Origin: Chryseobacterium gotjawalense
Lineage (GTDB): Bacteria > Bacteroidota > Bacteroidia > Flavobacteriales > Weeksellaceae
Length of the DNA: 64,000 nt
Direction of reading: 5' to 3'
Assembly: GCF_030012525.1 (NCBI RefSeq)
Contig: NZ_CP124855.1
Coordinates: forward strand, 1,054,001 to 1,118,000
In this document: positions 1-64,000 of the stretch, in pieces
Layout of the letters: each line of letters begins with the position of its first letter
Numbering within the stretch: the stretch's first letter is position 1
Notes under the pieces: model-generated
Databases searched by the model: none
What the model was told of the DNA's origin: nothing
The model's input: only the letters and a program-made list of their open reading frames with translations
Program-made: the position numbers and the translations under genes

Positions 1-40
1 TCATAGTTTTAATATTTTATCAATCCCTTTCAAAATTCAT

Positions 41-862
41 TTAATGATTTAGCTCAATAGGATTATTATCATGAATTTCTATTTCTTTTGCCTTTCTATC
101 AATTTCATTTAAGAATTTTTGTTTTTCCTCATTACTGTGAAAATACATTTCTCCGGTAAAAGCCTTGTTTCTAAAAGTTGCTAGTGGGGATTTCCTTTCA
201 TCTTCAGTAATTCTATTATATACCGCTAAAGAAGTTGGTTTAACTTTTTCGTATGTTTTGTCCTCTAAAACAACATAATTAGATCTTTGTTTTTTCACAG
301 ATAAAATTTGAAATAGATGGGTATTGGTTTTATCTGAAATTTTCAAAATTAAGCCAGGTAATCCGTAGAATTTATACGGTCCATCGGATATAGGGATTTC
401 GTCAGTGTACCATGCAGTCCAATATCTTCCGGCAAAATAAATAGTTGCTTTTTGAACTGCAAAACCCAATATGCTGTCTTTTTCATTTGAAATTTCCCAA
501 TTCATCTCTCTATCATCTTTGACTTTTAAAACTGGATCAATCAGGTGATTAGTAGTGTAAAAATGCATTAAGTTTTGGATGTGATTTTTTTCAATAACAT
601 ATCTCACTTTTGTCGATATGTCTGGGAATGATGAAATTCCCAGGCTTGATTTTGCTGTCATGGTTGAGTCAGAGATGATATGTTTCAGACCAGTGAAAAC
701 AGATTTTTTTTCTTTGGCATTAAAATCTAAAACTACAATTTCATCGGTGCTAACATCTTTGTTCAAAGTATCTGTAACATATTTATAATGATATGTAAAT
801 CGAGTATCTTGAGAAAAATATATGGCCGGTAAAATCAAACAAATTATTATTAAATATTTCAT
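41..862 (-). CDS. GLPGLI family secreted protein, copy 1
   Basis: The product is 273 aa. Residues 1-18 (ending IYFSQ) form a Sec-type signal peptide, so the protein is expected beyond the inner membrane. The family hallmark GLPGLI lies at residues 167-172, preceded by PYKF and an aromatic strand (AGRYWTAWY, 144-152). The family is typical of Bacteroidota and no biochemical activity is established; none is assigned here. The gene follows a second GLPGLI gene by 72 bp on the same strand. Both copies carry the motif at identical residue numbers, so they are tandem paralogues and probably share the transcript starting near the element at 1806-1874. The family call is secure; the function is unknown. 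Confidence 0.9.
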   Translation of the reverse strand: MKYLIIICLILPAIYFSQDTRFTYHYKYVTDTLNKDVSTDEIVVLDFNAKEKKSVFTGLKHIISDSTMTAKSSLGISSFPDISTKVRYVIEKNHIQNLMHFYTTNHLIDPVLKVKDDREMNWEISNEKDSILGFAVQKATIYFAGRYWTAWYTDEIPISDGPYKFYGLPGLILKISDKTNTHLFQILSVKKQRSNYVVLEDKTYEKVKPTSLAVYNRITEDERKSPLATFRNKAFTGEMYFHSNEEKQKFLNEIDRKAKEIEIHDNNPIELNH

Positions 863-934
863 AATTTTTTTTAAAAAATTTGAAAAGTTACTTTTTATGA
901 AAACTTTTCTATAGGTAAGATTTAATGAGGATAT

Positions 935-1771
935 TTAGTTAAGCCGTTTTTCAATTTCAATAGAATTCGTCATACGCCGCATTTGTTTTGAAAGTTCACT
1001 GTCTAAATTTTTTATGCCTTTTCGAATTTTCAAGATGTTTCCATCATTCAGGAGGAATGTATAATTACTGTTTGAAATGTGCATTTCTTTGATGTTTGCA
1101 TTAGGATCTTTGTACCCATCATCAATAAGTTTATTCAACTGCATTTGGGTAATTTCTTTTTCTTTTTTTGAAAAATCATGTAATTCTGCATTTTTATTTT
1201 TTTTAACTTCTACCAAGCTAAATTCGTGGTTCTTTTCTTCATCATAGATTTCAACAATCAATCCTGGTAATCCCGAAAATTTATATGGACCTTCAGAAAC
1301 CGGAATTTCTTTTGTAAACCAAGCAATCCAATTTCGTCCTTTAAAATTTGTTTCTGCTTTCTGACATAGATAGTCTCTTATTTTTTTTTCTTCATTCGCG
1401 AGAGCCCATTTCGGACGACTTTTTTCTGTGATTTTCATTCGAATCCCAGAATAAACTGTATGGTATATCATTTTGTCCTTCAATAAATCTTTGGTTATAT
1501 TATACGTCAGGTTAGAATTGTGTTGTAGAAAAAACAGCCTTTGTACCGCTGCTGCTCCATTTTTACTTAAAATTGAGTCATTATATCTTTTGGCATCATT
1601 ATAAAAATTAGATTCTTTTTTGCTGAGATCAACATCGAGGGTCATGATATCTTGAACGATGGAATCTTTTTTATTACCGTCTGGTATAAAACTATATCTG
1701 TAATGAAACCGGTATTGAGAAAATGAAATTAAAAACGAAAAAAGCATTAAAGCTGAAAATATTTTTTTCAT
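935..1771 (-). CDS. GLPGLI family secreted protein, copy 2
   Basis: The product is 278 aa with a signal peptide at residues 1-19 (ending LISFSQ). GLPGLI is at 167-172, with the conserved preceding segment GRNWIAWFTKEIPVSEGPYK (146-165) that matches the downstream copy closely. The C-terminal third is charged and coiled. It is the first gene of the two-gene GLPGLI unit and lies directly downstream of the conserved promoter-like element at 1806-1874. Biological role unknown; secretion is inferred from the signal peptide. Membership in the same regulon as the TlpA-type gene at 2348-3454 is inferred from the shared upstream element. Confidence 0.9.
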   Translation of the reverse strand: MKKIFSALMLFSFLISFSQYRFHYRYSFIPDGNKKDSIVQDIMTLDVDLSKKESNFYNDAKRYNDSILSKNGAAAVQRLFFLQHNSNLTYNITKDLLKDKMIYHTVYSGIRMKITEKSRPKWALANEEKKIRDYLCQKAETNFKGRNWIAWFTKEIPVSEGPYKFSGLPGLIVEIYDEEKNHEFSLVEVKKNKNAELHDFSKKEKEITQMQLNKLIDDGYKDPNANIKEMHISNSNYTFLLNDGNILKIRKGIKNLDSELSKQMRRMTNSIEIEKRLN

Positions 1772-1805
1772 AAAAATGTTTTATTTGTTTTTGCCATTAT
1801 TGATC

Positions 1806-1874
1806 TTTCAAACTTAACATTAATATTTGGAGCAAAGATGAAAGCTATATCGAAATTGATAAATCTTGGGATAT
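1806..1874 (-). promoter_or_regulatory. Conserved 69-bp upstream element, copy A
   Basis: This stretch aligns without gaps to 3516-3584 with 61 of 69 identical bases. The core read on the minus strand is CCCAAGATTTATCAATTTCG, followed by CATCTTTG (1840-1833), a near match to the Bacteroidota -7 consensus TAnnTTTG. It sits 35 bp upstream of the GLPGLI gene start at 1771. No good -33 TTG lies at the usual distance, which would fit an activator-dependent promoter. The regulatory role is inferred from position and conservation. Confidence 0.6.
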
Positions 1875-1988
1875 TAATTACTTAAATGTTTGACATTTAG
1901 TGTTTTATAGATATGGCATTACAAGATTTATAAATTAAAATAGTGAAAACTCAGCTCAGAAATTAATAAATTTTCTTGTATTTAGGTT

Positions 1989-2231
1989 TTATATTTTTGT
2001 ATTGCAATCAATCAAATTTCCAAATCCTAAATTTTCTGCACCGCCTTTTAAACCTAAAAGTTGGCTTCCTTCTCTTGTAGTTTCGGCAAAATTTTGGATT
2101 ATTTTGCCGTAGTATATATTGACGATTCTAAGGTTATAACTCCTTTTTCGAAATTTTTTTTAAAATTTTCCATCGTACAAATATTTGATATTTTCAGTGA
2201 TCGATTAAGCTGTTCGGATGCCGCTGTATTT
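1989..2231 (-). pseudogene. Degenerate coding remnant ending LLGLKGGAENLGF
   Basis: This is most of the 576-bp gap between the TlpA-type gene and the GLPGLI pair. On the minus strand one frame is open from about 2231 to a stop at 2099-2101. The neighbouring frame continues with an open stretch ending at 1989 that contains FAETTREGSQ then LLGLKGGAENLGFGNLID. A diverged copy of this tail (LLGLKAAAYNSGFINLIE) occurs at 13615-13751. Conservation at the protein level suggests both descend from a real gene, here broken by a frameshift. I do not recognise the family. The rest of the gap (1875-1988, 2232-2347) shows nothing further. Confidence 0.45.
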
Positions 2232-2347
2232 TATATTTCAACTGTGAGTATATCCTCAGTATTATACAAACAAACTAGGTACACCAAAATTGAAAATATC
2301 TAATTATATTGGATATCGACTTCTAGTTGCTTAATAGATTGGGAAAT

Positions 2348-3454
2348 TCATTGTTTTTTAATCAGCTTAAGCAAATACTGTTCGGAAGAAAGTCCGGTAG
2401 AAGATCCCAAAATTTTCAGATTACTATCAACTAATACCGTATAAGGAATGGCTGTATTGAATTTCAGTAATATTTGCAAATCGTTAAAAGACGGGTTTTT
2501 CTTGTCTATAAGGAGCTGCTTCCAAGGCATTTGTTCTTTCAAAAGTGCATTTTTCCATGAGTTTTTATCATCATCCGTAGAGATAGAAATAAATTCTATG
2601 TTTTCTCCATTGCGATCATATGCTTTTTTAAGCATAGGAATCTCCAATCTGCAAGGACCACACCAACTTGCCCAAAAAACAATGAGGTGTTTTTTATAAT
2701 GAGGATCCAACATAGCAACTCTATTTCCCTGTGTATTTTCTAATAGAGGAAATGTTATTTTTCCAATTTCTTTTGCTTTATTATTGTATTCTAAAAGTTC
2801 TTTATATGGTTTGCTCTGCTTAATATTATCATCAAACAATTTGAGAAAATCATCAGTCTGATGGCTGTTAAAAACAGTTTTATTATCAATAAGCTTATAA
2901 AGGATATGATATGAAAAAGGATATTTTTTGAGTTTTTCTTTTATCATATTTACATTGCCGGGAGTGTTGTTTGTAAAAATTGGGTCGCCGGTATTAAATA
3001 ATGCCTCCGTTTGCCTGCCTGCCTGTATTTTAGAGATGGAGATATCCGCAAAGATTACGTCTGGAGAAGTTATAATATTTCCAGGAGTATATTCTATAAG
3101 GTTTCCTTTTATTTTTATTACAGGATCTGTCATAAAAGTTGGAGACCCCCATTTAGGGACATTGGTAGTATATGATATAACCCTCTGAACGTTCTTTTTG
3201 TCTCTGTGAAATATGCCAATATAGAAGGGCAACTCGTCTTTCACTTCGTAATTCATTTCAAAGTGTCCTTTTGAAGTTGCTGCACTATCTATTTTATCGA
3301 GCATAGACCATTTAAATAAATAAACGGTACCATCCGGAAGATTGGGGATATCCCCAACAATCTTGACGGTTTGCTTATTGTTGCATGAATAAGTAAATAC
3401 TGCAAAAAATAAAAGATAAAGAAATAGTCTTTTTTTATTTTTTTTCATTTTCAT
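2348..3454 (-). CDS. DUF4369/TlpA-like thioredoxin-fold lipoprotein
   Basis: The product is 368 aa. Residues 1-23 are a positively charged, hydrophobic signal ending TYSC (Cys24), a weak lipobox, so a periplasm-facing lipoprotein is likely. The N-terminal half resembles the beta-sandwich DUF4369 domain found ahead of TlpA domains in Bacteroidota. The C-terminal thioredoxin-like domain carries the redox motif WCGPC at 264-268 (Cys265, Cys268). Such proteins reduce or exchange disulfides in the periplasm; the partner is unknown. The gene is preceded by the conserved element at 3516-3584, which it shares with the GLPGLI unit downstream. Start: the first in-frame ATG is used; a second Met two codons later is equally possible. 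Confidence 0.88.
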   Translation of the reverse strand: MKMKKNKKRLFLYLLFFAVFTYSCNNKQTVKIVGDIPNLPDGTVYLFKWSMLDKIDSAATSKGHFEMNYEVKDELPFYIGIFHRDKKNVQRVISYTTNVPKWGSPTFMTDPVIKIKGNLIEYTPGNIITSPDVIFADISISKIQAGRQTEALFNTGDPIFTNNTPGNVNMIKEKLKKYPFSYHILYKLIDNKTVFNSHQTDDFLKLFDDNIKQSKPYKELLEYNNKAKEIGKITFPLLENTQGNRVAMLDPHYKKHLIVFWASWCGPCRLEIPMLKKAYDRNGENIEFISISTDDDKNSWKNALLKEQMPWKQLLIDKKNPSFNDLQILLKFNTAIPYTVLVDSNLKILGSSTGLSSEQYLLKLIKKQ

Positions 3455-3515
3455 TTTTTAATCATTAAAATGGTTTAATTAAAATGTTTTAAATTATCTC
3501 GCGTTATTACTGACA

Positions 3516-3584
3516 TTTCAAACTTAATGTTAATATTTGAAGAAAAGATAAAATGGATATCGAAATTGATAAATCTTGGGATAT
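3516..3584 (-). promoter_or_regulatory. Conserved 69-bp upstream element, copy B
   Basis: Ungapped 61/69 match to 1806-1874. The minus strand shows CCCAAGATTTATCAATTTCG followed by TATCTTTT (3550-3543), one base off the TAnnTTTG -7 consensus. It lies 62 bp upstream of the TlpA-type gene start. Together with copies A and C this suggests co-regulation of the accessory genes. The rest of the gap 3585-3666 shows no gene. Confidence 0.6.
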
Positions 3585-3666
3585 AATATTATTATATTGT
3601 TGATATTAAGTCATTTGTACGATACAATTACAAAAATGACGTGTTTTAAATTTAAAATATTAACTC

Positions 3667-3987
3667 TTAATTTTTAAGATTTTCCTCTAAAAACTGTGCT
3701 AATTCTTCTGGCGAAATATTTTTTTTAATAATATTTCCCTCCGCATCTAAAAGAAATGTTGTGGGAAATTGATTGATATTATATTTCTTTGCTTCTACCC
3801 CATTTTCATCCAAAACATTTTGCCAAGATAGATTGTTTTTATCAACGGTTTTCCGCCAGTTAGCAATATCTAGTGTCCTGTCTGTAGAGAATACTATAAT
3901 TTCAAAACCTTTGTCTTTGTAGCACTTTGTAAAACATTGCCTTTTTAGTTTATTTGATGAAAAGTGTTTGTATCTTTTTCGATGCAT
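3667..3987 (-). pseudogene. 5'-truncated TlpA/thioredoxin-like gene fragment
   Basis: 106 codons encode the C-terminal two thirds of a TlpA-type domain: KDKGFEIIVFSTD, then a QFPTTFLLDAEGNI strand with the cis-Pro motif (FPT), then a final helix. The redox CxxC, signal peptide and N-terminal domain are absent. The first ~20 residues (Arg/Lys/Phe-rich with scattered Cys) do not fit the family and look like out-of-frame reading. No coding continuation is visible upstream, where the promoter region of the divergent regulator (4117) begins. I read it as a relic of a paralogue of the gene at 2348-3454. Confidence 0.7.
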
Positions 3988-4116
3988 CCAACAATTTATA
4001 AAAAACAGAGTTAAAACAATAATTTACTTCGCTGATTTTTAATTAAATAAAAATTACTTTCATATTAGACAAACAATTTGTAGTTAAAATCTGTACTATT
4101 GTAAAAATTTTGTGAA

Positions 4117-5853
4117 ATGTGGAAAAAACAGTTAACGATTCTACTTATTTTATGCTATAATCTTATATTCAGCCAAAGTGTAGTAGGTTTTAAGATTCCA
4201 GATTCCCTTAAAAATACAAGTGGGAAGGAGCTTACTGAATCCTATGATAAGGTATTCCGAATTGATAATGTTAAATCAGAACTGTATGCAAATGCAATTC
4301 TTCGTAAAGGTAAAATGACCAAAAATTCTAATTTAATTTATGATGGTTATTATAAACTAGCACATGTGAAAGGTCTTGCTTCTGAAAATGGACATCCTTT
4401 TGCTGATTCTCTATTGCAAATGACGAAAAATTTTATTTCAAATGAATATCCTGCAAAAGCACATATCATAAAAGGGACCCTATTATATTATGACTTTAAG
4501 TATTCGGATGCACTCGATTATTTCATTTCGGCACAAAAACTGGCGAAAGATAAAAATAAAGATCAATTTTTTTACGTAAAAAAACTTATTGGTATTCTAA
4601 AAACTGCTACAGGCGAAAATGAGGAAGCGCTTCCTCTCTTTATAGAATATTATCGATATGAAAAAAACAAAATTAACAATAACAATAATGGAGATACAAA
4701 AAACTACATAGGATCTATCTTTTCTCTATCAAACAGCTACAGCAAAAATGAAGACTATAATAAAAGTAGATTTTACTCCAATTTAGGTTTAAAAGAATGT
4801 CATAAATATAAGGATTATACCTATTACACTTACTTTATACTGTCCGATGGGGTTTCAAACTTCTATTTAAAAAATTATAAAGAGGCGATTAAAAGTTTTT
4901 TATCCGTAGAAAAGGAGTTATTAAAGAATAAGGATTATGAAAATTTAGCAATCTCCTATTATTTCCTTGGTAAGACTTATGATCAAACGCAAAAAGAAAA
5001 AGAAGCGATCAATTATTTTTTAAAGACTGACTCCTTATCTTTTGCGTTAAATAAATTTCTACCTGTAACCCGTGACGGATATGAAAGACTAATAGATTAT
5101 TTTAAAAAAGATGGAAATCAGGTTGAACAATTGAAATATATTAATCATTTGTTTTATGCTGATAGTGTAATGGCTCATAACAACAAATATATTGCGAAAG
5201 ACATTTACAAAAAATATGACACCCCAATATTATTACAGGATAAAGAGCTGCTAATTAATAAACTAGCAAATAAAAACAATTCGTTGCAGTGGTTTCTTCT
5301 ATTTAGTTCACTATTAGTTCTTGTCTTGACAGTTATATATTTCCGTACGCGAGAGAGATTACGACGATATCAGAAGCAAGCTGTTATTCTTCTGGAGAAT
5401 GTAGAAATTGAGAATAGTAATAAAGTACGAATCGTAGAAAGTGGTGAGAATAGATTAAATAATAATCAAAAAAACAGAAGCACTTTATCTGAAGAGAATT
5501 ACCACGACATAAAGACTAAAATAACTCATTTTGAAAGTAGTAAAGGTTTTATACAAAACAATCTAACGTTAGGTAAACTTGCTGAAGATTTAGATACCAA
5601 CCGTGACTATCTGTCCAAATTTATAAATGAGGAAAAAGGAAAAAATTTCTCTCAATATTTAAACGAGTTAAGAATTAATTACATTCTTCTAGAACTAAAA
5701 AATGACAAAAAATTAAGAAAATACACAATTAGTGCTATTGCAAGTGAAGTTGGATTTAGTAATTCAGAATCATTTTCGAATGCTTTTAAACGAACTACTG
5801 GAACTTTACCGTCCTTTTACATCAAACTATTGGAAAAAGACCACGAAAACTAA
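4117..5853 (+). CDS. Membrane-anchored TPR sensor with AraC-type HTH domain
   Basis: The product is 578 aa. A signal-like segment at 1-19 (ending LIFSQ) is followed by an extracytoplasmic helical region with TPR-like repeats (about 60-350). A single membrane segment lies at about 389-411 (SLQWFLLFSSLLVLVLTVIY). A cytoplasmic AraC/XylS double helix-turn-helix lies at about 482-575 (DTNRDYLSKFINEEKGKNFS, later GFSNSESFSNAFKR). The architecture suggests a one-component regulator that senses an external ligand through the TPR part and binds DNA inside. A paralogue of the same layout is at 13887-15608. The hydrolase at 5880 starts 26 bp after the stop, indicating an operon. The target is unknown; the elements at 1806, 3516 and 13828 are candidates (inference). 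Confidence 0.9.
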   Translation: MWKKQLTILLILCYNLIFSQSVVGFKIPDSLKNTSGKELTESYDKVFRIDNVKSELYANAILRKGKMTKNSNLIYDGYYKLAHVKGLASENGHPFADSLLQMTKNFISNEYPAKAHIIKGTLLYYDFKYSDALDYFISAQKLAKDKNKDQFFYVKKLIGILKTATGENEEALPLFIEYYRYEKNKINNNNNGDTKNYIGSIFSLSNSYSKNEDYNKSRFYSNLGLKECHKYKDYTYYTYFILSDGVSNFYLKNYKEAIKSFLSVEKELLKNKDYENLAISYYFLGKTYDQTQKEKEAINYFLKTDSLSFALNKFLPVTRDGYERLIDYFKKDGNQVEQLKYINHLFYADSVMAHNNKYIAKDIYKKYDTPILLQDKELLINKLANKNNSLQWFLLFSSLLVLVLTVIYFRTRERLRRYQKQAVILLENVEIENSNKVRIVESGENRLNNNQKNRSTLSEENYHDIKTKITHFESSKGFIQNNLTLGKLAEDLDTNRDYLSKFINEEKGKNFSQYLNELRINYILLELKNDKKLRKYTISAIASEVGFSNSESFSNAFKRTTGTLPSFYIKLLEKDHEN

Positions 5854-5879
5854 ATTACTGATTTTTTTATAATCAAATA

Positions 5880-8135
5880 ATGAAGCACTATTTTTCTTTC
5901 TTTTTAATTCTACTTTATGGGTTATCATTTTCTCAAAAAATCGCCATAAAACAATTTTCTGAGAAAATCGATTTTAATCAAATTGAGAGCTTGGTACAAC
6001 ATCTCACGTCTAAAATTCTCCAAAAATATGATGAAAAAGATAAGTCAACCTATTACGATAATATATATAGGATCAGCATTGTCGCTGGTAAATATGATTT
6101 AGCACTTACGGAGTTGGATTCGGTTAGAAGTATTTACATGGACAGCAATTCTACGATTGCAAATGCTATGGGGACACAACATGAGATTTATATTAAAACC
6201 ATTATTAATCCAGCTGCCAAAAATAATTTTGAATATATCTATAAGACTGAATTCAAAAAAAAATATGAAACATTACCTGCTAAATCACAAATTATTTTAC
6301 CACTGTATTTTAAAGGTGATAGTGATAAAATAAGGAAAGGACTTATAGATTTGCTGCAAAAAGAGTTTATCGGAAAAGATAGTGTTGATGTAAAAACTGC
6401 TTTGAAACTTTGCAGAGACTACAACGGTTATATTGTAGCAAATAAATCTTTTCACCTGGCAAATGAATATTTAAAAGAATTTGACGCGGAAAACTTTACG
6501 GTCAAAGACAGTATCTTGATAAAAAACAAATCCAATCGCGATATATCTGTCAGAGTAGTAATAAATAATAAAATTAAAAACCCGGAATCTACAATTATCA
6601 TCAATACAATTTATGCTGATGAAGATGATATCAATGATGCTAAAGTGAGGGCAAGTTATGGCTATAACTGCGTATACATTTATACTCGTGGAAAACATTT
6701 AAGCACTGATAAAATTGAACCTTTTGAGCATGAGCAAGAAGATATTAATGAGGTAATTGACTGGATTATAAAGCAACCCTGGAGCAATGGTAAAGTTGGA
6801 ATGATTGGAGGAAGTTATTTAGGTTTCAGTCAATGGGCAGCAGCCAAAAAATTACATCCAGCTCTTAAAACCATAATTCCTCAAGCCTCTGTGGGAATTG
6901 GTTCTATGGATTTCCCTATGAATAACAACGTCTTTGGTTCATATTCTTTAAGATGGCTAAATTATGTTACAAACAATAACACCACGGATGCTGCAAATTT
7001 CAGGAATGAAGAAAAGTGGAATTCAATTTATAAAAAATGGTACATAAGTGGACTTCCTTTCAATAAATTAGATTCTATTAGCGGAAACAGAAATGAAGTT
7101 TTTCAACGTTGGCTGCAACACCCGAGATATGATCAATATTGGAAAAATATGATTCCTTACAAAGAGGAATTTTCAAAAATTAATATCCCTATTTTAACAA
7201 TAACTGGATATTATGATTCAGATCAGTTAGGAGCATTATATTATTTTCGAAATCATTATAAATATAACAGAAACGCCAATCATTATTTAATAATTGGTCC
7301 TTACGATCATTCCGGAGCACAAGGTTACATCAAAAATGAATTATTAGGATACAAAATTGCCCCTATTGCAAAAATTGACCTGAATGAAATCTGTATGGAA
7401 TGGTTTGATTATGTGTTGAAAGAAAAAAATAAACCAACTTTTTTCAAGGATAAAATTAATTATCAAGTGATGGGAACCAATCAATGGAAACATACTCCAT
7501 CAATTGAAAATTTCGATGAACATCAATTAAGGTTTTATCTTCAAAACCAGAATAATCAATTTGTCTTATCTCAATCAAACTCAAAAAAGAGTGGTTTTTC
7601 AAAACTGAATATTAATTTCGAAGATAGAAGCGATGCCGGTGAATTAATAAAACAAGAAGTGAAAATTTTAGGCAGTACAATTTATAATAAAAATAGTTTG
7701 ACATTTTCAACAAATATTTTTGAGAAGCCATTTGAGTTTTCTGGAAATTTTTCTGGGAATTTTAAAATTTCAGTCAATAAAAAAGATGTTGACCTTAATA
7801 TAAAACTATATGAGCTTTTACCAGACGGAAAATATTTTCTACTTTCCAGCTATGTAGGAAGAGCCAGTTATTCCCAAAATCCTGAAAAAAGAAAATTACT
7901 CATTCCTAACAAGAAAGCCACTATACAAATAAAAAACAATGAATTTATAAGTAAAAAAATAGAAAGAGGCAGCCGATTAATTGCAGTAATTGGTGTTAAC
8001 AAAAATCCTTTCTACGAAATAAATTATGGATCAGGAAAAGAGGTAAGCAACGAATCAATAGAAGATGCAAAAGAACCTTTAGAAATCAAGTTATACAATG
8101 ACAGCTATATAAAAATTCCAATTTCACAAGACTAA
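5880..8135 (+). CDS. CocE/NonD family hydrolase (X-Pro dipeptidyl-peptidase type), secreted
   Basis: The product is 751 aa. A signal peptide (1-19, ending GLSFSQ) is followed by about 200 helical residues, then an alpha/beta hydrolase fold. The nucleophile is Ser312 in GGSYLG. The acid is probably Asp446 or Asp448 in GYYDSDQLG, and the general base is His477 in GPYDHSG. The C-terminal part is a beta-sandwich typical of CocE/XPP_PepX enzymes. Known family members cleave acyl-ester or X-Pro amide bonds; the substrate here cannot be read from sequence. Tight linkage to the TPR-AraC regulator suggests it processes, or is induced by, the sensed compound, possibly a peptide (inference). Confidence 0.88.
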   Translation: MKHYFSFFLILLYGLSFSQKIAIKQFSEKIDFNQIESLVQHLTSKILQKYDEKDKSTYYDNIYRISIVAGKYDLALTELDSVRSIYMDSNSTIANAMGTQHEIYIKTIINPAAKNNFEYIYKTEFKKKYETLPAKSQIILPLYFKGDSDKIRKGLIDLLQKEFIGKDSVDVKTALKLCRDYNGYIVANKSFHLANEYLKEFDAENFTVKDSILIKNKSNRDISVRVVINNKIKNPESTIIINTIYADEDDINDAKVRASYGYNCVYIYTRGKHLSTDKIEPFEHEQEDINEVIDWIIKQPWSNGKVGMIGGSYLGFSQWAAAKKLHPALKTIIPQASVGIGSMDFPMNNNVFGSYSLRWLNYVTNNNTTDAANFRNEEKWNSIYKKWYISGLPFNKLDSISGNRNEVFQRWLQHPRYDQYWKNMIPYKEEFSKINIPILTITGYYDSDQLGALYYFRNHYKYNRNANHYLIIGPYDHSGAQGYIKNELLGYKIAPIAKIDLNEICMEWFDYVLKEKNKPTFFKDKINYQVMGTNQWKHTPSIENFDEHQLRFYLQNQNNQFVLSQSNSKKSGFSKLNINFEDRSDAGELIKQEVKILGSTIYNKNSLTFSTNIFEKPFEFSGNFSGNFKISVNKKDVDLNIKLYELLPDGKYFLLSSYVGRASYSQNPEKRKLLIPNKKATIQIKNNEFISKKIERGSRLIAVIGVNKNPFYEINYGSGKEVSNESIEDAKEPLEIKLYNDSYIKIPISQD

Positions 8136-8172
8136 ATGGCCCAATTTCCTTATCAATAATTTAAAAAAGCAG

Positions 8173-8385
8173 AAAAATCTTCGACAAACCCAGAATGACA
8201 TTGCCAATAATGCTGAAACGATAAGATCGATTTTGAAAAATTTTCTGCCGTTATTTACTTTTTTCCTCAAATAACAAACCACCTGAAATTCTAGCCCCGA
8301 TGGGGGCGGCATCCTTTTTCGCAGCGCAGCGGAGAAAAAGATACAGCGGACAGCGGGACGGGTTTCTCTAAGAAGCGGAAATCTT
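8173..8385 (+). repeat. ~210-bp GC-rich intergenic repeat, copy 1
   Basis: Nearly identical to 15649-15859 in the same orientation. It contains the hairpin GCCCCGATGGGGGC, then CCTTTTTCGCAGCGCAGCGG and a run rich in AGCGG, much more GC-rich than its surroundings. It fills the gap between the converging hydrolase and TonB-type genes. A spurious minus-strand open frame covers it. In both copies the repeat lies just beyond the 3' end of a minus-strand gene, so a 3'-UTR or terminator role is possible (inference). Confidence 0.85.
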
Positions 8386-8414
8386 TCTGGCACCTAAAAA
8401 AAATGTTTAGTATT

Positions 8415-10567
8415 CTATTTGGCTCCACCGCCATCTTTCTCGACATTGGTTTTCGTATTTTCCTTCACTTTCTGGTTTCCAAATCTTTTAACTAAGGAAA
8501 AAGAGACGCCATACCAGTCGAAAACTCCAACATTTCGGAAGGTTCCAATTGGGGCAAAAGTTGTACTATCGAAGGAGGGTTTCATGAAAATATTATTTAA
8601 TCTTACTGTTGCTTCCATTTCAAGAACTGGAAATATTTTGGTCGCAGAAAAAGTGTGGTATACATTACTTCCATTGCCATTCGAGTTCCCATTATTCTGA
8701 GTAAAAACACCAAGCCACGCATTTAAATTAATGTTTTTCTCAAAGAGATTTGTGTAAGACATGTTGGTAGAACCAGTGATGTTGGTGATATAATCTTTTG
8801 CATTGATCTTATTTCTCTTGTTGAAATCGCTGTTGTCCGTATAGTTAACTCCAACGTTTACATTGACATTCAGTTTATTTTTGAAAAAAGTTTGATTGGT
8901 ATTAAAATTACCCGATAGCGTCTCAACACGACCGTCAAAATTAGTAGGTGTGCTGATGGTTTTTCCATCTTCAATGATATAGGAAGTCCAATAATCGTGG
9001 TTACTGAAAAAATAGGTTGCAGAGAAAAAATATTTCTTTTTAATTCCCAATTTCAAAGAAAACCGGTCGCTTGGATTCGGCTGCAAATCCATATTTCCAC
9101 GATAAAAAGTATCTTCCTCATTTGTCGGCATCATAAAAGGATTAAATTCCGAATAATACGGTCGCCAAATATTGTGATTATAAGTTGCGCTTAGATTGTA
9201 GTTTTCGGATAAAGCATATTTCAATAAAAGATCTGGTAAAAGCGTGCCGTAAGAATTGCTTTTTTCGATATTCCCAACCTCTTGCCGAACGGTGTAAGAA
9301 ATGTATTCGAATCTCAATCCGATTCTGGTTTCCAGTTTTTTAAAGAAAGTTTTACTGAAATTGGCGTAGAGTGAATTCTGGTTGTCGGAGTATTTGAAAT
9401 TATTACTTTGGGAATCATCGAAGATCCAATTGCCATTCGTTAAATTAAAATAATCATTCGGAATACCATTATTTTTAAAAGCGATTTTCCCACCAAATTC
9501 GAGTTGGCTTCCGTCTGCACCGATGGGTTGAGAGTAATCTACTTTCAGATAATATTCTCTTTGTTGGCGATTGCCATCGATTCTTTTTCCAGAAGGGATT
9601 GATGTGGTGTTGAGGTAGGTTAAATGGTGGTTAGAGTCTTCGGAGCGGTTATAGTTAACTCCAAGGTTGATATCTAAAATTTTATTTTTAACCTTATCAT
9701 AATATTTGTAAAAAAAATTGGTTCCCAAATTTTGATTTAAACCATCAATGTTTGGTTTTTGGTGTAGGAGTTTTGGAACACGTCATCCAAATAATTGCTT
9801 CCGTAGGAATCGATATTTTGATTTCTTTTGTTTCTGTAATATTCAAAAATAAGTCCGATATTGTTTTTATCGTTCAGCTCTAATTCGGAGGTTGCAGACA
9901 TTGATGGACTTAGATTTCTGTAAACGTTTTCGGAATGAATAAGTCTCAATGCTTTATTGGCGTACAAAAAATTTTGATTATCGGTGGTGTTGACGCCGGA
10001 ATTATCACCGTAACTGCCGGTGAGTGTTTGGGTAAAACTTTTTTTATGATAATTGAGGTTCAGATTAGAATACTGCGAATTCTTGGCACTTTGGTTATTA
10101 TTAAATGTTGCACTGCCTTTCAAACCTTCATTCTCGAGTTTCTTTAGAACAATGTTGATGACTTCGCCGGTGGTTTCATATTTTGCGGAGGGACTTGTAA
10201 TAACCTCAATTTTCATCAGGTTTTCGGCTGGGATTGTTTTTAAATATTCTTTAAGTTCTTTTCCTGAGAATACCGATTTCCGATCATTAATATAAACGGT
10301 GACACTTTGCCCCTCAGCCTGAACGACATCATTATTATCAATACTTACCAAAGGCGTCATTCGAAGGACATCCCAAGTGGTATTTCCTGCAAGAATAGAA
10401 CTATTGGCTACATTGAAAACGGTGCGGTCTACTTTATTTTCTACCGTAGGTTTTTTAGCAATTACGACAATTTCCTGAATATCTTTTTGTTTGGTGCTGT
10501 CTTGTTTGGTTTGTGCCGTGATAAATGTTGAGCAAACAAGGGCAATAGGAAGAATAGTAAATTTCAT
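8415..10567 (-). pseudogene. Outer membrane beta-barrel / TonB-dependent receptor, frameshifted
   Basis: Two frames make one protein of about 717 aa. The 5' part (10567-9737) has a signal peptide ending FITAQ, the start of a plug (KDIQEIVVIAKKP) and the TonB-plug-like TVYINDRKSVFSGKELKEYL. The 3' part (9728-8415, open upstream to about 9760) is barrel strand after strand and ends in a Lys-rich tail. In + coordinates the break is at the T5 run 9756-9760. One extra base there would join YTKK with PNIDGLNQNLGTNF in a single frame. It resembles the OMP_b-brl family of putative receptors; the ligand is unknown. The defect is either real or a homopolymer error. The IS element at 10718 sits 150 bp upstream of the start, which may separate it from its promoter. 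Confidence 0.8.
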
Positions 10568-10857
10568 GCAATAAGCTTCTTTTTTATAAAGACATTAGTA
10601 AGAAGTGTTTTGTTACATCTTCTTATTTTTTAATTTTAATATTTTGAAAATCACTTTAATAAGTTGATTTCTTTTCAATTGTTATCTCTGCATCATTTTT
10701 CAAGTTGAATTTTCCCTGGTAAGTGGTCTACTTTTTCGACAGTTTGTAAATATAGTTTTTTCATTTGAAATTTGCACTTGCCAACCGAAACGGAATCAGG
10801 CGCTGCTGAGGAGCAACCTGACAGGGATAAGTTGGCCGACGAAATATAATTTTCAGG

Positions 10858-10883
10858 AGCACTGCTTTTTGCGGTGCTTTTTT
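10858..10883 (+). terminator. Hairpin with T-run inside the IS tail
   Basis: AGCACTGC, a T5 loop and GCGGTGCT form an 8-bp stem with one G-U pair, followed by a run of T on the plus strand. It would stop plus-strand read-through, opposite to the transposase genes. Confidence 0.4.
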
Positions 10884-10921
10884 CTGAACAATATTTCAGA
10901 AGCTCATGCCTTAATAAAACC

Positions 10922-11740
10922 TTACGCTGCTTCATATTCCGCCGGGGTTTTAAAGTTCAGTGCCTCATGCGGTCTTTCATTGTTATAATCCTCAATCCAC
11001 ACCGCAGTAAGCTGCTTCACCTGCTGCTGTGAGAAAAATAAATGCGCATCCAGAATGTCTTCCCGGTAGGTTTTGTTGAACCGCTCGATGATGGCGTTCT
11101 GCTGTGGTTTTCCTTTCTGGATTTTGATCCATTCGATATTATTCTCATGCAGCCACGTCTGGAACAGACCCGAGGTGAACTCCGAACCGTTATCGGTGCG
11201 GATACCCTTGGGTTTGCCATGCTTCTCGATAACACGCTCCAAAAACGTTATTACCGCTCTGGAGGGCATCGAGGTGCGAATATCAATGTCCAGGCATTTT
11301 CTGTTATACTGATCAATAATATTCAGGGTCCGGAACCGTGAACCTCTTGCCAGTGCATCACTCATAAAGTCCATTGCCCATTCCTCATTCTGCTCCAACG
11401 GGACAGAAATGGGATTGGCAGGATTGTCGAAGCGTTTTCTCTTCATTCTTCTGTAAAGCGAAAAACCATACTTCTGATACACGCGTCGGATTTGAGAAGC
11501 ACCGAACTCAGGAAATTTCCTCTTCACTTTCACAATGACTTTCTTGCGTCCCAATCTGCTGGTTCCCAATATTGATGTGATGGCTCCTTTCAGCTTTTCA
11601 TCCTTCGGCGGCATTCGCTTTTCATAATATTTTGAAGTTCGTGAGCGTCCCATTACGCGGCACACCTTAGCATAACTTACATCCGGTTTTATCTCCTGCA
11701 GGTAAGCAATACAGCGCTCTTTTTGATAAGGTGTCACCAC
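10922..11740 (-). CDS. IS3-family transposase OrfB (DDE integrase domain)
   Basis: The product is 272 aa. An HTH_21-like N-terminal region is followed by the rve integrase core with DDE residues visible in AMDFMSD, IRTDNGSEFTS and the ERFNKTYRED segment, and a C-terminal NNERPHEALNFKTPAEY motif typical of IS3 transposases. The frame opens with GTG GTG at 11740 and overlaps orfA. It is normally made as an OrfAB fusion by -1 frameshifting at the A6G heptamer (11746-11740). It catalyses cut-and-copy movement of the element. Full length, so the element may be active. Confidence 0.93.
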   Translation of the reverse strand: MVTPYQKERCIAYLQEIKPDVSYAKVCRVMGRSRTSKYYEKRMPPKDEKLKGAITSILGTSRLGRKKVIVKVKRKFPEFGASQIRRVYQKYGFSLYRRMKRKRFDNPANPISVPLEQNEEWAMDFMSDALARGSRFRTLNIIDQYNRKCLDIDIRTSMPSRAVITFLERVIEKHGKPKGIRTDNGSEFTSGLFQTWLHENNIEWIKIQKGKPQQNAIIERFNKTYREDILDAHLFFSQQQVKQLTAVWIEDYNNERPHEALNFKTPAEYEAA

Positions 11741-12000
11741 TTTTTTGCGTTGATCTCCTTCAAAATATCGATGGACAGTTGCTGGTCTGCAACAATACGC
11801 TTAAGGCGGGCATTTTCCGATTCCAGCTCCTTAACACGCTGGAGTTCCGAGAGGGTCATGCCGCCGTATTTGCTCTTCCAGTTATAAAACGTCTGCTCGG
11901 AAATCCCAAACTCCCGGCAGATCTCTGCCACTTTTTTACCTTCTTGCTGGGTCTGGAGCACCTTTAAAATCTGGGCCTCCGTAAATCTTGATTTTTTCAT
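11734..12000 (-). CDS. IS3-family transposase OrfA (helix-turn-helix, leucine zipper)
   Basis: The product is 88 aa. An N-terminal HTH_Tnp_1 domain (KKSRFTEAQILKVLQ, then REFGISEQTFYNWK) binds the IS ends. The C-terminal part (LQRVKELESENARLKRI) is a leucine-zipper coiled coil. The last codons GCA AAA AAG TGG TGA overlap the start of orfB and provide the slippery sequence. It lies 66 bp inside the right end of the element. Confidence 0.93.
   Translation of the reverse strand: MKKSRFTEAQILKVLQTQQEGKKVAEICREFGISEQTFYNWKSKYGGMTLSELQRVKELESENARLKRIVADQQLSIDILKEINAKKW
11740..11746 (-). promoter_or_regulatory. Programmed -1 frameshift site A-AAA-AAG
   Basis: The minus strand reads GCA AAA AAG in the orfA frame, followed immediately by TGG TGA. 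Slipping back one base gives AAA AAA GTG GTG in the orfB frame. This heptamer is the canonical IS3-family slippery site and would give the OrfAB fusion transposase. Confidence 0.8.
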
Positions 12001-12136
12001 TGTTTTTTCTTGACGTTAAAATTAATACTCTAATTTTAATCTGTCCAAAAAAAGAAGCCATGTACCCCCTCTTTCTTGAAATATTGGTGTGTCAATGCGA
12101 AAATTACCAACAGCGTTTTTTTTGATCGGAAATTTC

Positions 12137-12553
12137 CTAAACCAAATCATAACATCTAATTTGTAATTGTTTTATTCTATTTGTATCAATAAATTTTGCA
12201 ATTTGAACTGAATCTTCAAGAAAAAAGGATTCTTTACTTAAATCAATTATTATACTAGAAATTGGTTCAGCAACCTTATAATTTAAAGGAATTAGTTCTT
12301 TTATGATTTGGGTATCTATAAACCCTATTTCATTTACTAATAAAAAATTTAAATAATCTTTTAAATGTTTTTCATTTTCTTCTCCATAATTGTCATAAAT
12401 TTCTTCAATGGAAAAATTTGGAAACTCTTCAATAAGTAAAATATAGAGAGAATTTGGAATTAGGTAATAATTATTTCTTTGTGTATCGCAAATTATACTT
12501 CTTGTATGCCCATAATTTACCAAGCAACAAGCAAATCTATTGAAATAAGTCAT
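12137..12553 (-). pseudogene. N-terminal stump of a GRASP-with-SPASM-type radical SAM peptide maturase
   Basis: 138 codons. The opening (YFNRFACCLVNYGHTRSIIC, then DTQRNNYYLIPNSLY) and the end (KQLQIRCYDLV) resemble the leader-proximal region of SPASM maturases of grasp-with-spasm systems in Chryseobacterium-type genomes. Those proteins are usually about 350 aa or longer; here the radical SAM and SPASM parts are missing. The frame stops about 70 bp before the IS end, and no continuation is seen on the other side of the IS, so a deletion probably accompanied the insertion. The start overlaps the upstream DUF6624 gene by 4 bp, so the two were translationally coupled. The family call comes from remembered family features, not a search. 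Confidence 0.6.
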
Positions 12554-13422
12554 CTTATTTTATTAACATATTTTAAATATATACTTAGCTTTGGCAAATT
12601 ATATTCGTATCTTAAGGAATCTAGGTTTTTAACGTCCTCTATTGGATCTGACCCTAATTTTTTTGTGTCAGCGTTAAATTTTAGCTGTGTGCCAAATTTT
12701 TGTTTCTTTTTTTCACTCACTAGATCTCTATCTATTAGATAAGCTTTATTATTTAAAGAATAGGAGTTTGATTTTGAAACATATTCCAATATTTCTTTTC
12801 TAAAATTAATTTCCATGTCACTGTGTTGAGCAATATAAAAGATACTTTTGCTTGCCAAACAATCACAATCATCATCAAGTATTTTATTTAAAGTATGTTT
12901 TTTTATTAAAGATTTTACAAATTCCCTGTTTATTGAATCTTGTTTAATAGTCAAACGACCTATGCTGTCTAGTTTTTGAGAATCATTATTGTATTTATTA
13001 AACAATCTTCTGTACATTTGATCATCTTCATAAATTTTATTCCAATTAATTTGGCTCAATTCACTGTTTTTGTTGCATTTACTATATAGATTATAATATT
13101 GTATTAGTTCTTTGGTTCCTAAATCACATTTATTTATTTTACTATAATTTTTTTTTATAAGTTCTTCAGCTAATAAAAGATTATTTTTTTCTTTTGATTT
13201 TGTTAGATATTTTAAAATTATAGCTTTTTTAGAATTATTATATAAATGAAATAATGGAATTAAATTTTTATGGGTATAGTTTGAAATGGTTGCACTATCA
13301 GATAGTAAATTCAAACTATCTGCCTCTTGCATTACATTTACTAAATTTAATGGTGTATTACTGGTCTTTAAACAAGAAGTAAGAAATAAAAATAAAACAA
13401 AACAAATAATATTATTTTTCAT
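12550..13422 (-). CDS. DUF6624-like lipoprotein
   Basis: The product is 290 aa. A signal peptide ends in the lipobox LTSC (Cys17). Residues about 130-250 resemble the DUF6624 domain: IAQHSDMEINF, then KAYLIDRDLVSEKKKQKFGT, the conserved DR...GTQ block. The function of the domain is unknown. The 3' end overlaps the truncated maturase start (ATGA-type junction), so the lipoprotein belongs to the same operon and may be a periplasmic partner of the modified peptide (inference). Base composition is more AT-rich than the housekeeping neighbours. Confidence 0.75.
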   Translation of the reverse strand: MKNNIICFVLFLFLTSCLKTSNTPLNLVNVMQEADSLNLLSDSATISNYTHKNLIPLFHLYNNSKKAIILKYLTKSKEKNNLLLAEELIKKNYSKINKCDLGTKELIQYYNLYSKCNKNSELSQINWNKIYEDDQMYRRLFNKYNNDSQKLDSIGRLTIKQDSINREFVKSLIKKHTLNKILDDDCDCLASKSIFYIAQHSDMEINFRKEILEYVSKSNSYSLNNKAYLIDRDLVSEKKKQKFGTQLKFNADTKKLGSDPIEDVKNLDSLRYEYNLPKLSIYLKYVNKIR

Positions 13423-13424
13423 AA

Positions 13425-13606
13425 TTAACTGATAATTTTAAATATAACTATTCTTGAGCTTTCAACAATATAACCTCTTGTTTGATAAAAATCTGAATTA
13501 GAATACATTATAGCAATTCAGAACTTCCTACAATTTGGAAATTATTTTGCCCCATTAGGAAAGAAAATGGAAGAAATAAAACTATTGTAATTATCTGAAG
13601 CTTCAT
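13425..13606 (-). pseudogene. Broken small secreted-protein gene
   Basis: An ATG at 13606 opens 32 codons with a clear signal peptide (MKLQIITIVLFLPFSFLMGQ) and stops at 13508. The neighbouring frame (13508-13425) carries a plausible C-terminus (YQTRGYIVESSRIVIFKI) that stops 2 bp before the DUF6624 start. Together they look like a secreted protein that lost its middle and frame. I do not recognise the family. Confidence 0.4.
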
Positions 13607-13614
13607 AGGGTGAA

Positions 13615-13751
13615 TTATTCGATTAAATTTATAAATCCTGAATTATATGCGGCGGCCTTTAAACCTAAAAGAATATCTGCTATTTGGTGTTTTGCAAAAT
13701 ACGGTATTATAAAATTTATTACCTGAAATTTACACCTATGATGATATCGAA
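13615..13751 (-). pseudogene. Second copy of the LLGLK..AAAYNSGF remnant
   Basis: An open minus-strand stretch ends FAKHQIADILLGLKAAAYNS then GFINLIE, aligning with the remnant at 1989-2231 over about 30 residues with one gap. No start codon is visible. It is followed 8 bp later by the broken secreted-protein start at 13606 and is preceded by element C. Two decayed copies, each next to a copy of the same promoter element, suggest a once-repeated gene cassette. Confidence 0.4.
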
Positions 13752-13827
13752 CAGCTTAAATCAACTACTAAATAATGAAGTCTTTGTTTTTTCAAATTTG
13801 AAGTATTTAGTTTATCTGCGCAATAAA

Positions 13828-13858
13828 AGCATACCGAAATTGATAAATCTTGGGAATT
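13828..13858 (-). promoter_or_regulatory. Conserved upstream element, copy C (core only)
   Basis: The minus strand reads CCCAAGATTTATCAATTTCG followed by GTAT, identical to the core of copies A and B, but the downstream part is diverged. It lies upstream of the remnant, DUF6624 and maturase-stump unit, with about 400 bp of decayed sequence between. Regulatory role inferred. Confidence 0.5.
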
Positions 13859-13886
13859 TAAATCGCAAACAAAAGTCAGCTAATTT

Positions 13887-15608
13887 TTAGCTTAATCGTT
13901 TGTGTTCTTCTTTTAATGCCTTTAAATAGTAGGAAGGAAGTGTACCGGTTATTTTTTTAAATGCAGAGGTAAAGGTTTCTGAATTATTAAACCCAGCTTC
14001 TTCAGCAATTCCCGCTATGGTCAACTTTTGAAGGTTTGGATTTATTTTTAATTCTTCGATGAGATAGGTGATTCTTAATTCATTGACATATTGCGAAAAA
14101 CTTTTGCCTTTCAACTCTTTTACGGCTTTAGAAAGGTAATCTCTGTTGGTTTCAAATTCTTTTGCTAAAATGTCTAAATTTAAGTTTCTGTTCAAAAACT
14201 CTTTTTTCGTTTCAAAACTTTCGAATTTCAGATAAAGAGAATTTAATAGTTCCTCAGAAAGAACTGTTTTTGAAATTTGATTTTTAACTCTTCCGGTATC
14301 GTGATTTTCATCAATATATTTTCCCTCAATAATTGTGGTAATCAGTGGTTCTGAATTTTTGGTTAAAAGAATTGCCTGCTCTTCATAATGTTTAACTTTC
14401 TTACTTTTTTTAAAGTATAGAAATAGCAAAATAAAAACTGCTGATCCAATAATTCCGCTAATCCAATATAATACGGTATTTTTAGAATTCAAATCGGAAA
14501 TCAATTTTTCCTTTTCTTTCAACAGAATGGGTGTGTCGTATTTTTCATTAATTTCTGTAGAAAGATGATGGCTATTTTTATTTAAAATACGATCAAAATC
14601 TAACAGGTGCTCAATATAGAATAACTGTTTTTCTTTATCATTCAGTTTTTTATAATGTTCAATAAGAATCGGATAGAGACCTCTTAATTCTGAAGTTAAA
14701 TATTTTGTTTTGTTAATAAGAGAATCTACTTTTTTAAAAGTATCTAAGAATTTGTAATCTTTATTTTCATATTGACTCATTCCGATATAAAATTCGCTTA
14801 ACGCTAAATTTTGGGTATTGTAAGAATGATCTTTGATTTGTTTAGAAACGTTCTCTAAAGTCTTTTGGGCCTGCAGATATTCCTTCCTTTTGTATTGATT
14901 GATACCGGATGTTAGCAATAAATTAAGATAATTATCATTGGGAGGAAGTTTGCTGTTTATTTCTAAACCTAATCTGATAAAAGAATCAGACAGATCAAGT
15001 TGATCCATTTTTGTATAAGTATATGCAATGGTATATAAGCAACTTATATAATCAATTTTATCGGTCAACTGCTCACCGTCCAAATATTTTTTATAACCTA
15101 AAAATAATTTTTGGGCCTCTCGATAATTTCCTAATTCCAACTTTAATAAACCAATATTGAAATTGACAACATTATAATTGTATTCATTGTTTTTGGAAAA
15201 ATCTTTGGCAAGCAAATAATTATTTAAAGATTTTGAATAATCAGAGGTGAAATAATAGTGGTTCCCTTTAAGTAAATAAGCGATCGATATGTTATCGAAA
15301 TCTTGACTCTTTTTTGAGATGATAATCATGCTGTCCAGAAAGGAAGGATCAGATTTACTTCGATACAAAAACTGATAACCGTCGGAAATCCCGGTTTCAT
15401 TCTTTTCTTTTTTTCCTTTTAAGAGAATAGAGTTCGCATATAATTCTCTTTTTTTGGAATCGCTTTTTACTGTTGAATTAAATGCGGATTCTAAATATTT
15501 ATAAGTCTTCTTATTTAAAGAATCCGGGATTTGAAATCCTTTTACACTCTGGGAAAAGCATAAGTTTAAAGAGAAATGGAGTAAAAAGAACAGAACAATT
15601 TTCTTCAT
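13887..15608 (-). CDS. Membrane-anchored TPR sensor with AraC-type HTH domain, paralogue
   Basis: The product is 573 aa with the same layout as 4117-5853. It has a signal segment ending LCFSQ, the shared opening SVKGFQIPDSL, extracytoplasmic TPR-like helices, a membrane segment at about 378-400 (ISGIIGSAVFILLFLYF) and a C-terminal AraC HTH (ETNRDYLSKAVKELKGKSFS, later GFNNSETFTSAFKK). The two regulators bracket the accessory region with opposite orientation. It probably controls neighbouring accessory genes in response to an external signal; the ligand is unknown. Its 3' end abuts element C (29 bp away). Confidence 0.9.
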   Translation of the reverse strand: MKKIVLFFLLHFSLNLCFSQSVKGFQIPDSLNKKTYKYLESAFNSTVKSDSKKRELYANSILLKGKKEKNETGISDGYQFLYRSKSDPSFLDSMIIISKKSQDFDNISIAYLLKGNHYYFTSDYSKSLNNYLLAKDFSKNNEYNYNVVNFNIGLLKLELGNYREAQKLFLGYKKYLDGEQLTDKIDYISCLYTIAYTYTKMDQLDLSDSFIRLGLEINSKLPPNDNYLNLLLTSGINQYKRKEYLQAQKTLENVSKQIKDHSYNTQNLALSEFYIGMSQYENKDYKFLDTFKKVDSLINKTKYLTSELRGLYPILIEHYKKLNDKEKQLFYIEHLLDFDRILNKNSHHLSTEINEKYDTPILLKEKEKLISDLNSKNTVLYWISGIIGSAVFILLFLYFKKSKKVKHYEEQAILLTKNSEPLITTIIEGKYIDENHDTGRVKNQISKTVLSEELLNSLYLKFESFETKKEFLNRNLNLDILAKEFETNRDYLSKAVKELKGKSFSQYVNELRITYLIEELKINPNLQKLTIAGIAEEAGFNNSETFTSAFKKITGTLPSYYLKALKEEHKRLS

Positions 15609-15648
15609 AGTGAATTTGGCTGTACGAACTTAAGAAAAATATTTTTTA

Positions 15649-15859
15649 AAAATCTTCAACAAACTCAGAATGATATTGCCAATAATGCTGAAACGATAAG
15701 ATCGATTTTGAAAAATTTTCTGCCGTTATTTACTTTTTTCTTAAATAACAAACCACCTGAAATTCTAGCCCCGATGGGAGCGGCATCCTTTTTCGCAGCG
15801 CAGCGGAGAAAAAGATACAGCGGACAGCGGGACGGGTTTCGCTAAAAAATCGAAATCTC
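15649..15859 (+). repeat. ~210-bp GC-rich intergenic repeat, copy 2
   Basis: Near-identical partner of 8173-8385, with the same orientation and the same internal hairpin (GCCCCGATGGGAGC). It lies between the start of the TPR-AraC gene and the 3' end of the rhomboid gene, accounting for nearly all of that 267-bp gap. Confidence 0.85.
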
Positions 15860-15875
15860 GGTGCTCCTGAAAATT

Positions 15876-16532
15876 CTAGTTAATTCTCTTCTTTACAAAA
15901 ACCATATACGACATATATAGCAACGGAAGCGCCATGATTCCTAAGTAAAATGCGTTCTCGATCGCCCGCTCCGGCTGCAGGGCTACGGCATAAACCAAAC
16001 CGAAAAATGCGCCGCCTAAATGGGCAGCATGGCCGACATTATCATGCTGTTTGGGATTCAGCATCATGTAAACGGAATAGGCGAAATAGGCGAATCCGAA
16101 AATATAGCCCGGAATGGCAATCGGTATAAAGAAAAAGTAAATCCCTAAATCCGGAATCATCGCAATGGAGGCAAATAAAATCCCTGAAACTCCACCACTC
16201 GCGCCAATCGCAGAATACCAGGATTGATTTTTGTACAGATAAAGCGAGAAAATATTTCCCAAAAGAATGGAGCCAAAATAAACGAGCAGAAAGCCGAACG
16301 CTCCAAATGCCTGAACCACGATTGGGCCGAAGAAATACAGCGTCATCATGTTGAATATCAAATGCATCAAATCTGCGTGCAGAAAACCGGCAGAAATCAA
16401 ACGCACATATTCTTTGTTGCGCAGAATGGCCCCGACATTGAATTTGTATTTTTCGAAAAGCGCGTGATTGCTAAAGGCGATATAACTGAAAATCGCGGTG
16501 CCTGCAATAATGATCAAAAGAACTGGACTCAT
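15876..16532 (-). CDS. Rhomboid family intramembrane serine protease
   Basis: The product is 218 aa with about six membrane helices. The catalytic dyad is visible: Ser112 in GASG (110-113) and His171 in GHAAHLGG (167-174). The accessory HLIFN motif (His57, Asn61) forms the oxyanion region. Rhomboids cleave membrane-spanning substrates within the bilayer. The compact 6-TM form has no extra domains. It is downstream of clpS and the CNNM gene on the same strand. Start: the ATG at 16532 precedes a good first helix. Confidence 0.93.
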   Translation of the reverse strand: MSPVLLIIIAGTAIFSYIAFSNHALFEKYKFNVGAILRNKEYVRLISAGFLHADLMHLIFNMMTLYFFGPIVVQAFGAFGFLLVYFGSILLGNIFSLYLYKNQSWYSAIGASGGVSGILFASIAMIPDLGIYFFFIPIAIPGYIFGFAYFAYSVYMMLNPKQHDNVGHAAHLGGAFFGLVYAVALQPERAIENAFYLGIMALPLLYMSYMVFVKKRIN

Positions 16533-16574
16533 ATTTTTTTATAAAATAAAAGTTTCGAAATCCGAAACTTTGGT

Positions 16575-16913
16575 TTAAACAATTTCTGAAGTTAAACTTC
16601 TTGCTAATAATTTTTCGTGCATGGGTTTCAGCTTTTCTAAATCCCCGGTTTTTACGGTGCATTTGCCTTTGTAATGAACAAGCATGGTACACTGCTCGGC
16701 CTGTTCCAGGGTATGACCACAAATTTCGATCAGTGCTTCAATGACGTAATCAAAAGTATTGACATCGTCATTCCACAAAATCAGTTTATAAACTTCGTCT
16801 TCTCTTTCCAGAACCGCGATATCTTCTTCGGTTTCCCTTTTCGGATTTTCGTAATCCTTTATATTGGCCGGAATATTATAATGTAAACCCATTTCTTTAA
16901 TTTTAAAAATCAC
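16575..16913 (-). CDS. clpS: ATP-dependent Clp protease adaptor ClpS
   Basis: The product is 112 aa. The core is diagnostic: LILWNDDVNTFDYVIEAL (the N-degron pocket Asn-Asp-Asp), then CGHTLEQAEQCTMLVHYKGK. ClpS delivers N-end-rule substrates to ClpAP in the cytoplasm. It lies 11 bp after the CNNM gene and 42 bp before the rhomboid gene, probably co-transcribed. Usual length for the family. Confidence 0.94.
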   Translation of the reverse strand: MIFKIKEMGLHYNIPANIKDYENPKRETEEDIAVLEREDEVYKLILWNDDVNTFDYVIEALIEICGHTLEQAEQCTMLVHYKGKCTVKTGDLEKLKPMHEKLLARSLTSEIV

Positions 16914-16924
16914 TATTCTTTACA

Positions 16925-18283
16925 TTAAATTTCTCCTATTTCATTAGACAAATCATTCATGATGCGTGGTTCGTTGTAGGTTAATTCCACCAGATCCACA
17001 CTTTTATTCTGCATTTTCAGAATTTTAACATGGTAGTTATTGATATTAAATTCCTCATTTTCAGCTGGAATATCTTCCAGTTCATGCAGGATAAACCCGG
17101 CCAACGTGTTGTATTCGCCGTCATCTGACAACGGGAACATTTTGGGTAATTTTTCATTGATTTCATCTAAAGGCTGTGTCGCCTTTACCCAGAAAACATT
17201 CTCTCCCACTTTGTCAACAATTCTTTCTTCATCGTCTTCTTCATCCTGTATTTCGCCGACCAATTCCTCTAAAATGTCTTCCAAAGTAACAATTCCTTCG
17301 GTACCTCCAAATTCGTCAATAACTACGGCTAAATGCTGCTTTTTCTGCTGGAAGACTTTCAGCAGGTCAGAAATCTTTTTACTCCCGACCACAAAGAATG
17401 CATCCCGCATCAAATCTTTTAAATCATCATGATCGATTTCACCTTTTCTCTTCACATATTCACGGATAATTTCTTTGGCGTAAAATATCCCGATGATATT
17501 GTCAATAGAATCCTGATAAACCGGAAGTCTGGAATACCCGCCTTCCATAATGATATTAATGATATCCTCGATCGGCAGTTCGATATCAATCGACGAGATA
17601 TTCTGTCTGGGAATCATGATTTGCTTTGCGGAGTGATCTGTAAAATCGAACGCATTTTTAATGATTTCGTAATTCTCTTCTTCGATTTCCCCTGAGTCAG
17701 CAGATTGTTTTACAAGCAACTGCAATTCTTCAGTGGAGTGAATTTCCTGTTCTGAAGCAGGGTGAATTTTCACCAAACGCAGAAAAGCATTCGACATGTG
17801 ATTCATCGACCAGATAAACGGTTTGAACACGGTATAGAAAACCCGTAAAGGAACCGCAATAAACATAGCGGTCTGCTCAGATTTTCGGATTGCAATTGAT
17901 TTAGGAATTAATTCACCAAACACAATATGCATGATCGTAATAATCAGGAAGCTCAGAATAAGTGAAATGGTGGTAATCGTACTGTCTGCAACTGCTACAT
18001 TGGAATAATGGAAAATATTTTCGATGACGTGATGCATCGCACTTTCCCCAACCCAACCTAAAGCAAGGGATGCTAAGGTAATCCCTAACTGTGTGGCAGA
18101 AAGGTATTCATCCAGATGCTTTATCAGATGCTCCGCCTGCTTTGCCATGGCGTTCCCCTCGGCGGCTTTTAATTGAATCTGAGAGTACCGGACTTTAACG
18201 ATTGAGAATTCTGCGGCTACAAAAAAACCATTCAGTACTACTAAAAATACAGCTAAAAAAAGCTTAATTATGTCAGAATCCAT
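16925..18283 (-). CDS. CNNM/CorC-type hemolysin family membrane protein (DUF21, CBS pair, CorC_HlyC)
   Basis: The product is 452 aa. The DUF21 transmembrane domain spans 1-190 (LFLAVFLVVLNGFFVAAEFS). Two CBS domains (about 200-330) contain PRQNISSIDIE and VIDEFGGTEGIVTLEDILEE. A C-terminal CorC_HlyC domain follows. Members are linked to Mg2+ and divalent-cation efflux; 'hemolysin' is a historical label. A second paralogue is at 61509-62801. The first gene of a probable operon with clpS and the rhomboid. Confidence 0.92.
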   Translation of the reverse strand: MDSDIIKLFLAVFLVVLNGFFVAAEFSIVKVRYSQIQLKAAEGNAMAKQAEHLIKHLDEYLSATQLGITLASLALGWVGESAMHHVIENIFHYSNVAVADSTITTISLILSFLIITIMHIVFGELIPKSIAIRKSEQTAMFIAVPLRVFYTVFKPFIWSMNHMSNAFLRLVKIHPASEQEIHSTEELQLLVKQSADSGEIEEENYEIIKNAFDFTDHSAKQIMIPRQNISSIDIELPIEDIINIIMEGGYSRLPVYQDSIDNIIGIFYAKEIIREYVKRKGEIDHDDLKDLMRDAFFVVGSKKISDLLKVFQQKKQHLAVVIDEFGGTEGIVTLEDILEELVGEIQDEEDDEERIVDKVGENVFWVKATQPLDEINEKLPKMFPLSDDGEYNTLAGFILHELEDIPAENEEFNINNYHVKILKMQNKSVDLVELTYNEPRIMNDLSNEIGEI

Positions 18284-18375
18284 TTAGAAATTTAAAAATA
18301 TTGCGACAAAGATACGTAAATAAAATAATTAATATTAACTATTCTGAGAATAGGAACTGAAGTTTACTCCAAATA

Positions 18376-18403
18376 AAAAGCACCGATCAATGATGGTGCT
18401 TTT
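18376..18403 (-). terminator. Bidirectional intrinsic terminator after atpG
   Basis: AAAAGCACC, a 10-base loop and GGTGCTTTT form a perfect 9-bp stem with A/T flanks on both sides. It is 37 bp past the atpG stop and closes the ATP synthase operon. Confidence 0.8.
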
Positions 18404-18439
18404 CAGTTTTATAAAAGAAAACTATTGTTTTCTTAGAAG

Positions 18440-19297
18440 TTATGAATTTTTCAATGCTTCTGCACCTCCTACAATTTCCAAAATCTCGTTGGTAATTGCA
18501 GCCTGACGAGCCTTATTATAGAATATTTTAAGATCATTTCTCAATGCTTCTGCGTTGTCGGTCGCTTTGTGCATCGCAGTCATTCTGGCACCGTGCTCTG
18601 AAGCTACCGAATCCAAAATCGCTTTGTAAACCTGAGTTTTTATCGACTTCGGCATTAATACTTCTAAAATTTCTTTCGCCGTAGGCTCAAAGATATAATC
18701 GGTATTGGAAACTTCGGTTTTTTCCGGTAATGCGATCGGCAACAACTGTTCTTTAATAACTTCCTGTGTAGCCGCATTGATGAACTTATTGTAAATCAAA
18801 TATACTTTGTCAAAACTTCCTTCACGGAAATCTTTCATTACGTTTTCTACAAAATTGGAAACGACCTCGAAGCTCATGCCATCGAAAATAGCACTTTGAT
18901 TATCGTACACTTTTCTGCTTCTGCGAACCGCGTCATATACTTTTTTACCAACGGTAAGAATTTCGATCTCATGCGCTGCATTTGCAACCGAGAGATTCAA
19001 TTCTTTGATTACCGCAGAGTTAAATGCGCCGGCAAGACCTTTATTAGAAGTGACAACGATGTAAAGAACTTTGTTCACTTCTCTTTCTTCGGTGTAGCCC
19101 GACACGCCTTCTAAATCTACCGTGGAACTTACATTCTCTATAATTTCCTGTAATTTCTCTGAGTAAGGTCTCAACATGACAATTGCATCGGTTGCTTTCT
19201 TCAGTTTCGCTGCCGAAACCATTTTCATCGCACTCGTAATCTGCATTGTTGAAGAGATTGAAGTAATTCTTCCTCGTATTTCTTTTAAGTTTGCCAT
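18440..19297 (-). CDS. atpG: F1Fo ATP synthase subunit gamma
   Basis: The product is 285 aa. N-terminal MANLKEIRGRITSISSTMQI and C-terminal ITNEILEIVGGAEAL are the conserved coiled-coil termini that form the rotating central stalk. It couples the c-ring rotation to the catalytic beta subunits. Last gene of atpBEFHAG. Beta and epsilon (atpD, atpC) are not in the window, as is usual in Bacteroidota, where they form a separate locus. Confidence 0.97.
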   Translation of the reverse strand: MANLKEIRGRITSISSTMQITSAMKMVSAAKLKKATDAIVMLRPYSEKLQEIIENVSSTVDLEGVSGYTEEREVNKVLYIVVTSNKGLAGAFNSAVIKELNLSVANAAHEIEILTVGKKVYDAVRRSRKVYDNQSAIFDGMSFEVVSNFVENVMKDFREGSFDKVYLIYNKFINAATQEVIKEQLLPIALPEKTEVSNTDYIFEPTAKEILEVLMPKSIKTQVYKAILDSVASEHGARMTAMHKATDNAEALRNDLKIFYNKARQAAITNEILEIVGGAEALKNS

Positions 19298-19318
19298 TCT
19301 ATGAAGTCAATGTTTAAA

Positions 19319-19354
19319 ATTCAGTATTCAAAATTAAAAATCCTGAATACTGAA
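19319..19354 (-). other. Intra-operon hairpin between atpA and atpG
   Basis: TTCAGTATTC and GAATACTGAA form a 10-bp perfect inverted repeat around a 15-base AT-rich loop, in the only sizeable gap inside the operon (70 bp). There is no strong U-run in the operon direction. It may stabilise the atpA end or lower atpG expression (inference). Confidence 0.55.
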
Positions 19355-19367
19355 AATTGAATATTTT

Positions 19368-20945
19368 TTAGTTGTATTTCGATGCTAATTCTACAGCGGC
19401 CTGTTTCAGAATATCTGTAATCGAGTTGTCAATTTTTCCGGATTTAATGGCTGCCATTGTTTCAGGATATTTTGATCTCAGGAACGCTACATATTCTATC
19501 TGGAATTCTTTCACTTTATTGATTGGGATATTTCTCAACAGGTTTTCTGTTCCAGCATAAATCATCGCAACCTGGCTATCCACAGGAAGTGGAGAGTTTA
19601 CCGGTTGTTTCAGGATTTCTACGTTTCTTTCCCCTTTAGAAATAACTGCCTGCGTGGAAGCATCTAAGTCTGAACCAAATTTAGCAAATGCTTCCAGTTC
19701 TTTATATTGTGCCTGATCCAGTTTCAAAGTTCCGGAAACTTTTTTCATTGATTTAATCTGAGCATTACCTCCAACACGCGATACAGAAATACCTACGTTA
19801 ATTGCCGGACGGACTCCTGAGTTAAACAAATCGGTTTCAAGGAAAATCTGACCGTCTGTAATCGAAATTACGTTGGTAGGAATATACGCTGAAACGTCCC
19901 CTGCCTGAGTTTCGATAATCGGAAGTGCGGTTAAAGAACCTCCTCCTTTTACCAAAGGTCTCAATGAATCCGGTAAATCATTCATCTGTGCTGCAATCGT
20001 ATCATCTTTGATGATTTTTGCTGCTCTCTCCAATAATCTGGAGTGAAGGTAGAAAACGTCTCCCGGATAAGCTTCACGGCCCGGTGGTCTTCTCAACAAA
20101 AGAGAAAGTTCACGGTAAGCCACCGCCTGTTTGGATAAATCATCATAGATAATCAATGCCGGACGACCGGTATCGCGGAAAAACTCACCGATTGCTGCTC
20201 CTGCCATTGGTGCATAAACCTGCATCGGTGCCGGATCAGAAGCGTTTGCTGCTACGATTACCGTATATGCTAAAGCGCCTTTATCTTCTAATGTTTTAAC
20301 AATCTGAGCAACGGTTGAACCTTTTTGTCCAATCGCTACATATATACAGAATACAGGTTCACCTGCATCATAAAATTCTCTTTGATTAATAATCGTGTCA
20401 ATCGCTACCACCGTTTTCCCTGTCTGACGGTCACCGATGATTAATTCTCTTTGTCCTCTTCCTACAGGAATCATCGAGTCAATCGCAACGATACCGGTCT
20501 GTAACGGTTCAGTTACCGGCTGACGGAAAATTACTCCCGGAGCTTTTCTTTCCAATGGCAATTCATACGTTTCACCAGTGATTGGTCCTTTACCGTCAAT
20601 AGGATTTCCTAAGGTATCTACTACTCTTCCCAACATTCCCTCACCAACTTTGATCGATGAAATTCTTTGAGTTCTGTTAACCGTGTCACCTTCTTTTACT
20701 AATTTGGATTCCCCCAAAAGAGCGACCCCAACGTTGTCTTCAGCAAGGTTAAGAACGATTCCTTCAACACCGCTTTGGAATTTTACCAATTCACCGTACT
20801 GAACATTTTCTAAACCGTACACTAAAGCGATACCATCACCGATGGTTAATACCGTTCCTACTTCTTCTACATTCGACTGCGTCTCGAAGTTGGCTAGCTG
20901 CTGTTTAAGAATTGCAGATACTTCTGCCGGATTTATTTCTGCCAT
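19368..20945 (-). CDS. atpA: F1Fo ATP synthase subunit alpha
   Basis: The product is 525 aa, the usual length. Walker A is GDRQTGKT at 171-178; the ATP synthase alpha/beta signature and the VGLSVSRVGG-like segment ([20 protein letters not shown]) are present. It is the non-catalytic nucleotide-binding subunit of F1. It sits 18 bp after atpH and is followed by a 70-bp gap before atpG. Confidence 0.98.
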
Positions 20946-20963
20946 TTTATGGTTGTTTTTGTC

Positions 20964-21503
20964 TTAATTTAATTGAAATTCTTTTTTCAGTCGGCTTAAT
21001 TTTGATTTCACCGATGCGTCTACCTGCTGATCGCCCACCCGCAAAATATATCCTCCTAAGATCTCAGGATTGATGATAGATTTTACATCGAACTGGTTAT
21101 TATGATTAACAAGGCTGGTAGATTTCAGAATATTTTTAATATTTTCATCAGAAAGTGCGGTTGCAGAAGTCAGCGTAATTCTCTGTACTCCATTCATATC
21201 ATCCACTTTATTAATAAATTCCTGTCCGATATTGATCAACTGTGCTTCCCGGCCATGCTTGATAACCAATTGGATTAAATTTCTGGTCACTGGAGAAAAG
21301 CTCTTAAAAATCTCTTCGGAAACACTTATTTTTTTCTTCACCTCGATAATCGGCGAATGGAAAAAGCTCTGCAACTCTTTTGATTTTTCGATGGTATTCA
21401 CCAAGTCCTTCATTTCACCAAAAACAGAAGCTGTACTTCCTGCTTCCTGGGTGAAATTCAGTAAACCCTGTGCATACCTTTTTGCAACTTTACTTGTACG
21501 CAT
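20964..21503 (-). CDS. atpH: F1Fo ATP synthase subunit delta
   Basis: The product is 179 aa. The OSCP/delta fold is recognisable from RYAQGLLNF near the N-terminus and the C-terminal segment INPEILGGYILRVGDQQVDA. It joins F1 alpha to the peripheral stalk. One base separates its stop region from atpF, so translation is probably coupled. Confidence 0.95.
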   Translation of the reverse strand: MRTSKVAKRYAQGLLNFTQEAGSTASVFGEMKDLVNTIEKSKELQSFFHSPIIEVKKKISVSEEIFKSFSPVTRNLIQLVIKHGREAQLINIGQEFINKVDDMNGVQRITLTSATALSDENIKNILKSTSLVNHNNQFDVKSIINPEILGGYILRVGDQQVDASVKSKLSRLKKEFQLN

Positions 21504-21504
21504 A

Positions 21505-21993
21505 CTAGTTTAAGTTAGAGGTATTAAGGATATTCGCTACCAATGCATCCTGTGCACCATCGTTATCCAGTTTCTGTTTCAAAATAGATTCTGCAATGTT
21601 TACAGACAAGGTACCGATTTGGCTTTTGATGTCTGCCATTGCAGCAGATTTCTCAGCCTGAATAGTTTGTCTGGCAGCGTCAATCATTTTATCGCCTTCT
21701 GCTTTTGCAATACCTTTGGCTTCCCCTACAATTCTGTCTCTGATATCTCTGGCTTCTTTTAAAATCTGATCACGTTCAACTTTCGCCTCACGGATGATGA
21801 TTTCGTTTTCAGCTTTCAGGTTTTCAACTTCCTGTCTGGCCAATTTAGCCTGGTTCAAAGAATCTACAATGGTAACTTCTCTTTCGTTAATTGCAGTTAA
21901 AATTGGTTTCCATGCAAACTTTGCCAATAAAAACAAAAGGATCAAAAAGGTTAAAGTCATCCAAAACAATAAGCCAATTCCCGGTTCTATCAT
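21505..21993 (-). CDS. atpF: F1Fo ATP synthase subunit b
   Basis: The product is 162 aa. One N-terminal membrane helix (GLLFWMTLTFLILLFLLAKF) is followed by a long charged coiled coil, as expected for the peripheral stalk. It sits between atpE and atpH in the canonical order. Confidence 0.95.
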   Translation of the reverse strand: MIEPGIGLLFWMTLTFLILLFLLAKFAWKPILTAINEREVTIVDSLNQAKLARQEVENLKAENEIIIREAKVERDQILKEARDIRDRIVGEAKGIAKAEGDKMIDAARQTIQAEKSAAMADIKSQIGTLSVNIAESILKQKLDNDGAQDALVANILNTSNLN

Positions 21994-22086
21994 AATTGTA
22001 ATTTTTTGTAATTTTTTTTCTATATGGAATTAAAAAAACTCTTAGCAGAGCCAACCGCGCTGCTAAGAATTAGTTTCTGAGGTTTC

Positions 22087-22308
22087 TTATTTTACGAACG
22101 CTCCAAAGATGATCGCGATCAAACCAGCACCCTCGATAAGTCCTGCAGCAATAAGCATTGCTCCCTGGATTTTACCTGCCTGCTCTGGTTGTCTTGCAAT
22201 AGCATCCATTGCATGTCCACCGATTTTACCAATACCTAGACCAACGCCTAATACTGCTAATCCGATTCCAACGTAAATAAGTCCAGTTCCTTGTGAAATG
22301 ATTTCCAT
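22087..22308 (-). CDS. atpE: F1Fo ATP synthase subunit c
   Basis: The product is 73 aa with two membrane helices joined by the polar loop ARQPEQ. The ion-carrying carboxylate is Glu59 in GLIEGAGLI. The residue after it is Gly, not the Ser of typical Na+-binding c subunits, so proton coupling is expected (inference). It forms the rotating c-ring. Confidence 0.96.
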   Translation of the reverse strand: MEIISQGTGLIYVGIGLAVLGVGLGIGKIGGHAMDAIARQPEQAGKIQGAMLIAAGLIEGAGLIAIIFGAFVK

Positions 22309-22349
22309 AATAAAAAAATATATAGGTTAAAAATATTCTAAATTAAATA

Positions 22350-23465
22350 CTAATGCGCTCCTTCGTGTTCGTGCTCCTGTACTGCAATCCCAATAAACAA
22401 AGCAGAAAGAACGGTAAAAATATACGCCTGTAAAGCTGCTACCAATAGTTCCAATACTCCGATGAATAATCCAAGTGGAACAGAAGCGAAACCTAAAAGC
22501 GGTGTTTTAAAGATAAAGATCAGTGACATAATCGCCAACACCATAATGTGACCTGCAGTGATGTTTGCAAAGAGACGCATCATTAAGGCAAATGGTTTGG
22601 TGAAAATCCCGATGATTTCAATCGGCACCATGATCGGATATAATAATAATGGCACCGGTGGCATAAAAATATGTTTCCAGTAATCTTTGTTGGCACTGAA
22701 GATGGTAATTAATAAAGTGATAATTGCTAAAACTGCTGTAATTGCAATATTTCCTGTTAAGTTATATCCAAAAGGAGGCAATGGAACTAAACCAAACATA
22801 TTATTAATCCAGATAAAGAAAAATACAGTTAATAAATAAGGCATGTATTTTTTATACTTTTTCGCACCAATATTGGGAATCGCCACTTCATCTCTGATAA
22901 AAAGAATAACCGGCTCCATAAATCTGCCAAATCCACTTGGAACCAAAGTTTTAGCATATCCTTTTGCCATTCCTATAAAGACAAGCAACATGAAAAAGAT
23001 GGAGATAAAAATCGCAGCAACATTTTTCGTAATCGAGAAATCATAAAAAGCATTTGCTTCAGTTTGCTTTCCGCTCATTACCGAAAATAATTTGGCCTGT
23101 TCCAACCCCTGTGTTGATTTTACAATACCGTTTTCTAAAGTATAACCTTCATGTTCGTGACCGTGAGCAATCGCACTCGACATGAACATGTGAAGCCCGT
23201 TTTTATCTTTGATAATAACAGGTAAAGGAATAGAAATATGTTTTTCCTCCGCAGTTCCTTCGTTCAAAGTTAAGATATGCCACTCATTAGCGTCGCTAAT
23301 GTGACTCATAATCATCTCCTTCGCATCGAATTTTTGATTATCCTCTACGATTGTCTGTTCTAAACTCTCAGGGGTCTTGGCTTCAACTTCTTGCTGTGCA
23401 TAAGTGAAAACACTTGAAAGCGTTAGAAATAAAACGAAAAATAAAGAAGAAATTCTCTTGTTCAT
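22350..23465 (-). CDS. atpB: F1Fo ATP synthase subunit a, with extended N-terminus
   Basis: The product is 371 aa, longer than the ~270 aa of proteobacterial forms. A signal peptide (1-23, ending VFTYAQ) and about 120 polar, His-rich residues precede the membrane domain, an arrangement common in Bacteroidota. The essential Arg is Arg297 in FALMMRLFANITAGH. The C-terminus is His/Glu-rich (QEHEHEGAH). First structural gene of the operon, behind a strong promoter at 23486-23516. Confidence 0.96.
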   Translation of the reverse strand: MNKRISSLFFVLFLTLSSVFTYAQQEVEAKTPESLEQTIVEDNQKFDAKEMIMSHISDANEWHILTLNEGTAEEKHISIPLPVIIKDKNGLHMFMSSAIAHGHEHEGYTLENGIVKSTQGLEQAKLFSVMSGKQTEANAFYDFSITKNVAAIFISIFFMLLVFIGMAKGYAKTLVPSGFGRFMEPVILFIRDEVAIPNIGAKKYKKYMPYLLTVFFFIWINNMFGLVPLPPFGYNLTGNIAITAVLAIITLLITIFSANKDYWKHIFMPPVPLLLYPIMVPIEIIGIFTKPFALMMRLFANITAGHIMVLAIMSLIFIFKTPLLGFASVPLGLFIGVLELLVAALQAYIFTVLSALFIGIAVQEHEHEGAH

Positions 23466-23485
23466 AGGTCAAATTTATCGGTTTG

Positions 23486-23516
23486 CAAATATATTGATTT
23501 TATTAAAACCCACCAA
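23486..23516 (-). promoter_or_regulatory. Promoter of the atp operon
   Basis: The minus strand shows TTG (23516-23514), a 20-base spacer and TATATTTG (23493-23486), an exact match to the Bacteroidota TTG/TAnnTTTG pattern. The predicted start is about 15 bases before the atpB ATG. Confidence 0.7.
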
Positions 23517-23545
23517 TATTAAAAATTGATTTTTATCAGTTATTT

Positions 23546-23815
23546 TCAGGAACGATTTAATAAGCGGATTACTTTGAAATATAAGGCAAAAGAAGTCACC
23601 AAAAAAATTCCAATAAGGAATAAGAAATTGGTTTGGTTGGTCTCTAAATTAATCAACCAGTACCCTACCCAAATAATGTCTTTAAATATATTGATGATTA
23701 AAAATAACATGGCAGGATTTTCTGTTTTCATCAAATATTTTTTAAAAACGTAGAACATAATTACATTTAAGCAAGCTGCTGAAAGGAATAATAAAGCGAT
23801 AGTCAGGATATTCAT
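23546..23815 (-). CDS. Small membrane protein upstream of atp operon (AtpI-like position)
   Basis: The product is 89 aa with three hydrophobic helices (about 1-20, 34-55, 63-82) and no signal peptidase site. Sequence similarity to AtpI/AtpZ is not obvious, but the position just upstream of atpB on the same strand is where those assembly or Mg2+/Ca2+ accessory proteins are found. Size and position give the only clue. It is separated from atpB by a separate promoter. Confidence 0.6.
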   Translation of the reverse strand: MNILTIALLFLSAACLNVIMFYVFKKYLMKTENPAMLFLIINIFKDIIWVGYWLINLETNQTNFLFLIGIFLVTSFALYFKVIRLLNRS

Positions 23816-23858
23816 CCGGCAAAAATAAGCAACTTTACGACAATTGGGCGAAATTACT

Positions 23859-23866
23859 TATTTTTG
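23859..23866 (+). promoter_or_regulatory. -7 element of ffh
   Basis: TATTTTTG matches TAnnTTTG exactly and lies 20 bases before the ffh ATG. A TTG upstream at 23844-23846 is too close (12 bases) to be a standard -33. Confidence 0.5.
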
Positions 23867-23885
23867 CAACTCTTAAAGAAAAATT

Positions 23886-25256
23886 ATGTTCAACAGCTTA
23901 CAGGATAAATTAGACAAAGCGCTTCAGAATATTTCAGGGCGCGGGAAAATTTCAGAAATCAACGTTGCAGAAACGGTAAAGGAAATCCGCCGCGCGTTGG
24001 TGGATGCCGACGTTAATTACAAAGTAGCGAAAGACCTCACCAAGAGAGTTCAGGACAAAGCACTCGGGCAAAATGTACTGACCAGTTTAACGCCGGGACA
24101 GTTAATGACCAAAATCGTTCATGACGAACTGGTAGAATTAATGGGAAGCACCCACGAAGGGATTAATCTTTCGGGCAAACCAAGCGTTATCTTGATTGCG
24201 GGTTTACAAGGTTCGGGTAAGACCACCTTTTCCGGAAAATTAGCGAACTATTTAAAACTGAAAAGAAATAAAAAACCGCTTTTGGTGGCTTGTGACGTTT
24301 ACCGACCGGCCGCAATTGAGCAGTTGAAAATATTGGGCTCACAAACCGGCATTCCTGTTTATACAGAAGAAGGTGCACTGAATCCTTCCTCGATTGCAGA
24401 AAATGCGGTGAAGTTTGCGAAAGAAAATGGTCACGATGTCGTCATTGTGGATACGGCAGGCCGTTTGGCAATTGATGAGCAGATGATGAACGAAATCAAA
24501 TCTGTTCACTATTTCATTAAACCGGATGAAACGCTTTTCGTCGTAGATTCCATGACCGGTCAGGATGCTGTGAATACGGCTAAAGCCTTTAACGAAGCTT
24601 TAAATTTTGACGGTGTTGTCCTTACCAAATTAGATGGTGATACTCGTGGTGGTGCTGCTTTGACAATTCGTTCCGTCGTAGAGAAACCGATTAAGTTTAT
24701 CTCGACCGGAGAAAAAATGGAAGCGCTGGATATTTTCTATCCGGAAAGAATGGCCGACAGAATCCTGGGAATGGGTGACGTGGTTTCATTGGTAGAAAGA
24801 GCACAGGAACAGTTTGACGAAGAAGAAGCCAAAAAACTTCATAAAAAAATTGCCAAGAATGAATTTGGTTTTGATGATTTCTTAAAACAAATCAATCAGA
24901 TCAAAAAAATGGGGAATATGAAAGATTTGATGGGGATGATTCCGGGAGTTGGGAAAGCCATTAAAGATGTCGATATTCAGGATGACGCCTTTAAACATAT
25001 TGAAGCGATCATTCATTCCATGACGCCCGAAGAAAGAAGAAGACCTTCTATTATTAATACCCAGAGAAAAAACAGAATTGCCAAAGGTGCAGGAAGAAAA
25101 ATCGAGGATGTGAATGCTTTGATGAAACAGTTTGACCAAATGGGCAAAATGATGAAGATGATGCAGGGACCACAGGGAAAACAAATGATGGAAATGATGA
25201 GCAAAGGAATGCCGAAAGTCCCGGGAATGGGCGGCGGTAATTTATTTGGAAGATAA
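23886..25256 (+). CDS. ffh: Signal recognition particle protein Ffh
   Basis: The product is 456 aa. The N domain is followed by the SRP GTPase G domain (Walker A GLQGSGKTT at 106-114; DVYRPAAIEQL; DTAGRL; TKLDGDTRGG). The C-terminal M domain is Met-rich (MGKMMKMMQGPQGKQMMEMM) and binds SRP RNA and signal sequences. It targets membrane proteins co-translationally to FtsY and SecYEG. Followed by a terminator. Confidence 0.98.
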   Translation: MFNSLQDKLDKALQNISGRGKISEINVAETVKEIRRALVDADVNYKVAKDLTKRVQDKALGQNVLTSLTPGQLMTKIVHDELVELMGSTHEGINLSGKPSVILIAGLQGSGKTTFSGKLANYLKLKRNKKPLLVACDVYRPAAIEQLKILGSQTGIPVYTEEGALNPSSIAENAVKFAKENGHDVVIVDTAGRLAIDEQMMNEIKSVHYFIKPDETLFVVDSMTGQDAVNTAKAFNEALNFDGVVLTKLDGDTRGGAALTIRSVVEKPIKFISTGEKMEALDIFYPERMADRILGMGDVVSLVERAQEQFDEEEAKKLHKKIAKNEFGFDDFLKQINQIKKMGNMKDLMGMIPGVGKAIKDVDIQDDAFKHIEAIIHSMTPEERRRPSIINTQRKNRIAKGAGRKIEDVNALMKQFDQMGKMMKMMQGPQGKQMMEMMSKGMPKVPGMGGGNLFGR

Positions 25257-25271
25257 TTTAAACTTATATAT

Positions 25272-25311
25272 AAAAAAATCCTGTGTGTTAATAACGCTCA
25301 GGATTTTTTTT
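25272..25311 (+). terminator. Intrinsic terminator of ffh
   Basis: AAAAAAATCCTG and CAGGATTTTTTT pair around a 15-base loop, ending in a T-run, 16 bases past the ffh stop. Confidence 0.85.
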
Positions 25312-25377
25312 GCACGCTCCGCAAAGATAATTCACAAGGTACATCGCTCACGGAACACAACAGGTTTACTGAAAAAT

Positions 25378-25414
25378 AAAAAACTGTCTCACCAAAGCAA
25401 AACAGTTCTTTTTT
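25378..25414 (-). terminator. Bidirectional terminator between ffh and the beta-barrel gene
   Basis: AAAACTGT ... ACAGTT with T-runs on both sides forms a hairpin in the gap between converging genes, 14 bases past the 25428 gene stop. Confidence 0.7.
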
Positions 25415-25427
25415 AATTAAATTAATT

Positions 25428-26009
25428 TTATTCAGATTTGAAATCTTTCATCGCTCTGCCCGGTGGCAAGAAAATATTTAAACCTAATCTAAAATCGATC
25501 GCAGAAGTAGTTCCTCTATTTCCAAAACCTAAATTCCCGTTCAGTTTCACGGAAGCGTCTAAGCCGATATCAGAGGTAAGAAAATAAGTATATCCAGGAC
25601 CAATTCCTAAGTCTAAACCGTTTGCCGAAGCTCCGCCATCTGAAATCGTAGTTCCACCTATTCCCGCATTGCCTTCCACGAAGAATCTGCCGTGTCTCAC
25701 TAAACTATCCATTCCTTCTTCTCCTGAAGAAAAATAATACCTGGACAGCGCTCCTACTCCATAAGTAAACGTGGTCGGCGACGATTTTGCTCCGGAAAAT
25801 CCTAATCTAACGTATGGGCCGACCGCCCAATTATCTTTTACAAAAAAAGCAACTTGCGGCGTCACCTGAAAATTGTAACCCGCTCCCTTATTGAGTCCGA
25901 AATTAGCGGCGGCCACTTCACCACCCACCATCCAATTGCCTTTTTGTAACTGCGCATCAGCAGGGTTTCCTAAAAAAGCAAAAATCCCTGCAATTAAAAA
26001 TTTTTTCAT
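25428..26009 (-). CDS. Outer membrane beta-barrel protein (small, OmpW/porin-like fold)
   Basis: The product is 193 aa. A signal peptide ends in NPADAQ. Alternating Gly/aromatic strands follow (AVGPYVRLGFSG, YGVGALSRYYFSS, FFVEGNAGIGG), ending with a strand close to the C-terminus and a charged tail. No catalytic motif is visible. Likely a secreted outer membrane barrel of unknown role. Next to an HU-like gene bounded by repeats. Confidence 0.75.
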   Translation of the reverse strand: MKKFLIAGIFAFLGNPADAQLQKGNWMVGGEVAAANFGLNKGAGYNFQVTPQVAFFVKDNWAVGPYVRLGFSGAKSSPTTFTYGVGALSRYYFSSGEEGMDSLVRHGRFFVEGNAGIGGTTISDGGASANGLDLGIGPGYTYFLTSDIGLDASVKLNGNLGFGNRGTTSAIDFRLGLNIFLPPGRAMKDFKSE

Positions 26010-26230
26010 AATAATTTTTTTTATGATTCGAATTTCCTTTAATAAAAATTACGCTTACCTGAGTTAAGCTGCAAGAATCGAGCCTTGTATGATCATTCAA
26101 GTTGCTATTTTCGATGCTGTTTCAATAAACCAATGGAATGTTTTTATCATGAAAGAACAGTTTTTTCCAGGCATTGGAATTTATAATTGCGCATTTACTG
26201 CATTAAAAAGTAATATTGACCTTAGTTAAA

Positions 26231-26280
26231 GCCAATTTAATTTTATTCAATAAAAATTTTATGGCGGTTAATTTGACCCT
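26231..26280 (+). repeat. Repeat copy 1 of a GCC-TTTAA-TTTTATTCAATAAAA element
   Basis: Matches 26838-26888 over about 50 bp in the same orientation, including the perfect palindrome TTTTATTCAATAAAA and the following ATTTTATGGCGG. The pair encloses the HU-like gene in a ~607-bp unit. A third diverged copy lies inverted at 27603-27631. The rest of the 313-bp gap 26010-26322 shows no gene. Confidence 0.75.
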
Positions 26281-26322
26281 ATTTTTAGAGGTTTCCATGA
26301 TGAGTTCATTAATGGAAATAAT

Positions 26323-26706
26323 CTATTTTTTAGGTACAAACTGTGTTTTGGAAATCCGCTGTTTCATCAGGACAGAGGGGCGGAAGTTGACCGAGGGTTT
26401 ACCAATCGTTTTTTCGGAGACCAGTTCCGGAGATTCCACCGCGGTGGATTTGGCCCTGATCCTGAAAGTGCCGAGAAATTCAATGTTCACGACATTTCCC
26501 TCCTGCAGGTGTTTTGCGATCTGCGCGGCCATGCCTACCATCACCCCGTAGCAGTCCACCGGGTTCAGGGTGCTGCTCTCGGACAGGGCCTCAGCAATTT
26601 CGTGGAGGTTCACTTCCCGGTTTTTCACCAGGGTGGCACAATACAGTTCCTTCATTTCCGGTCCGGAAGGAACCGTCTTCTTGGTGGTAATAAATTTTGC
26701 AGGCAT
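26323..26706 (-). CDS. HU-like DNA-binding protein (Bacteroidota HU variant)
   Basis: The product is about 127 aa from the ATG at 26706 (MPAKFITTKK). A longer reading to 26787 runs back over the promoter and is rejected. The conserved part is an HU/IHF fold: ATLVKNREVNLHEIAEALSE, then VVNIEFLGTFRIRAKS. It binds DNA non-specifically or structurally in the nucleoid. The spacer of its promoter holds a palindrome that may act in self-repression. It is bounded by direct repeats, which may indicate a mobile or duplicated cassette. GC content is higher than its flanks. Confidence 0.85.
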   Translation of the reverse strand: MPAKFITTKKTVPSGPEMKELYCATLVKNREVNLHEIAEALSESSTLNPVDCYGVMVGMAAQIAKHLQEGNVVNIEFLGTFRIRAKSTAVESPELVSEKTIGKPSVNFRPSVLMKQRISKTQFVPKK

Positions 26707-26727
26707 ATCAGTTTGTTTTTTAAAACC

Positions 26728-26794
26728 TAAAACTAAGAAACACCGCGGTCTTTTCCAAATTTCACCGCGGTGATTTATTATTTTCACCGCGGTG
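26728..26794 (-). promoter_or_regulatory. HU-like gene promoter with three phased palindromes
   Basis: The minus strand has TTG (26758-26756), a 20-base spacer and TAGTTTTA (26735-26728). CACCGCGGT(C/G) palindromes lie at 26741-26750, 26763-26772 and 26785-26794, each exactly 22 bp from the next. The first is inside the -33/-7 spacer, the classical place for a repressor. A fourth copy is in the coding region at 26437-26446. The operator role is inferred. Confidence 0.65.
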
Positions 26795-26837
26795 ATTTTT
26801 CCAAAGGTTACTGTAAAAAATAAAGAGTATAATAAGA

Positions 26838-26888
26838 GCCTGTTTAAATTTTATTCAATAAAAATTTTATGGCGGATAATTTGGCCCA
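26838..26888 (+). repeat. Repeat copy 2 of the GCC-TTTAA-TTTTATTCAATAAAA element
   Basis: Direct partner of 26231-26280. Begins GCCTGTTTAAAT and contains ATTTTATGGCGG. The inverted 12-mer ATTTAAACAGGC at 27620-27631 is a perfect reverse complement of its first 12 bases. Confidence 0.75.
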
Positions 26889-26986
26889 ACTTCAGTTTTC
26901 TTCTCATCACTTCTCATTACAACATTGATCAGGTAGCCAAAAAAAAAGCCACTCAACAGAGCGGCTGGTATTAAAGTTAAAAGAAA

Positions 26987-27466
26987 TTACTGGCCAAAAG
27001 AGTAAGCATATCCTAAATTAACAGCACCTGCGGTATTTCCGGATTTAGAAACCGCCAAATATCCTACATACACTTCACTTGGCCCGAAATGATAAGCCGC
27101 TTTCGGTTGATAATAAAATCCACCTGTACTGTCTCCATTTGAAAAGAGAAAACCATAGCCAAGATCAATACCTACACTGAACTGTGGTGAAAATTTGTAT
27201 TCTGCTGCTGCCGCAACTGGAATCATACTTACGGTATCATAACCACTTTTCCCTATCCAGGCGGAATATCCTGTGGCAAGTCCCAAATTGAACTCGGCTG
27301 CAACGGGCCATAGGTAAGCTGCATCTGCTCCGATTAATACACTACTCGAAGAACTGGAATCACCAACAGGTAACCCGATATGAGCACCTAATTTAAAATT
27401 TCCTGCCGTCTGAGCATTCACTGCTCCAAAAAGTGCAATAGCACCTACTAACAATACTTTTTTCAT
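26987..27466 (-). CDS. Small outer membrane beta-barrel protein
   Basis: The product is 159 aa. A signal peptide ends in GAVNAQ. Eight or so short amphipathic strands follow (KLGAHIGLPVGD, ADAAYLWPV, FSVGIDLGYGF), ending in YAYSFGQ with a penultimate aromatic region as in barrel proteins. Function unknown; related in style to the protein at 25428-26009. It lies between two inversely oriented repeat copies (26838 and 27603). Confidence 0.75.
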   Translation of the reverse strand: MKKVLLVGAIALFGAVNAQTAGNFKLGAHIGLPVGDSSSSSSVLIGADAAYLWPVAAEFNLGLATGYSAWIGKSGYDTVSMIPVAAAAEYKFSPQFSVGIDLGYGFLFSNGDSTGGFYYQPKAAYHFGPSEVYVGYLAVSKSGNTAGAVNLGYAYSFGQ

Positions 27467-27621
27467 GGTTTTTAATTTTATTTTGTTTAGTAAATGTAAA
27501 ACTATTTTTTAAAAATAACAAAGTATTAACAAATATTTTATACCGTAAACACTATTCTGATTAAAATAATTTAATCTCAAAAAAACACAATCTCTGTATT
27601 CTAAAGGAATTTTTATTGTAT
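27467..27621. other. Gap between beta-barrel gene and phoH region
   Basis: AT-rich promoter region of the minus-strand barrel gene at its left side, then the inverted repeat. No gene with a start codon is seen. Confidence 0.5.
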
Positions 27622-27631
27622 TTAAACAGGC
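27603..27631 (-). repeat. Inverted, diverged copy 3 of the GCCTGTTTAAAT repeat
   Basis: Reverse complement reads GCCTGTTTAAAT, one base, then CAATAAAAATT, matching the 26838 copy with a short internal deletion. The 12-mer end is identical. It could be a terminal relic of a lost insertion element. Confidence 0.55.
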
Positions 27632-27780
27632 ATTTCAGTTTTTTCTATCCGTAGTTTATTTTTTACTCTTGCAAAATTTTCACGATAAGAGCTCACAACA
27701 GTTTTATTGAGATGTTCCCTGATTTTACTTTTTGGATAAAGTAAGTAAAAAAGAGATTTATTTGGAAAAACCGGTCCTAC
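27622..27780 (-). other. Start-less open frame 3' of phoH
   Basis: About 52 codons are open immediately after the phoH stop in another frame, reading SLFYLLYPKSKIREHLNKTV, then VSSYRENFARVKNKL and ending EKTEMPV. The charged helical composition looks protein-like but there is no ATG/GTG/TTG at its beginning. It ends inside the inverted repeat copy at 27603-27631. It may be the tail of a lost gene, such as a transposase; I cannot name it. Confidence 0.3.
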
Positions 27781-28736
27781 TCTTCCCGCTGCCTTATTTC
27801 CTCTTTTACGTAAGCATTGATGATTTTACGAACGACCGGGTGTCTTACCACATCTTCGTCCGTAAGGTGCACGAAGCCAATTTCACCTACATCTTTCAGG
27901 ATTCGCATGGCCTCCTTCAGACCGGATTTTTGCCGCATTGGTAAGTCAATCTGCGTTGGATCACCCGTGATTATGAATTTAGCATTCATGCCCATTCTGG
28001 TAAGAAACATCTTCATCTGGGAATGGGTCGTGTTCTGAGCCTCGTCCAGAATAACGAACGCTTCATCCAGAGTCCGCCCTCTCATAAAAGCGAGCGGCGC
28101 CACTTCAATGACATTTTTTTCGATCAAACCCTCCAGCTTTTCATGAGGAATCATATCGCGAAGGGCATCATAAAGTGGCTGTAAATAAGGATCTAATTTT
28201 TCTTTTAAATCGCCGGGCAGAAAACCCAGACTTTCACCGGCTTCTACGGCTGGTCTGGTCAAAATTATCCTCTTCACTTCTTTATCCCGCAAAGCCCGTA
28301 CGGCCAGCGCAACGCTTGTGTACGTTTTTCCTGTTCCGGCCGGACCGATTGCAAATACCATATCTTTCGTCTGAGAGGCTCTTACCAATTTTTTCAGATT
28401 GGTGGTTTTTGCTTTTATAATTTTACCGTTCACTCCTTTTACAATAATATCCTGGTCGAAAACAATTTGCTTTTCGGCTTCATCTTTCAAACTCAAAAGG
28501 CTTTCAAAATCCTGTAAGGTAATTGAATGGTATTTCGAAATAAAACCCACTACATCATCCAACTTCGTCTTCAGCACATCGAGTGCATCCCGAGTTCCCA
28601 GAGCGGAGATCGACTGATCTCTTCCGGTAATTTTCAAGGTTGGAAATTTTGATTTTAATAAATTAAAATATTGGTTATTGACTCCATAAAAAGTTTTGGC
28701 ATCGATGCCTTCAATCTCGTATTTCAGTTCAAACAT
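27777..28736 (-). CDS. PhoH family ATPase
   Basis: The product is 319 aa. An N-terminal KH-like region is followed by the PhoH P-loop domain: Walker A GPAGTGKT at 131-138, RPAVEAGESLGFLPGDLKEK, Walker B in FVILDEAQNTT, and a helicase-like ITGDPTQIDLP. Members are cytoplasmic RNA-linked ATPases (PhoH/YbeZ type, ribosome biogenesis partner of YbeY). The length is normal for the short YbeZ form. Confidence 0.94.
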   Translation of the reverse strand: MFELKYEIEGIDAKTFYGVNNQYFNLLKSKFPTLKITGRDQSISALGTRDALDVLKTKLDDVVGFISKYHSITLQDFESLLSLKDEAEKQIVFDQDIIVKGVNGKIIKAKTTNLKKLVRASQTKDMVFAIGPAGTGKTYTSVALAVRALRDKEVKRIILTRPAVEAGESLGFLPGDLKEKLDPYLQPLYDALRDMIPHEKLEGLIEKNVIEVAPLAFMRGRTLDEAFVILDEAQNTTHSQMKMFLTRMGMNAKFIITGDPTQIDLPMRQKSGLKEAMRILKDVGEIGFVHLTDEDVVRHPVVRKIINAYVKEEIRQREE

Positions 28737-28837
28737 TGATTGGTAGTTTTAATTTTTATTTTTATTAAAAGTATTATTTTTTATTCAAATATCGGGCTAA
28801 CTTTTCCACAAAGAGGCGTATAATATTTTTTTTAGAC

Positions 28838-28845
28838 TAAATTTG
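28838..28845 (+). promoter_or_regulatory. -7 element of the SAM-hydroxide-adenosyltransferase gene
   Basis: TAAATTTG is an exact TAnnTTTG match 20 bases before the ATG at 28865. No TTG at -33 is evident. Confidence 0.45.
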
Positions 28846-28864
28846 TGCTTTCCTAAAAATAAAC

Positions 28865-29692
28865 ATGTCAGTTATAACCTTCACTTCAGATTACGGATTG
28901 GTCGATCACAGAGTTGCTTCTGTGAAAGGCACTATTTTGAATTTAAAGGAAGATGTCACTATTGTCGATATTACCCATCAGATACAGGCATACAATCTGT
29001 TGCAAACCGCGTATATCGTGAGAAATGCCTATTCTTATTTTCCAAAAGGTACGGTACACATTATCTCGGTAGACAGTTTCTACACCAAAGAAAGAAAATG
29101 CATTCTTTATAAAGCAGATGATCATTATTTCATCGCTGCGGATAATGGAGTTTTGAGTTTGATTTTCTATGACATCAATCCCGAAGCGGTATATGAGATC
29201 ACCTTTAATAACCGTTTTGATGATGAAGTCTCATTTACCTCAACCGATATCTTTGCGCCGGTTGCGGTGCATCTTCAAAATGGCGGTTTGCCGGAAGTTA
29301 TTGGGCGACCTTATAAAAATCCGAAACAACTTTCCTTTCCGCGCGCGGTTTTTATCGAAAGTGAAAAAATGCTGATTGGCGAAATTATGTATATCGATAA
29401 TTTCGGAAATGTGGTCTCGAATATTACCAAAAAATTCTTTGAGAAAAGCGGAATCGGTTATGAAAACTTTATTTTAAAGTTTAGAAATTTAGCACTGTCC
29501 AGAATACATAATCAATACACAGATCTGGTGCACGACTGGACGAAGGAGCAGGAATTTCACGGGAAAGCGGCTGCGGTATTTAACGACGCCGGCTTACTGG
29601 AATTGACCATCTATAAAGGAAATGGCGAAAGCGGTGCCAGAACGCTTTTCGGTTTGCAGGTCGGCGAAAGCATCTTTATCGAATATCAATAA
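28865..29692 (+). CDS. SAM hydroxide adenosyltransferase family protein (DUF62), variant
   Basis: The product is 275 aa. The two-domain DUF62 layout is clear: FTSDYGLVDHRVASVKG at the N-terminus, AADNGVLSLI (91-100), and a C-terminal MYIDNFGNVVSNI. Known relatives hydrolyse S-adenosylmethionine to adenosine and methionine or act as fluorinase/chlorinase. Of the hydrolase triad Asp-Arg-His, Asp70 and Arg77 are kept at the right spacing. The DPGVG loop is replaced by DSFYT and the FHGRD motif by FTSTD (His to Thr125). Activity may therefore differ; the change may be shared by the clade. Confidence 0.88.
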   Translation: MSVITFTSDYGLVDHRVASVKGTILNLKEDVTIVDITHQIQAYNLLQTAYIVRNAYSYFPKGTVHIISVDSFYTKERKCILYKADDHYFIAADNGVLSLIFYDINPEAVYEITFNNRFDDEVSFTSTDIFAPVAVHLQNGGLPEVIGRPYKNPKQLSFPRAVFIESEKMLIGEIMYIDNFGNVVSNITKKFFEKSGIGYENFILKFRNLALSRIHNQYTDLVHDWTKEQEFHGKAAAVFNDAGLLELTIYKGNGESGARTLFGLQVGESIFIEYQ

Positions 29693-29785
29693 ACCCAAAA
29701 AAAATCGGTATTTCCTTCAGACGCAGAAAATTTACCATTTTAGAAGCGGTTAAATCCGAATTTCCAATTTATTAGATAATTCCTT

Positions 29786-29793
29786 TATCTTTG
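29786..29793 (+). promoter_or_regulatory. -7 element of the HemJ/CopD-type gene
   Basis: TATCTTTG exactly matches TAnnTTTG 17 bases before the ATG at 29810. Confidence 0.45.
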
Positions 29794-29809
29794 TCTCTAA
29801 ATTTTTCAG

Positions 29810-30355
29810 ATGCTTTATACCATTATCAAAGCTGTTCACATCATTTTTATGGTCAGTTATTTTGCAGGGATTTTTTATCTCGCCCGCATTTTTGTCTATT
29901 ATAAAGACACCGATGAGTTTGAGGAAAATAAAAAACAGGTTCTTCGTGAACAATATGTTTTTATGGCGCGCAGATTATGGAATATCATTACCGTTCCGGC
30001 CGGAATTATTATGCTGGTCACGGGTTTAACAATGATTTTCCTCAACTTTGGTTTAATGAAAACTCCCTGGTTTCATCTGAAACTGACTTTCTTAGTCGGT
30101 CTTGCGGTTTATCATTACTGGTGCTGGAAAAAAGTTTTACAAATCAAAAATCTTCACGGCAATATTCTTCCTATTGAAAATATTAAACTTCGGCAGGCGA
30201 ATGAAATTGCTACTTTTATATTATTTTTAGTGGTCTTTACCGTAATTTTAAAATCAATGGTCATCGAATACTGGTGGCAATTAATTGTCGGATTTATCGT
30301 TCTGGTACTTTTGATTATGACGACGGTGAAGTTGGTGAATAAGAAGAATAAGTAA
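29810..30355 (+). CDS. HemJ/CopD-family membrane protein (probable protoporphyrinogen oxidase)
   Basis: The product is 181 aa with four or five membrane helices. The N-terminal KAVHIIFMVSYFAGIFYLAR and the LWNIITVPAGIIMLVTG and LKLTFLVGLAVYHYWCWKK segments match the HemJ (UPF0093) pattern, with His10 as the candidate haem ligand. HemJ oxidises protoporphyrinogen IX in haem synthesis in bacteria lacking HemG/HemY. Annotation pipelines often label it CopD-like. It precedes gldF by 82 bp. Confidence 0.78.
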   Translation: MLYTIIKAVHIIFMVSYFAGIFYLARIFVYYKDTDEFEENKKQVLREQYVFMARRLWNIITVPAGIIMLVTGLTMIFLNFGLMKTPWFHLKLTFLVGLAVYHYWCWKKVLQIKNLHGNILPIENIKLRQANEIATFILFLVVFTVILKSMVIEYWWQLIVGFIVLVLLIMTTVKLVNKKNK

Positions 30356-30437
30356 TGGTGAATGGTGAATTTTTTAAGCCTCGAACCTCGTATCACGCAA
30401 CTCAACCTCAAACTTAGCAATAAACTCAACGTATTAC

Positions 30438-31166
30438 ATGATTGCAATATTTAAAAAAGAATTTTGGACTTATTTCGGAAACTGGAGCGCCTGGTTAATT
30501 ATTGGGGCTTTCAGTTTAATCGGGTCGCTTTTCTTATTTTTCTTTGATAATGATTCCAATATTTTCGAGATTGGGTCGGCGACTTTGCAGAGTTATTTCG
30601 TGCTGGTCCCCTGGCTTTTAATGTTCATCATTCCGGCAATTTCAATGAAGACGCTGGCAGAAGAACAGCAATCCGGAACGCTGAACTGGCTTTTTTCACA
30701 ACCCATAAAAACATCCGATATCATCATTGGTAAATTTCTATCGGTTTGGTTGGTCGGCATTTTATGTTTGCTTCCTTCGCTCGTTTATTTATATACCGTT
30801 TATGTTTTAGGCGTTCCGGAAGGGAATATCGATTTAGGAGCCACTTTCGGAAGTTATTTTGGTTTAATCATTTTAATTGCCGCTTTTTCCGCAGTGGGAA
30901 TCTTAGCTTCATCGCTCTCGCAAAACCAAATTATGGCTTACCTGCTCGGCGTTTTCCTGTCCTTCTTTTTGTATTTCGGAATTGAACAGTTGGCCAGTTA
31001 TAAATTATTGGGTGGCGCTGATTATTTCCTTTCCAATATTGGCTTTTATCAACATTTTCTGGCCTTTACCAGAGGATTGATCGATACAAGAGATCTATTT
31101 TATTTCCTTCTGGTGATTGGGATTTGTCTGTTTCTCGCTAAAATTTTTGTAGAAAAGAAAAAGTAA
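30438..31166 (+). CDS. gldF: Gliding motility ABC transporter permease GldF
   Basis: The product is 242 aa with six membrane helices and the ABC-2 type permease layout. The opening MIAIFKKEFWTYFGNWSAWL and the segment TLAEEQQSGTLNWLFSQPIK are typical. It forms, with GldA (ATPase) and GldG, a transporter needed for gliding motility in Flavobacterium; gldA is not in the window. gldG starts 24 bp downstream. Confidence 0.92.
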   Translation: MIAIFKKEFWTYFGNWSAWLIIGAFSLIGSLFLFFFDNDSNIFEIGSATLQSYFVLVPWLLMFIIPAISMKTLAEEQQSGTLNWLFSQPIKTSDIIIGKFLSVWLVGILCLLPSLVYLYTVYVLGVPEGNIDLGATFGSYFGLIILIAAFSAVGILASSLSQNQIMAYLLGVFLSFFLYFGIEQLASYKLLGGADYFLSNIGFYQHFLAFTRGLIDTRDLFYFLLVIGICLFLAKIFVEKKK

Positions 31167-31190
31167 TTACCGTATTTACCGCTTTTAAAA

Positions 31191-32846
31191 ATGAACAAAA
31201 AAAACCTTCTCTACAGTATAATTGCTCTGTTTTTATTAATGGGAACTTTCGGAATTTTTTCGAAACGTTTCGATTTAACTCAGGAGAAAAGATACACGCT
31301 TTCTGCTTCTACAGTTAAAGTTTTGAAGTCTGTGACCAAACCTTTGACCTTTGAGGTCTATCTGGCGGGTGATTTTCCGGCGAGTTTCCGTCAGTTACAG
31401 AACGAAACAAAATTCATTCTGGAAGAATTCCGAAAAGTGAATCCAAAAATAGATTACCGGTTCATCGATCCCATTAAGACCAAAATGTCGAAAGATACTT
31501 TGGCAGCCATGGGAATGCAACCTTCCATTTTACCGGATATGAAGGAAGGCAGGATTTCGGAAATTGTCATGTTTCCCTATGCGGTCCTTAAATATGATTC
31601 GCACGGAACGTCAATTCCGTTAATCGTGAATTTAACCGGAATTGATGCTTCTGAACAGTTGAGTAAATCGATCGAAAACCTGGAATATAATTTTGTTTCG
31701 AATATTAAAAACATCACTCAGGATCATAAAAAAAATATTGGTATTCTCATCAATCAGGATGAACTCCGTCCCGAAGAATTCCGCGGGTTTATGGAGATGG
31801 CTTTGGAAAATTATAACGCCGGACCGATTATTCCAAAAAATCAAATGGAATTGACTTACGCTGATGTACCACAACTTCAGCACATGGATGCTTTGGTCAT
31901 CGCAAAACCGAGAAAAGCTTTTACCGAAAATGAAAAGGTCATTCTGGATCAATACATCATGAACGGTGGAAAAACCCTCTGGATGATCGATGCCGTGAAT
32001 GCTGAAATGGACACGCTTTTTCACGCCAAAAAAATCATGGCTTATCCGATGGATGTGAACTTAACCGATTTCTTTTTTAATTATGGGATCCGATTAAATG
32101 CTGGCTTGGTAAAGGATATGAAAAAATATGCGCTCATTAGAATCGTCTCGGGTGAAGTTGCCGGAAATCCACAATACAGCAGTTTTCTGTGGCCTTATTT
32201 TCCTTTAGGAATTGCTGAGAATAAAAATCCGGTTACCAAAAATATCAATCCTGTAAAATTTGAATTTCCGACTTCCATTGATACTTTAGGACGCAAAAAT
32301 ATTAAGACAAAAGTTTTATTTGAATCCAGTGAAAGAACGAATATCAAACAGGTTCCCAATTACGTGGCGCTTGCAGAAATCGTCCGTACCGATTCCCTGA
32401 GCGAAGCCGATAAACCTACACAGCCAAAAATATTCGCAGTCAGTTTGGAAGGCAAATTCAGTTCCGCTTATGCCACCAGAAGTGAGCGAACCATCTACCC
32501 GAATTTCAAGGCACAAAGTCCGGAAAATAAAATGATTATTATCGCTGACGGTGATGTGGGAAGAAATCAAATCTACAAAGGAAAACCGCTCCCACTCGGT
32601 GAAGATTTGCTCACCAAACAATCGTATGGCAATGAACAGTTTCTGAGAAATGCCCTCGATTTCCTTTTAGACGATTCTAATTTAATGGAATTAAGAAACC
32701 GAAATATCGAAGCAAGATTACTCGACCGACAAAGAATCGACGGAGAAAAAACCGATTGGCAATGGATTAATTTATTGCTTCCTTTAGCAATTATCGGATT
32801 GTTGGCCGGATTCTTTTACTGGTGGCGAAAAAGAAAATTTGATTAA
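31191..32846 (+). CDS. gldG: Gliding motility ABC transporter auxiliary protein GldG
   Basis: The product is 551 aa. One N-terminal membrane helix (YSIIALFLLMGTFGIFS), a long periplasmic GldG/ABC-aux domain (FDLTQEKRYTLSASTVKVLK) and a C-terminal anchor (LLLPLAIIGLLAGFFYWW). It works with GldF as a two-gene operon. Many Chryseobacterium-type bacteria keep gldFG without visible gliding, so the role may be wider. The 3' end runs straight into the tandem duplication at 32844. Confidence 0.93.
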   Translation: MNKKNLLYSIIALFLLMGTFGIFSKRFDLTQEKRYTLSASTVKVLKSVTKPLTFEVYLAGDFPASFRQLQNETKFILEEFRKVNPKIDYRFIDPIKTKMSKDTLAAMGMQPSILPDMKEGRISEIVMFPYAVLKYDSHGTSIPLIVNLTGIDASEQLSKSIENLEYNFVSNIKNITQDHKKNIGILINQDELRPEEFRGFMEMALENYNAGPIIPKNQMELTYADVPQLQHMDALVIAKPRKAFTENEKVILDQYIMNGGKTLWMIDAVNAEMDTLFHAKKIMAYPMDVNLTDFFFNYGIRLNAGLVKDMKKYALIRIVSGEVAGNPQYSSFLWPYFPLGIAENKNPVTKNINPVKFEFPTSIDTLGRKNIKTKVLFESSERTNIKQVPNYVALAEIVRTDSLSEADKPTQPKIFAVSLEGKFSSAYATRSERTIYPNFKAQSPENKMIIIADGDVGRNQIYKGKPLPLGEDLLTKQSYGNEQFLRNALDFLLDDSNLMELRNRNIEARLLDRQRIDGEKTDWQWINLLLPLAIIGLLAGFFYWWRKRKFD

Positions 32847-33160
32847 ATAAAAATCTTCAAGAATGAATTTTAAAGGTTTTTTGCTTAAATAATACTGCGG
32901 ATTTTACAGATTTCACCGACTTTAACAATGTCTTAAAACCAAGAATTCATTTAAAAATTCGTGTATTCGTGGCACCCCTAAATATCTTTAATAAAAGTTT
33001 CGATAAATAAAAACCTTCAAGAATAGATCTTAAAGGTTTTTTGGTAAAATATACCACGGATTTTACAGATTGCACCGTCTTTAACAATGTCTTAAAACCA
33101 AGAATTCATTTAAAAATTAGTGTATTCGTGGCAATTCATTTAAAATTCGTGAATTCGTGG
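32844..33160 (+). repeat. 160-bp tandem duplication spanning the gldG/DUF4268 gap
   Basis: Unit 1 begins at 32844 (in the gldG stop codon) and unit 2 at 33004, a period of 160 bp. Both contain CGGATTTTACAGATT, ACAATGTCTTAAAACCAAGA and GTGTATTCGTGGCA. The end of unit 1 matches the last codons of the DUF4268 gene on the minus strand (FIKDI then stop), so a piece of gene tail was copied too. Unit 2 holds an extra GTGAATTCGTGGCA segment. This accounts for the whole 318-bp gap. Confidence 0.8.
33009..33042 (+). terminator. Hairpin terminator within duplication unit 2
   Basis: AAAACCTT and AAGGTTTT pair across a 15-base loop and continue into T's. In unit 1 the left arm carries a mismatch (AATCTT). 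Both could end gldG transcripts. Confidence 0.6.
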
Positions 33161-33164
33161 CACC

Positions 33165-33593
33165 CTAAATATCTTTGATAAAATCCTCATATTCATAAAA
33201 CACCCGTTCAAACCCATCCATTTTTTCTACAAAAAACTTGAAAATCTCCTGCCAGGTATTTTTATTATAAATCGAAACATTTTCTTTGGTGATCCAAAAC
33301 CTGGAAATCACTTTTCCGTTTTCTAAAGTATAAAATTCGTCTTTGTGAATGGAACCTAATTCCTCTTCCAAAATAGATTCCAGCGACCACATCTTCTCGA
33401 AATAAGCATTGCGAAAGAGTTCATCGTTTATTTCTATATCCAGTGAAACTTCGGCTTTCTTTGGATCAGCATTAAATTTAAAGGCAAAATCTTTAATCTT
33501 GGTATTATACAAAATCCACTTTCGGGGAAAACTTTTCCCAAACGCGATCCAGAATTCTTTTCTAACTTGTTGTGCTTCTTGCTTGCTAAACAT
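33165..33593 (-). CDS. DUF4268 domain-containing protein
   Basis: The product is 142 aa, no signal peptide. The domain features KEFWIAFGKSF, GKSFPRKWILYNTKI and the Trp/Phe-rich C-terminus match DUF4268, a small PD-(D/E)XK-neighbouring domain of unknown function often encoded alone in Bacteroidota. Cytoplasmic. A copy of its last codons is found inside the adjacent duplication. Confidence 0.82.
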   Translation of the reverse strand: MFSKQEAQQVRKEFWIAFGKSFPRKWILYNTKIKDFAFKFNADPKKAEVSLDIEINDELFRNAYFEKMWSLESILEEELGSIHKDEFYTLENGKVISRFWITKENVSIYNKNTWQEIFKFFVEKMDGFERVFYEYEDFIKDI

Positions 33594-33673
33594 TCAATAA
33601 AATTAATCAGCTGCTAACTTAATCAAAATATCATATTTTAACTAATCCAGGTACATTAAATGTTTGAATAAAA

Positions 33674-33914
33674 GCCACACCCGAAAATGAGGCACAAAAA
33701 AACTTTGCAAAGAAGCTTAGATCAATCACCGTCGGACAAAGCGTACAGGAACTGAAAAAAGAATATGGAATATGATCTGATTATAAAGCCAGAAGCCGGG
33801 AATGATATTAAAAAAGCACTTGAGTGGTATAAAGAAGAAGGCGAGAAATTACCGAAAAAATTACTTGATAAAATCAATGAAAGTTTAGAGAAAATACAGG
33901 AAAACCCGGAATGA
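33674..33914 (+). pseudogene. Truncated antitoxin / ParE-type toxin pair
   Basis: The first frame (33674-33775) ends KKLRSITVGQSVQELKKEYG plus Ile and a stop, like the C-terminus of an antitoxin; it lacks a start because a TGA lies just upstream. Overlapping its stop, an ATG at 33765 opens 49 codons (MEYDLIIKPEAGNDIKKALE, then WYKEEGEKLPKKLLDKINES) that match the N-terminal half of RelE/ParE toxins. It stops at QENPE (33912-33914), where full toxins run about 45 residues longer. The overlap arrangement is classical for TA operons. Non-functional. The rest of the 410-bp gap holds a weak hairpin (AGCGGG/CCCGCT at about 33918-33940). Confidence 0.7.
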
Positions 33915-34003
33915 AAAAAGCGGGCTAAAGCCAACCCGCTATATTCTTATTTTATTTTGGTCAATGCAATGCTGTCGGTTTTAAATAATTGATTTTCATA
34001 GCA

Positions 34004-35197
34004 TCAAATCACTCCCAAATCCTTTCCTACTTTTTCAAAAGCGGCAATCGCTTTATCTAAGTGTTCTCTGGTATGGGAAGCAGAAAGTTGCACACGGATT
34101 CTCGCTTTTCCTTTGGGTACTACAGGATAGAAAAATCCGATGACATAAATTCCTTCATCCATTAATTTTTCTGCCATTTTTTGGGCTAATGGGGCGTCGT
34201 ACAACATTACCGGAACAATCGCTGCATCGCCATCAGGAATATCGAAACCTTTGGCTTTCATTTCTTTCCTGAAATATTCGGCATTCTCCATCACTTGATC
34301 TCTCAAAGTAGTATCGTCGGAAATCATATCCAAAACTTTGATGGCTGCACCCACGATTCCCGGAGCCAAAGAATTCGAAAACAAATAAGGTCTTGAACGC
34401 TGTCTCAACATATCGATGATTTCTTTTTTTCCGGAAGTAAATCCACCAAGCGCGCCGCCTAAAGCTTTTCCTAAAGTTGAAGTGATGATATCTACTCTTC
34501 CCATGACTTCATTGGCTTCGTGCGTTCCACGGCCGGTTTTACCGATGAATCCGGTGGCGTGAGAATCATCAACCATTACCAAAGCATCGTATTTATCGGC
34601 CAAATCACATACTCCTTTCAAATCGGCAACAATTCCGTCCATTGAGAAAACGCCATCGGTTACGATGATTTTGAAACGGTGATTCTTTTCGGAAGCAGCT
34701 TTTAACTGCTCTTCCAAATCTGCCATATTGTTATTCTTGTAACGGTATCTTGCTGCTTTGCAAAGTCGCACGCCATCGATAATTGAAGCGTGATTCAGTT
34801 CATCAGAAATAATGGCATCCTGATCAGAAAATAAGGGCTCGAAAACGCCGCCGTTGGCATCAAAACACGCCGCATATAAAATGGTATCTTCCAATCCCAG
34901 AAACGCTGAAATCTTCGCTTCCAATTCTTTATGAATATCCTGAGTTCCACAGATGAAACGCACCGAAGACATTCCGTAACCGTGACTTTCAATCATATCC
35001 TGGGAAGCTTTCATCACTCCGGGATGATTAGACAATCCCAAATAGTTATTGGCACAGAAATTCAAAAGTGTCTTCCCGTTGGCTTCAATCACCGCTGATT
35101 GTTGTGAAGTAATGATTCTTTCGGTCTTAAACAAACCGTCATTTTTAATATTTTGAAGTTCGTCCTGTAAATTTTCCAGATAATTTTTAGAAATCAT
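34004..35197 (-). CDS. kbl: Glycine C-acetyltransferase (2-amino-3-ketobutyrate CoA ligase)
   Basis: The product is 397 aa. It has the alpha-oxoamine synthase fold with the PLP-binding lysine Lys244 in STLGKALGG, and [11 protein letters not shown] as the cofactor aspartate region. The opening [15 protein letters not shown] is typical of Kbl. It converts 2-amino-3-ketobutyrate with CoA to glycine and acetyl-CoA in threonine breakdown. The partner tdh is not adjacent. Cytoplasmic. Confidence 0.94.
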
Positions 35198-35224
35198 ATT
35201 TAATTATTTTGAAATGCTAAAATA

Positions 35225-35253
35225 CAAAAAAAAGCACTGTTTCAAGTGCTTTT
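35225..35253 (-). terminator. Terminator of the M1 peptidase gene
   Basis: On the minus strand AAAAGCACTTG and CAGTGCTTTTTTTT pair around a short loop and end in a T-run, 41 bp past the peptidase stop. Confidence 0.75.
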
Positions 35254-35293
35254 ATCAATTTGTTATTACATCCATATTGTAAAGACAACCCGA

Positions 35294-37225
35294 TTATTCT
35301 TTAATAAACTTTAAAGTTTTATTGGCCATATTCAAAATATAAACGCCTTTCGGAAGGGCGTTTACACCAATTGAAGTTTTTGAAGTAAGTGTTCCTGATT
35401 TCACCAATTTCCCATCGAGGCTGAAAATTTCATACGATTCATCTTTGGTAATTCCAGCTACAGAAAGTCGGTCTTTCACCGGATTTGGATAAATTCTGAT
35501 TTCATTTTTGGCCGTATCATTTACGGAAAGAATCGAAGTATCTTTTGTTACTGTTGAACCTTTGGTAATAATTTGATTTTCATAATTAAATTGCACTGAA
35601 GCTACATTGAAAGTAAGCGCTTCTGCAAAACTTTGATTATTTAAATTGTTATTTAAAACCAAATAAGCAATTTCCCCACCAGTTCCGGTCACTTTAGTCG
35701 GCAAAGGCATTTCAAAGAAACTCACGGACGAATGACTTTGCGTTTGGCCCACTTTAAAACGGATGACTTTATCCGGCGTCTGATTCCATTTTATTTGATA
35801 GGACGGATATCCCTGGCCGTAAATCCAGTCGTTGAAAAATTCGGAAAAATCCCTGCCTGTTGACTGAAGCACCGCATTTTTTAGATCTTCAGTTCTTGCA
35901 TAATTATAAGCAAGATTGGGTTGGGAATGATATTCTTTTAAAGCTTTATAAAAAGCGGCATCGCCTAGAATCCACTTCATCATTCTTAAAACATATCCTC
36001 CTTTTGAATAACTTAACCGGCTGTCAAAAACAGAATTGGTGCTTCCTAAATTACCATCAGCAACATACACGCTTCCGCCCGGCGAGCTGGTAATACTGTT
36101 CATTTCATTCGCCAGATAATTCATGAACTGGATATTGGTCATTAATAATTTTTCGTTGGCAAGGTGCTCACCATAGGTTGCAAACCCTTCGTTGAGCCAA
36201 ATGTCGTTCCAGGCGCCGCAGGTTACTTTATCACCAAACCACTGATGGGCCAGTTCGTGAGCGATAATTCCTTTGCCCCAGGATCCCATGGATGACATGG
36301 TAGAATGCTCCATACCTCCACCCCAGCCGAATTCCATGTGGCCATATTTTTCATTTCTGTACGGATAAGCGCCAAAATATTCTTCGAAAATATTCATGAT
36401 ATCTTTCGTCCAGTTAATATTGGACATGATGCCACTGTTATTTGCCGTAGAAGGATATACGTAATTCACAAAGGGAAAAGGCGGCGTTCCCATCGTGTCA
36501 TTAATCTTTGTATAATTGGTAATTCCCAAAGCAATTAAGTAGGCAGGAATCGGATAATTGGTTTGCCAAAAAGTTAATTTTTTATTCCCTGGTAAGATTG
36601 TTTCGGAAAACAATTTACCGTTTGAAGCGACATTGTATTGCGCCGGAGTGGTAATCCTGATATCGACTTTCTCTATTTTATCATTCATGCTTTGCTTGGT
36701 AGGAAACCATTCCTGCGCACCGTAAGGTTCAGAAAGTGTAAAAAGAACCGGGGTTCCGCTTTGTGTGGAAACCGTAAAAGCATCTCCTGCACTTCCCGCA
36801 GTACTGGGAACGCCGGAATACTTAATCGACAGCGAATCCAAAGTAACCGACACGAGGCTGGCCGGAAAATCAATTTTCAGTTCTTTGGTTGGCAGTTGGG
36901 CAAAAGTAAGATTGGCGCCATGGTATTTTACTTCGGAAACCGTCAGCGCATTTGAAAAATCAAAATAAATCGCGGAAATATTTTGATTCGGAACAAAATG
37001 ACTCGTTACTGTTCCGCTCACAAAACGTTGTCCCGGATCCAGGTCCAAATCCAGTCTTTGATATTTCAAATCATAATTCAAAGTGTTTGGGTTCACATTG
37101 TAATTAATCATTTTCGAATAGCGCTGCGTTTCATTTCGGATCATGCTTTTTCTTTCTGCCTCTTCGTTCTGCGCAAACAGGTGCCCGAAACATAATATTA
37201 ACGCAATTATATAAAATTGTTTCAT
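35294..37225 (-). CDS. M1 family metallopeptidase with T9SS type A sorting domain
   Basis: The product is 643 aa. A signal peptide ends in GHLFAQ. The zinc site is HELAHQWFG (His323, Glu324, His327) with Glu346 in WLNEGFAT; the substrate motif GGMEH is at 303-307. The last ~75 residues (IRIYPNPVKDRLSVAGI, later GVYILNMANKTLKFIKE) are a type IX secretion sorting tail, so the enzyme is exported through T9SS and probably surface-bound. It is an aminopeptidase for peptide nutrients. A terminator at 35225-35253 lies downstream. Confidence 0.93.
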   Translation of the reverse strand: MKQFYIIALILCFGHLFAQNEEAERKSMIRNETQRYSKMINYNVNPNTLNYDLKYQRLDLDLDPGQRFVSGTVTSHFVPNQNISAIYFDFSNALTVSEVKYHGANLTFAQLPTKELKIDFPASLVSVTLDSLSIKYSGVPSTAGSAGDAFTVSTQSGTPVLFTLSEPYGAQEWFPTKQSMNDKIEKVDIRITTPAQYNVASNGKLFSETILPGNKKLTFWQTNYPIPAYLIALGITNYTKINDTMGTPPFPFVNYVYPSTANNSGIMSNINWTKDIMNIFEEYFGAYPYRNEKYGHMEFGWGGGMEHSTMSSMGSWGKGIIAHELAHQWFGDKVTCGAWNDIWLNEGFATYGEHLANEKLLMTNIQFMNYLANEMNSITSSPGGSVYVADGNLGSTNSVFDSRLSYSKGGYVLRMMKWILGDAAFYKALKEYHSQPNLAYNYARTEDLKNAVLQSTGRDFSEFFNDWIYGQGYPSYQIKWNQTPDKVIRFKVGQTQSHSSVSFFEMPLPTKVTGTGGEIAYLVLNNNLNNQSFAEALTFNVASVQFNYENQIITKGSTVTKDTSILSVNDTAKNEIRIYPNPVKDRLSVAGITKDESYEIFSLDGKLVKSGTLTSKTSIGVNALPKGVYILNMANKTLKFIKE

Positions 37226-37252
37226 TGATTAAATTATTTACTGATAAAGGTA

Positions 37253-37281
37253 AAAAAAACCTTTCAATTATATTGAAAGGC
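37253..37281 (-). terminator. Terminator of the dacB-type gene
   Basis: On the minus strand CCTTTCAATATAATTGAAAGG is a near-perfect stem followed by TTTTTTTT, about 25 bp past the gene stop and just before the M1 gene. Confidence 0.8.
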
Positions 37282-37304
37282 TGTTATTTTAATTAAATAA
37301 ACAA

Positions 37305-38756
37305 TCAGAGATTTAAAGTGGGCTCCAGGATTTGTTCCATTTTGGTTTTCACTTGATCTACAGAACCGGCATAATTGTTAATGAGCAAAGAGAAAACTAA
37401 TGTTTTACCGGAATTTGTTTTCATATATCCGGCTAAGGTTTTTACTTTATTTAATGTGCCTGTTTTGGCAAAAACCTGCCCGTTTCCGGTAGTATTAAAC
37501 ATTCTTTTTAATGTCCCGGTTTGTCCGCCTACTGGCAAGGTTTCATGAAAGGTTTTGTAATATTTTTCGTTCATCAAATTCGCTAAAAACTTTACCTGAG
37601 AAATTGGAGTCACCACATTTGCTCTTGAAAGTCCGCTTCCATCGAAGTAATTTAAACCGTCAGTTTCGAAACCGACTGATTTTAAATGATTATTTACCAC
37701 TATTCTTCCCGCTTCCAAAGTTTGGTCACCCAGTTTCTGAAAACCAACCATTCTCAAGGTTGCTTCTGCCAGAGCATTATCACTGTGCTGATTGGTGTAC
37801 ATGATGATTTCTGCTAAACTTGGTGATTGATATGTCGTGATTACTTCCCGTTTCTCAGGATTTGGATCTGTACTTTTTGTCACCACTTTTCCCACCACAG
37901 GCAAACCACTTTTCAGCATGGCTGCACGCAGGCTGTTCGCCAGATAGGCAGGAGCATCCGGTAATTTGGTCGTCAGATAGCCACCATCAAATTTATCGGC
38001 ATACACCATTTGACCAATATACGGCGAGATGTAATAATAGTTTTTATTTTCTGAAAAAGGATTCGATTTTTTGGCAATCAACTTTTCATTTTGAGGATTG
38101 ATTTCGCGCGTCGTTCCTACGGGTAAATAATAATTTCCGTTTTCAAGCCAAACAATATTTTCCGGTAATGACTGGGATTTATTTAATTTAAAAACACCGG
38201 TCTGAATGATAATATCGCCATTGATTTTCTTAATTCCTTTTTCTTTGGCAGCGGAAATAAATTCAGAAATAATCTGACTATAGGAACCAGCGCCCGCTTT
38301 ATTGGTTCCCAGCGAAGGATCGCCGCTTCCTACGATGTACAAATTCCCTTTAAGAACCCCGTCTTCGATTTCACCGGAATATTCTAGCTGAGTGATCCAC
38401 TTGAAGTTTTCACCCAAAAGATTCATCGCCGTTTCTGTGGTCAACAACTTCGTAGTAGAAGCCGGAATCAGAGAAGCGTTCTCATTATAAGAACTGATGA
38501 TTTTCTTTGTTTTCGGATCATATACTACAAAACCCCAGTTTGCGTTTCGCAAAACAGGATCGTTCATCATGGAATTCAGCTTGATATCTACGAGTTCTTT
38601 TGCGCTGAGAAGTTTTTCAGCGGACTCTTTAGAACTATTCGAATTTTGACTGTCGTAAGATTGAGGATAATTGGTAGAAGCGAAGGTTCCCTGCCCAAAT
38701 GCAAATGCAGAAACTGCGATTGCAGAAGAAACCAGAATTTTTTTGATGTTAATCAT
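37305..38756 (-). CDS. dacB: D-alanyl-D-alanine carboxypeptidase/endopeptidase (PBP4/DacB type)
   Basis: The product is 483 aa. A signal peptide (about 1-26) is followed by the serine-type PBP motifs: Ser100-Thr-Thr-Lys103 (SxxK), SDN in QHSDNALAE, and KTG in FAKTGTLNKV. A PBP4-specific insertion lies between the first two motifs. It trims or cleaves peptidoglycan cross-bridges in the periplasm. Own terminator downstream. Confidence 0.92.
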   Translation of the reverse strand: MINIKKILVSSAIAVSAFAFGQGTFASTNYPQSYDSQNSNSSKESAEKLLSAKELVDIKLNSMMNDPVLRNANWGFVVYDPKTKKIISSYNENASLIPASTTKLLTTETAMNLLGENFKWITQLEYSGEIEDGVLKGNLYIVGSGDPSLGTNKAGAGSYSQIISEFISAAKEKGIKKINGDIIIQTGVFKLNKSQSLPENIVWLENGNYYLPVGTTREINPQNEKLIAKKSNPFSENKNYYYISPYIGQMVYADKFDGGYLTTKLPDAPAYLANSLRAAMLKSGLPVVGKVVTKSTDPNPEKREVITTYQSPSLAEIIMYTNQHSDNALAEATLRMVGFQKLGDQTLEAGRIVVNNHLKSVGFETDGLNYFDGSGLSRANVVTPISQVKFLANLMNEKYYKTFHETLPVGGQTGTLKRMFNTTGNGQVFAKTGTLNKVKTLAGYMKTNSGKTLVFSLLINNYAGSVDQVKTKMEQILEPTLNL

Positions 38757-38908
38757 TTAATTTTATTATTTGATTATCTATGAATGCTTTTGCATGAAAG
38801 AATACGATTCTGCCGCAAAACATTTCTTTAACGCTCAAAAGTATAAAATATTGTTGAAGCACAGTGATTTAACGGTGCTAAAAAGGTGGTAACTACTGTT
38901 AAACTTTG

Positions 38909-41350
38909 TTAAAAGTCAACAAAAATCACCTTTTTTATAGAATGGTAAGCGGTAATCTCATCAAACTCCGCCAAACTTTTGCCGACCAGATCTTTATACT
39001 CTGCATATTTTTTACCGCGCGGCAATTTGAGTAAAAGTTGGTACTGATACATTAAATTCAGTTTACCGATCGGTGATTTTTCAGGACCGAGAATGCATTC
39101 TTCCGGTAAATATTTCCTGAGAATTGATCCTAAAAACTGGGAAGCACGATTGACCTTATCTTCACGGCGGTGCTTCAATTCAATCATAATTAATTTAACG
39201 AACGGCGGATACAGAAACTTCTTGCGCTCCGTCAACAAATGTTTATAAATGTTGGGCGAATCGTGCTCTTTTAATAACTGAAAAATAGAATGTTGCGGAT
39301 TATAGGTTTGAATTAAAACCTTGCCGTTTCCTGAAAGCCGGCCTGCACGGCCTGAAACCTGCGTGATCAGCTGAAACGCTCTCTCTTCTGCCCGAAAATC
39401 CTGTACATATAATAAGGAGTCTGCTTTTGGGATTGCGACCAGTTCTATATTCTCAAAATCCAACCCTTTGGAAATCATCTGCGTACCGACAACAATATCC
39501 GTTTCGCCTTCTTCTATTTTTTCGTATAATTTCTCGTAAGCAAATTTTTTGCGCATGGAATCCACATCCATCCGATCGACTTCTGCGTCGGGAAAAAGTC
39601 TCGAAACTTCTTCGTGAATCTGTTCTACCCCAACTCCTCTTACATTCAATTTCTCAGAATGACATTTCGGACAGGCTTTTGGTTTTGCCGCTTTTTGCCC
39701 GCAATAATGACATTTCATTTCATTTGAAAATTTATGATAGGTCATCACGACATCACAATTTGAGCAGTAATTAACGTAGCCACAGGTCTCACATTCGACC
39801 ACATTGGCGTAACCACGACGGTTATGGAGAATCATGGTTTGTTTTTTATGATCGAGTTCTTTTCTTATTTCATCAATTAAATGAAGAGAAAAACTACCGA
39901 CTAATTTTTTAGTATCCTGCGCTTCTTTAAAATTAATCAGTTCGAATTCCGGAATTTTCACATTTCCAAAACGTTCGCCTAAATAAACATATTTCAGTTT
40001 TTCTTTTTTCGCGGCGTAATACGATTCTACAGAGGGCGTCGCAGAACCTAATATTACATTGGCCTTGTAAAATTTCGCTAAAACCTGAGCAGCATCTTTT
40101 GCATTAAAAAACGGAGAAATTTCCCGTGGTTTATAACTCGAATCATGCTCTTCATCAACCACAATTAATCCTAAATTCTGATAAGGCAAAAACAGAGCAT
40201 TCCTTGTACCGATAAGGATTTTAATATCATTATTTTTAATTCTGCGCCATACTTCAACCTTTTCGAAATCGGTCAGTTTCTGATGGTAATATCCCAACTG
40301 CCTGCCGTATTTCTTCTCTAAACGCTGAACAATCTGTTTGGTCAGAGAAATCTCGGGAAGCAGAAATAAAACGTTTTTCCCGTCATCCACCGTTTCTTCT
40401 ATTTTCTCCAGATAAACGTGGGTTTTCCCGGAAGAAGTAACGCCGTGTAGCAAAACATTTTTTCCCTGTTCGAAGGCATCATCAATTTCAGATTTTGCCT
40501 GAAGCTGAATATCACTCAGTTTTTCTAAATCTTCGGTTTCGCCTTCATAACTTTGCAGCCGGTCTTTCTGGAGGTAATATTCCTGAACTAAATCTTTTTC
40601 AAGCAACGATTTTAACTGGGCATGGGCAAAATACCCGTCGTCAAAAACTTCCGATTTTTTAATCGCCTTTTCCGGATGTTCTGTCTGCTTTTCTAGAATC
40701 AGTAGAAATAACTCCTGCTGCTTGGGCGATCGTTTCAGCGACAAAAGGATTTCAGGTAAATGGGAATTTTTTACGGTTTCTTCATTGATCTTTAAATAGG
40801 CTACTTCTTTGGCTTTGTACTTTTCGGCTATTTTTTCATCAATTTCAACGTATTGTAAATCGATTAAAGAATTAATGGTTTTCACGATTTCCCTTTTCGG
40901 AATGAAGGCTTCGATTTCCGTCACATTAATGAGCTGCCGAACTTCTAAGGCCTGAATAAGATACATTTCATTCACATCTAAATTCTCGAAATCAACGGTG
41001 ACATTCGGTTTTAATTTCAGATATGTTTCACTTTCCAATTTTAAAGAACCCGGAAATGAAAAACGGTAAATTTCACCAAGATTACAAAGATAATAACCTG
41101 ATAGCCAATCCCAAAACTGAACCTGCTCCTTTGGCAAAATCGGGAAATCGTCTAAAATATTGATAATTTCTTTCGGTACAAAATTTTCTGGCTCCTGGTC
41201 ATGGAGATCAAAAACAATTCCCGTATAAATTTTTTTTCCGCGAAAAGAGACCAGAACCCGCATTCCAATCTGAATGGAAGATAAAAGCTCATCGGGAACT
41301 TTGTAGGTAAAAGTTCCTTTTAAATTTAAGGGAAGAATAACTTGGGCGAA
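38909..41350 (-). CDS. priA: Primosomal protein N' (PriA helicase), start unclear
   Basis: About 813 residues. Superfamily 2 helicase: Walker A LLHGVTSSGKTHVYL, DEEH box VVDEEHDSSY, zinc cluster CETCGYVNYCSNC ... CHYCG ... CPKCH, and the C-terminal SGRAGR. It restarts stalled replication forks. The first canonical start is ATG at 41263 (MRVLVSF). Coding homology continues upstream to 41350 (FAQVILPLNLKGTFTYKVPD, the usual PriA opening), and the frame is open to a TAG at 41402. No ATG/GTG/TTG occurs between, only AAAATCATCACATCA-type repeats, so a rare ATT/ATC start or an upstream lesion is implied. Confidence 0.9.
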   Translation of the reverse strand, partial: FAQVILPLNLKGTFTYKVPDELLSSIQIGMRVLVSFRGKKIYTGIVFDLHDQEPENFVPKEIINILDDFPILPKEQVQFWDWLSGYYLCNLGEIYRFSFPGSLKLESETYLKLKPNVTVDFENLDVNEMYLIQALEVRQLINVTEIEAFIPKREIVKTINSLIDLQYVEIDEKIAEKYKAKEVAYLKINEETVKNSHLPEILLSLKRSPKQQELFLLILEKQTEHPEKAIKKSEVFDDGYFAHAQLKSLLEKDLVQEYYLQKDRLQSYEGETEDLEKLSDIQLQAKSEIDDAFEQGKNVLLHGVTSSGKTHVYLEKIEETVDDGKNVLFLLPEISLTKQIVQRLEKKYGRQLGYYHQKLTDFEKVEVWRRIKNNDIKILIGTRNALFLPYQNLGLIVVDEEHDSSYKPREISPFFNAKDAAQVLAKFYKANVILGSATPSVESYYAAKKEKLKYVYLGERFGNVKIPEFELINFKEAQDTKKLVGSFSLHLIDEIRKELDHKKQTMILHNRRGYANVVECETCGYVNYCSNCDVVMTYHKFSNEMKCHYCGQKAAKPKACPKCHSEKLNVRGVGVEQIHEEVSRLFPDAEVDRMDVDSMRKKFAYEKLYEKIEEGETDIVVGTQMISKGLDFENIELVAIPKADSLLYVQDFRAEERAFQLITQVSGRAGRLSGNGKVLIQTYNPQHSIFQLLKEHDSPNIYKHLLTERKKFLYPPFVKLIMIELKHRREDKVNRASQFLGSILRKYLPEECILGPEKSPIGKLNLMYQYQLLLKLPRGKKYAEYKDLVGKSLAEFDEITAYHSIKKVIFVDF

Positions 41351-41463
41351 AGTTGATGTGATGATTTTGGTGATGTGTTGATTTGGTGATGTGATGATTT
41401 TCTACAATTCAATGTACAAATTTAGAAATAAATTTCGGCTAAAACCAATGGACTTTATTTAAT

Positions 41464-41496
41464 AAAAAAGGACCGGAATAGGTTCCGATCCTTTTA
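41464..41496 (-). terminator. Terminator of the proline dehydrogenase gene
   Basis: On the minus strand AAAGGATCGGA and TCCGGTCCTTT pair around a short loop and continue into T's. It lies 95 bp past the gene stop, and the gap between shows no other gene. Confidence 0.75.
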
Positions 41497-41590
41497 TTGG
41501 TAGCGTTGGTGCGGATTCCAAAGTTTCTTTTCCGTCAAATTGGAATAAATCTGATGCTGGAATATCAGCCTTTTCTACGGAAATCTGAAT

Positions 41591-42760
41591 TTATTTTCCG
41601 TTCCTTCTGTCTAATTCTTTTTGAATCAAACCTAATTCTCTACCTGTTTGTCCGGCTACAGAAGTATTTTCCTGCGCTCTTCTGGTCAGATAAGGAACCA
41701 CATCTTTTACGGGACCATACGGAAGATATTTGCAAACGTTATATTTTTCTGCGCCTAAATAATAAGTAATATTGTCACTCATTCCGTACAACTGCCCAAA
41801 ATAAATCTGTGGATGATCGTGAGGCAAGCCCATCGCTTTCATTTTATCCATCACGAGTTCTGTTGATTTCTCGTTATGGGTTCCAAAAAAGGCAGAAACT
41901 TTATTCAGATTATTTAAAACAAAATCAACCGCTGCATTATAATTATCGTCAGAAGCCTGTTTGGTCGGCTGAATTGGATCAGGATATTTCATGGTTGCGG
42001 CACGTTCTCTTTCTTTTTCCATATAAGCGCCACGCACGAATTTGTAGCCCAGGAAATAGTTTTTCCCTTTGGCTCTTTCTAAATCTTTCGCCATATATTC
42101 CAATCTGCCGGTTCGGTACATTTGAATGGTATTCCAGACAATGGCTTTTTCTTTATTGAATTTTTCCATCATTTCATTCACCAAAGCGTCGGTAGCGTCC
42201 TGCATCCAGGTTTCTTCGGCATCGATCATCAATATTACATTTCTGTCAAAAGCCATTTGACAGACTTCTTCATATCTTTTGACGACTCTCGCCCACTCTT
42301 CTTTTTGTGAAGTCGTTAGTTCCACATTTTTACCAACTTCTTCGTAAATTTCAATCCGCCCAAAACCTGTTGGTTTAAAAACCACAAACGGAATCGCTGG
42401 ATTTCCTTCGGCAAATTTGATGTTTTGCTTGATTTCGGTACACGTACCATCAAAAACTTTTTCTTCTTCTTTTCCTTCAATGGCATAATCAAAAATACTT
42501 CCCACATGATGCTTAAACATCTGCTTCACTACTTTCATACTTTCTTCGTGGGTTTCGCCACCACAAAATTGCTCGAACAAGGTCTGTTTCACAATGTCTG
42601 TTACGAAAGGAAAATTGTTCCTGACTGTAAAATTCAGCGCAGAAATTCCAAAATTCGTAATTACCGGTTGTTCAATGGCCTTGAACATCCAATACGCTTT
42701 TTTCAGCTGAGAATCTGTTTTGTCTGCAAAGGCAATTTGGGTATTGTTGAAAATGCTCAT
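41591..42760 (-). CDS. Proline dehydrogenase family protein
   Basis: The product is 389 aa, a monofunctional TIM-barrel FAD enzyme. Conserved segments are IDAEETWMQDATDAL, NTIQMYRTGRLEYM and the C-terminal RRAQENTSVAGQTGREL. It oxidises proline to pyrroline-5-carboxylate, feeding electrons to the quinone pool. The aldehyde dehydrogenase half (P5CDH) is not adjacent. Confidence 0.9.
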   Translation of the reverse strand: MSIFNNTQIAFADKTDSQLKKAYWMFKAIEQPVITNFGISALNFTVRNNFPFVTDIVKQTLFEQFCGGETHEESMKVVKQMFKHHVGSIFDYAIEGKEEEKVFDGTCTEIKQNIKFAEGNPAIPFVVFKPTGFGRIEIYEEVGKNVELTTSQKEEWARVVKRYEEVCQMAFDRNVILMIDAEETWMQDATDALVNEMMEKFNKEKAIVWNTIQMYRTGRLEYMAKDLERAKGKNYFLGYKFVRGAYMEKERERAATMKYPDPIQPTKQASDDNYNAAVDFVLNNLNKVSAFFGTHNEKSTELVMDKMKAMGLPHDHPQIYFGQLYGMSDNITYYLGAEKYNVCKYLPYGPVKDVVPYLTRRAQENTSVAGQTGRELGLIQKELDRRNGK

Positions 42761-42802
42761 AATAGTTTTTAAATTAGAGCAAATTTAATAATACTCAATG
42801 GA

Positions 42803-42832
42803 TTGATAAAACTAAATTAAAGTTTAATTTTG
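42803..42832 (+). promoter_or_regulatory. Promoter of aroB
   Basis: TTG (42803-42805), a 19-base spacer and TAATTTTG (42825-42832) match the Bacteroidota consensus fully. The predicted start is about 13 bases before the ATG at 42851. Confidence 0.7.
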
Positions 42833-42850
42833 TGATAAATTTCAGCATCA

Positions 42851-43891
42851 ATGATTTCAATTTTAGACCACGATTTCTCACAACTCAACGATTTTCTCAC
42901 TACCTTAGAACCTACTCAACTTTTAATTTTAGTGGATGAAAATACCCACGAATATTGTCTCCCAATACTTTTAGGAAATTTAGAAACCGAAATCCCTTTT
43001 GAAATCATCGAAATCGAAGCGGGTGAAGAACTGAAAACGCTAGAAACGGCAGCGCAACTTTGGGAAATTTTGACCGAATTTGAAACCGATCGCAAAGCTT
43101 TAATGATCAATTTGGGTGGCGGCGTGATTACAGATATGGGCGGATTTATCGCTTCAACTTATAAAAGAGGAATTCCTTTTATCAATATTCCAACGACCCT
43201 TTTAGGAATGTGCGATGCTTCGATTGGTGGAAAAACCGGAATTGACCATCAGTTTCTGAAAAACATTATCGGAACTTTTGCACACCCGGAACATATTTTT
43301 GTCTTTCCTGAATTCTTGAATACCCTACCTTTTGAGGAACTGAGAAGCGGTTTTGCCGAAATGCTGAAACATGGTTTGATTGCAGATCAAAATCATTGGA
43401 ACGATTTAATTTCCATTAAAGATTTAACGTCAGAAAATATATTTCCTTTCATTGAAAGATCGATGACGATTAAGCAGAATGTGGTTGAACAGGATTTTAC
43501 AGAACAAAACATCCGGAAAACATTAAACTTCGGCCATACCATTGGTCATGCGATTGAAAGCTTATTTCTCTTAAAAGGAAAAGCCATCATGCATGGTGAG
43601 GCCGTGGCAATGGGCATGATCTGCGAAACGAGAATTTCAAAACTTCAGGGTTTAATTTCAGAGGAAACCGAAACTCAGATCATTTCTGCGATCCGGAAAT
43701 ACTTTCCTCATTTGGATATCACTGAATTTTCATTGGAAGAAATAGTAAATTTAATGAGAAATGACAAAAAGAATTCTTTCGGAAATATTAATTTTTCTTT
43801 AATTAAAAGAATTGGAAATGCAACTTTTGATTGTTCCATTCCTAATGAAAACATAAAAAAGGCGTTAATTTATTATCAAAAATTAGAATAA
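42851..43891 (+). CDS. aroB: 3-dehydroquinate synthase
   Basis: The product is 346 aa. Recognised by LGGGVITDMGGFIASTYKRG (NAD/phosphate site), TLLGMCDASIGGKTGID, and the metal-binding NFGHTIGHAIES and HGEAVAMGM. It converts DAHP to 3-dehydroquinate, step two of the shikimate pathway, with NAD and a divalent metal. Other shikimate genes are not nearby. Cytoplasmic; slightly shorter than E. coli AroB (362 aa), within the normal range. Confidence 0.96.
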   Translation: MISILDHDFSQLNDFLTTLEPTQLLILVDENTHEYCLPILLGNLETEIPFEIIEIEAGEELKTLETAAQLWEILTEFETDRKALMINLGGGVITDMGGFIASTYKRGIPFINIPTTLLGMCDASIGGKTGIDHQFLKNIIGTFAHPEHIFVFPEFLNTLPFEELRSGFAEMLKHGLIADQNHWNDLISIKDLTSENIFPFIERSMTIKQNVVEQDFTEQNIRKTLNFGHTIGHAIESLFLLKGKAIMHGEAVAMGMICETRISKLQGLISEETETQIISAIRKYFPHLDITEFSLEEIVNLMRNDKKNSFGNINFSLIKRIGNATFDCSIPNENIKKALIYYQKLE

Positions 43892-43910
43892 ATCCTAAAT
43901 TTTACTAAAT

Positions 43911-43947
43911 AATATCCCTAATCTCAATGAGATTGAGGATATTTTAT
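43911..43947 (+). terminator. Intrinsic terminator of aroB
   Basis: AATATCCCTAATCTC and GATTGAGGATATTTT pair around a short loop (one bulge), 19 bases past the aroB stop. The remainder of the gap to 44186 is AT-rich with no gene seen. Confidence 0.75.
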
Positions 43948-44186
43948 TTAAAATCCAAATACCTAATAAACAAACACTTACAATAAATACTATTTAAACC
44001 ATCGTTTAATTTACAGGAATCCATTCTGATTTTGGCACACCATTTGAAAGTACTGACACGTAAAACAAAATTAAAAATGTAATGATAATCAGGATTTACT
44101 TATTTTAGAAATTAAAACATTTAATTTTTTAAACAAATAAAATTCTGTTATTAAAAACGTAAAATTAATCAGAAAAATTTAACATT

Positions 44187-44813
44187 ATGAAAAAGTTAGT
44201 ATTAGGTGCAGCAATTGCAATAAGTTCATTGACATTCGCACAACAGTTCGGGATCAAAGGTGGGATGAATGTATCCTCCGTTTCATCAGATGCAAGTCTA
44301 CAAGACAATGGAAGTAAAATTGGTTTTAACGCGGGAGTATTTATGAACGCTCCGTTAGCGACTAATTTCAGTATTCAACCTGAGCTTATTTATACTCAGT
44401 ATGGAGATAAATACAGCCAAAGCGGACAGACAGTACGAGAAGGAGCAAGTTTGCTTACTAATCAAACTGTGTCCAGTGCGAGACATTTAGATTACGTTGC
44501 TTTGCCTGTTATGTTTCAGTATAATGCTACACCAGGATTTTATTTAGAAGCTGGTCCAGAATTCGGTTTGATGGTTAGTGCAAAAAACAAGCAAAAGAAC
44601 GAAACAAGCGGAAATACTATAGCTGAGTCCGGAAATTACAAGGATAGTATCAACGGATTTAATGTAGGCTTGGGTATTGGTGCCGGTTATTACTTTACTC
44701 CTAACGTTGGTTTAACAGCGAGATATGTTGCTGGTCTTACGGATTTTAACAAAGACAACAACGTTAAAGAAAGAAACAACGCGTTCCAAGTAGGTTTGGC
44801 TTACAAATTCTAA
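44187..44813 (+). CDS. PorT-family outer membrane beta-barrel protein
   Basis: The product is 208 aa. A signal peptide ends in SLTFAQ. Alternating strands (FGIKGGMNVSS, NFSIQPELIYTQYGD, HLDYVALPVMFQYN, YLEAGPEFGLMVSA) and a terminal FQVGLAYKF match the PorT/OMP_b-brl_2 fold. Located in the outer membrane; the original PorT acts in type IX secretion, but most members have no assigned role. Confidence 0.85.
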   Translation: MKKLVLGAAIAISSLTFAQQFGIKGGMNVSSVSSDASLQDNGSKIGFNAGVFMNAPLATNFSIQPELIYTQYGDKYSQSGQTVREGASLLTNQTVSSARHLDYVALPVMFQYNATPGFYLEAGPEFGLMVSAKNKQKNETSGNTIAESGNYKDSINGFNVGLGIGAGYYFTPNVGLTARYVAGLTDFNKDNNVKERNNAFQVGLAYKF

Positions 44814-44839
44814 AAACAGACTTCATACATATTAATAAG

Positions 44840-44871
44840 AAAGGTTGGGAAATAATTCCCAACCTTTTTTT
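44840..44871 (+). terminator. Terminator between PorT-like gene and purF
   Basis: AAGGTTGGGAA and TTCCCAACCTT pair around a 4-base loop, followed by a T-run, 27 bp past the stop. It can serve the converging purF too. Confidence 0.85.
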
Positions 44872-44872
44872 T

Positions 44873-46363
44873 TTATTCATCTTTAAAATCTGGATTTGGC
44901 CCTACCTGAACAGGATATTTTTCGGTGAAGCAACCAAAACAATGATCAGAACTGCCCAGGATTTCTTTGAGATGATCCATGCTCAGAAATTCCAGGGAAT
45001 CAACTCCTAAATATTTCCGCAATTCTTCTACACTCATATTGGCCGAAATCAAATCGTCTTTTGTTGGCGTATCGATTCCTAAATAGCACGGTGCAATAAT
45101 CGGAGGCGAAACACTGCGGAAGTGAATTTCCCTTACACCGGCATCTTTCAGAATTTTCACCAACCGCTTGGAAGTCGTGCCGCGAACAATTGAATCATCG
45201 ATGATGACGACTCTTTTTCCTTTAATTTCAGAAATAATAGGATTAAGTTTCAGATTGACAATCCGCTCGCGCATTTCCTGAGTCGGAACGATAAAACTTC
45301 TGCCGATGTATCTGTTCTTAATCAAAACCGGACGGAACGGAATACCGGAAGCGATTGAAAAACCAATGGCCGCAGGAACTCCCGAATCCGGAACACCGAT
45401 GACGATATCTGCTTCTACAGGTGCCTGCTCCCAAATTTTTTTCCCTGATTTTTCCCTGATTTCATGAACATTAAGTCCTTCCATGATGGAATCCGGTCTG
45501 GCAAAATAAATATATTCGAAAGCGCAGGTTCTTTTTTCACAGTTTTCTCTAACCATAAAACTTTGTAAACCGGTTTCATTTTCATTGGTATAAATAATTT
45601 CTCCAGGCAAAATATCCCTAACATATTGCGCACCGACCGCATCTAAAGCTACCGATTCGGAAGCGACAACATACGTTTTCTCATCAATTGCTCCTAAAAC
45701 CAACGGGCGGATCCCGTGAAAATCACGGAATGCAAAGAATTTATTTCTGGTCATTCCGACGACCGAATACGCTCCTTCAATTTTCTCCATTGTGGTTTTG
45801 ATGGCAGCACGCAGGCCTAAATCCAGGTGTTTCTGAATTAATCTCAGAATAACTTCAGAGTCTGATGTGGCTCTGAATACGACTCCTTCTGCTTCCAATT
45901 CTTTTTTTAACTCTGCAGCATTGGTTAAATTTCCGTTGTGTGCAATCGAAAGAATGATTTGATCATATTCGTTCTTGGCAAAAAATGGCTGGAAATTATA
46001 TTTCTTCTTGTCGCCAGCCGTCGTATACCGCGTATGTCCGATGGCAGAATTCCCCATGAAGGTTTCCGGTTCCCGTATTTCTTTAAATACATCTAAAACC
46101 AGCCCTTCATCTTTAATATTGAAAATTCTTCCGCTTTTCATCACCGAAATACCGCACGCTTCCTGACCACGATGCTGCAAAGCAAAAAGACCAAACTGCG
46201 AAAGCGAAAAGGTATCGACATTATTGTCGGAATACAGTCCGAAAATACCGCATTCCTCAGCAGGTGCGTCAAACGGCTCATCTGTTTTGAGCAGATTTCT
46301 GCCGTACGTATTTTCCTTAAACTGATTAAAATAATCCTCTCTGTATTGTTGTAAATCTTTCAT
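44873..46363 (-). CDS. purF: Amidophosphoribosyltransferase
   Basis: The product is 496 aa from MKDLQQYRED. An ATG four codons upstream exists but the inner Met is the likelier start. An N-terminal Ntn-type glutaminase has its catalytic Cys in EECGIFGLYS, after a short propeptide. The phosphoribosyltransferase PRPP loop is VVIIDDSIVRGTTSKR. Cysteines in KRTCAFEYI and DHCFGCF are placed like the [4Fe-4S] cluster ligands of the Bacillus-type enzyme. First committed step of purine synthesis. Confidence 0.95.
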   Translation of the reverse strand: MKDLQQYREDYFNQFKENTYGRNLLKTDEPFDAPAEECGIFGLYSDNNVDTFSLSQFGLFALQHRGQEACGISVMKSGRIFNIKDEGLVLDVFKEIREPETFMGNSAIGHTRYTTAGDKKKYNFQPFFAKNEYDQIILSIAHNGNLTNAAELKKELEAEGVVFRATSDSEVILRLIQKHLDLGLRAAIKTTMEKIEGAYSVVGMTRNKFFAFRDFHGIRPLVLGAIDEKTYVVASESVALDAVGAQYVRDILPGEIIYTNENETGLQSFMVRENCEKRTCAFEYIYFARPDSIMEGLNVHEIREKSGKKIWEQAPVEADIVIGVPDSGVPAAIGFSIASGIPFRPVLIKNRYIGRSFIVPTQEMRERIVNLKLNPIISEIKGKRVVIIDDSIVRGTTSKRLVKILKDAGVREIHFRSVSPPIIAPCYLGIDTPTKDDLISANMSVEELRKYLGVDSLEFLSMDHLKEILGSSDHCFGCFTEKYPVQVGPNPDFKDE

Positions 46364-46443
46364 TTTTATCCTCACTCCAGCCCACTCCGAAGAAGAGAAA
46401 GCTGGATTTATTAATAAAACACGAGTTCGTGTTTCAATGATTT

Positions 46444-47163
46444 TTATTTGTTTAATACTTTTTTTAATCTTTCATAGATCTCCACATACGCTTCGGTTAC
46501 TTCTCCCAGATCGCGTCTGAAACGGTCTTTGTCGAGTTTCTTCATCGTATCTTTGTCCCAAAGTCGGCAGGTGTCGGGCGAGATTTCGTCGGCCAAAATT
46601 ATTTTGCCATGGGAATCTTTACCCAGTTCGATTTTGAAATCTACCAGTATGATGTTCATCTGATCAAAAAGTTCAATCAGAATATCATTAATATCTGAAG
46701 AAAGTTCATACATCTCATCCAGTTCATCGTAAGTCGCGGCGCCTAGAAAAACAGCGTGATGATCGTTTATTAAAGGATCTCCAAGATCATCTCTTTTATA
46801 GCAGATATCGAAAATGGTCACTGGGGATTTAATTCCTTCTTCCACGCCTAATCTCTGCGCCATACTTCCGGCAGAGTAATTGCGAACCACCATTTCCAAT
46901 GGAATGATGTGTACTTTTTTTACGAGTTGTTCTCTCTCGTCTAATTTTTTAATAAAGTGAGTTGGAATTCCTTTATGGTTTAAATAGTCGAAAATCAACG
47001 TGGTAATTGCGTTGTTCATTTCACCTTTTAAATCCACACTCCCTTTTTTCTGTGCATTGAAAGCGGTAGCATCATCTTTGAAACGGACAATCACCTCGTT
47101 CGGATGATCGGTTTCGAAAACCTGCTTTGCCTTTCCTTCATAAAGCATTGCTCCTTTTGTCAT
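46444..47163 (-). CDS. purC: Phosphoribosylaminoimidazole-succinocarboxamide synthase
   Basis: The product is 239 aa. The opening [42 protein letters not shown] and the later LVDFKIELG and [12 protein letters not shown] are signature SAICAR synthetase motifs. It joins CAIR with aspartate using ATP. It precedes purF by 80 bp on the same strand, forming a purine block with purL and purB upstream. Confidence 0.96.
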
Positions 47164-47224
47164 TTTTACTTTTTTATTTGATTTATTTTTTACTTTTTAG
47201 TCTTGAATAAAAACCCTTCTTTTA

Positions 47225-47351
47225 TTACCGCAAAAGCCACAAAAGAGATATTTGAAAAAAAATTACAAAAGATTGCAAAATGTTAAACTTATATTTTGCC
47301 CGCTTTTGAACAACTTATAACCCTTGAAATCTTTTGTTTCTTTTGCGGTTA
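47225..47351. repeat. Hairpin repeat with TTACCGCAAAAG / CTTTTGCGGTTAA ends, copy 1
   Basis: The terminal inverted repeats TTACCGCAAAAG (47225-47236) and CTTTTGCGGTTAAAAA (47340-47355) bound an AT-rich body with internal partial inverted repeats (ACAAAAGATTGCAAAA). The whole lies between purC and the DUF3307 gene. Miniature-element-like. A sister copy is at 48879-49016. Confidence 0.7.
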
Positions 47352-47380
47352 AAAACCTCCTAATTAACATACTTCTTATT

Positions 47381-48082
47381 TTAAATTTTTATTAAAACTC
47401 CTGTAAGAACTGCGATGCCAAAACTCAGCAAAGTTCCTATTAATACATACTCTGTGAGTTTTCTCTGTTTTGCTTCTGCCAAATCACTGAACCTGAAAAC
47501 CGACTTTGCAGCAATCATAAAACCTACACCTTCCCAATGATTGACCAAAATGAAAACGAAGACCAAAAGCCTTTCAAGAATACCAATATACTTTCCGGCA
47601 TTGACCAGAGATTCTGTTTGTAATTTGCTGTGCTCTATGGTAACCGGCGTCCAGATTGAAATGACCGTTTTAATTAATATGGAAGATGGAACCGTCAGAA
47701 AAACTAAGGCGGTCAGTAATTTTAAAGTTTCGTGGTTAAAGAAATCTTCCCATCTGAAATAGGGAAAATAAAAAATCGACAGTATTCCGATGACTGAAAG
47801 ATGCGCAACCTGATCGATAAAAAACCAGGTTCTTTTGGTCTTCTCACTTTGAAACTGCAGTTTTGCCCAATCGATCAAAAAATGGGTAACGCCGATCATT
47901 ACGGCAATCCACCAAAGATTTAAATCCCATAAAAAAATCAGAGCGAGAACCACATGCAACAAAACATGAATATACAAATAAATGCTTCCGCCCTTTTTTT
48001 TCTCTTTATCAGCCACCCAGAAATTAGGCTGAAGAATAAAATCTCCTAATAAATGGGCCAATATGAGAGGAATAAAAATCAT
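47381..48082 (-). CDS. DUF3307 domain-containing membrane protein
   Basis: The product is 233 aa with about six membrane helices. The DUF3307 N-terminal block LAHLLGDFILQPNFWVADKE is conserved. In other genomes this family is frequently paired with SatD-type genes, and here satD lies directly upstream with no gap, so the two form a translationally coupled unit. Function is unknown; a role with the SatD regulator is inferred from linkage. Confidence 0.8.
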   Translation of the reverse strand: MIFIPLILAHLLGDFILQPNFWVADKEKKKGGSIYLYIHVLLHVVLALIFLWDLNLWWIAVMIGVTHFLIDWAKLQFQSEKTKRTWFFIDQVAHLSVIGILSIFYFPYFRWEDFFNHETLKLLTALVFLTVPSSILIKTVISIWTPVTIEHSKLQTESLVNAGKYIGILERLLVFVFILVNHWEGVGFMIAAKSVFRFSDLAEAKQRKLTEYVLIGTLLSFGIAVLTGVLIKI

Positions 48083-48688
48083 TTATAATTCTGCTATTTT
48101 TTTTCTGAAGAATTGATCGGTTTCCTGTAACAATTCGAAATTAGCTCTTTTAAGCCTTTGACTTACTGATGATTGCGTGATATTTAATTCTTTTGCGAGC
48201 TCTTCCTGAGTCAACTCTGAATTCCGGAGAAGCTGATGAATAATCTCCGCAGTTGCTGCAGTCCAGCTGTCAAAATCGAGAGAAGCCCATTTGAAAAGAA
48301 TATTTAAATCGCGGTTTACTTTGTCATTTTCGGTTTGTATCGACAGTGTTTTTCCCTGAGATTTTATTTCAGTGAGTAATCTTCCTGAATTCACATAAGC
48401 CGAACCGTTTGATTCTGTAATTTTTTCAGACCGAAATACCTCGTTTCCGATACCGATTGCCAGACGTACATCTAAATTTTCAAAAGTTCTGATAAGCGAT
48501 TTCAGCAGTACCGCCTTGCGAAACACTTCATCAACGCTGCATTTTAACTGAAATTCATCACCTCGGTATATTTCCCAGTTCTCAGGCGCCACTGACCATG
48601 ATTCCAACAACTCCTTCAATTTTGGGAGCCATAACTCAGAATCGGACTTTTGAGAATTAATAATATCACCGGTAATAATTGCAATCAT
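48083..48688 (-). CDS. SatD family protein with C-terminal helix-turn-helix
   Basis: The product is 201 aa. The N-terminal SatD region (IAIITGDIINSQKS, NWEIYRGDEFQLK) resembles a cyclase-like fold. The C-terminus is a sigma-like HTH (LTQEELAKELNITQSSVSQR). It probably regulates its own operon: CCTTATAA/TTATAAGG sites crowd its promoter. The predicted transcription start lies at or within a base or two of the ATG (48688), suggesting a leaderless mRNA. The ligand is unknown. Confidence 0.8.
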   Translation of the reverse strand: MIAIITGDIINSQKSDSELWLPKLKELLESWSVAPENWEIYRGDEFQLKCSVDEVFRKAVLLKSLIRTFENLDVRLAIGIGNEVFRSEKITESNGSAYVNSGRLLTEIKSQGKTLSIQTENDKVNRDLNILFKWASLDFDSWTAATAEIIHQLLRNSELTQEELAKELNITQSSVSQRLKRANFELLQETDQFFRKKIAEL

Positions 48689-48692
48689 GATT

Positions 48693-48822
48693 CAAATATA
48701 AGCATTATTCCTTATAAATTCAAATTATAAGGCAAACACCTTATAATGTTTTGTTAAAATTCAATCTAAAATATAAGTTAATTTCCTAATATTTTAGCAA
48801 TATAAGCAAGATGACTTATAAT
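48693..48822 (-). promoter_or_regulatory. SatD promoter with TTATAAGG operator array
   Basis: On the minus strand TTG (48723-48721), 20 bases, TATATTTG (48700-48693) match the promoter consensus. CCTTATAA at 48710-48717 is inside the spacer; with TTATAAGG at 48725-48732 it forms an inverted repeat with a 7-base gap, and CCTTATAA recurs at 48739-48746. Further related half-sites (ATAAG/CTTAT) lie at 48771-48780, 48801-48807 and 48815-48822. Confidence 0.6.
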
Positions 48823-48878
48823 TAAAAACTACTTTTTCTATAAATAATAATTGAAGATATTTTAAACCCTGATCAATT

Positions 48879-49016
48879 TTTTTTAACCGCAAAAGCTGCA
48901 AAAGTTTCATTTTTAAAAACCAATTCAAAAGAATGCAAAATGCATATGGATTACATTTTTTACTTTTTGCATTCTTTTGAGAATCCATTTTTTGATTTTT
49001 CTTTTGCGGTTAAAAA
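48879..49016. repeat. Hairpin repeat with TTTTAACCGCAAAAG ends, copy 2
   Basis: The terminal repeats TTTTAACCGCAAAAG and CTTTTGCGGTTAAAAA, and an inner pair (ATTCAAAAGAATGCAAAA and TTTTTGCATTCTTTTGAGAAT) make a long hairpin of about 138 bp just downstream of purL. Same ends as 47225-47351. The outer-end motif also appears as a lone relic near 57930-57940. Confidence 0.75.
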
Positions 49017-49033
49017 CTTACATTTTCAGAAAA

Positions 49034-52000
49034 CTATTTAAAGTATTCAACTCCATTTTTGAAAATATTATGGTAATTCGCCGTAGGAATATTCTTCATT
49101 AAACCTTCAGAAAAACGCTCCGGATGGCCCATTCTTCCTAATATTTTTCCGGATTTAGAAGTTAAACCTTCAATTCCAAACAGTGAATTATTTGGGTTAA
49201 ACGGCATTCCGTGGGCAATATTTCCGTCAAAATCAATGTACTGTGTCGCAATCTGCCCGTTTTCGTATAATTCTTTAATTACATTTTCCGAAGCCATAAA
49301 CCGGCCTTCACCGTGCGAAATCGGAATCGTAAATACCTGATCTTTCATTCCTTTTAACCAGGGAGAATCATCATTAATCACTTTCACATCGACCATTTGA
49401 GAAATATGACGACCGATTGCGTTATGTGCTAAAGTCGGAGAATCCGCATTCAAATCCCGAATTTCACCATAAGGCAACAATCCTGATTTTACCAGAGCCT
49501 GAAAGCCGTTACAGATTCCGAGAATCATTCCGTCGCGTTCCAATAACTGATGAACCGCATTTTTCATCTTCTCATTTTTCAAAACATTGACAATGAATTT
49601 CGCCGAACCATCTGGTTCATCGCCGGCTGAAAAACCTCCGGATAAAACCAAAATCTGAGACCGGTTAATTTCAGAAATCCACGCCTCTAAACTTTCATTT
49701 AACAATTGATGATTAAGATTTATTAAAGGCAATCCTGAAACTTCAGCACCTTCTTTCCGAAAGGCATTTTGGGTTTCATATTCACAATTGGTTCCCGGAA
49801 AAATCGGCGCAAAAACTTTCGGTTTCGCTAAATTATGTTTTAGTATAGTAATACTTCTGGGAGTAGTAGAATTCAATTTTGAATCAATTTCAACCACCAT
49901 TTTCTTTTTTTCCGTCGTTGGAAAAAGTTCTTCAAAAGTTCCTCGCCACACCTCAAGTAGTTTTGCGATATCGAATTTAAAATCACTGATTTTCAAAATA
50001 TTAGAATTTGAAACCTCACCAATAACTTGAAGCAAATCATTTTCTAAATCCTCTGAACTTTCTATAATTAAACTTCCGATATTCTTGGTTAAAAGCAAAT
50101 CTTCATCTGCTTTAATTTCTGCTCCAAGATGATTTCCAAAACTCATTTTCGCTAAGGCAACTGCAACTCCACCCTCTTTAATGGTCTTCACCGAAACAAT
50201 CTTTTTAGCCTTACTATTTTCAAATATGAAATCAAAAATCTGTTTCAAATTTTCATAATTCGGCATTCCGTTTTCCTGTGGAATGTGATGAAATAAATAC
50301 AGCTTATTTCCCGCTTTTTTGAATTCAGGTGAAATGATATTTTTCTTTTCTCCATTCGCACAGGCGAAAGAAATCAAAGTCGGCGGAACATGAATATCCT
50401 GAAAACTTCCGCTCATGGAATCTTTACCACCAATCGCGGCCAGTTCAAAATTCATCTGCGCGTCGTACGCGCCAAGCAAAGAAGCCAAAGGTTTTCCCCA
50501 CTTCTGAGGATTGTTTCCGAGCTTTTCAAAATACTCCTGAAAACTCAAACGGATATTTTTGTAATCGCCGCCCATGGCGACGATCTTGGCAACACTTTCA
50601 ACTACGGCATTTGCAGCGCCAACCAGAGAGTTCTGAGACGAGATATCCGCATCGAATCCCCAACTCGCTAAAGATACTGTTTCGATGTTTTGAGCGTTTA
50701 AAATCGGTAACGTTTGCACACTTCCTTCCATTTCAGTCAACTGGTGTTTTCCGCCAAACGGCATCGCAACGGTCGTTCCGCCTACAGAAGCATCAAACAT
50801 TTCCGCCAAACCTTTTTGGGAAGCAACATTTTTGCTGGAAAGAATCTTCAAAAAGTTTTCTTCGTTAAATTCGATCGTCTCACTTTCAACCGGTTGCAGA
50901 TGTGATACTTCAGCATCCTGCGTTTTTGCACAACCATTGGTATCTAAAAATTCGCGGCTTAAATCAACAATTTTATTTCCCTGCCAAAACATCTGCATTC
51001 TTCCAGAATCGGTTACTTTAGCCACTTCTACGGCTTTTATATTTTCCTTTTCACAGAAACTGATGAATTTTTCTTTGTCTTTCGCTTCAATAACGACCGC
51101 CATTCTTTCCTGAGATTCAGAAATAGCGAGTTCAGTTCCATTTAAACCTTCATATTTTAAAGGAAGAATATCGAGGTTAATTTCCAGTGAATCAGCAATT
51201 TCGCCAATCGCAACCGAAACGCCGCCAGCACCAAAATCGTTTGATTTTTTAATCAAAGTCGTCACTTCAGGATTTCTAAAAAGTCGTTGAATTTTACGTT
51301 CTTCAACAGCGTTTCCTTTCTGAACTTCGGTCGACAAAGTGTGAATTGAGGTTTCATCCTGAACTTTCGAACTTCCGCTTGCACCGCCTACTCCGTCTCT
51401 ACCGGTTGCGCCACCTAATAAAATCACGAGATCTCCATTTTGAGGCTGCTCTCTTTTGACCCAATCTTTTTTCACGGCACCCACGACAAAACCAACTTCC
51501 ATTCGTTTTGCTTTGTAACCATCGTGGTAAATTTCATTCACCGAAGTTGTCGCTAAACCAATCTGGTTTCCGTAAGAAGAATAACCGTTTGCAGCTTGTT
51601 TCGTAATCGTTCTTTGCGGAAGTTTCCCCGCTAAAGTCTCAGTAATCGGCTCTAAAACATTGGCCGCTCCGGATAAACGCATCGCCTGATAAACAAAAGC
51701 ACGCCCAGACAAAGGATCTCGGATTGCACCTCCTAAACAGGTTGAAGCACCACCAAAAGGTTCAATTTCTGTCGGATGATTATGAGTTTCATTTTTAAAC
51801 AATAAATACCATGGTTCTTTTTTTCCGTCGAATTCGGCTTCGATTTCAATGGTACAGGCATTTATTTCATCGGAAACTACGAGATTTTCCAGTTTCCCGG
51901 TTTTGTGGAAATACCTGGCGCACACCGTAGCCAAATCCATTAGTGAAATAGGTTTCAGTTCCCTGCCTAAGAATTTTCTTTTCTCAATATAATCATTAAA

Positions 52001-52723
52001 AATGGTTTGTAAAGTCGATTTAAAAGAATCATTAAACTGAATATCAGTCAGTTCTGTTTCGAAAGTGGTATGTCGGCAATGGTCACTCCAATACGTATCC
52101 AGAACTTTAAGTTCCGTTTCAGTTGGATTTCTATTTTCTGATTTAAAATAAGTTTGAATAAATTCTAAATCATCAATATCTAAAGCAAAACCGTGGCGGT
52201 CATAAAATATTTTTAATTCTTCGGAAGAAAAATCATTAAAACCTTCATGAACAATAACAGGATCCGCCGTTTCTTCTGCAGGAATTTCTAATTTCGACAA
52301 ATCCTTAACCTGAGATTCAACTTTATTAATGAGATGATTTTTAATGGTTTCAACATCTGATTCTGCAACCCCAAACAATTCGATGAGTTTCCCGCTTCTG
52401 ACTTTTCCATTTTCATTTTCAGTGAGTAAAGCAATACACTGTTGTGCCGAATCTGCACGCTGATCATATTGACCGGGCAAAAATTCGGTGGCGAAATGAA
52501 GGCTTTCCGCAGGATTCACTTCATGCAAAATATCGGTCACGGGATCTACAAAAGTACTGTTGATGACTTTCGAAAACTCATTGTCATTAACACCGAAAAC
52601 ATCGTACACATTATAGACTTTAACATCTTTAATGGTCGGTACGATATTTTTTATTTCATTAAAAACCAGTGGACTTTCAACATCGAAAATTCCTTTTTTT
52701 TCTACGAAGATTCTTTTTTTCAT
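49034..52723 (-). CDS. purL: Phosphoribosylformylglycinamidine synthase, large single-chain type
   Basis: The product is 1229 aa, the usual size of the one-chain enzyme. The order is: N-terminal linker, synthetase domains (NETHNHPTEIEPFGGASTCL, later GAGGVSVAIGEIADSLEINL) and a C-terminal class I glutamine amidotransferase with its Cys in LGICNGFQALVKSGLLP and His/Glu in SHGEGRF. It converts FGAR to FGAM using glutamine and ATP. Upstream of satD and downstream of a YhcG nuclease gene. Confidence 0.97.
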   Translation of the reverse strand: MKKRIFVEKKGIFDVESPLVFNEIKNIVPTIKDVKVYNVYDVFGVNDNEFSKVINSTFVDPVTDILHEVNPAESLHFATEFLPGQYDQRADSAQQCIALLTENENGKVRSGKLIELFGVAESDVETIKNHLINKVESQVKDLSKLEIPAEETADPVIVHEGFNDFSSEELKIFYDRHGFALDIDDLEFIQTYFKSENRNPTETELKVLDTYWSDHCRHTTFETELTDIQFNDSFKSTLQTIFNDYIEKRKFLGRELKPISLMDLATVCARYFHKTGKLENLVVSDEINACTIEIEAEFDGKKEPWYLLFKNETHNHPTEIEPFGGASTCLGGAIRDPLSGRAFVYQAMRLSGAANVLEPITETLAGKLPQRTITKQAANGYSSYGNQIGLATTSVNEIYHDGYKAKRMEVGFVVGAVKKDWVKREQPQNGDLVILLGGATGRDGVGGASGSSKVQDETSIHTLSTEVQKGNAVEERKIQRLFRNPEVTTLIKKSNDFGAGGVSVAIGEIADSLEINLDILPLKYEGLNGTELAISESQERMAVVIEAKDKEKFISFCEKENIKAVEVAKVTDSGRMQMFWQGNKIVDLSREFLDTNGCAKTQDAEVSHLQPVESETIEFNEENFLKILSSKNVASQKGLAEMFDASVGGTTVAMPFGGKHQLTEMEGSVQTLPILNAQNIETVSLASWGFDADISSQNSLVGAANAVVESVAKIVAMGGDYKNIRLSFQEYFEKLGNNPQKWGKPLASLLGAYDAQMNFELAAIGGKDSMSGSFQDIHVPPTLISFACANGEKKNIISPEFKKAGNKLYLFHHIPQENGMPNYENLKQIFDFIFENSKAKKIVSVKTIKEGGVAVALAKMSFGNHLGAEIKADEDLLLTKNIGSLIIESSEDLENDLLQVIGEVSNSNILKISDFKFDIAKLLEVWRGTFEELFPTTEKKKMVVEIDSKLNSTTPRSITILKHNLAKPKVFAPIFPGTNCEYETQNAFRKEGAEVSGLPLINLNHQLLNESLEAWISEINRSQILVLSGGFSAGDEPDGSAKFIVNVLKNEKMKNAVHQLLERDGMILGICNGFQALVKSGLLPYGEIRDLNADSPTLAHNAIGRHISQMVDVKVINDDSPWLKGMKDQVFTIPISHGEGRFMASENVIKELYENGQIATQYIDFDGNIAHGMPFNPNNSLFGIEGLTSKSGKILGRMGHPERFSEGLMKNIPTANYHNIFKNGVEYFK

Positions 52724-52853
52724 TTTTATCGAGATTTCGGCACCTTGTACCTTTTCATTTCACTTTATTTCTTTTTGACAATTCGTCCCGGTTTTACCCC
52801 TGTTCTATTTTATTTCACCCTTTCAGGGCTTTTTTATTACCTTAGTAGGTATA

Positions 52854-53882
52854 TTACATCAATTTTTTACGCTCAAAACGTTCTCTTGCTTCCATGAGAG
52901 CAGAATGGAGTTTCTTTTCCAGTTCTTTCTTTGGAGGAAGCTCTGTCCAGTATTCGGCGACCACTATTCCATCTTTATGCATTTCTAAAAGTTCAATTTG
53001 CTCTTTGCTGCTTTCAGCACAAAGTATTAAACCGATTGGCGTTTCTTCTCCCGATTTTCGTTCATTTTTGTTGAGCCATTTTAGGTAAAGTTCCATTTGG
53101 CCTTTTTGTCTGGCTTGAAATTTTCCCATTTTTAATTCCACGGCGACCAATCTTTTTAAAGTGCGATGATAAAATAACAAATCAAGATAAAAATCTTCTC
53201 CGTCAATAATCATTCTTTTCTGTCTTTCCACAAATGCAAAGCCTTTCCCAAGTTCAAGGATGAATTTCTCCAATTCGTGCAAAATAGCGGTTTCAACATC
53301 TTTTTCTAAATAACCGTTTTGCAAACCGAGAAAATCCAGCAAATAAGGATCTTTGAAAGTGTTGATTGGTATATTTTCATTTTGATTTACCTGAATATTG
53401 GCAATCTCTGTGCGTTCAAAAGTTTTGTTAGCAATTCGTTTTCGTAAATCCCTTTTACTAAGCGTTTCCTTTATTACCAATTCTGCGTAGAACAATCTCG
53501 CTTCACTGCTTTTTAATGGTAATAATTCTACAAAATGTGACCAACTTAATTGTGTAGCCAGTGGCGACAAAATTTCCAATTCTGGAAATCGTTGGGAAAA
53601 CTGCATCATTCTCCGCACATTTCTTTCGGTAAAATTTCTGCCATATTTGTTTTCCAATTGCATAGAGACTGTGGACACAATTTGTTTTCCATATTCTGCA
53701 CGTTGGTTTTGTAAAATTTCTTCGCTGATGCGTTTTCCGACCTGCCAAAACAAAACCGTGAGCGTACTATTGGCGTACATTACCACCTGATTGCGACTTT
53801 GCTCAATAAGCAGCGACAATTCGACAAACAGATTTTCATCGAAAATTTGATTTTTATCTACGAAGTTTCTTTTATCAGACAT
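52854..53882 (-). CDS. PDDEXK nuclease domain protein (DUF1016/YhcG type)
   Basis: The product is 342 aa. DUF1016 N-terminal helices (LSWSHFVELLPLKSSEARLF) are followed by a PD-(D/E)XK nuclease fold with DFYLDLLFYHRTLKRLVAVE plus LK (the D...ExK core). YhcG-type proteins are DNA nucleases of uncertain role, often near restriction or defence genes. It interrupts the purine block between purL and purB and is likely accessory cargo. No methylase or TA partner is beside it. Confidence 0.88.
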   Translation of the reverse strand: MSDKRNFVDKNQIFDENLFVELSLLIEQSRNQVVMYANSTLTVLFWQVGKRISEEILQNQRAEYGKQIVSTVSMQLENKYGRNFTERNVRRMMQFSQRFPELEILSPLATQLSWSHFVELLPLKSSEARLFYAELVIKETLSKRDLRKRIANKTFERTEIANIQVNQNENIPINTFKDPYLLDFLGLQNGYLEKDVETAILHELEKFILELGKGFAFVERQKRMIIDGEDFYLDLLFYHRTLKRLVAVELKMGKFQARQKGQMELYLKWLNKNERKSGEETPIGLILCAESSKEQIELLEMHKDGIVVAEYWTELPPKKELEKKLHSALMEARERFERKKLM

Positions 53883-53957
53883 GCTTTAATAGGTCGCTCG
53901 CTTGGAGCTTAATTTGTGGATTAACAATTTTCTACCCATATTCCTGCTTCGGAGCTT

Positions 53958-53988
53958 AAAAAAAAATGCAGCCAAGAAGACTGCATTA
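53958..53988 (-). terminator. Terminator of purB
   Basis: On the minus strand AATGCAGTC ... GCTGCATTTTTTTT forms a hairpin with T-run, 5 bp past the purB stop. Confidence 0.8.
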
Positions 53989-53992
53989 ATTT

Positions 53993-55420
53993 TTATACTT
54001 TAAGGTCGGCTTTTAACCCGATTAATTCGGCGTACTTTTCCAAGATCGGCTTTACCTCATTTTCAATAAACTCCTCTGTCTGTATCGGTGCGAAACCTAT
54101 AAAATTCTTAGGTTCCAGAACTGCCATCAGTTTCGATTTATCCAGTTTTAAGGAATGATCGTTTAAAATTCTTTCAAGCAAATCGTTTTCCTTTCCTTCT
54201 TCTTTTACTTTTTTCGAAGCTTCCATGGAATGAAGGCGGATGGTTTCGTGAATTTCCTGACGATCACCGCCGGCTTTCACTTCTTCCATAATAATATATT
54301 CCGTCGCCATAAACGGAAGTTCTTCCATAATATGTTTTTGAATTCTGTTTTCATAAACCACAATTCCATTCATGATATTATTCCAAATCATCAGAATCGC
54401 ATCTACCGCTAAAAAAGCTTGTGGAATGGTTAATCTCTTGTTCGCAGAATCATCCAAAGTTCTTTCAAACCACTGTGTTGAAGCGACCATCGCTGAACTA
54501 GTTGACAAAGAAATCACAAATTTTGCCAAAGCTCCGATTCTTTCGGAACGCATTGGATTTCGTTTGTAAGCCATCGCAGAAGAACCGATTTGGTTTTTCT
54601 CGAAAGGTTCTTCAATTTCTTTTAGATTCTGTAAAAGTCTTAAATCATTCGTGAATTTATGGGCTGATTGCGCAATATTTGAAAGTAAAGCAATCACTTT
54701 TGCGTCGATTTTTCGATCGTAGGTTTGTCCGGAAACGCCGAAAACTTTGTCAAAACCGAAACGCTTAGAAAGTTCTTTATCCAAATGTTTTACTTTGGAA
54801 TAATCACCATTAAATAACTCTAAGAAACTTGCCGCAGTTCCGGTTGTTCCTTTAACGCCACGAAATCTTAAAGTTTCTAAGAAAAATTCTAATTCTTCGA
54901 AATCTAAAATTAAAGACTGCAGCCATAAAGTGGCCCGTTTTCCAACGGTAGTTAATTGAGCCGGTTGGTAATGGGTAAATCCTAAAGTCGGCAGATCCTT
55001 ATATTGAATGGCAAAATCAGCCAGATTTTTCATCACATTCACCAACTGTTTTTTGATGAGCAATAATCCGTCGCGCATCTGAATCAAATCGGTGTTATCA
55101 CCAACAAAAGCCGAAGTGGCTCCGAGGTGAATAATTCCTTTTGCCAAAGGAGCAGCGTCGCCATAGGTGTGAACATGCGCCATCACGTCATGACGGAATT
55201 TCTTCTCGTACACGGCAGCTTTTTCGTAGTCGATAATATCTGAGTGCTCTTTAAGCTGAGCGATCTGCTCATCGGAAATGTCAAGCCCTAAATCTTTTTC
55301 GATTTCGGCAAGTGCAATCCATAATTTCCGCCAGTTTCTGAACTTGTTGTTCGGGGAGAAATTATAGAGCATTTCCTCACTTGAATAGCGTTCTTCAAGA
55401 GGGTTTTTGTAGGAATTCAT
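53993..55420 (-). CDS. purB: Adenylosuccinate lyase
   Basis: The product is 475 aa. Fumarase/aspartase superfamily signature GSSAMAYKRNPMRSE (the catalytic Ser loop), HLGATSAFVGDNTDL and TLGFTHYQPAQLTTVGKRA. It performs two steps of purine synthesis: SAICAR to AICAR and adenylosuccinate to AMP. On the minus strand a TAAATTTG -7 element lies at 55452-55445. It closes the purine block (purB, purL, purC, purF). Confidence 0.96.
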   Translation of the reverse strand: MNSYKNPLEERYSSEEMLYNFSPNNKFRNWRKLWIALAEIEKDLGLDISDEQIAQLKEHSDIIDYEKAAVYEKKFRHDVMAHVHTYGDAAPLAKGIIHLGATSAFVGDNTDLIQMRDGLLLIKKQLVNVMKNLADFAIQYKDLPTLGFTHYQPAQLTTVGKRATLWLQSLILDFEELEFFLETLRFRGVKGTTGTAASFLELFNGDYSKVKHLDKELSKRFGFDKVFGVSGQTYDRKIDAKVIALLSNIAQSAHKFTNDLRLLQNLKEIEEPFEKNQIGSSAMAYKRNPMRSERIGALAKFVISLSTSSAMVASTQWFERTLDDSANKRLTIPQAFLAVDAILMIWNNIMNGIVVYENRIQKHIMEELPFMATEYIIMEEVKAGGDRQEIHETIRLHSMEASKKVKEEGKENDLLERILNDHSLKLDKSKLMAVLEPKNFIGFAPIQTEEFIENEVKPILEKYAELIGLKADLKV

Positions 55421-55476
55421 TCTTTCTTTTACTTTTTACTTGCACAAATTTAAGGAAAAATATTGAGGTCTAAAAC

Positions 55477-56283
55477 TTATTTTCGGCCTGTAAATTCCTT
55501 CATCGTGTCATAAATTCCAAAAACATTTTCCATCACCCAGTCAAATGCGGGGATCGGCAAAATACCTTGTGAAAGACGAATAAACCAGTATGGAAGTGGC
55601 ATTGCCAACATTTTCGTTTCTTTTTCAATTGCTTTAATAATACGCTCTGAAGTCTTTTCTGGCTCCAAAATTGGAAGAAGTTTTGATTTTACCCCATCGA
55701 ACATTCCGGTATTAATAAAGAACGGCATTATCGTTGTCACCGAAATATTTTTCTTCAACTGAACCATTTCCAGACGGACACTGTCTCCCCAACCAATGAC
55801 AGCCCATTTTGAAGCGGCATAAACTGACATTTTGGGATTGGAAATTAATCCTGCAGAAGAAGCAATATTGCAGATGGCACCTGAATTCTTCGAAATCATA
55901 CCGGGAATAAACTCTAACGTAATGTGCATCAAAGCATTTGAATTAATCGACATGCTTTTTTGAATCTGATCGTGCGTGTGTTCATGAAAATATTTTCCGA
56001 CCACAATTCCGGCATTGTTAATAAGAATATCTACAGAACCGACTTCAGTTCTTACCCTTTGAGCATTGATTTTGATTTCATCCAGGTTAGAGACATCGAC
56101 TTTAAAAGTGAAAACTTCACCGCCCAATTTGGAGAATTCCTCTTTTGTTCTACTTAAACCATCTTCATTGATATCCCAAATTATCAATTTAGAACAACCT
56201 CTTTCCAAAGATTTTCTGGCCATTATTTTTCCGATTCCGGAGCAGCCGCCCGTGATGAGAACTATTTTATTTTTAAAATCCAT
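55477..56283 (-). CDS. Short-chain dehydrogenase/reductase
   Basis: The product is 268 aa. Classical SDR: TGGCSGIG cofactor loop at 11-18, NNAGIVVG, Ser of NIASSAG and YAASK active site (Tyr-x-x-x-Lys). C-terminal helix PYWFIRLSQGILPIPAFDWV is membrane-prone, as in acyl or sterol-type SDRs. Substrate unknown. Divergent from an aldehyde dehydrogenase gene; a shared lipid or alcohol pathway is plausible (inference). Confidence 0.88.
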   Translation of the reverse strand: MDFKNKIVLITGGCSGIGKIMARKSLERGCSKLIIWDINEDGLSRTKEEFSKLGGEVFTFKVDVSNLDEIKINAQRVRTEVGSVDILINNAGIVVGKYFHEHTHDQIQKSMSINSNALMHITLEFIPGMISKNSGAICNIASSAGLISNPKMSVYAASKWAVIGWGDSVRLEMVQLKKNISVTTIMPFFINTGMFDGVKSKLLPILEPEKTSERIIKAIEKETKMLAMPLPYWFIRLSQGILPIPAFDWVMENVFGIYDTMKEFTGRK

Positions 56284-56416
56284 TTTTTAAATATATTATT
56301 TTTTTAGCTAAATTTGTTTGGATTGATAGTTGTTACTAAATTTCATTAAACACGGATTATTGCCTAAATTGTCAATAACAAAATCTAAACTACAATTAAA
56401 TTAATAATTAAAAGTA

Positions 56417-57778
56417 ATGAATTTCAAAGATATTTTAACCGAACAGCGGGAATTATTTGACAGTCAGAAGAGTAAAAATCTGAAATTCCGAAAAATGTAT
56501 TTGGAGAAGCTTAAAGAAGTGATCCTAAAAAACGAGGATTTATTATATGAAGCCATCTACAAAGATTTTGGTAAATCCAGATTTGACACTTATTCCACCG
56601 AAATTTCGTTCGTTTTGAAAGACATTGATTATTATCTGAAAAACCTGAATTCTTTAGCAAAACCAAAAAACGTGCGCACTAATCTCGCCAACCAGCTGGG
56701 CTCCAGTAAAGTGTATCCGGAACCTTTGGGATGCACTTTGGTCATCGGTGCGTGGAATTATCCTTATCAACTTTCGCTGTCACCGATGGTTGCGGCTTTA
56801 GCAGCCGGAAACACCTGTATTTTGAAACCAAGCGAAATAGCAGCACATTCGATGCATGCGATGGCACAAATAATTAATGAGAATTTCCCAAAAGAATATT
56901 TATATGTTATCGAAGGTGGTGTAGAAGAAATTACGGAAATTCTGAAACTGAAATTCGATAAGATATTTTTCACCGGCAGCCCGAAAGTTGGGCAAATAGT
57001 TTACGAAGCTGCAGCCAAACATTTAACTCCCGTGACGCTGGAACTGGGCGGAAAAAGTCCTGTAATTGTAACTTCCAGCACTAATTTCGAAGTGGCGGCG
57101 AAAAGAATAGTTTGGGGGAAATTTCTGAATGCCGGCCAAACTTGTGTCGCACCCGATTACATTTTAGTCGATGAAAAAATAAAAGACAGCTTCCTGGATT
57201 CTTTGAAATCGTATATCCAAAAATTTAATTACCAACCAGAATCTGAACACTATACCAGAATCATTAATGAAAGAAATTTCGACCGGTTGGTGAAATTAAT
57301 TGATAAAGAAAAAGTCTTTTTCGGTGGAAATTCAAATTCAGCACAACGATTCATTGAGCCTACCATCATGCATAATGTTACCTGGGATGACGCGGTAATG
57401 CAGGAGGAAATTTTTGGACCCATCCTTCCCGTTTTAACTTTTAAAAATTTCAATGAGGCCTTGCTTCAAATCGCAGCACATGAAAAACCGCTTTCTGCCT
57501 ATTTATTTACGGACAATTCTGAGGAGAAGGAACATTTTATTTCCAAAATATCTTTCGGTGGCGGTTGCATCAATGATGTCGTAATGCATTTGAGCAATGA
57601 CTATCTGCCTTTTGGTGGTGTCGGAAATTCCGGAATCGGAAATTATCATGGTAAATTTGGTTTTGAAGCATTTTCTCACCAGAAAGCCATTTTAAATAGA
57701 GCAACCTGGGGCGAACCGGATTTAAAATATCCACCATACACCGATAAAAAACTCAATTGGATTAAGAAATTTTTATAA
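56417..57778 (+). CDS. Aldehyde dehydrogenase (ALDH3-like)
   Basis: The product is 453 aa, short like class 3 enzymes. Motifs are NYPYQLSLSPMVAALAAGN, VTLELGGKSPVIV (general base Glu) and FLNAGQTCVAPDYI (catalytic Cys). It oxidises long-chain or aromatic aldehydes with NAD(P). A TAAATTTG at 56309-56316 may be its -7, giving a ~100-base leader. Confidence 0.92.
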   Translation: MNFKDILTEQRELFDSQKSKNLKFRKMYLEKLKEVILKNEDLLYEAIYKDFGKSRFDTYSTEISFVLKDIDYYLKNLNSLAKPKNVRTNLANQLGSSKVYPEPLGCTLVIGAWNYPYQLSLSPMVAALAAGNTCILKPSEIAAHSMHAMAQIINENFPKEYLYVIEGGVEEITEILKLKFDKIFFTGSPKVGQIVYEAAAKHLTPVTLELGGKSPVIVTSSTNFEVAAKRIVWGKFLNAGQTCVAPDYILVDEKIKDSFLDSLKSYIQKFNYQPESEHYTRIINERNFDRLVKLIDKEKVFFGGNSNSAQRFIEPTIMHNVTWDDAVMQEEIFGPILPVLTFKNFNEALLQIAAHEKPLSAYLFTDNSEEKEHFISKISFGGGCINDVVMHLSNDYLPFGGVGNSGIGNYHGKFGFEAFSHQKAILNRATWGEPDLKYPPYTDKKLNWIKKFL

Positions 57779-57955
57779 AATTTGCAGAGGTCCAAAACCT
57801 TTTACAGAAAAGATAAAGAAAAAATTCTGCCTAAATTGAAAAATCTGCAAAACCAGTACGGATAAGCGCTTCACTTTTGCACACTTTTGATTTCGACCTT
57901 TTTCTGAATTTCACTTTTGCCTCTTTGCGGTTAAAAATGGATATTTGCTCATGCT

Positions 57956-57988
57956 GTAAAAAATATCCCGTCATTGATTTGACGGGAC
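57956..57988 (-). terminator. Terminator of the thioredoxin-fold lipoprotein gene
   Basis: On the minus strand TCCCGTCA, a 6-base loop and TGACGGGA are followed by TATTTTTT. It lies 10 bp past the gene stop. The adjoining 57840-57945 holds a decayed copy of the TTTTGCGGTTAAAA repeat. Confidence 0.8.
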
Positions 57989-57997
57989 TTTTCTATT

Positions 57998-58588
57998 TTA
58001 TGATTTTGGCGCCCATTCGGTAAAAAATGCTTTTACTTTTTCTAAGCTATATCCTTTTCCTTCTTCTAAAATAGAGCTGTCTTGCGTATGAATCATTTTT
58101 CCATTTTTATCTAAAACGATAAAAACCGGATAACCAAATTTTGCTCCTGGATTATCATATTTTGCAAAAACTTTTTCATTTTTATTTTCCGGCGAGTAAT
58201 TCAAATGATAATAGAGATAATTTTCATCGACAATATTTTTCAGTTCCGGCGTGGTTTGAACAAACTGATTGAACCTTAAACACCAAATACACCAGTTTCC
58301 ACCGGCCTGCAAAATAATATTTTTGTTCTCTGCCTGAGCTTGTTTTACCAATTCGGCAATTTTAGCTTCAGCATTTTCCTTATCATTATATGGTTTTGGA
58401 AGCTTGGCTTTTTCTTCAGCCGCTGCTTTTTTCCTGGCTTCCACGATGGCAGTACTGTCCGATTCGATAAGAAGCGTCTTGTCAGAAGCAACTTCTTTTA
58501 CCTTAACATTTTCAGTTTTCTGAGAACATGCCAGGGAAGTAATCAGTAAGGATGCCACGGCAAAAATCTTCAAATTAACATTAATCAT
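57998..58588 (-). CDS. Thioredoxin-fold lipoprotein
   Basis: The product is 196 aa from MINVNLKIFA. The signal ends in the lipobox LACS. The redox motif is GNWCIWC, in a thioredoxin-like domain of the Thioredoxin_7 kind. The upstream stretch to 58639 is open but lacks a sensible start. Likely a periplasmic thiol-disulfide protein; substrate unknown. Divergent from the LpxL-type acyltransferase. Confidence 0.85.
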   Translation of the reverse strand: MINVNLKIFAVASLLITSLACSQKTENVKVKEVASDKTLLIESDSTAIVEARKKAAAEEKAKLPKPYNDKENAEAKIAELVKQAQAENKNIILQAGGNWCIWCLRFNQFVQTTPELKNIVDENYLYYHLNYSPENKNEKVFAKYDNPGAKFGYPVFIVLDKNGKMIHTQDSSILEEGKGYSLEKVKAFFTEWAPKS

Positions 58589-58654
58589 TGTATTCAAATT
58601 TGTTATTCCGTGCAAATTAACAAAAACAGAGCCAATCATAAAGTTTATTATCGT

Positions 58655-58662
58655 TAAATTTG
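58655..58662 (+). promoter_or_regulatory. -7 element of the acyltransferase gene
   Basis: TAAATTTG matches TAnnTTTG exactly and ends 9 bases before the ATG at 58672. This supports that start over the TTG at 58660, which lies inside the element. Confidence 0.5.
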
Positions 58663-58671
58663 CAAATCTTT

Positions 58672-59547
58672 ATGAATTTTATTTTTAAAATAATCCTGCT
58701 TTTTTCAAAACTTCCGCTGCGGGTTTTGTATTTATTTTCAGATTTCATGTTTTTTGTGATCTACTACGTTGTGGGCTATAGACGGAAAGTAGTGCTGGAA
58801 AATCTTCAAAATTCTTTTCCCACAAAATCACCGGAAGAACTTAAAAAAATAGAGAAAAAATTCTACTTCAATTTCTGTGATTATATCGTAGAAACCTTTA
58901 AATCATTTACCATTTCTTCTAATGAATTGCGGGTACGGATTCAGCATCTTAACCAGGATGTTTTTCATGAAGCGAAATCCGAAAATAAAAATGTTATTCT
59001 GTTAGCAGGCCATGTTTTTAATTGGGAATGGTTCAATGTACTGGCGACCATCATTCCGGAAGAAAACAGTTTCCCGGTTTACCGTAAAGTTCAGAGCGGT
59101 TTTTGGGAAGAGAAAATAAAAGGTCTCCGGAACCGGTTCGGAAATCAACCTTTGGAAGCGAAAGAAGTTATTCGTCATATTTTCAGAAATCCAAATGATG
59201 GCAATTCGGTTTATATGTTTGTTGCAGACCAAACGCCCCACGTTTCAGAAGTAACTTACGGTTTAAATTTCCTGAATCAGAAAACGCCTGTTTTTGTAGG
59301 TTACGATAAACTTTCACTGAGAATGGATCTGGCTTTTGTTTATTGTGAAATGAAAAAAGTAAAGCGGGGTTTCTATCAGGTTAATTTTTACCGGATTATG
59401 CCTGACGGTGAAAAATTCGTTGAGCACGAAGTCGTGAAAAAATTCCATAACCTGCTGGAAAACACCATTAATAAAAGACCAGACAATTATCTTTGGTCCC
59501 ACAGAAGATGGAAATACCAACACGCCATAAAAGTCATGGGGGAATAA
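58672..59547 (+). CDS. Lipid A biosynthesis acyltransferase family protein (LpxL/HtrB type)
   Basis: The product is 291 aa from MNFIFKIILLF. One N-terminal membrane anchor; acyltransferase core with the HxxxxE box in AGHVFNWEW and the later FVADQTPH and PVFVGYDKLSLRM blocks. Probably adds a secondary acyl chain to lipid A at the inner membrane. A GT2 gene follows 27 bp later. Confidence 0.9.
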   Translation: MNFIFKIILLFSKLPLRVLYLFSDFMFFVIYYVVGYRRKVVLENLQNSFPTKSPEELKKIEKKFYFNFCDYIVETFKSFTISSNELRVRIQHLNQDVFHEAKSENKNVILLAGHVFNWEWFNVLATIIPEENSFPVYRKVQSGFWEEKIKGLRNRFGNQPLEAKEVIRHIFRNPNDGNSVYMFVADQTPHVSEVTYGLNFLNQKTPVFVGYDKLSLRMDLAFVYCEMKKVKRGFYQVNFYRIMPDGEKFVEHEVVKKFHNLLENTINKRPDNYLWSHRRWKYQHAIKVMGE

Positions 59548-59574
59548 ATTTCATTTTTTTTAATATTTTATCAA

Positions 59575-60537
59575 TTGAATTTAGCAATCGTCATACTCAA
59601 CTGGAACGGTAAACATTGGTTGGAACAGTTTCTTCCCAATGTCATCCGGCATTCCGAAAACGCTGATATTTATGTCATCGACAACGCTTCGACCGATGAT
59701 TCCGTGGCTTTTTTAAAGAGAAATTTTCCGGGGGTTACTATCATACAGAACAAAAAAAATTACGGTTTTGCAGAAGGTTATAATGAAGGATTAAAACACA
59801 TTGACCACGAGTTTTATTGCCTCTTAAATTCTGATGTTGAAGTGACTGAAAACTGGATAATTCCGGTTTTAACTATTTTTAAAAATGATGAAAATATTGC
59901 GGCCGTTCAACCTAAAATCCTTGATTATAACCGAAGAAATTATTTTGAATTTGCAGGAGCTGGCGGCGGTTTGATCGATAATCTCGGTTATCCGTACTGT
60001 CGGGGCAGAATTTTTGAAAATATCGAGGAAGATCACGGGCAATTTGATGATGAAGTTGAAATATTCTGGGCTTCAGGATGTTGCTTTTTTATCCGGTCTG
60101 AAGATTTTTGGTCACAAAATGGTTTTGATGCAAGATTCTTTGCTCACCAGGAAGAAATTGATTTGTGCTGGCGTTTGAAAAACTCGGGCAGGAAAATTTT
60201 CTATACGGGAAAATCAACGGTTTACCATGTCGGCGGAGGAACATTAAATAAACAAAGTCCGCAGAAAACTTTTTTAAATATCCGGAATAATTTTTCGATG
60301 ATTTTAAAGAATACTCCACTTTCTACTTTGCTTTGGCTGATTCCATTCCGTTTGATTTTAGACGGATTTGCCGGGATTTACCTGGGTTACAAAAACGGCA
60401 TATCCCATTTCTGGGCGGTAATCAGGGCACATTTTTCATTTTATGCTCAGATTCCCGAAACGGTAAAACTCCGCCAGAACAAGCAGATTTCTAAATTTTA
60501 TCAGGCAAAATGGTTGGTATTTAAAAACTTTCTTTAA
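59575..60537 (+). CDS. Glycosyltransferase family 2
   Basis: The product is 320 aa; the frame starts TTG AAT TTA at 59575. GT-A fold: VILNWNGKHWL, IDNASTDDSVAF, LNSDVEVTENW (DxD) and FFAHQEEIDLCWRLKNSG, a rhamnosyl/N-acetyl transferase-like pattern. A membrane-associated C-terminal helix follows. It likely builds surface polysaccharide or lipid-linked sugars. 27 bp after the acyltransferase, probable operon. Confidence 0.9.
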   Translation: MNLAIVILNWNGKHWLEQFLPNVIRHSENADIYVIDNASTDDSVAFLKRNFPGVTIIQNKKNYGFAEGYNEGLKHIDHEFYCLLNSDVEVTENWIIPVLTIFKNDENIAAVQPKILDYNRRNYFEFAGAGGGLIDNLGYPYCRGRIFENIEEDHGQFDDEVEIFWASGCCFFIRSEDFWSQNGFDARFFAHQEEIDLCWRLKNSGRKIFYTGKSTVYHVGGGTLNKQSPQKTFLNIRNNFSMILKNTPLSTLLWLIPFRLILDGFAGIYLGYKNGISHFWAVIRAHFSFYAQIPETVKLRQNKQISKFYQAKWLVFKNFL

Positions 60538-60591
60538 TTTTTCACCACTTTCTTTTCTGTTTTTTGAATTAAATTTATCTACTTTTATGTT

Positions 60592-61455
60592 ATGAATATA
60601 AAGATAGATATCTACCTGGCGGTTACCATCATTGCGGTGGTTATTCTCGTGCTTGGGATTCTTATCTATTTTTTTCAACATAAATTTTTCTTTCAGCCTG
60701 AAAAACTTCCGCCCGATTTCAAATTTGCTTACGACAATTTAATGGCAGATGAAAAAACGGTCGAGCCCGAGCCTGGTGCCAAAATTAATTACCTGCATTT
60801 TCATGTTGATTCGCCCAAAGGCGTTGTTCTTTATCTGAAAGGAAATACAAAAAGCATCAAAGGTTGGGGTAAATTTGCCATCGATTTTACCAGATTGGGC
60901 TACGAAGTGATCATGATGGATTATCGCGGTTTTGGAAAAAGCACGGGAAAAAGGACTGTACAAGCGATGAAACGGGACTCTCAGTTCATTTATGATATTA
61001 CTAAAAACGAATTCAGCGAAGATAAAATTGTGGTGTACGGCCGCTCACTGGGTTCCGGTTTTGCAGCAAGACTTGCTTCGAAAAATAATCCCCGACTGTT
61101 AATTCTGACGTCACCGCTTTATTCCCTGCTTCGGACAATTCACCACTATCTCCCCTTTATGCCGGCGAAACCCTTTCTACGTTATAATATTCCGACTTTT
61201 CAATATTTAAAAAATGTACGCTGTCCGATTAAGATTATTCACGGGAGCGATGATCGGGTAGTTCCTCTCCGCACGGCGGTTGCTCTGTCTGAAATAAATC
61301 CAGAACTAACAAGACTGTATGTAATTTTAGGTGCGGGACATATTAATATTCATCAGTTTGAAGAATACCACCGCGTGATGGAAGAAATTTTCGAAGAAAA
61401 AAAGATTGTCATCGATTCCACAAAAACCAGCCTGGATTATTCTCACCGGAAATAA
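60592..61455 (+). CDS. Alpha/beta hydrolase with N-terminal membrane anchor
   Basis: The product is 287 aa. One helix at 5-28 (IYLAVTIIAVVILVLGILIY) anchors it. Catalytic core: MDYRGFGKSTGKRT, nucleophile elbow GRSLGSG, acid in GSDDRVVP, and His in GAGHINIHQF. BAAT/Abhydrolase_12-like. It is paralogous to 62802-63572 but has the extra anchor. Substrate unknown. Confidence 0.88.
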   Translation: MNIKIDIYLAVTIIAVVILVLGILIYFFQHKFFFQPEKLPPDFKFAYDNLMADEKTVEPEPGAKINYLHFHVDSPKGVVLYLKGNTKSIKGWGKFAIDFTRLGYEVIMMDYRGFGKSTGKRTVQAMKRDSQFIYDITKNEFSEDKIVVYGRSLGSGFAARLASKNNPRLLILTSPLYSLLRTIHHYLPFMPAKPFLRYNIPTFQYLKNVRCPIKIIHGSDDRVVPLRTAVALSEINPELTRLYVILGAGHINIHQFEEYHRVMEEIFEEKKIVIDSTKTSLDYSHRK

Positions 61456-61482
61456 AAAATACAGTCCTAAAATCAAAAAAAT

Positions 61483-61490
61483 TAACTTTG
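61483..61490 (+). promoter_or_regulatory. -7 element of the CNNM gene
   Basis: TAACTTTG matches TAnnTTTG exactly 18 bases before the ATG at 61509. Confidence 0.45.
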
Positions 61491-61508
61491 TAATAAATAT
61501 TAAATTTA

Positions 61509-62801
61509 ATGGAATTACTTATCGTTATTTTACTTGTTTTACTTAACGGAGTTTTTGCAATGTCAGAAATGTCACTTGTCTCATCCCGAAAATTTAAATT
61601 AGAAAATGAGGGGCGGAAAGGCAATACAGGGGCAAGAAAAGCACTTGAACTTTCAGAAAATCCTACCCGCTTTTTATCGACGGTACAAATAGGGATTACG
61701 TTGATCGGTATTTTATTGGGGGTTTATTCAGGTGCGAATCTCAACGATGATTTCAAAAGTTTTCTGGATCAGTTTGCGGTTATTCAGCCTTATTCCAAAA
61801 CATTAGCAACGGTGGGAATCGTTATTTTTATTACTTATCTGTCAATTCTCTTGGGAGAACTGTTGCCGAAAAGAATCGCTATGACTTTTCCAGAGCGCAT
61901 TATTACCATTCTCGCAAAACCGATGGATATTTTATCTAAAGTTACCTCACCATTTGTTACATTTTTAACCCTATCGAATAACTTACTATTGAAAATGTTG
62001 GGAATAAAAAATACACCAGACAGCACAATTACCGAAGAAGAAATAAAATCGATTGTTAAAGAAAGTGCTCTGGAAGGGCAAATTGATCAGATAGAACACA
62101 ATATTGTAGAAAGGGTTTTCGAATTGGGTGACCGAAAAATCAACACGCTTCTGACGCATAGAACGGCCATAACTTTTTTCAATGTCAATGAAAGCTTAGA
62201 AAATATTATCGCCAATATAAAAAAAGAAAAGCACGATGCATATCCCGTTACAGAGGGAAATAACCTGGATAACATTATCGGAATTGTCTTGATAAAAGAT
62301 TTATTTCCTATTGAGGATCCTTTAAATTTCGACTTAAAAAAACATGTACGGCAACCTGTTTTTCTCAACGAAAATTATTATGCGTACAAAGTTTTGGAAA
62401 TTTTCAGGAAAGAAAAAAACCATTACGGAATCGTCATCGATGAATACGGAAATACGGTGGGTATTGTAACCATGCACGATGTATTGGATGCGTTGGTCGG
62501 AAATACCGCCACCAATGAAAATTTTGATTACCGAATTACGCAACGGAACGAAAATTCCTGGCTGGCAGATGCGCAGTTTCCTATCATAGAATTCTTAAAA
62601 TATTTTGATCTGGATTACGAATTTGAGAATAAGGACAATTATACCACTTTGGTGGGCTTTTTTCTCAACGAACACAGTGGGTCCACGGAAGTTGGAGACA
62701 AAATAAGAATTAAAGATCTGGAGTTAGAAATTATCGATAAGGACAGACAGCGTGTTGATAAAATTCTGATAACCAGAATAACGCCTATAGTAAACCATTA
62801 A
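61509..62801 (+). CDS. CNNM/CorC-type hemolysin family membrane protein, second paralogue
   Basis: The product is 430 aa. DUF21 domain (LLIVILLVLLNGVFAMSEMS), CBS pair (about 200-330) with GIVIDEYGNTVGIVTMHDVL, and a C-terminal CorC_HlyC domain. Same architecture as 16925-18283; divergent metal specificity is possible. The ATG of the downstream hydrolase directly follows its TAA, so translation is coupled. Confidence 0.92.
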   Translation: MELLIVILLVLLNGVFAMSEMSLVSSRKFKLENEGRKGNTGARKALELSENPTRFLSTVQIGITLIGILLGVYSGANLNDDFKSFLDQFAVIQPYSKTLATVGIVIFITYLSILLGELLPKRIAMTFPERIITILAKPMDILSKVTSPFVTFLTLSNNLLLKMLGIKNTPDSTITEEEIKSIVKESALEGQIDQIEHNIVERVFELGDRKINTLLTHRTAITFFNVNESLENIIANIKKEKHDAYPVTEGNNLDNIIGIVLIKDLFPIEDPLNFDLKKHVRQPVFLNENYYAYKVLEIFRKEKNHYGIVIDEYGNTVGIVTMHDVLDALVGNTATNENFDYRITQRNENSWLADAQFPIIEFLKYFDLDYEFENKDNYTTLVGFFLNEHSGSTEVGDKIRIKDLELEIIDKDRQRVDKILITRITPIVNH

Positions 62802-63572
62802 ATGGGAAAAATTCTACAATATTTACAGGAAAAAGTGGTTTTTTCGCCCATCGTTTTGCCACAGACTCATGAATTTATTTTTGAGAAGAAATTCGATGAA
62901 TATCTTTGGAACACTCCTTTTGAAGGCAAAATAAATGTGCTTCATTTTAAAATTAAAAATCCGAAAGGCGTGATTATTTACTTTCATGGAAATTCTGCCA
63001 ACATTCACCGGTGGGGAAAAATTGCTCATGAATATACTCAGTTCGGCTATGATGTTCTGATCATGGATTACCGCGGTTATGGCAAAAGTACAGGACCGCG
63101 AAATGAAGAATTCCTTTATTCTGATGCGCAATTCTGCTATGATTTTGCAAAAGAACATTACGGAGAAAATAAAACGGTGCTGTACGGAAGAAGTTTAGGT
63201 GGAGCTTTTGCCATAAAAACCGCTGCCGACAATCATCCAAAAGCTGTGATTTTAGAAGCGACATTTTTTAACATTCAGGACATTGTAAATCGTTGGCTGC
63301 CTGGAAATGTAACCGATAAAGTTTCGCCAAGAATGACGTACCATTTTTTATCCAATGAAAACATCTGTAAAGTAAAAGTTCCGCTCTATCAGTTTCATGG
63401 GACAAAAGATAAGGTCGTTCCTTTTACATCCGGAAAAAAACTCTTTGAAGTCTTTAAAAAAGCTCAACCTGAGGTTGAAAAAAAATTTATTGAAATTCCC
63501 GGCGGAAATCACGATAACTTAATAAATTATGACCTATTTTTGACGGAAATGAAAAAAATATTAGGTGACTGA
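62802..63572 (+). CDS. Alpha/beta hydrolase
   Basis: The product is 256 aa, without the membrane anchor. Core: MDYRGYGKSTGPRN, elbow GRSLGGA, acid in GTKDKVVPF, His in PGGNHDNLI. Close sequence relation to 60592-61455. It begins the base after the CNNM stop and is likely in one operon with it. Substrate unknown. Confidence 0.88.
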   Translation: MGKILQYLQEKVVFSPIVLPQTHEFIFEKKFDEYLWNTPFEGKINVLHFKIKNPKGVIIYFHGNSANIHRWGKIAHEYTQFGYDVLIMDYRGYGKSTGPRNEEFLYSDAQFCYDFAKEHYGENKTVLYGRSLGGAFAIKTAADNHPKAVILEATFFNIQDIVNRWLPGNVTDKVSPRMTYHFLSNENICKVKVPLYQFHGTKDKVVPFTSGKKLFEVFKKAQPEVEKKFIEIPGGNHDNLINYDLFLTEMKKILGD

Positions 63573-63613
63573 AATTTCCAATAATAATCTGAATCTAAAT
63601 AAAATACCTCCTT

Positions 63614-64000
63614 ATGATCGATTTCTGCGCCATTGATTTTGAAACTGCAACTCACGAAAGAAATTCTGCGTGTGAAATGGGAATTTGTGTGGTGGAGAAT
63701 GGAGAAATCATTTCTACCAAAACGTGGCTCATCAAACCGCCAAGCTACCCTTATTTTCATCCCAGGAATATAGACGTTCACGGGATTACGCCACAAGAAG
63801 TTCGCGATGCACCGACCTTTGATGAGATTTGGCATGAAGCGGAATCATTGATGTACGGCAATCTGATAATCGCTCACAATGCCGGTTTCGATGCCGGAGT
63901 TTTGCGTTCCTGTCTGGATTATTATGGTTTCTTTAAACCAAAACTGAATTACTTATGCAGTATTTCATTAGCCAAAAAATCGTGGAAAAATCTACCGAGG
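63614..64000 (+). CDS. DnaQ-type 3'-5' exonuclease, 3' end outside the window
   Basis: 129 codons visible, still open at the window end. ExoI motif is AIDFETATHERN (DxE) and ExoII is HNAGFDAGVLRSC, as in the DEDDh fold of Pol III epsilon-type exonucleases. Start chosen at the ATG 63614. Stand-alone proofreading or repair enzyme is likely; the C-terminal part is not available. Confidence 0.85.
   Translation, partial: MIDFCAIDFETATHERNSACEMGICVVENGEIISTKTWLIKPPSYPYFHPRNIDVHGITPQEVRDAPTFDEIWHEAESLMYGNLIIAHNAGFDAGVLRSCLDYYGFFKPKLNYLCSISLAKKSWKNLPR

Follow-up and report, generated by a model that had tools for sequence, protein, structure and literature searches.

The class II bacteriocin and pheromone regulons of lactic acid bacteria (pln and blp) are governed by a histidine kinase and a response regulator, with direct repeats as their sites. 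RRNPP receptors (Rap, NprR, and PlcR) are soluble cytoplasmic TPR proteins with a non-AraC output. AraC proteins usually recognize tandem half-sites, and an 18-bp dyad is unusual for them. Vegetative promoters in Bacteroidota carry the consensus TTG at -33 and TAnnTTTG at -7. Among the peptide clusters described from Bacteroidetes are class I lanthipeptide-type clusters with LxLxKx5L GG leaders and a split LanB (PMC7268733), and graspetide loci for which OmpR regulators and TPR-repeat proteins are mentioned (PMC8939145). The text available for the first of these papers describes no operator or particular regulator, that available for the second describes no common promoter element, and the word "promoter" has no occurrences in either. 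Our searches of open PMC papers listed no description of how these Bacteroidota peptide clusters are controlled.

Here, we analyzed a window (the whole stretch of DNA under study, 64,000 nucleotides from Chryseobacterium gotjawalense) in which an element recurs upstream of several genes. The most likely identity of this repeat is a promoter that incorporates a predicted protein-binding site. From sequence comparisons, we consider it probable (about 0.77) that the element is the activator site and promoter of a RiPP regulon under the control of TPR-AraC membrane regulators. A preliminary description had connected the repeat to three accessory gene groups; rather than a set of unrelated groups, the regulon is mainly a secreted-peptide (RiPP) one.

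This arrangement resembles the pln and blp systems in its several scattered GG-leader peptide operons, which have a repeated site in common ahead of the promoter, in its C39 exporter, and in having accessory or immunity genes, even alone, under the common promoter. It differs in having a dyad, a Bacteroidota promoter, and, as regulator, a TPR-AraC membrane protein of the one-component type. The leader type, the split LanB, and the C39 exporter are shared with the Bacteroidetes class I lanthipeptide clusters, as represented in the available text of PMC7268733. However, the cyclase LanC (PF05147) has no matches in the whole genome, and 31 of 38 regulator-adjacent precursor cores are free of Cys. 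The likeness to Bacteroidetes graspetide (grasp-with-spasm) loci, as represented in the available text of PMC8939145, lies in the ATP-grasp and SPASM maturases, C39 exporter, and HlyD-like gene of a second island at 278-305 kb of the genome. The TPR superhelix of the regulators recalls the RRNPP receptors. RapJ is the best profile match to the TPR region, with RapI, RapF, and RapH also among the matches, and a fold search places Rap-peptide complexes and NprR among the best 50 hits, although LGN ranks first and eukaryotic TPR proteins match too. The regulators nevertheless differ from the RRNPP family in being, as judged from sequence and model, membrane-anchored, with a presumably periplasmic TPR domain and an AraC-type HTH. 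Features of AraC/XylS-type regulons are present, namely the AraC-type HTH and sites adjacent to the regulator gene that immediately precede the -33 region.

The 20-base core of the element occurs exactly three times in the window, always on the minus strand (1851-1870, 3561-3580, and 13835-13854), with 0.03 occurrences expected. Allowing up to three mismatches reveals no fourth match in the window. Recounting confirmed the 61 identical bases of 69 given earlier for 1806-1874 versus 3516-3584, and the reported recurrence of the core near 13828-13858 and the shared orientation of the three copies (A, B, and C) likewise hold. The functional unit consists of an imperfect dyad of 18 bp (consensus CRARATTKATMAATYTYG) located 38 bp ahead of the TTTG in a -7 box. 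The dyad is followed by 11 bp, the -33 position, 20 bp, and the -7 box, with TTTG at +39 to +42. Symmetry between the dyad arms beyond that due to composition is modest (75/112 versus 67.9 +- 3.4, with 143 of 5,000 shuffles reaching 75). The preliminary description had noted a -7 sequence after the core in copies A and B, and both indeed have TAAGTTTG; the equal TTTG distance in copy C had been missed. It had also found no good TTG at -33, which is true of A and B but not of C (Table 1).

When one mismatch is allowed, the unit is found 10 times in the 3.27-Mb genome, and all 10 copies are confined to two islands: three in the window and seven in the 278-305 kb island. The 69-mer has nine matches genome-wide. 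With up to three mismatches the core has 10 matches, nine of which are in the two islands (the tenth, with three mismatches, is at 2114794), and the reversed control has none. TTTG is present at offset 39-42 in all 10 copies of the unit and the full TAnnTTTG in eight (the exceptions are C and I), while TTG occupies the -33 position only in copy C.

Among 320 genomes of the family, the unit has 83 matches in 47 genomes, compared with six control matches, and in some of the 83 (such as those in G081, G231, G274, and G006) the single mismatch falls inside TTTG. Scans of this genome and of related genomes had been suggested in the preliminary description, and both bear out a nonrandom element. We rejected chance or a coding repeat as its explanation. 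The plain core with up to two mismatches is found in 17 of the 320 genomes, a count that retains chance-looking sites. At L042, L044, L045, L050, L051, L055, and L056, no regulator-peptidase-LanB cassette is present at the core site, and these sites resemble chance or coding sequence (a TPR-AraC match lies some 9 kb from the L051 site, and L055 has weak S15 and ABC matches only). L052 has no reference neighbor, and L049 has a C39-ABC relative. Because several core sites are chance-like, the plain core is a poor probe, and the combination of dyad, 38-bp spacing, and TTTG is a better one.

Table 1. Element copies and neighboring genes in the window
Feature	Position	Strand	Remarks
Copy A	1809..1868	-	dyad 1868-1851; -7 box TAAGTTTG 1816-1809; precedes GLPGLI row
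Copy B	3519..3578	-	dyad 3578-3561; -7 box TAAGTTTG 3526-3519; precedes TlpA-type lipoprotein gene
Copy C	13793..13852	-	dyad 13852-13835; TTG 13823-13821; -7-like CAAATTTG 13800-13793
GLPGLI gene, second after copy A	41..862	-	row extends past window
GLPGLI gene, first after copy A	935..1771	-	
TlpA/thioredoxin-type gene after copy B	2348..3454	-	lipoprotein by eye
TPR-AraC membrane regulator w1	4117..5853	+	HTH_18 above cut-off
S15-family peptidase beside w1	5880..8135	+	
Grasp-with-spasm SPASM maturase, N-terminal fragment	12137..12553	-	65 bits vs cut-off 175; profile positions 1-130 of 342
DUF6624-like gene after copy C	12550..13422	-	24.8 bits, under Pfam cut-off 27
TPR-AraC membrane regulator w2	13887..15608	-	HTH_18 residues 481-563, above cut-off

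GLPGLI genes do follow copy A, as had been described, but the pair is the front of a same-strand row of 11 matches (genome positions 1044923-1055768), two of which have internal stop codons, and one of those two falls below the family cut-off. No full SPASM maturase is found at copy C, and none of the three copies in the window leads into a precursor gene. A dyad and a precursor ORF are missing between w1 and the S15 peptidase here but are present in a relative (G016, locus L054). The 278-305 kb island carries a regulator at 303 kb (a third besides w1 and w2), GG-leader precursors, a C39 exporter, an HlyD-like gene, GLPGLI, a LanB that is split over two genes (Lant_dehydr_N, 442.8 bits; Lant_dehydr_C, 205.8 bits), and grasp-with-spasm maturases that exceed the curated cut-offs (TIGR04192, ATP-grasp, 238.7 versus 230; TIGR04193, SPASM, 414.2 versus 175). 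A LanC-like identity considered for one cluster protein was dropped, as this protein is Lant_dehydr_C. The window resembles a satellite of this island in partial decay, with operators and regulators left and precursor genes gone.

The predicted model of w2 has a TPR-like superhelix at about residues 29-340 (mean pLDDT of the regulator model, 85.6). A signal peptide and a membrane span were judged by eye from the w2 sequence. The w2 ORF is separated from the copy C dyad by 34 bp. An N-terminal hydrophobic helix and a long membrane helix are apparent in the regulator by eye and in the model, and the topology would probably comprise a periplasmic TPR sensor, a single membrane span, and a cytoplasmic AraC-type HTH.

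We collected 77 loci (26 from Chryseobacterium and 51 others) by the regulator protein alone. A dyad lies within 400 bp of the regulator, as measured from the tblastn match rather than the start codon, at 25 of the 26 Chryseobacterium loci, and 19 of the 26 have sites on both edges of the gene. Dyad density at the Chryseobacterium loci is 47 in 20,401 bp near the regulator versus 9 in 513,638 bp. Promoter boxes were then sought in 420 bp upstream and 150 bp downstream, preferring the dyad with an outward TTTG where a side had several; under this rule, TTTG at offset 38-40 points outward from the regulator at 21/21 upstream and 21/23 downstream sites and inward at 0/44. TTG at 12-13 is likewise found outward at 19/21 upstream and 16/23 downstream sites (35 of 44 overall) and inward at 0/21 and 4/23. 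The nearby TPR-AraC proteins had been named as candidates for acting at an activator-type site, and they gain support from this collection, which could have failed to return the dyad. The proposal that an activator-type site feeds the promoter also stands, but its replacement of the -33 element does not: the site lies upstream of -33 and TTG is kept in many relatives, so there is no physical replacement.

A downstream operator (dyad center plus a -7-like word) is found at 36 of 72 regulators and, by the same rule, in 2 of 352 displaced stretches; the Chryseobacterium locus L075 has none. Five of the 51 loci outside Chryseobacterium, in which the regulator frame is short or truncated (L140, L141, L144, L145, and L146) and which have neither an operator nor an S9/S15 reference match, were excluded from the 72-regulator counts and from the correlations given below. 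Outside Chryseobacterium, where a neighboring peptidase was defined as a same-strand BLAST match to an S9 or S15 reference within 900 bp, the operator is present at 11/11 regulators with an S9 peptidase and 0/35 without S9/S15 (Fisher 7e-11). Widening the distance to 3 kb gives 11/12, the exception being L121. Five of the 35 operator-less regulators have LanB nearby (L093, L097, L098, L121, and L123); four of these loci have a leader-type ORF, and L121 has an S9 peptidase 987 bp downstream. A GG-leader ORF follows 34 of the 36 downstream operators. After peptidase N-termini at L080 and L081 were dropped and L082 was added, 38 precursors were retained, of which 34 are behind operators and four (L093, L097, L098, and L123) have no operator. 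No general precursor-to-GLPGLI rule emerged, as GLPGLI is the next gene for only 5 of 14 distinct MKN[LF]K-type ORFs, three of the five being from this genome.

Sequence comparison shows that the unit exists, that its geometry and direction are fixed, and that it is linked to this regulator subfamily and to peptide operons. We infer that the regulator binds the dyad, that it activates rather than represses, and that it responds to a signal. A membrane-anchored one-component regulator, encoded beside its operators, would bind the dyad and activate secreted-peptide operons. Its targets would be its own GG-leader peptide, its peptidase, and the split LanB, together with bacteriocin-like and graspetide precursors and the GLPGLI and TlpA accessory genes.

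The same operator and regulator could instead operate with the TPR-AraC protein as a repressor that is released on signal. Unaided firing is possible where TTG and the -7 box are both kept, as in many relatives, but in this genome every promoter except that of copy C lacks TTG at -33. Moreover, 11 bp separate the end of the dyad from the -33 position, neither promoter box is overlapped, and a place just upstream of -33 is typical of activators. We therefore regard repression as unlikely. It also seems quite improbable that a different DNA-binding protein occupies the dyad and that the TPR-AraC gene is a mere passenger in peptide islands. Such a protein would accommodate a site shape atypical of AraC proteins and the five loci that have LanB and a regulator without the site. 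Operator divergence also follows the sensor domain (partial correlation given HTH, 0.17; p 0.017) as well as the HTH (given sensor, 0.11; p 0.098), and co-divergence beyond common descent is thus not specific to the HTH domain. Against a passenger role, the sites border the regulator gene itself, often at both ends, whereas its other neighbors, as identified by matches to reference genes, vary (S9 or S15; OMP, GLPGLI, precursor, or maturase).

Identity to copy A is 81-90% over 59-69 bases in copies B, D-H, and J, with likeness among copies extending into the untranslated leader, which indicates recent duplication, and IS3-type transposases are present in both islands. These observations would suit a repeat that is merely duplicated DNA flanking a mobile cassette, or a recombination site. 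However, across genera it is mainly the dyad, spacing, and promoter boxes that persist while the intervening sequence has diverged, and we give this explanation very little credence.

If the repeat is an activator site and promoter under TPR-AraC control, a peptide-signaling circuit can be tentatively proposed, though we consider it doubtful in its full form. An exported, LanB-modified, mostly Cys-free GG peptide encoded next to the regulator would be sensed by the TPR domain of that regulator outside the inner membrane and trimmed or destroyed by the paired S9 or S15 peptidase, and it would autoinduce all dyad promoters. Those promoters would then serve bacteriocin-like peptides, graspetides, and GLPGLI rows, and GLPGLI proteins would be immunity proteins, which suggests a role for this family. 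More broadly, the analysis assigns to a group of Bacteroidota peptide clusters an operator sequence, a regulator that is probable, and a regulon of 10 promoters. Searching for the unit offers a route to unannotated precursor genes, and peptide-based signaling in Bacteroidota becomes directly testable.

The 20-base core had been claimed at three sites in the window (copies A, B and C), and all three were recovered on the minus strand, with none further in the window and 0.03 expected by chance. Alignment also reproduced the claimed 61/69 identity of the 69-mers at copies A and B, and the 69-mer has nine matches in the whole genome. The scan of whole and related genomes that had been proposed returned ten core matches at ≤3 mismatches in the genome, nine of them inside two islands (the window and a 278-305 kb peptide island holding copies D to J) and the tenth, with three mismatches, outside both. 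The reversed core gave no match in the whole genome at this threshold. At ≤2 mismatches, 17 of 320 related genomes carry the core and none carries a control sequence. Some sites in these 17 genomes resemble chance or coding hits; as the explanation of the element, chance or a coding repeat was rejected.

Alignment of the sites yielded an 18-bp imperfect dyad with TTTG at a constant offset, a putative operator-promoter unit (dyad, 38 bp and the TTTG of the -7 box). At ≤1 mismatch, this unit occurs at 10 places in the genome, every one in the two islands. The related genomes contain 83 matches spread over 47 of the 320, with no more than five in any other genome, and the control gave six matches. 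When TTTG offsets from Chryseobacterium dyads were tallied in both reading directions, the maximum fell at 39 (36 cases), followed by 11 and 12 (12 and 8 cases), which correspond to the -33 position of the Bacteroidota promoter consensus; any other offset had at most four.

The preliminary description named the TPR-AraC regulators as candidates, and this proposal is supported by 77 loci gathered by regulator protein alone, because the dyad (≤2 mismatches) flanks 25 of the 26 Chryseobacterium relatives. In these 26 loci, 47 dyads lie near a regulator versus 9 elsewhere in 513,638 bp, and at least four of these nine (L071, L075 and two in L078) themselves precede GG-type precursor ORFs. In Chryseobacterium, the core at ≤4 mismatches has 23 matches within 400 bp of a regulator match (20,401 bp) and 2 elsewhere (469,426 bp), although a near-palindromic site may be counted on both strands; 15 of the 26 regulators have one nearby. 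The 51 loci outside Chryseobacterium have one such match near a regulator and one elsewhere. TTTG lies on the regulator-distal side of the dyad, reading outward in 42 of 44 cases and inward in none. A second tandem dyad, 31 bp from the first, occurs upstream of the regulator in L073, L079, L084 and L092.

A rule based on just two features, the dyad centre plus a -7-like word, placed a putative operator directly downstream of 36 of 72 scored regulators (25/26 in Chryseobacterium, 11/46 in others) and was positive in 2 of 352 displaced stretches. Outside Chryseobacterium, the operator accompanied all 11 of the 11 regulators that have an S9 peptidase no more than 900 bp away and none of the 35 that do not. 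Across all 72 regulators, 32 of the 38 that have LanB in the locus also have the operator, as do 4 of the 34 that lack LanB. Five loci (L093, L097, L098, L121 and L123) have LanB and no operator recognized by this rule. Between regulator and leader-type ORF, L093 and L097 carry another palindrome-like word, ATTCTTGAAT, at the usual place of the dyad, perhaps a diverged operator. No unit was found at ≤3 mismatches near the more distant TPR-AraC paralogues of the genome.

In the peptide island, six copies (D to H, and J) have the first base of the core about 90-105 bases 5' of a small-ORF start codon. The profile search assigned the ORFs of F, G, H and J to NF047798 ("bacteriocin-like protein") and that of E to TIGR04139, all above cut-off, and gave no family match for the two ORFs behind copy D. 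On the minus strand, copy I leads into a precursor whose leader is of the class-I-lanthipeptide type (NF038153, 23.9 bits; cut-off, 22), and the S9, LanB and Lant_dehydr_C genes come next. Precursor cores adjacent to regulators are Cys-free in 31 of 38 cases, and the whole genome yielded no hit to the LanC family PF05147, which 10 of 21 searched genomes contain; these peptides therefore need not be lanthipeptides. Proline occurs in the core of 16 of 19 precursors linked to S9 versus 5 of 13 linked to S15.

Features of the window, of the peptide island and of other loci (window coordinates unless stated)
Feature	Position	Remark
69-mer, copy A	1806-1874	
69-mer, copy B	3516-3584	
Regulator w1	4117-5853 (+)	
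Regulator w2	13887-15608 (-)	
GLPGLI row	41-1771	genome 1044923-1055768
Thioredoxin-like ORF	3667-3987	
OMP_b-brl_3 gene	8415-10567	outer-membrane beta-barrel
Transposase pair	10922-12000	HTH_Tnp_1, rve domains
Tenth core match	genome 2114794	
ATTCTTGAAT region, L093	L093:8089-8240	
ATTCTTGAAT region, L097	L097:11686-11840	
C39 ABC exporter	278-305 kb island	
Lant_dehydr_N gene, Lant_dehydr_C gene	278-305 kb island	
Split LanB (the two genes above)	L010:7920-10966	genome 297920-300966
Prolyl oligopeptidase	278-305 kb island	
VKOR gene	278-305 kb island	
Grasp-with-spasm ATP-grasp and SPASM maturases	278-305 kb island	both full
HlyD-like gene	278-305 kb island	91.5 bits, under family's cut-off
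IS3 transposase	278-305 kb island	
GLPGLI genes	278-305 kb island	

The structure model of w2 (mean pLDDT, 85.6; pTM, 0.63; 41 sequences) predicts an N-terminal helix, a helical-repeat superhelix (residues ~29-340), a long helix reaching residue 416 and, after a low-confidence linker (419-448), an HTH domain. Because a signal peptide and a membrane span are read from its sequence, the regulator's sensor part would be periplasmic. In profile searches against solved structures, the HTH part matches AraC-type domains and the TPR part matches RapJ on top, with LGN and other TPR proteins after. Foldseek placed LGN first and Rap-peptide complexes and NprR within the first 50, at TM-scores (query length) below 0.4. 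These matches are compatible with peptide binding but do not prove it. We found no description of the element, or of TPR-AraC control of such clusters, in the open PMC literature.

Within the window, copy C is placed like the downstream operator of relatives, directly past the regulator stop codon and with TTG and TTTG present. It is followed by a DUF6624-like gene, a maturase fragment and an IS pair, with no precursor after it in the window; the transposase pair adjoins the maturase fragment. Beside regulator w1 there is neither the dyad nor the precursor seen at its relative in G016 (L054), and the precursor is absent from L053 in G006 as well. Copy B precedes a TlpA-type gene. The thioredoxin-like ORF aligns with no more than the later part of its profiles and may be what is left of a TlpA-type gene. 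The OMP_b-brl_3 gene may span two ORFs and is possibly broken; at loci L085, L086 and L088, a relative stands directly behind the operator upstream of the regulator. Downstream of copy A, 11 of the 31 GLPGLI matches in the whole genome line up on the same strand, and two of the 11 contain internal stop codons. Our guess is that GLPGLI is an immunity protein. In our reading, the window is a decayed satellite in which regulators and accessory genes persist.
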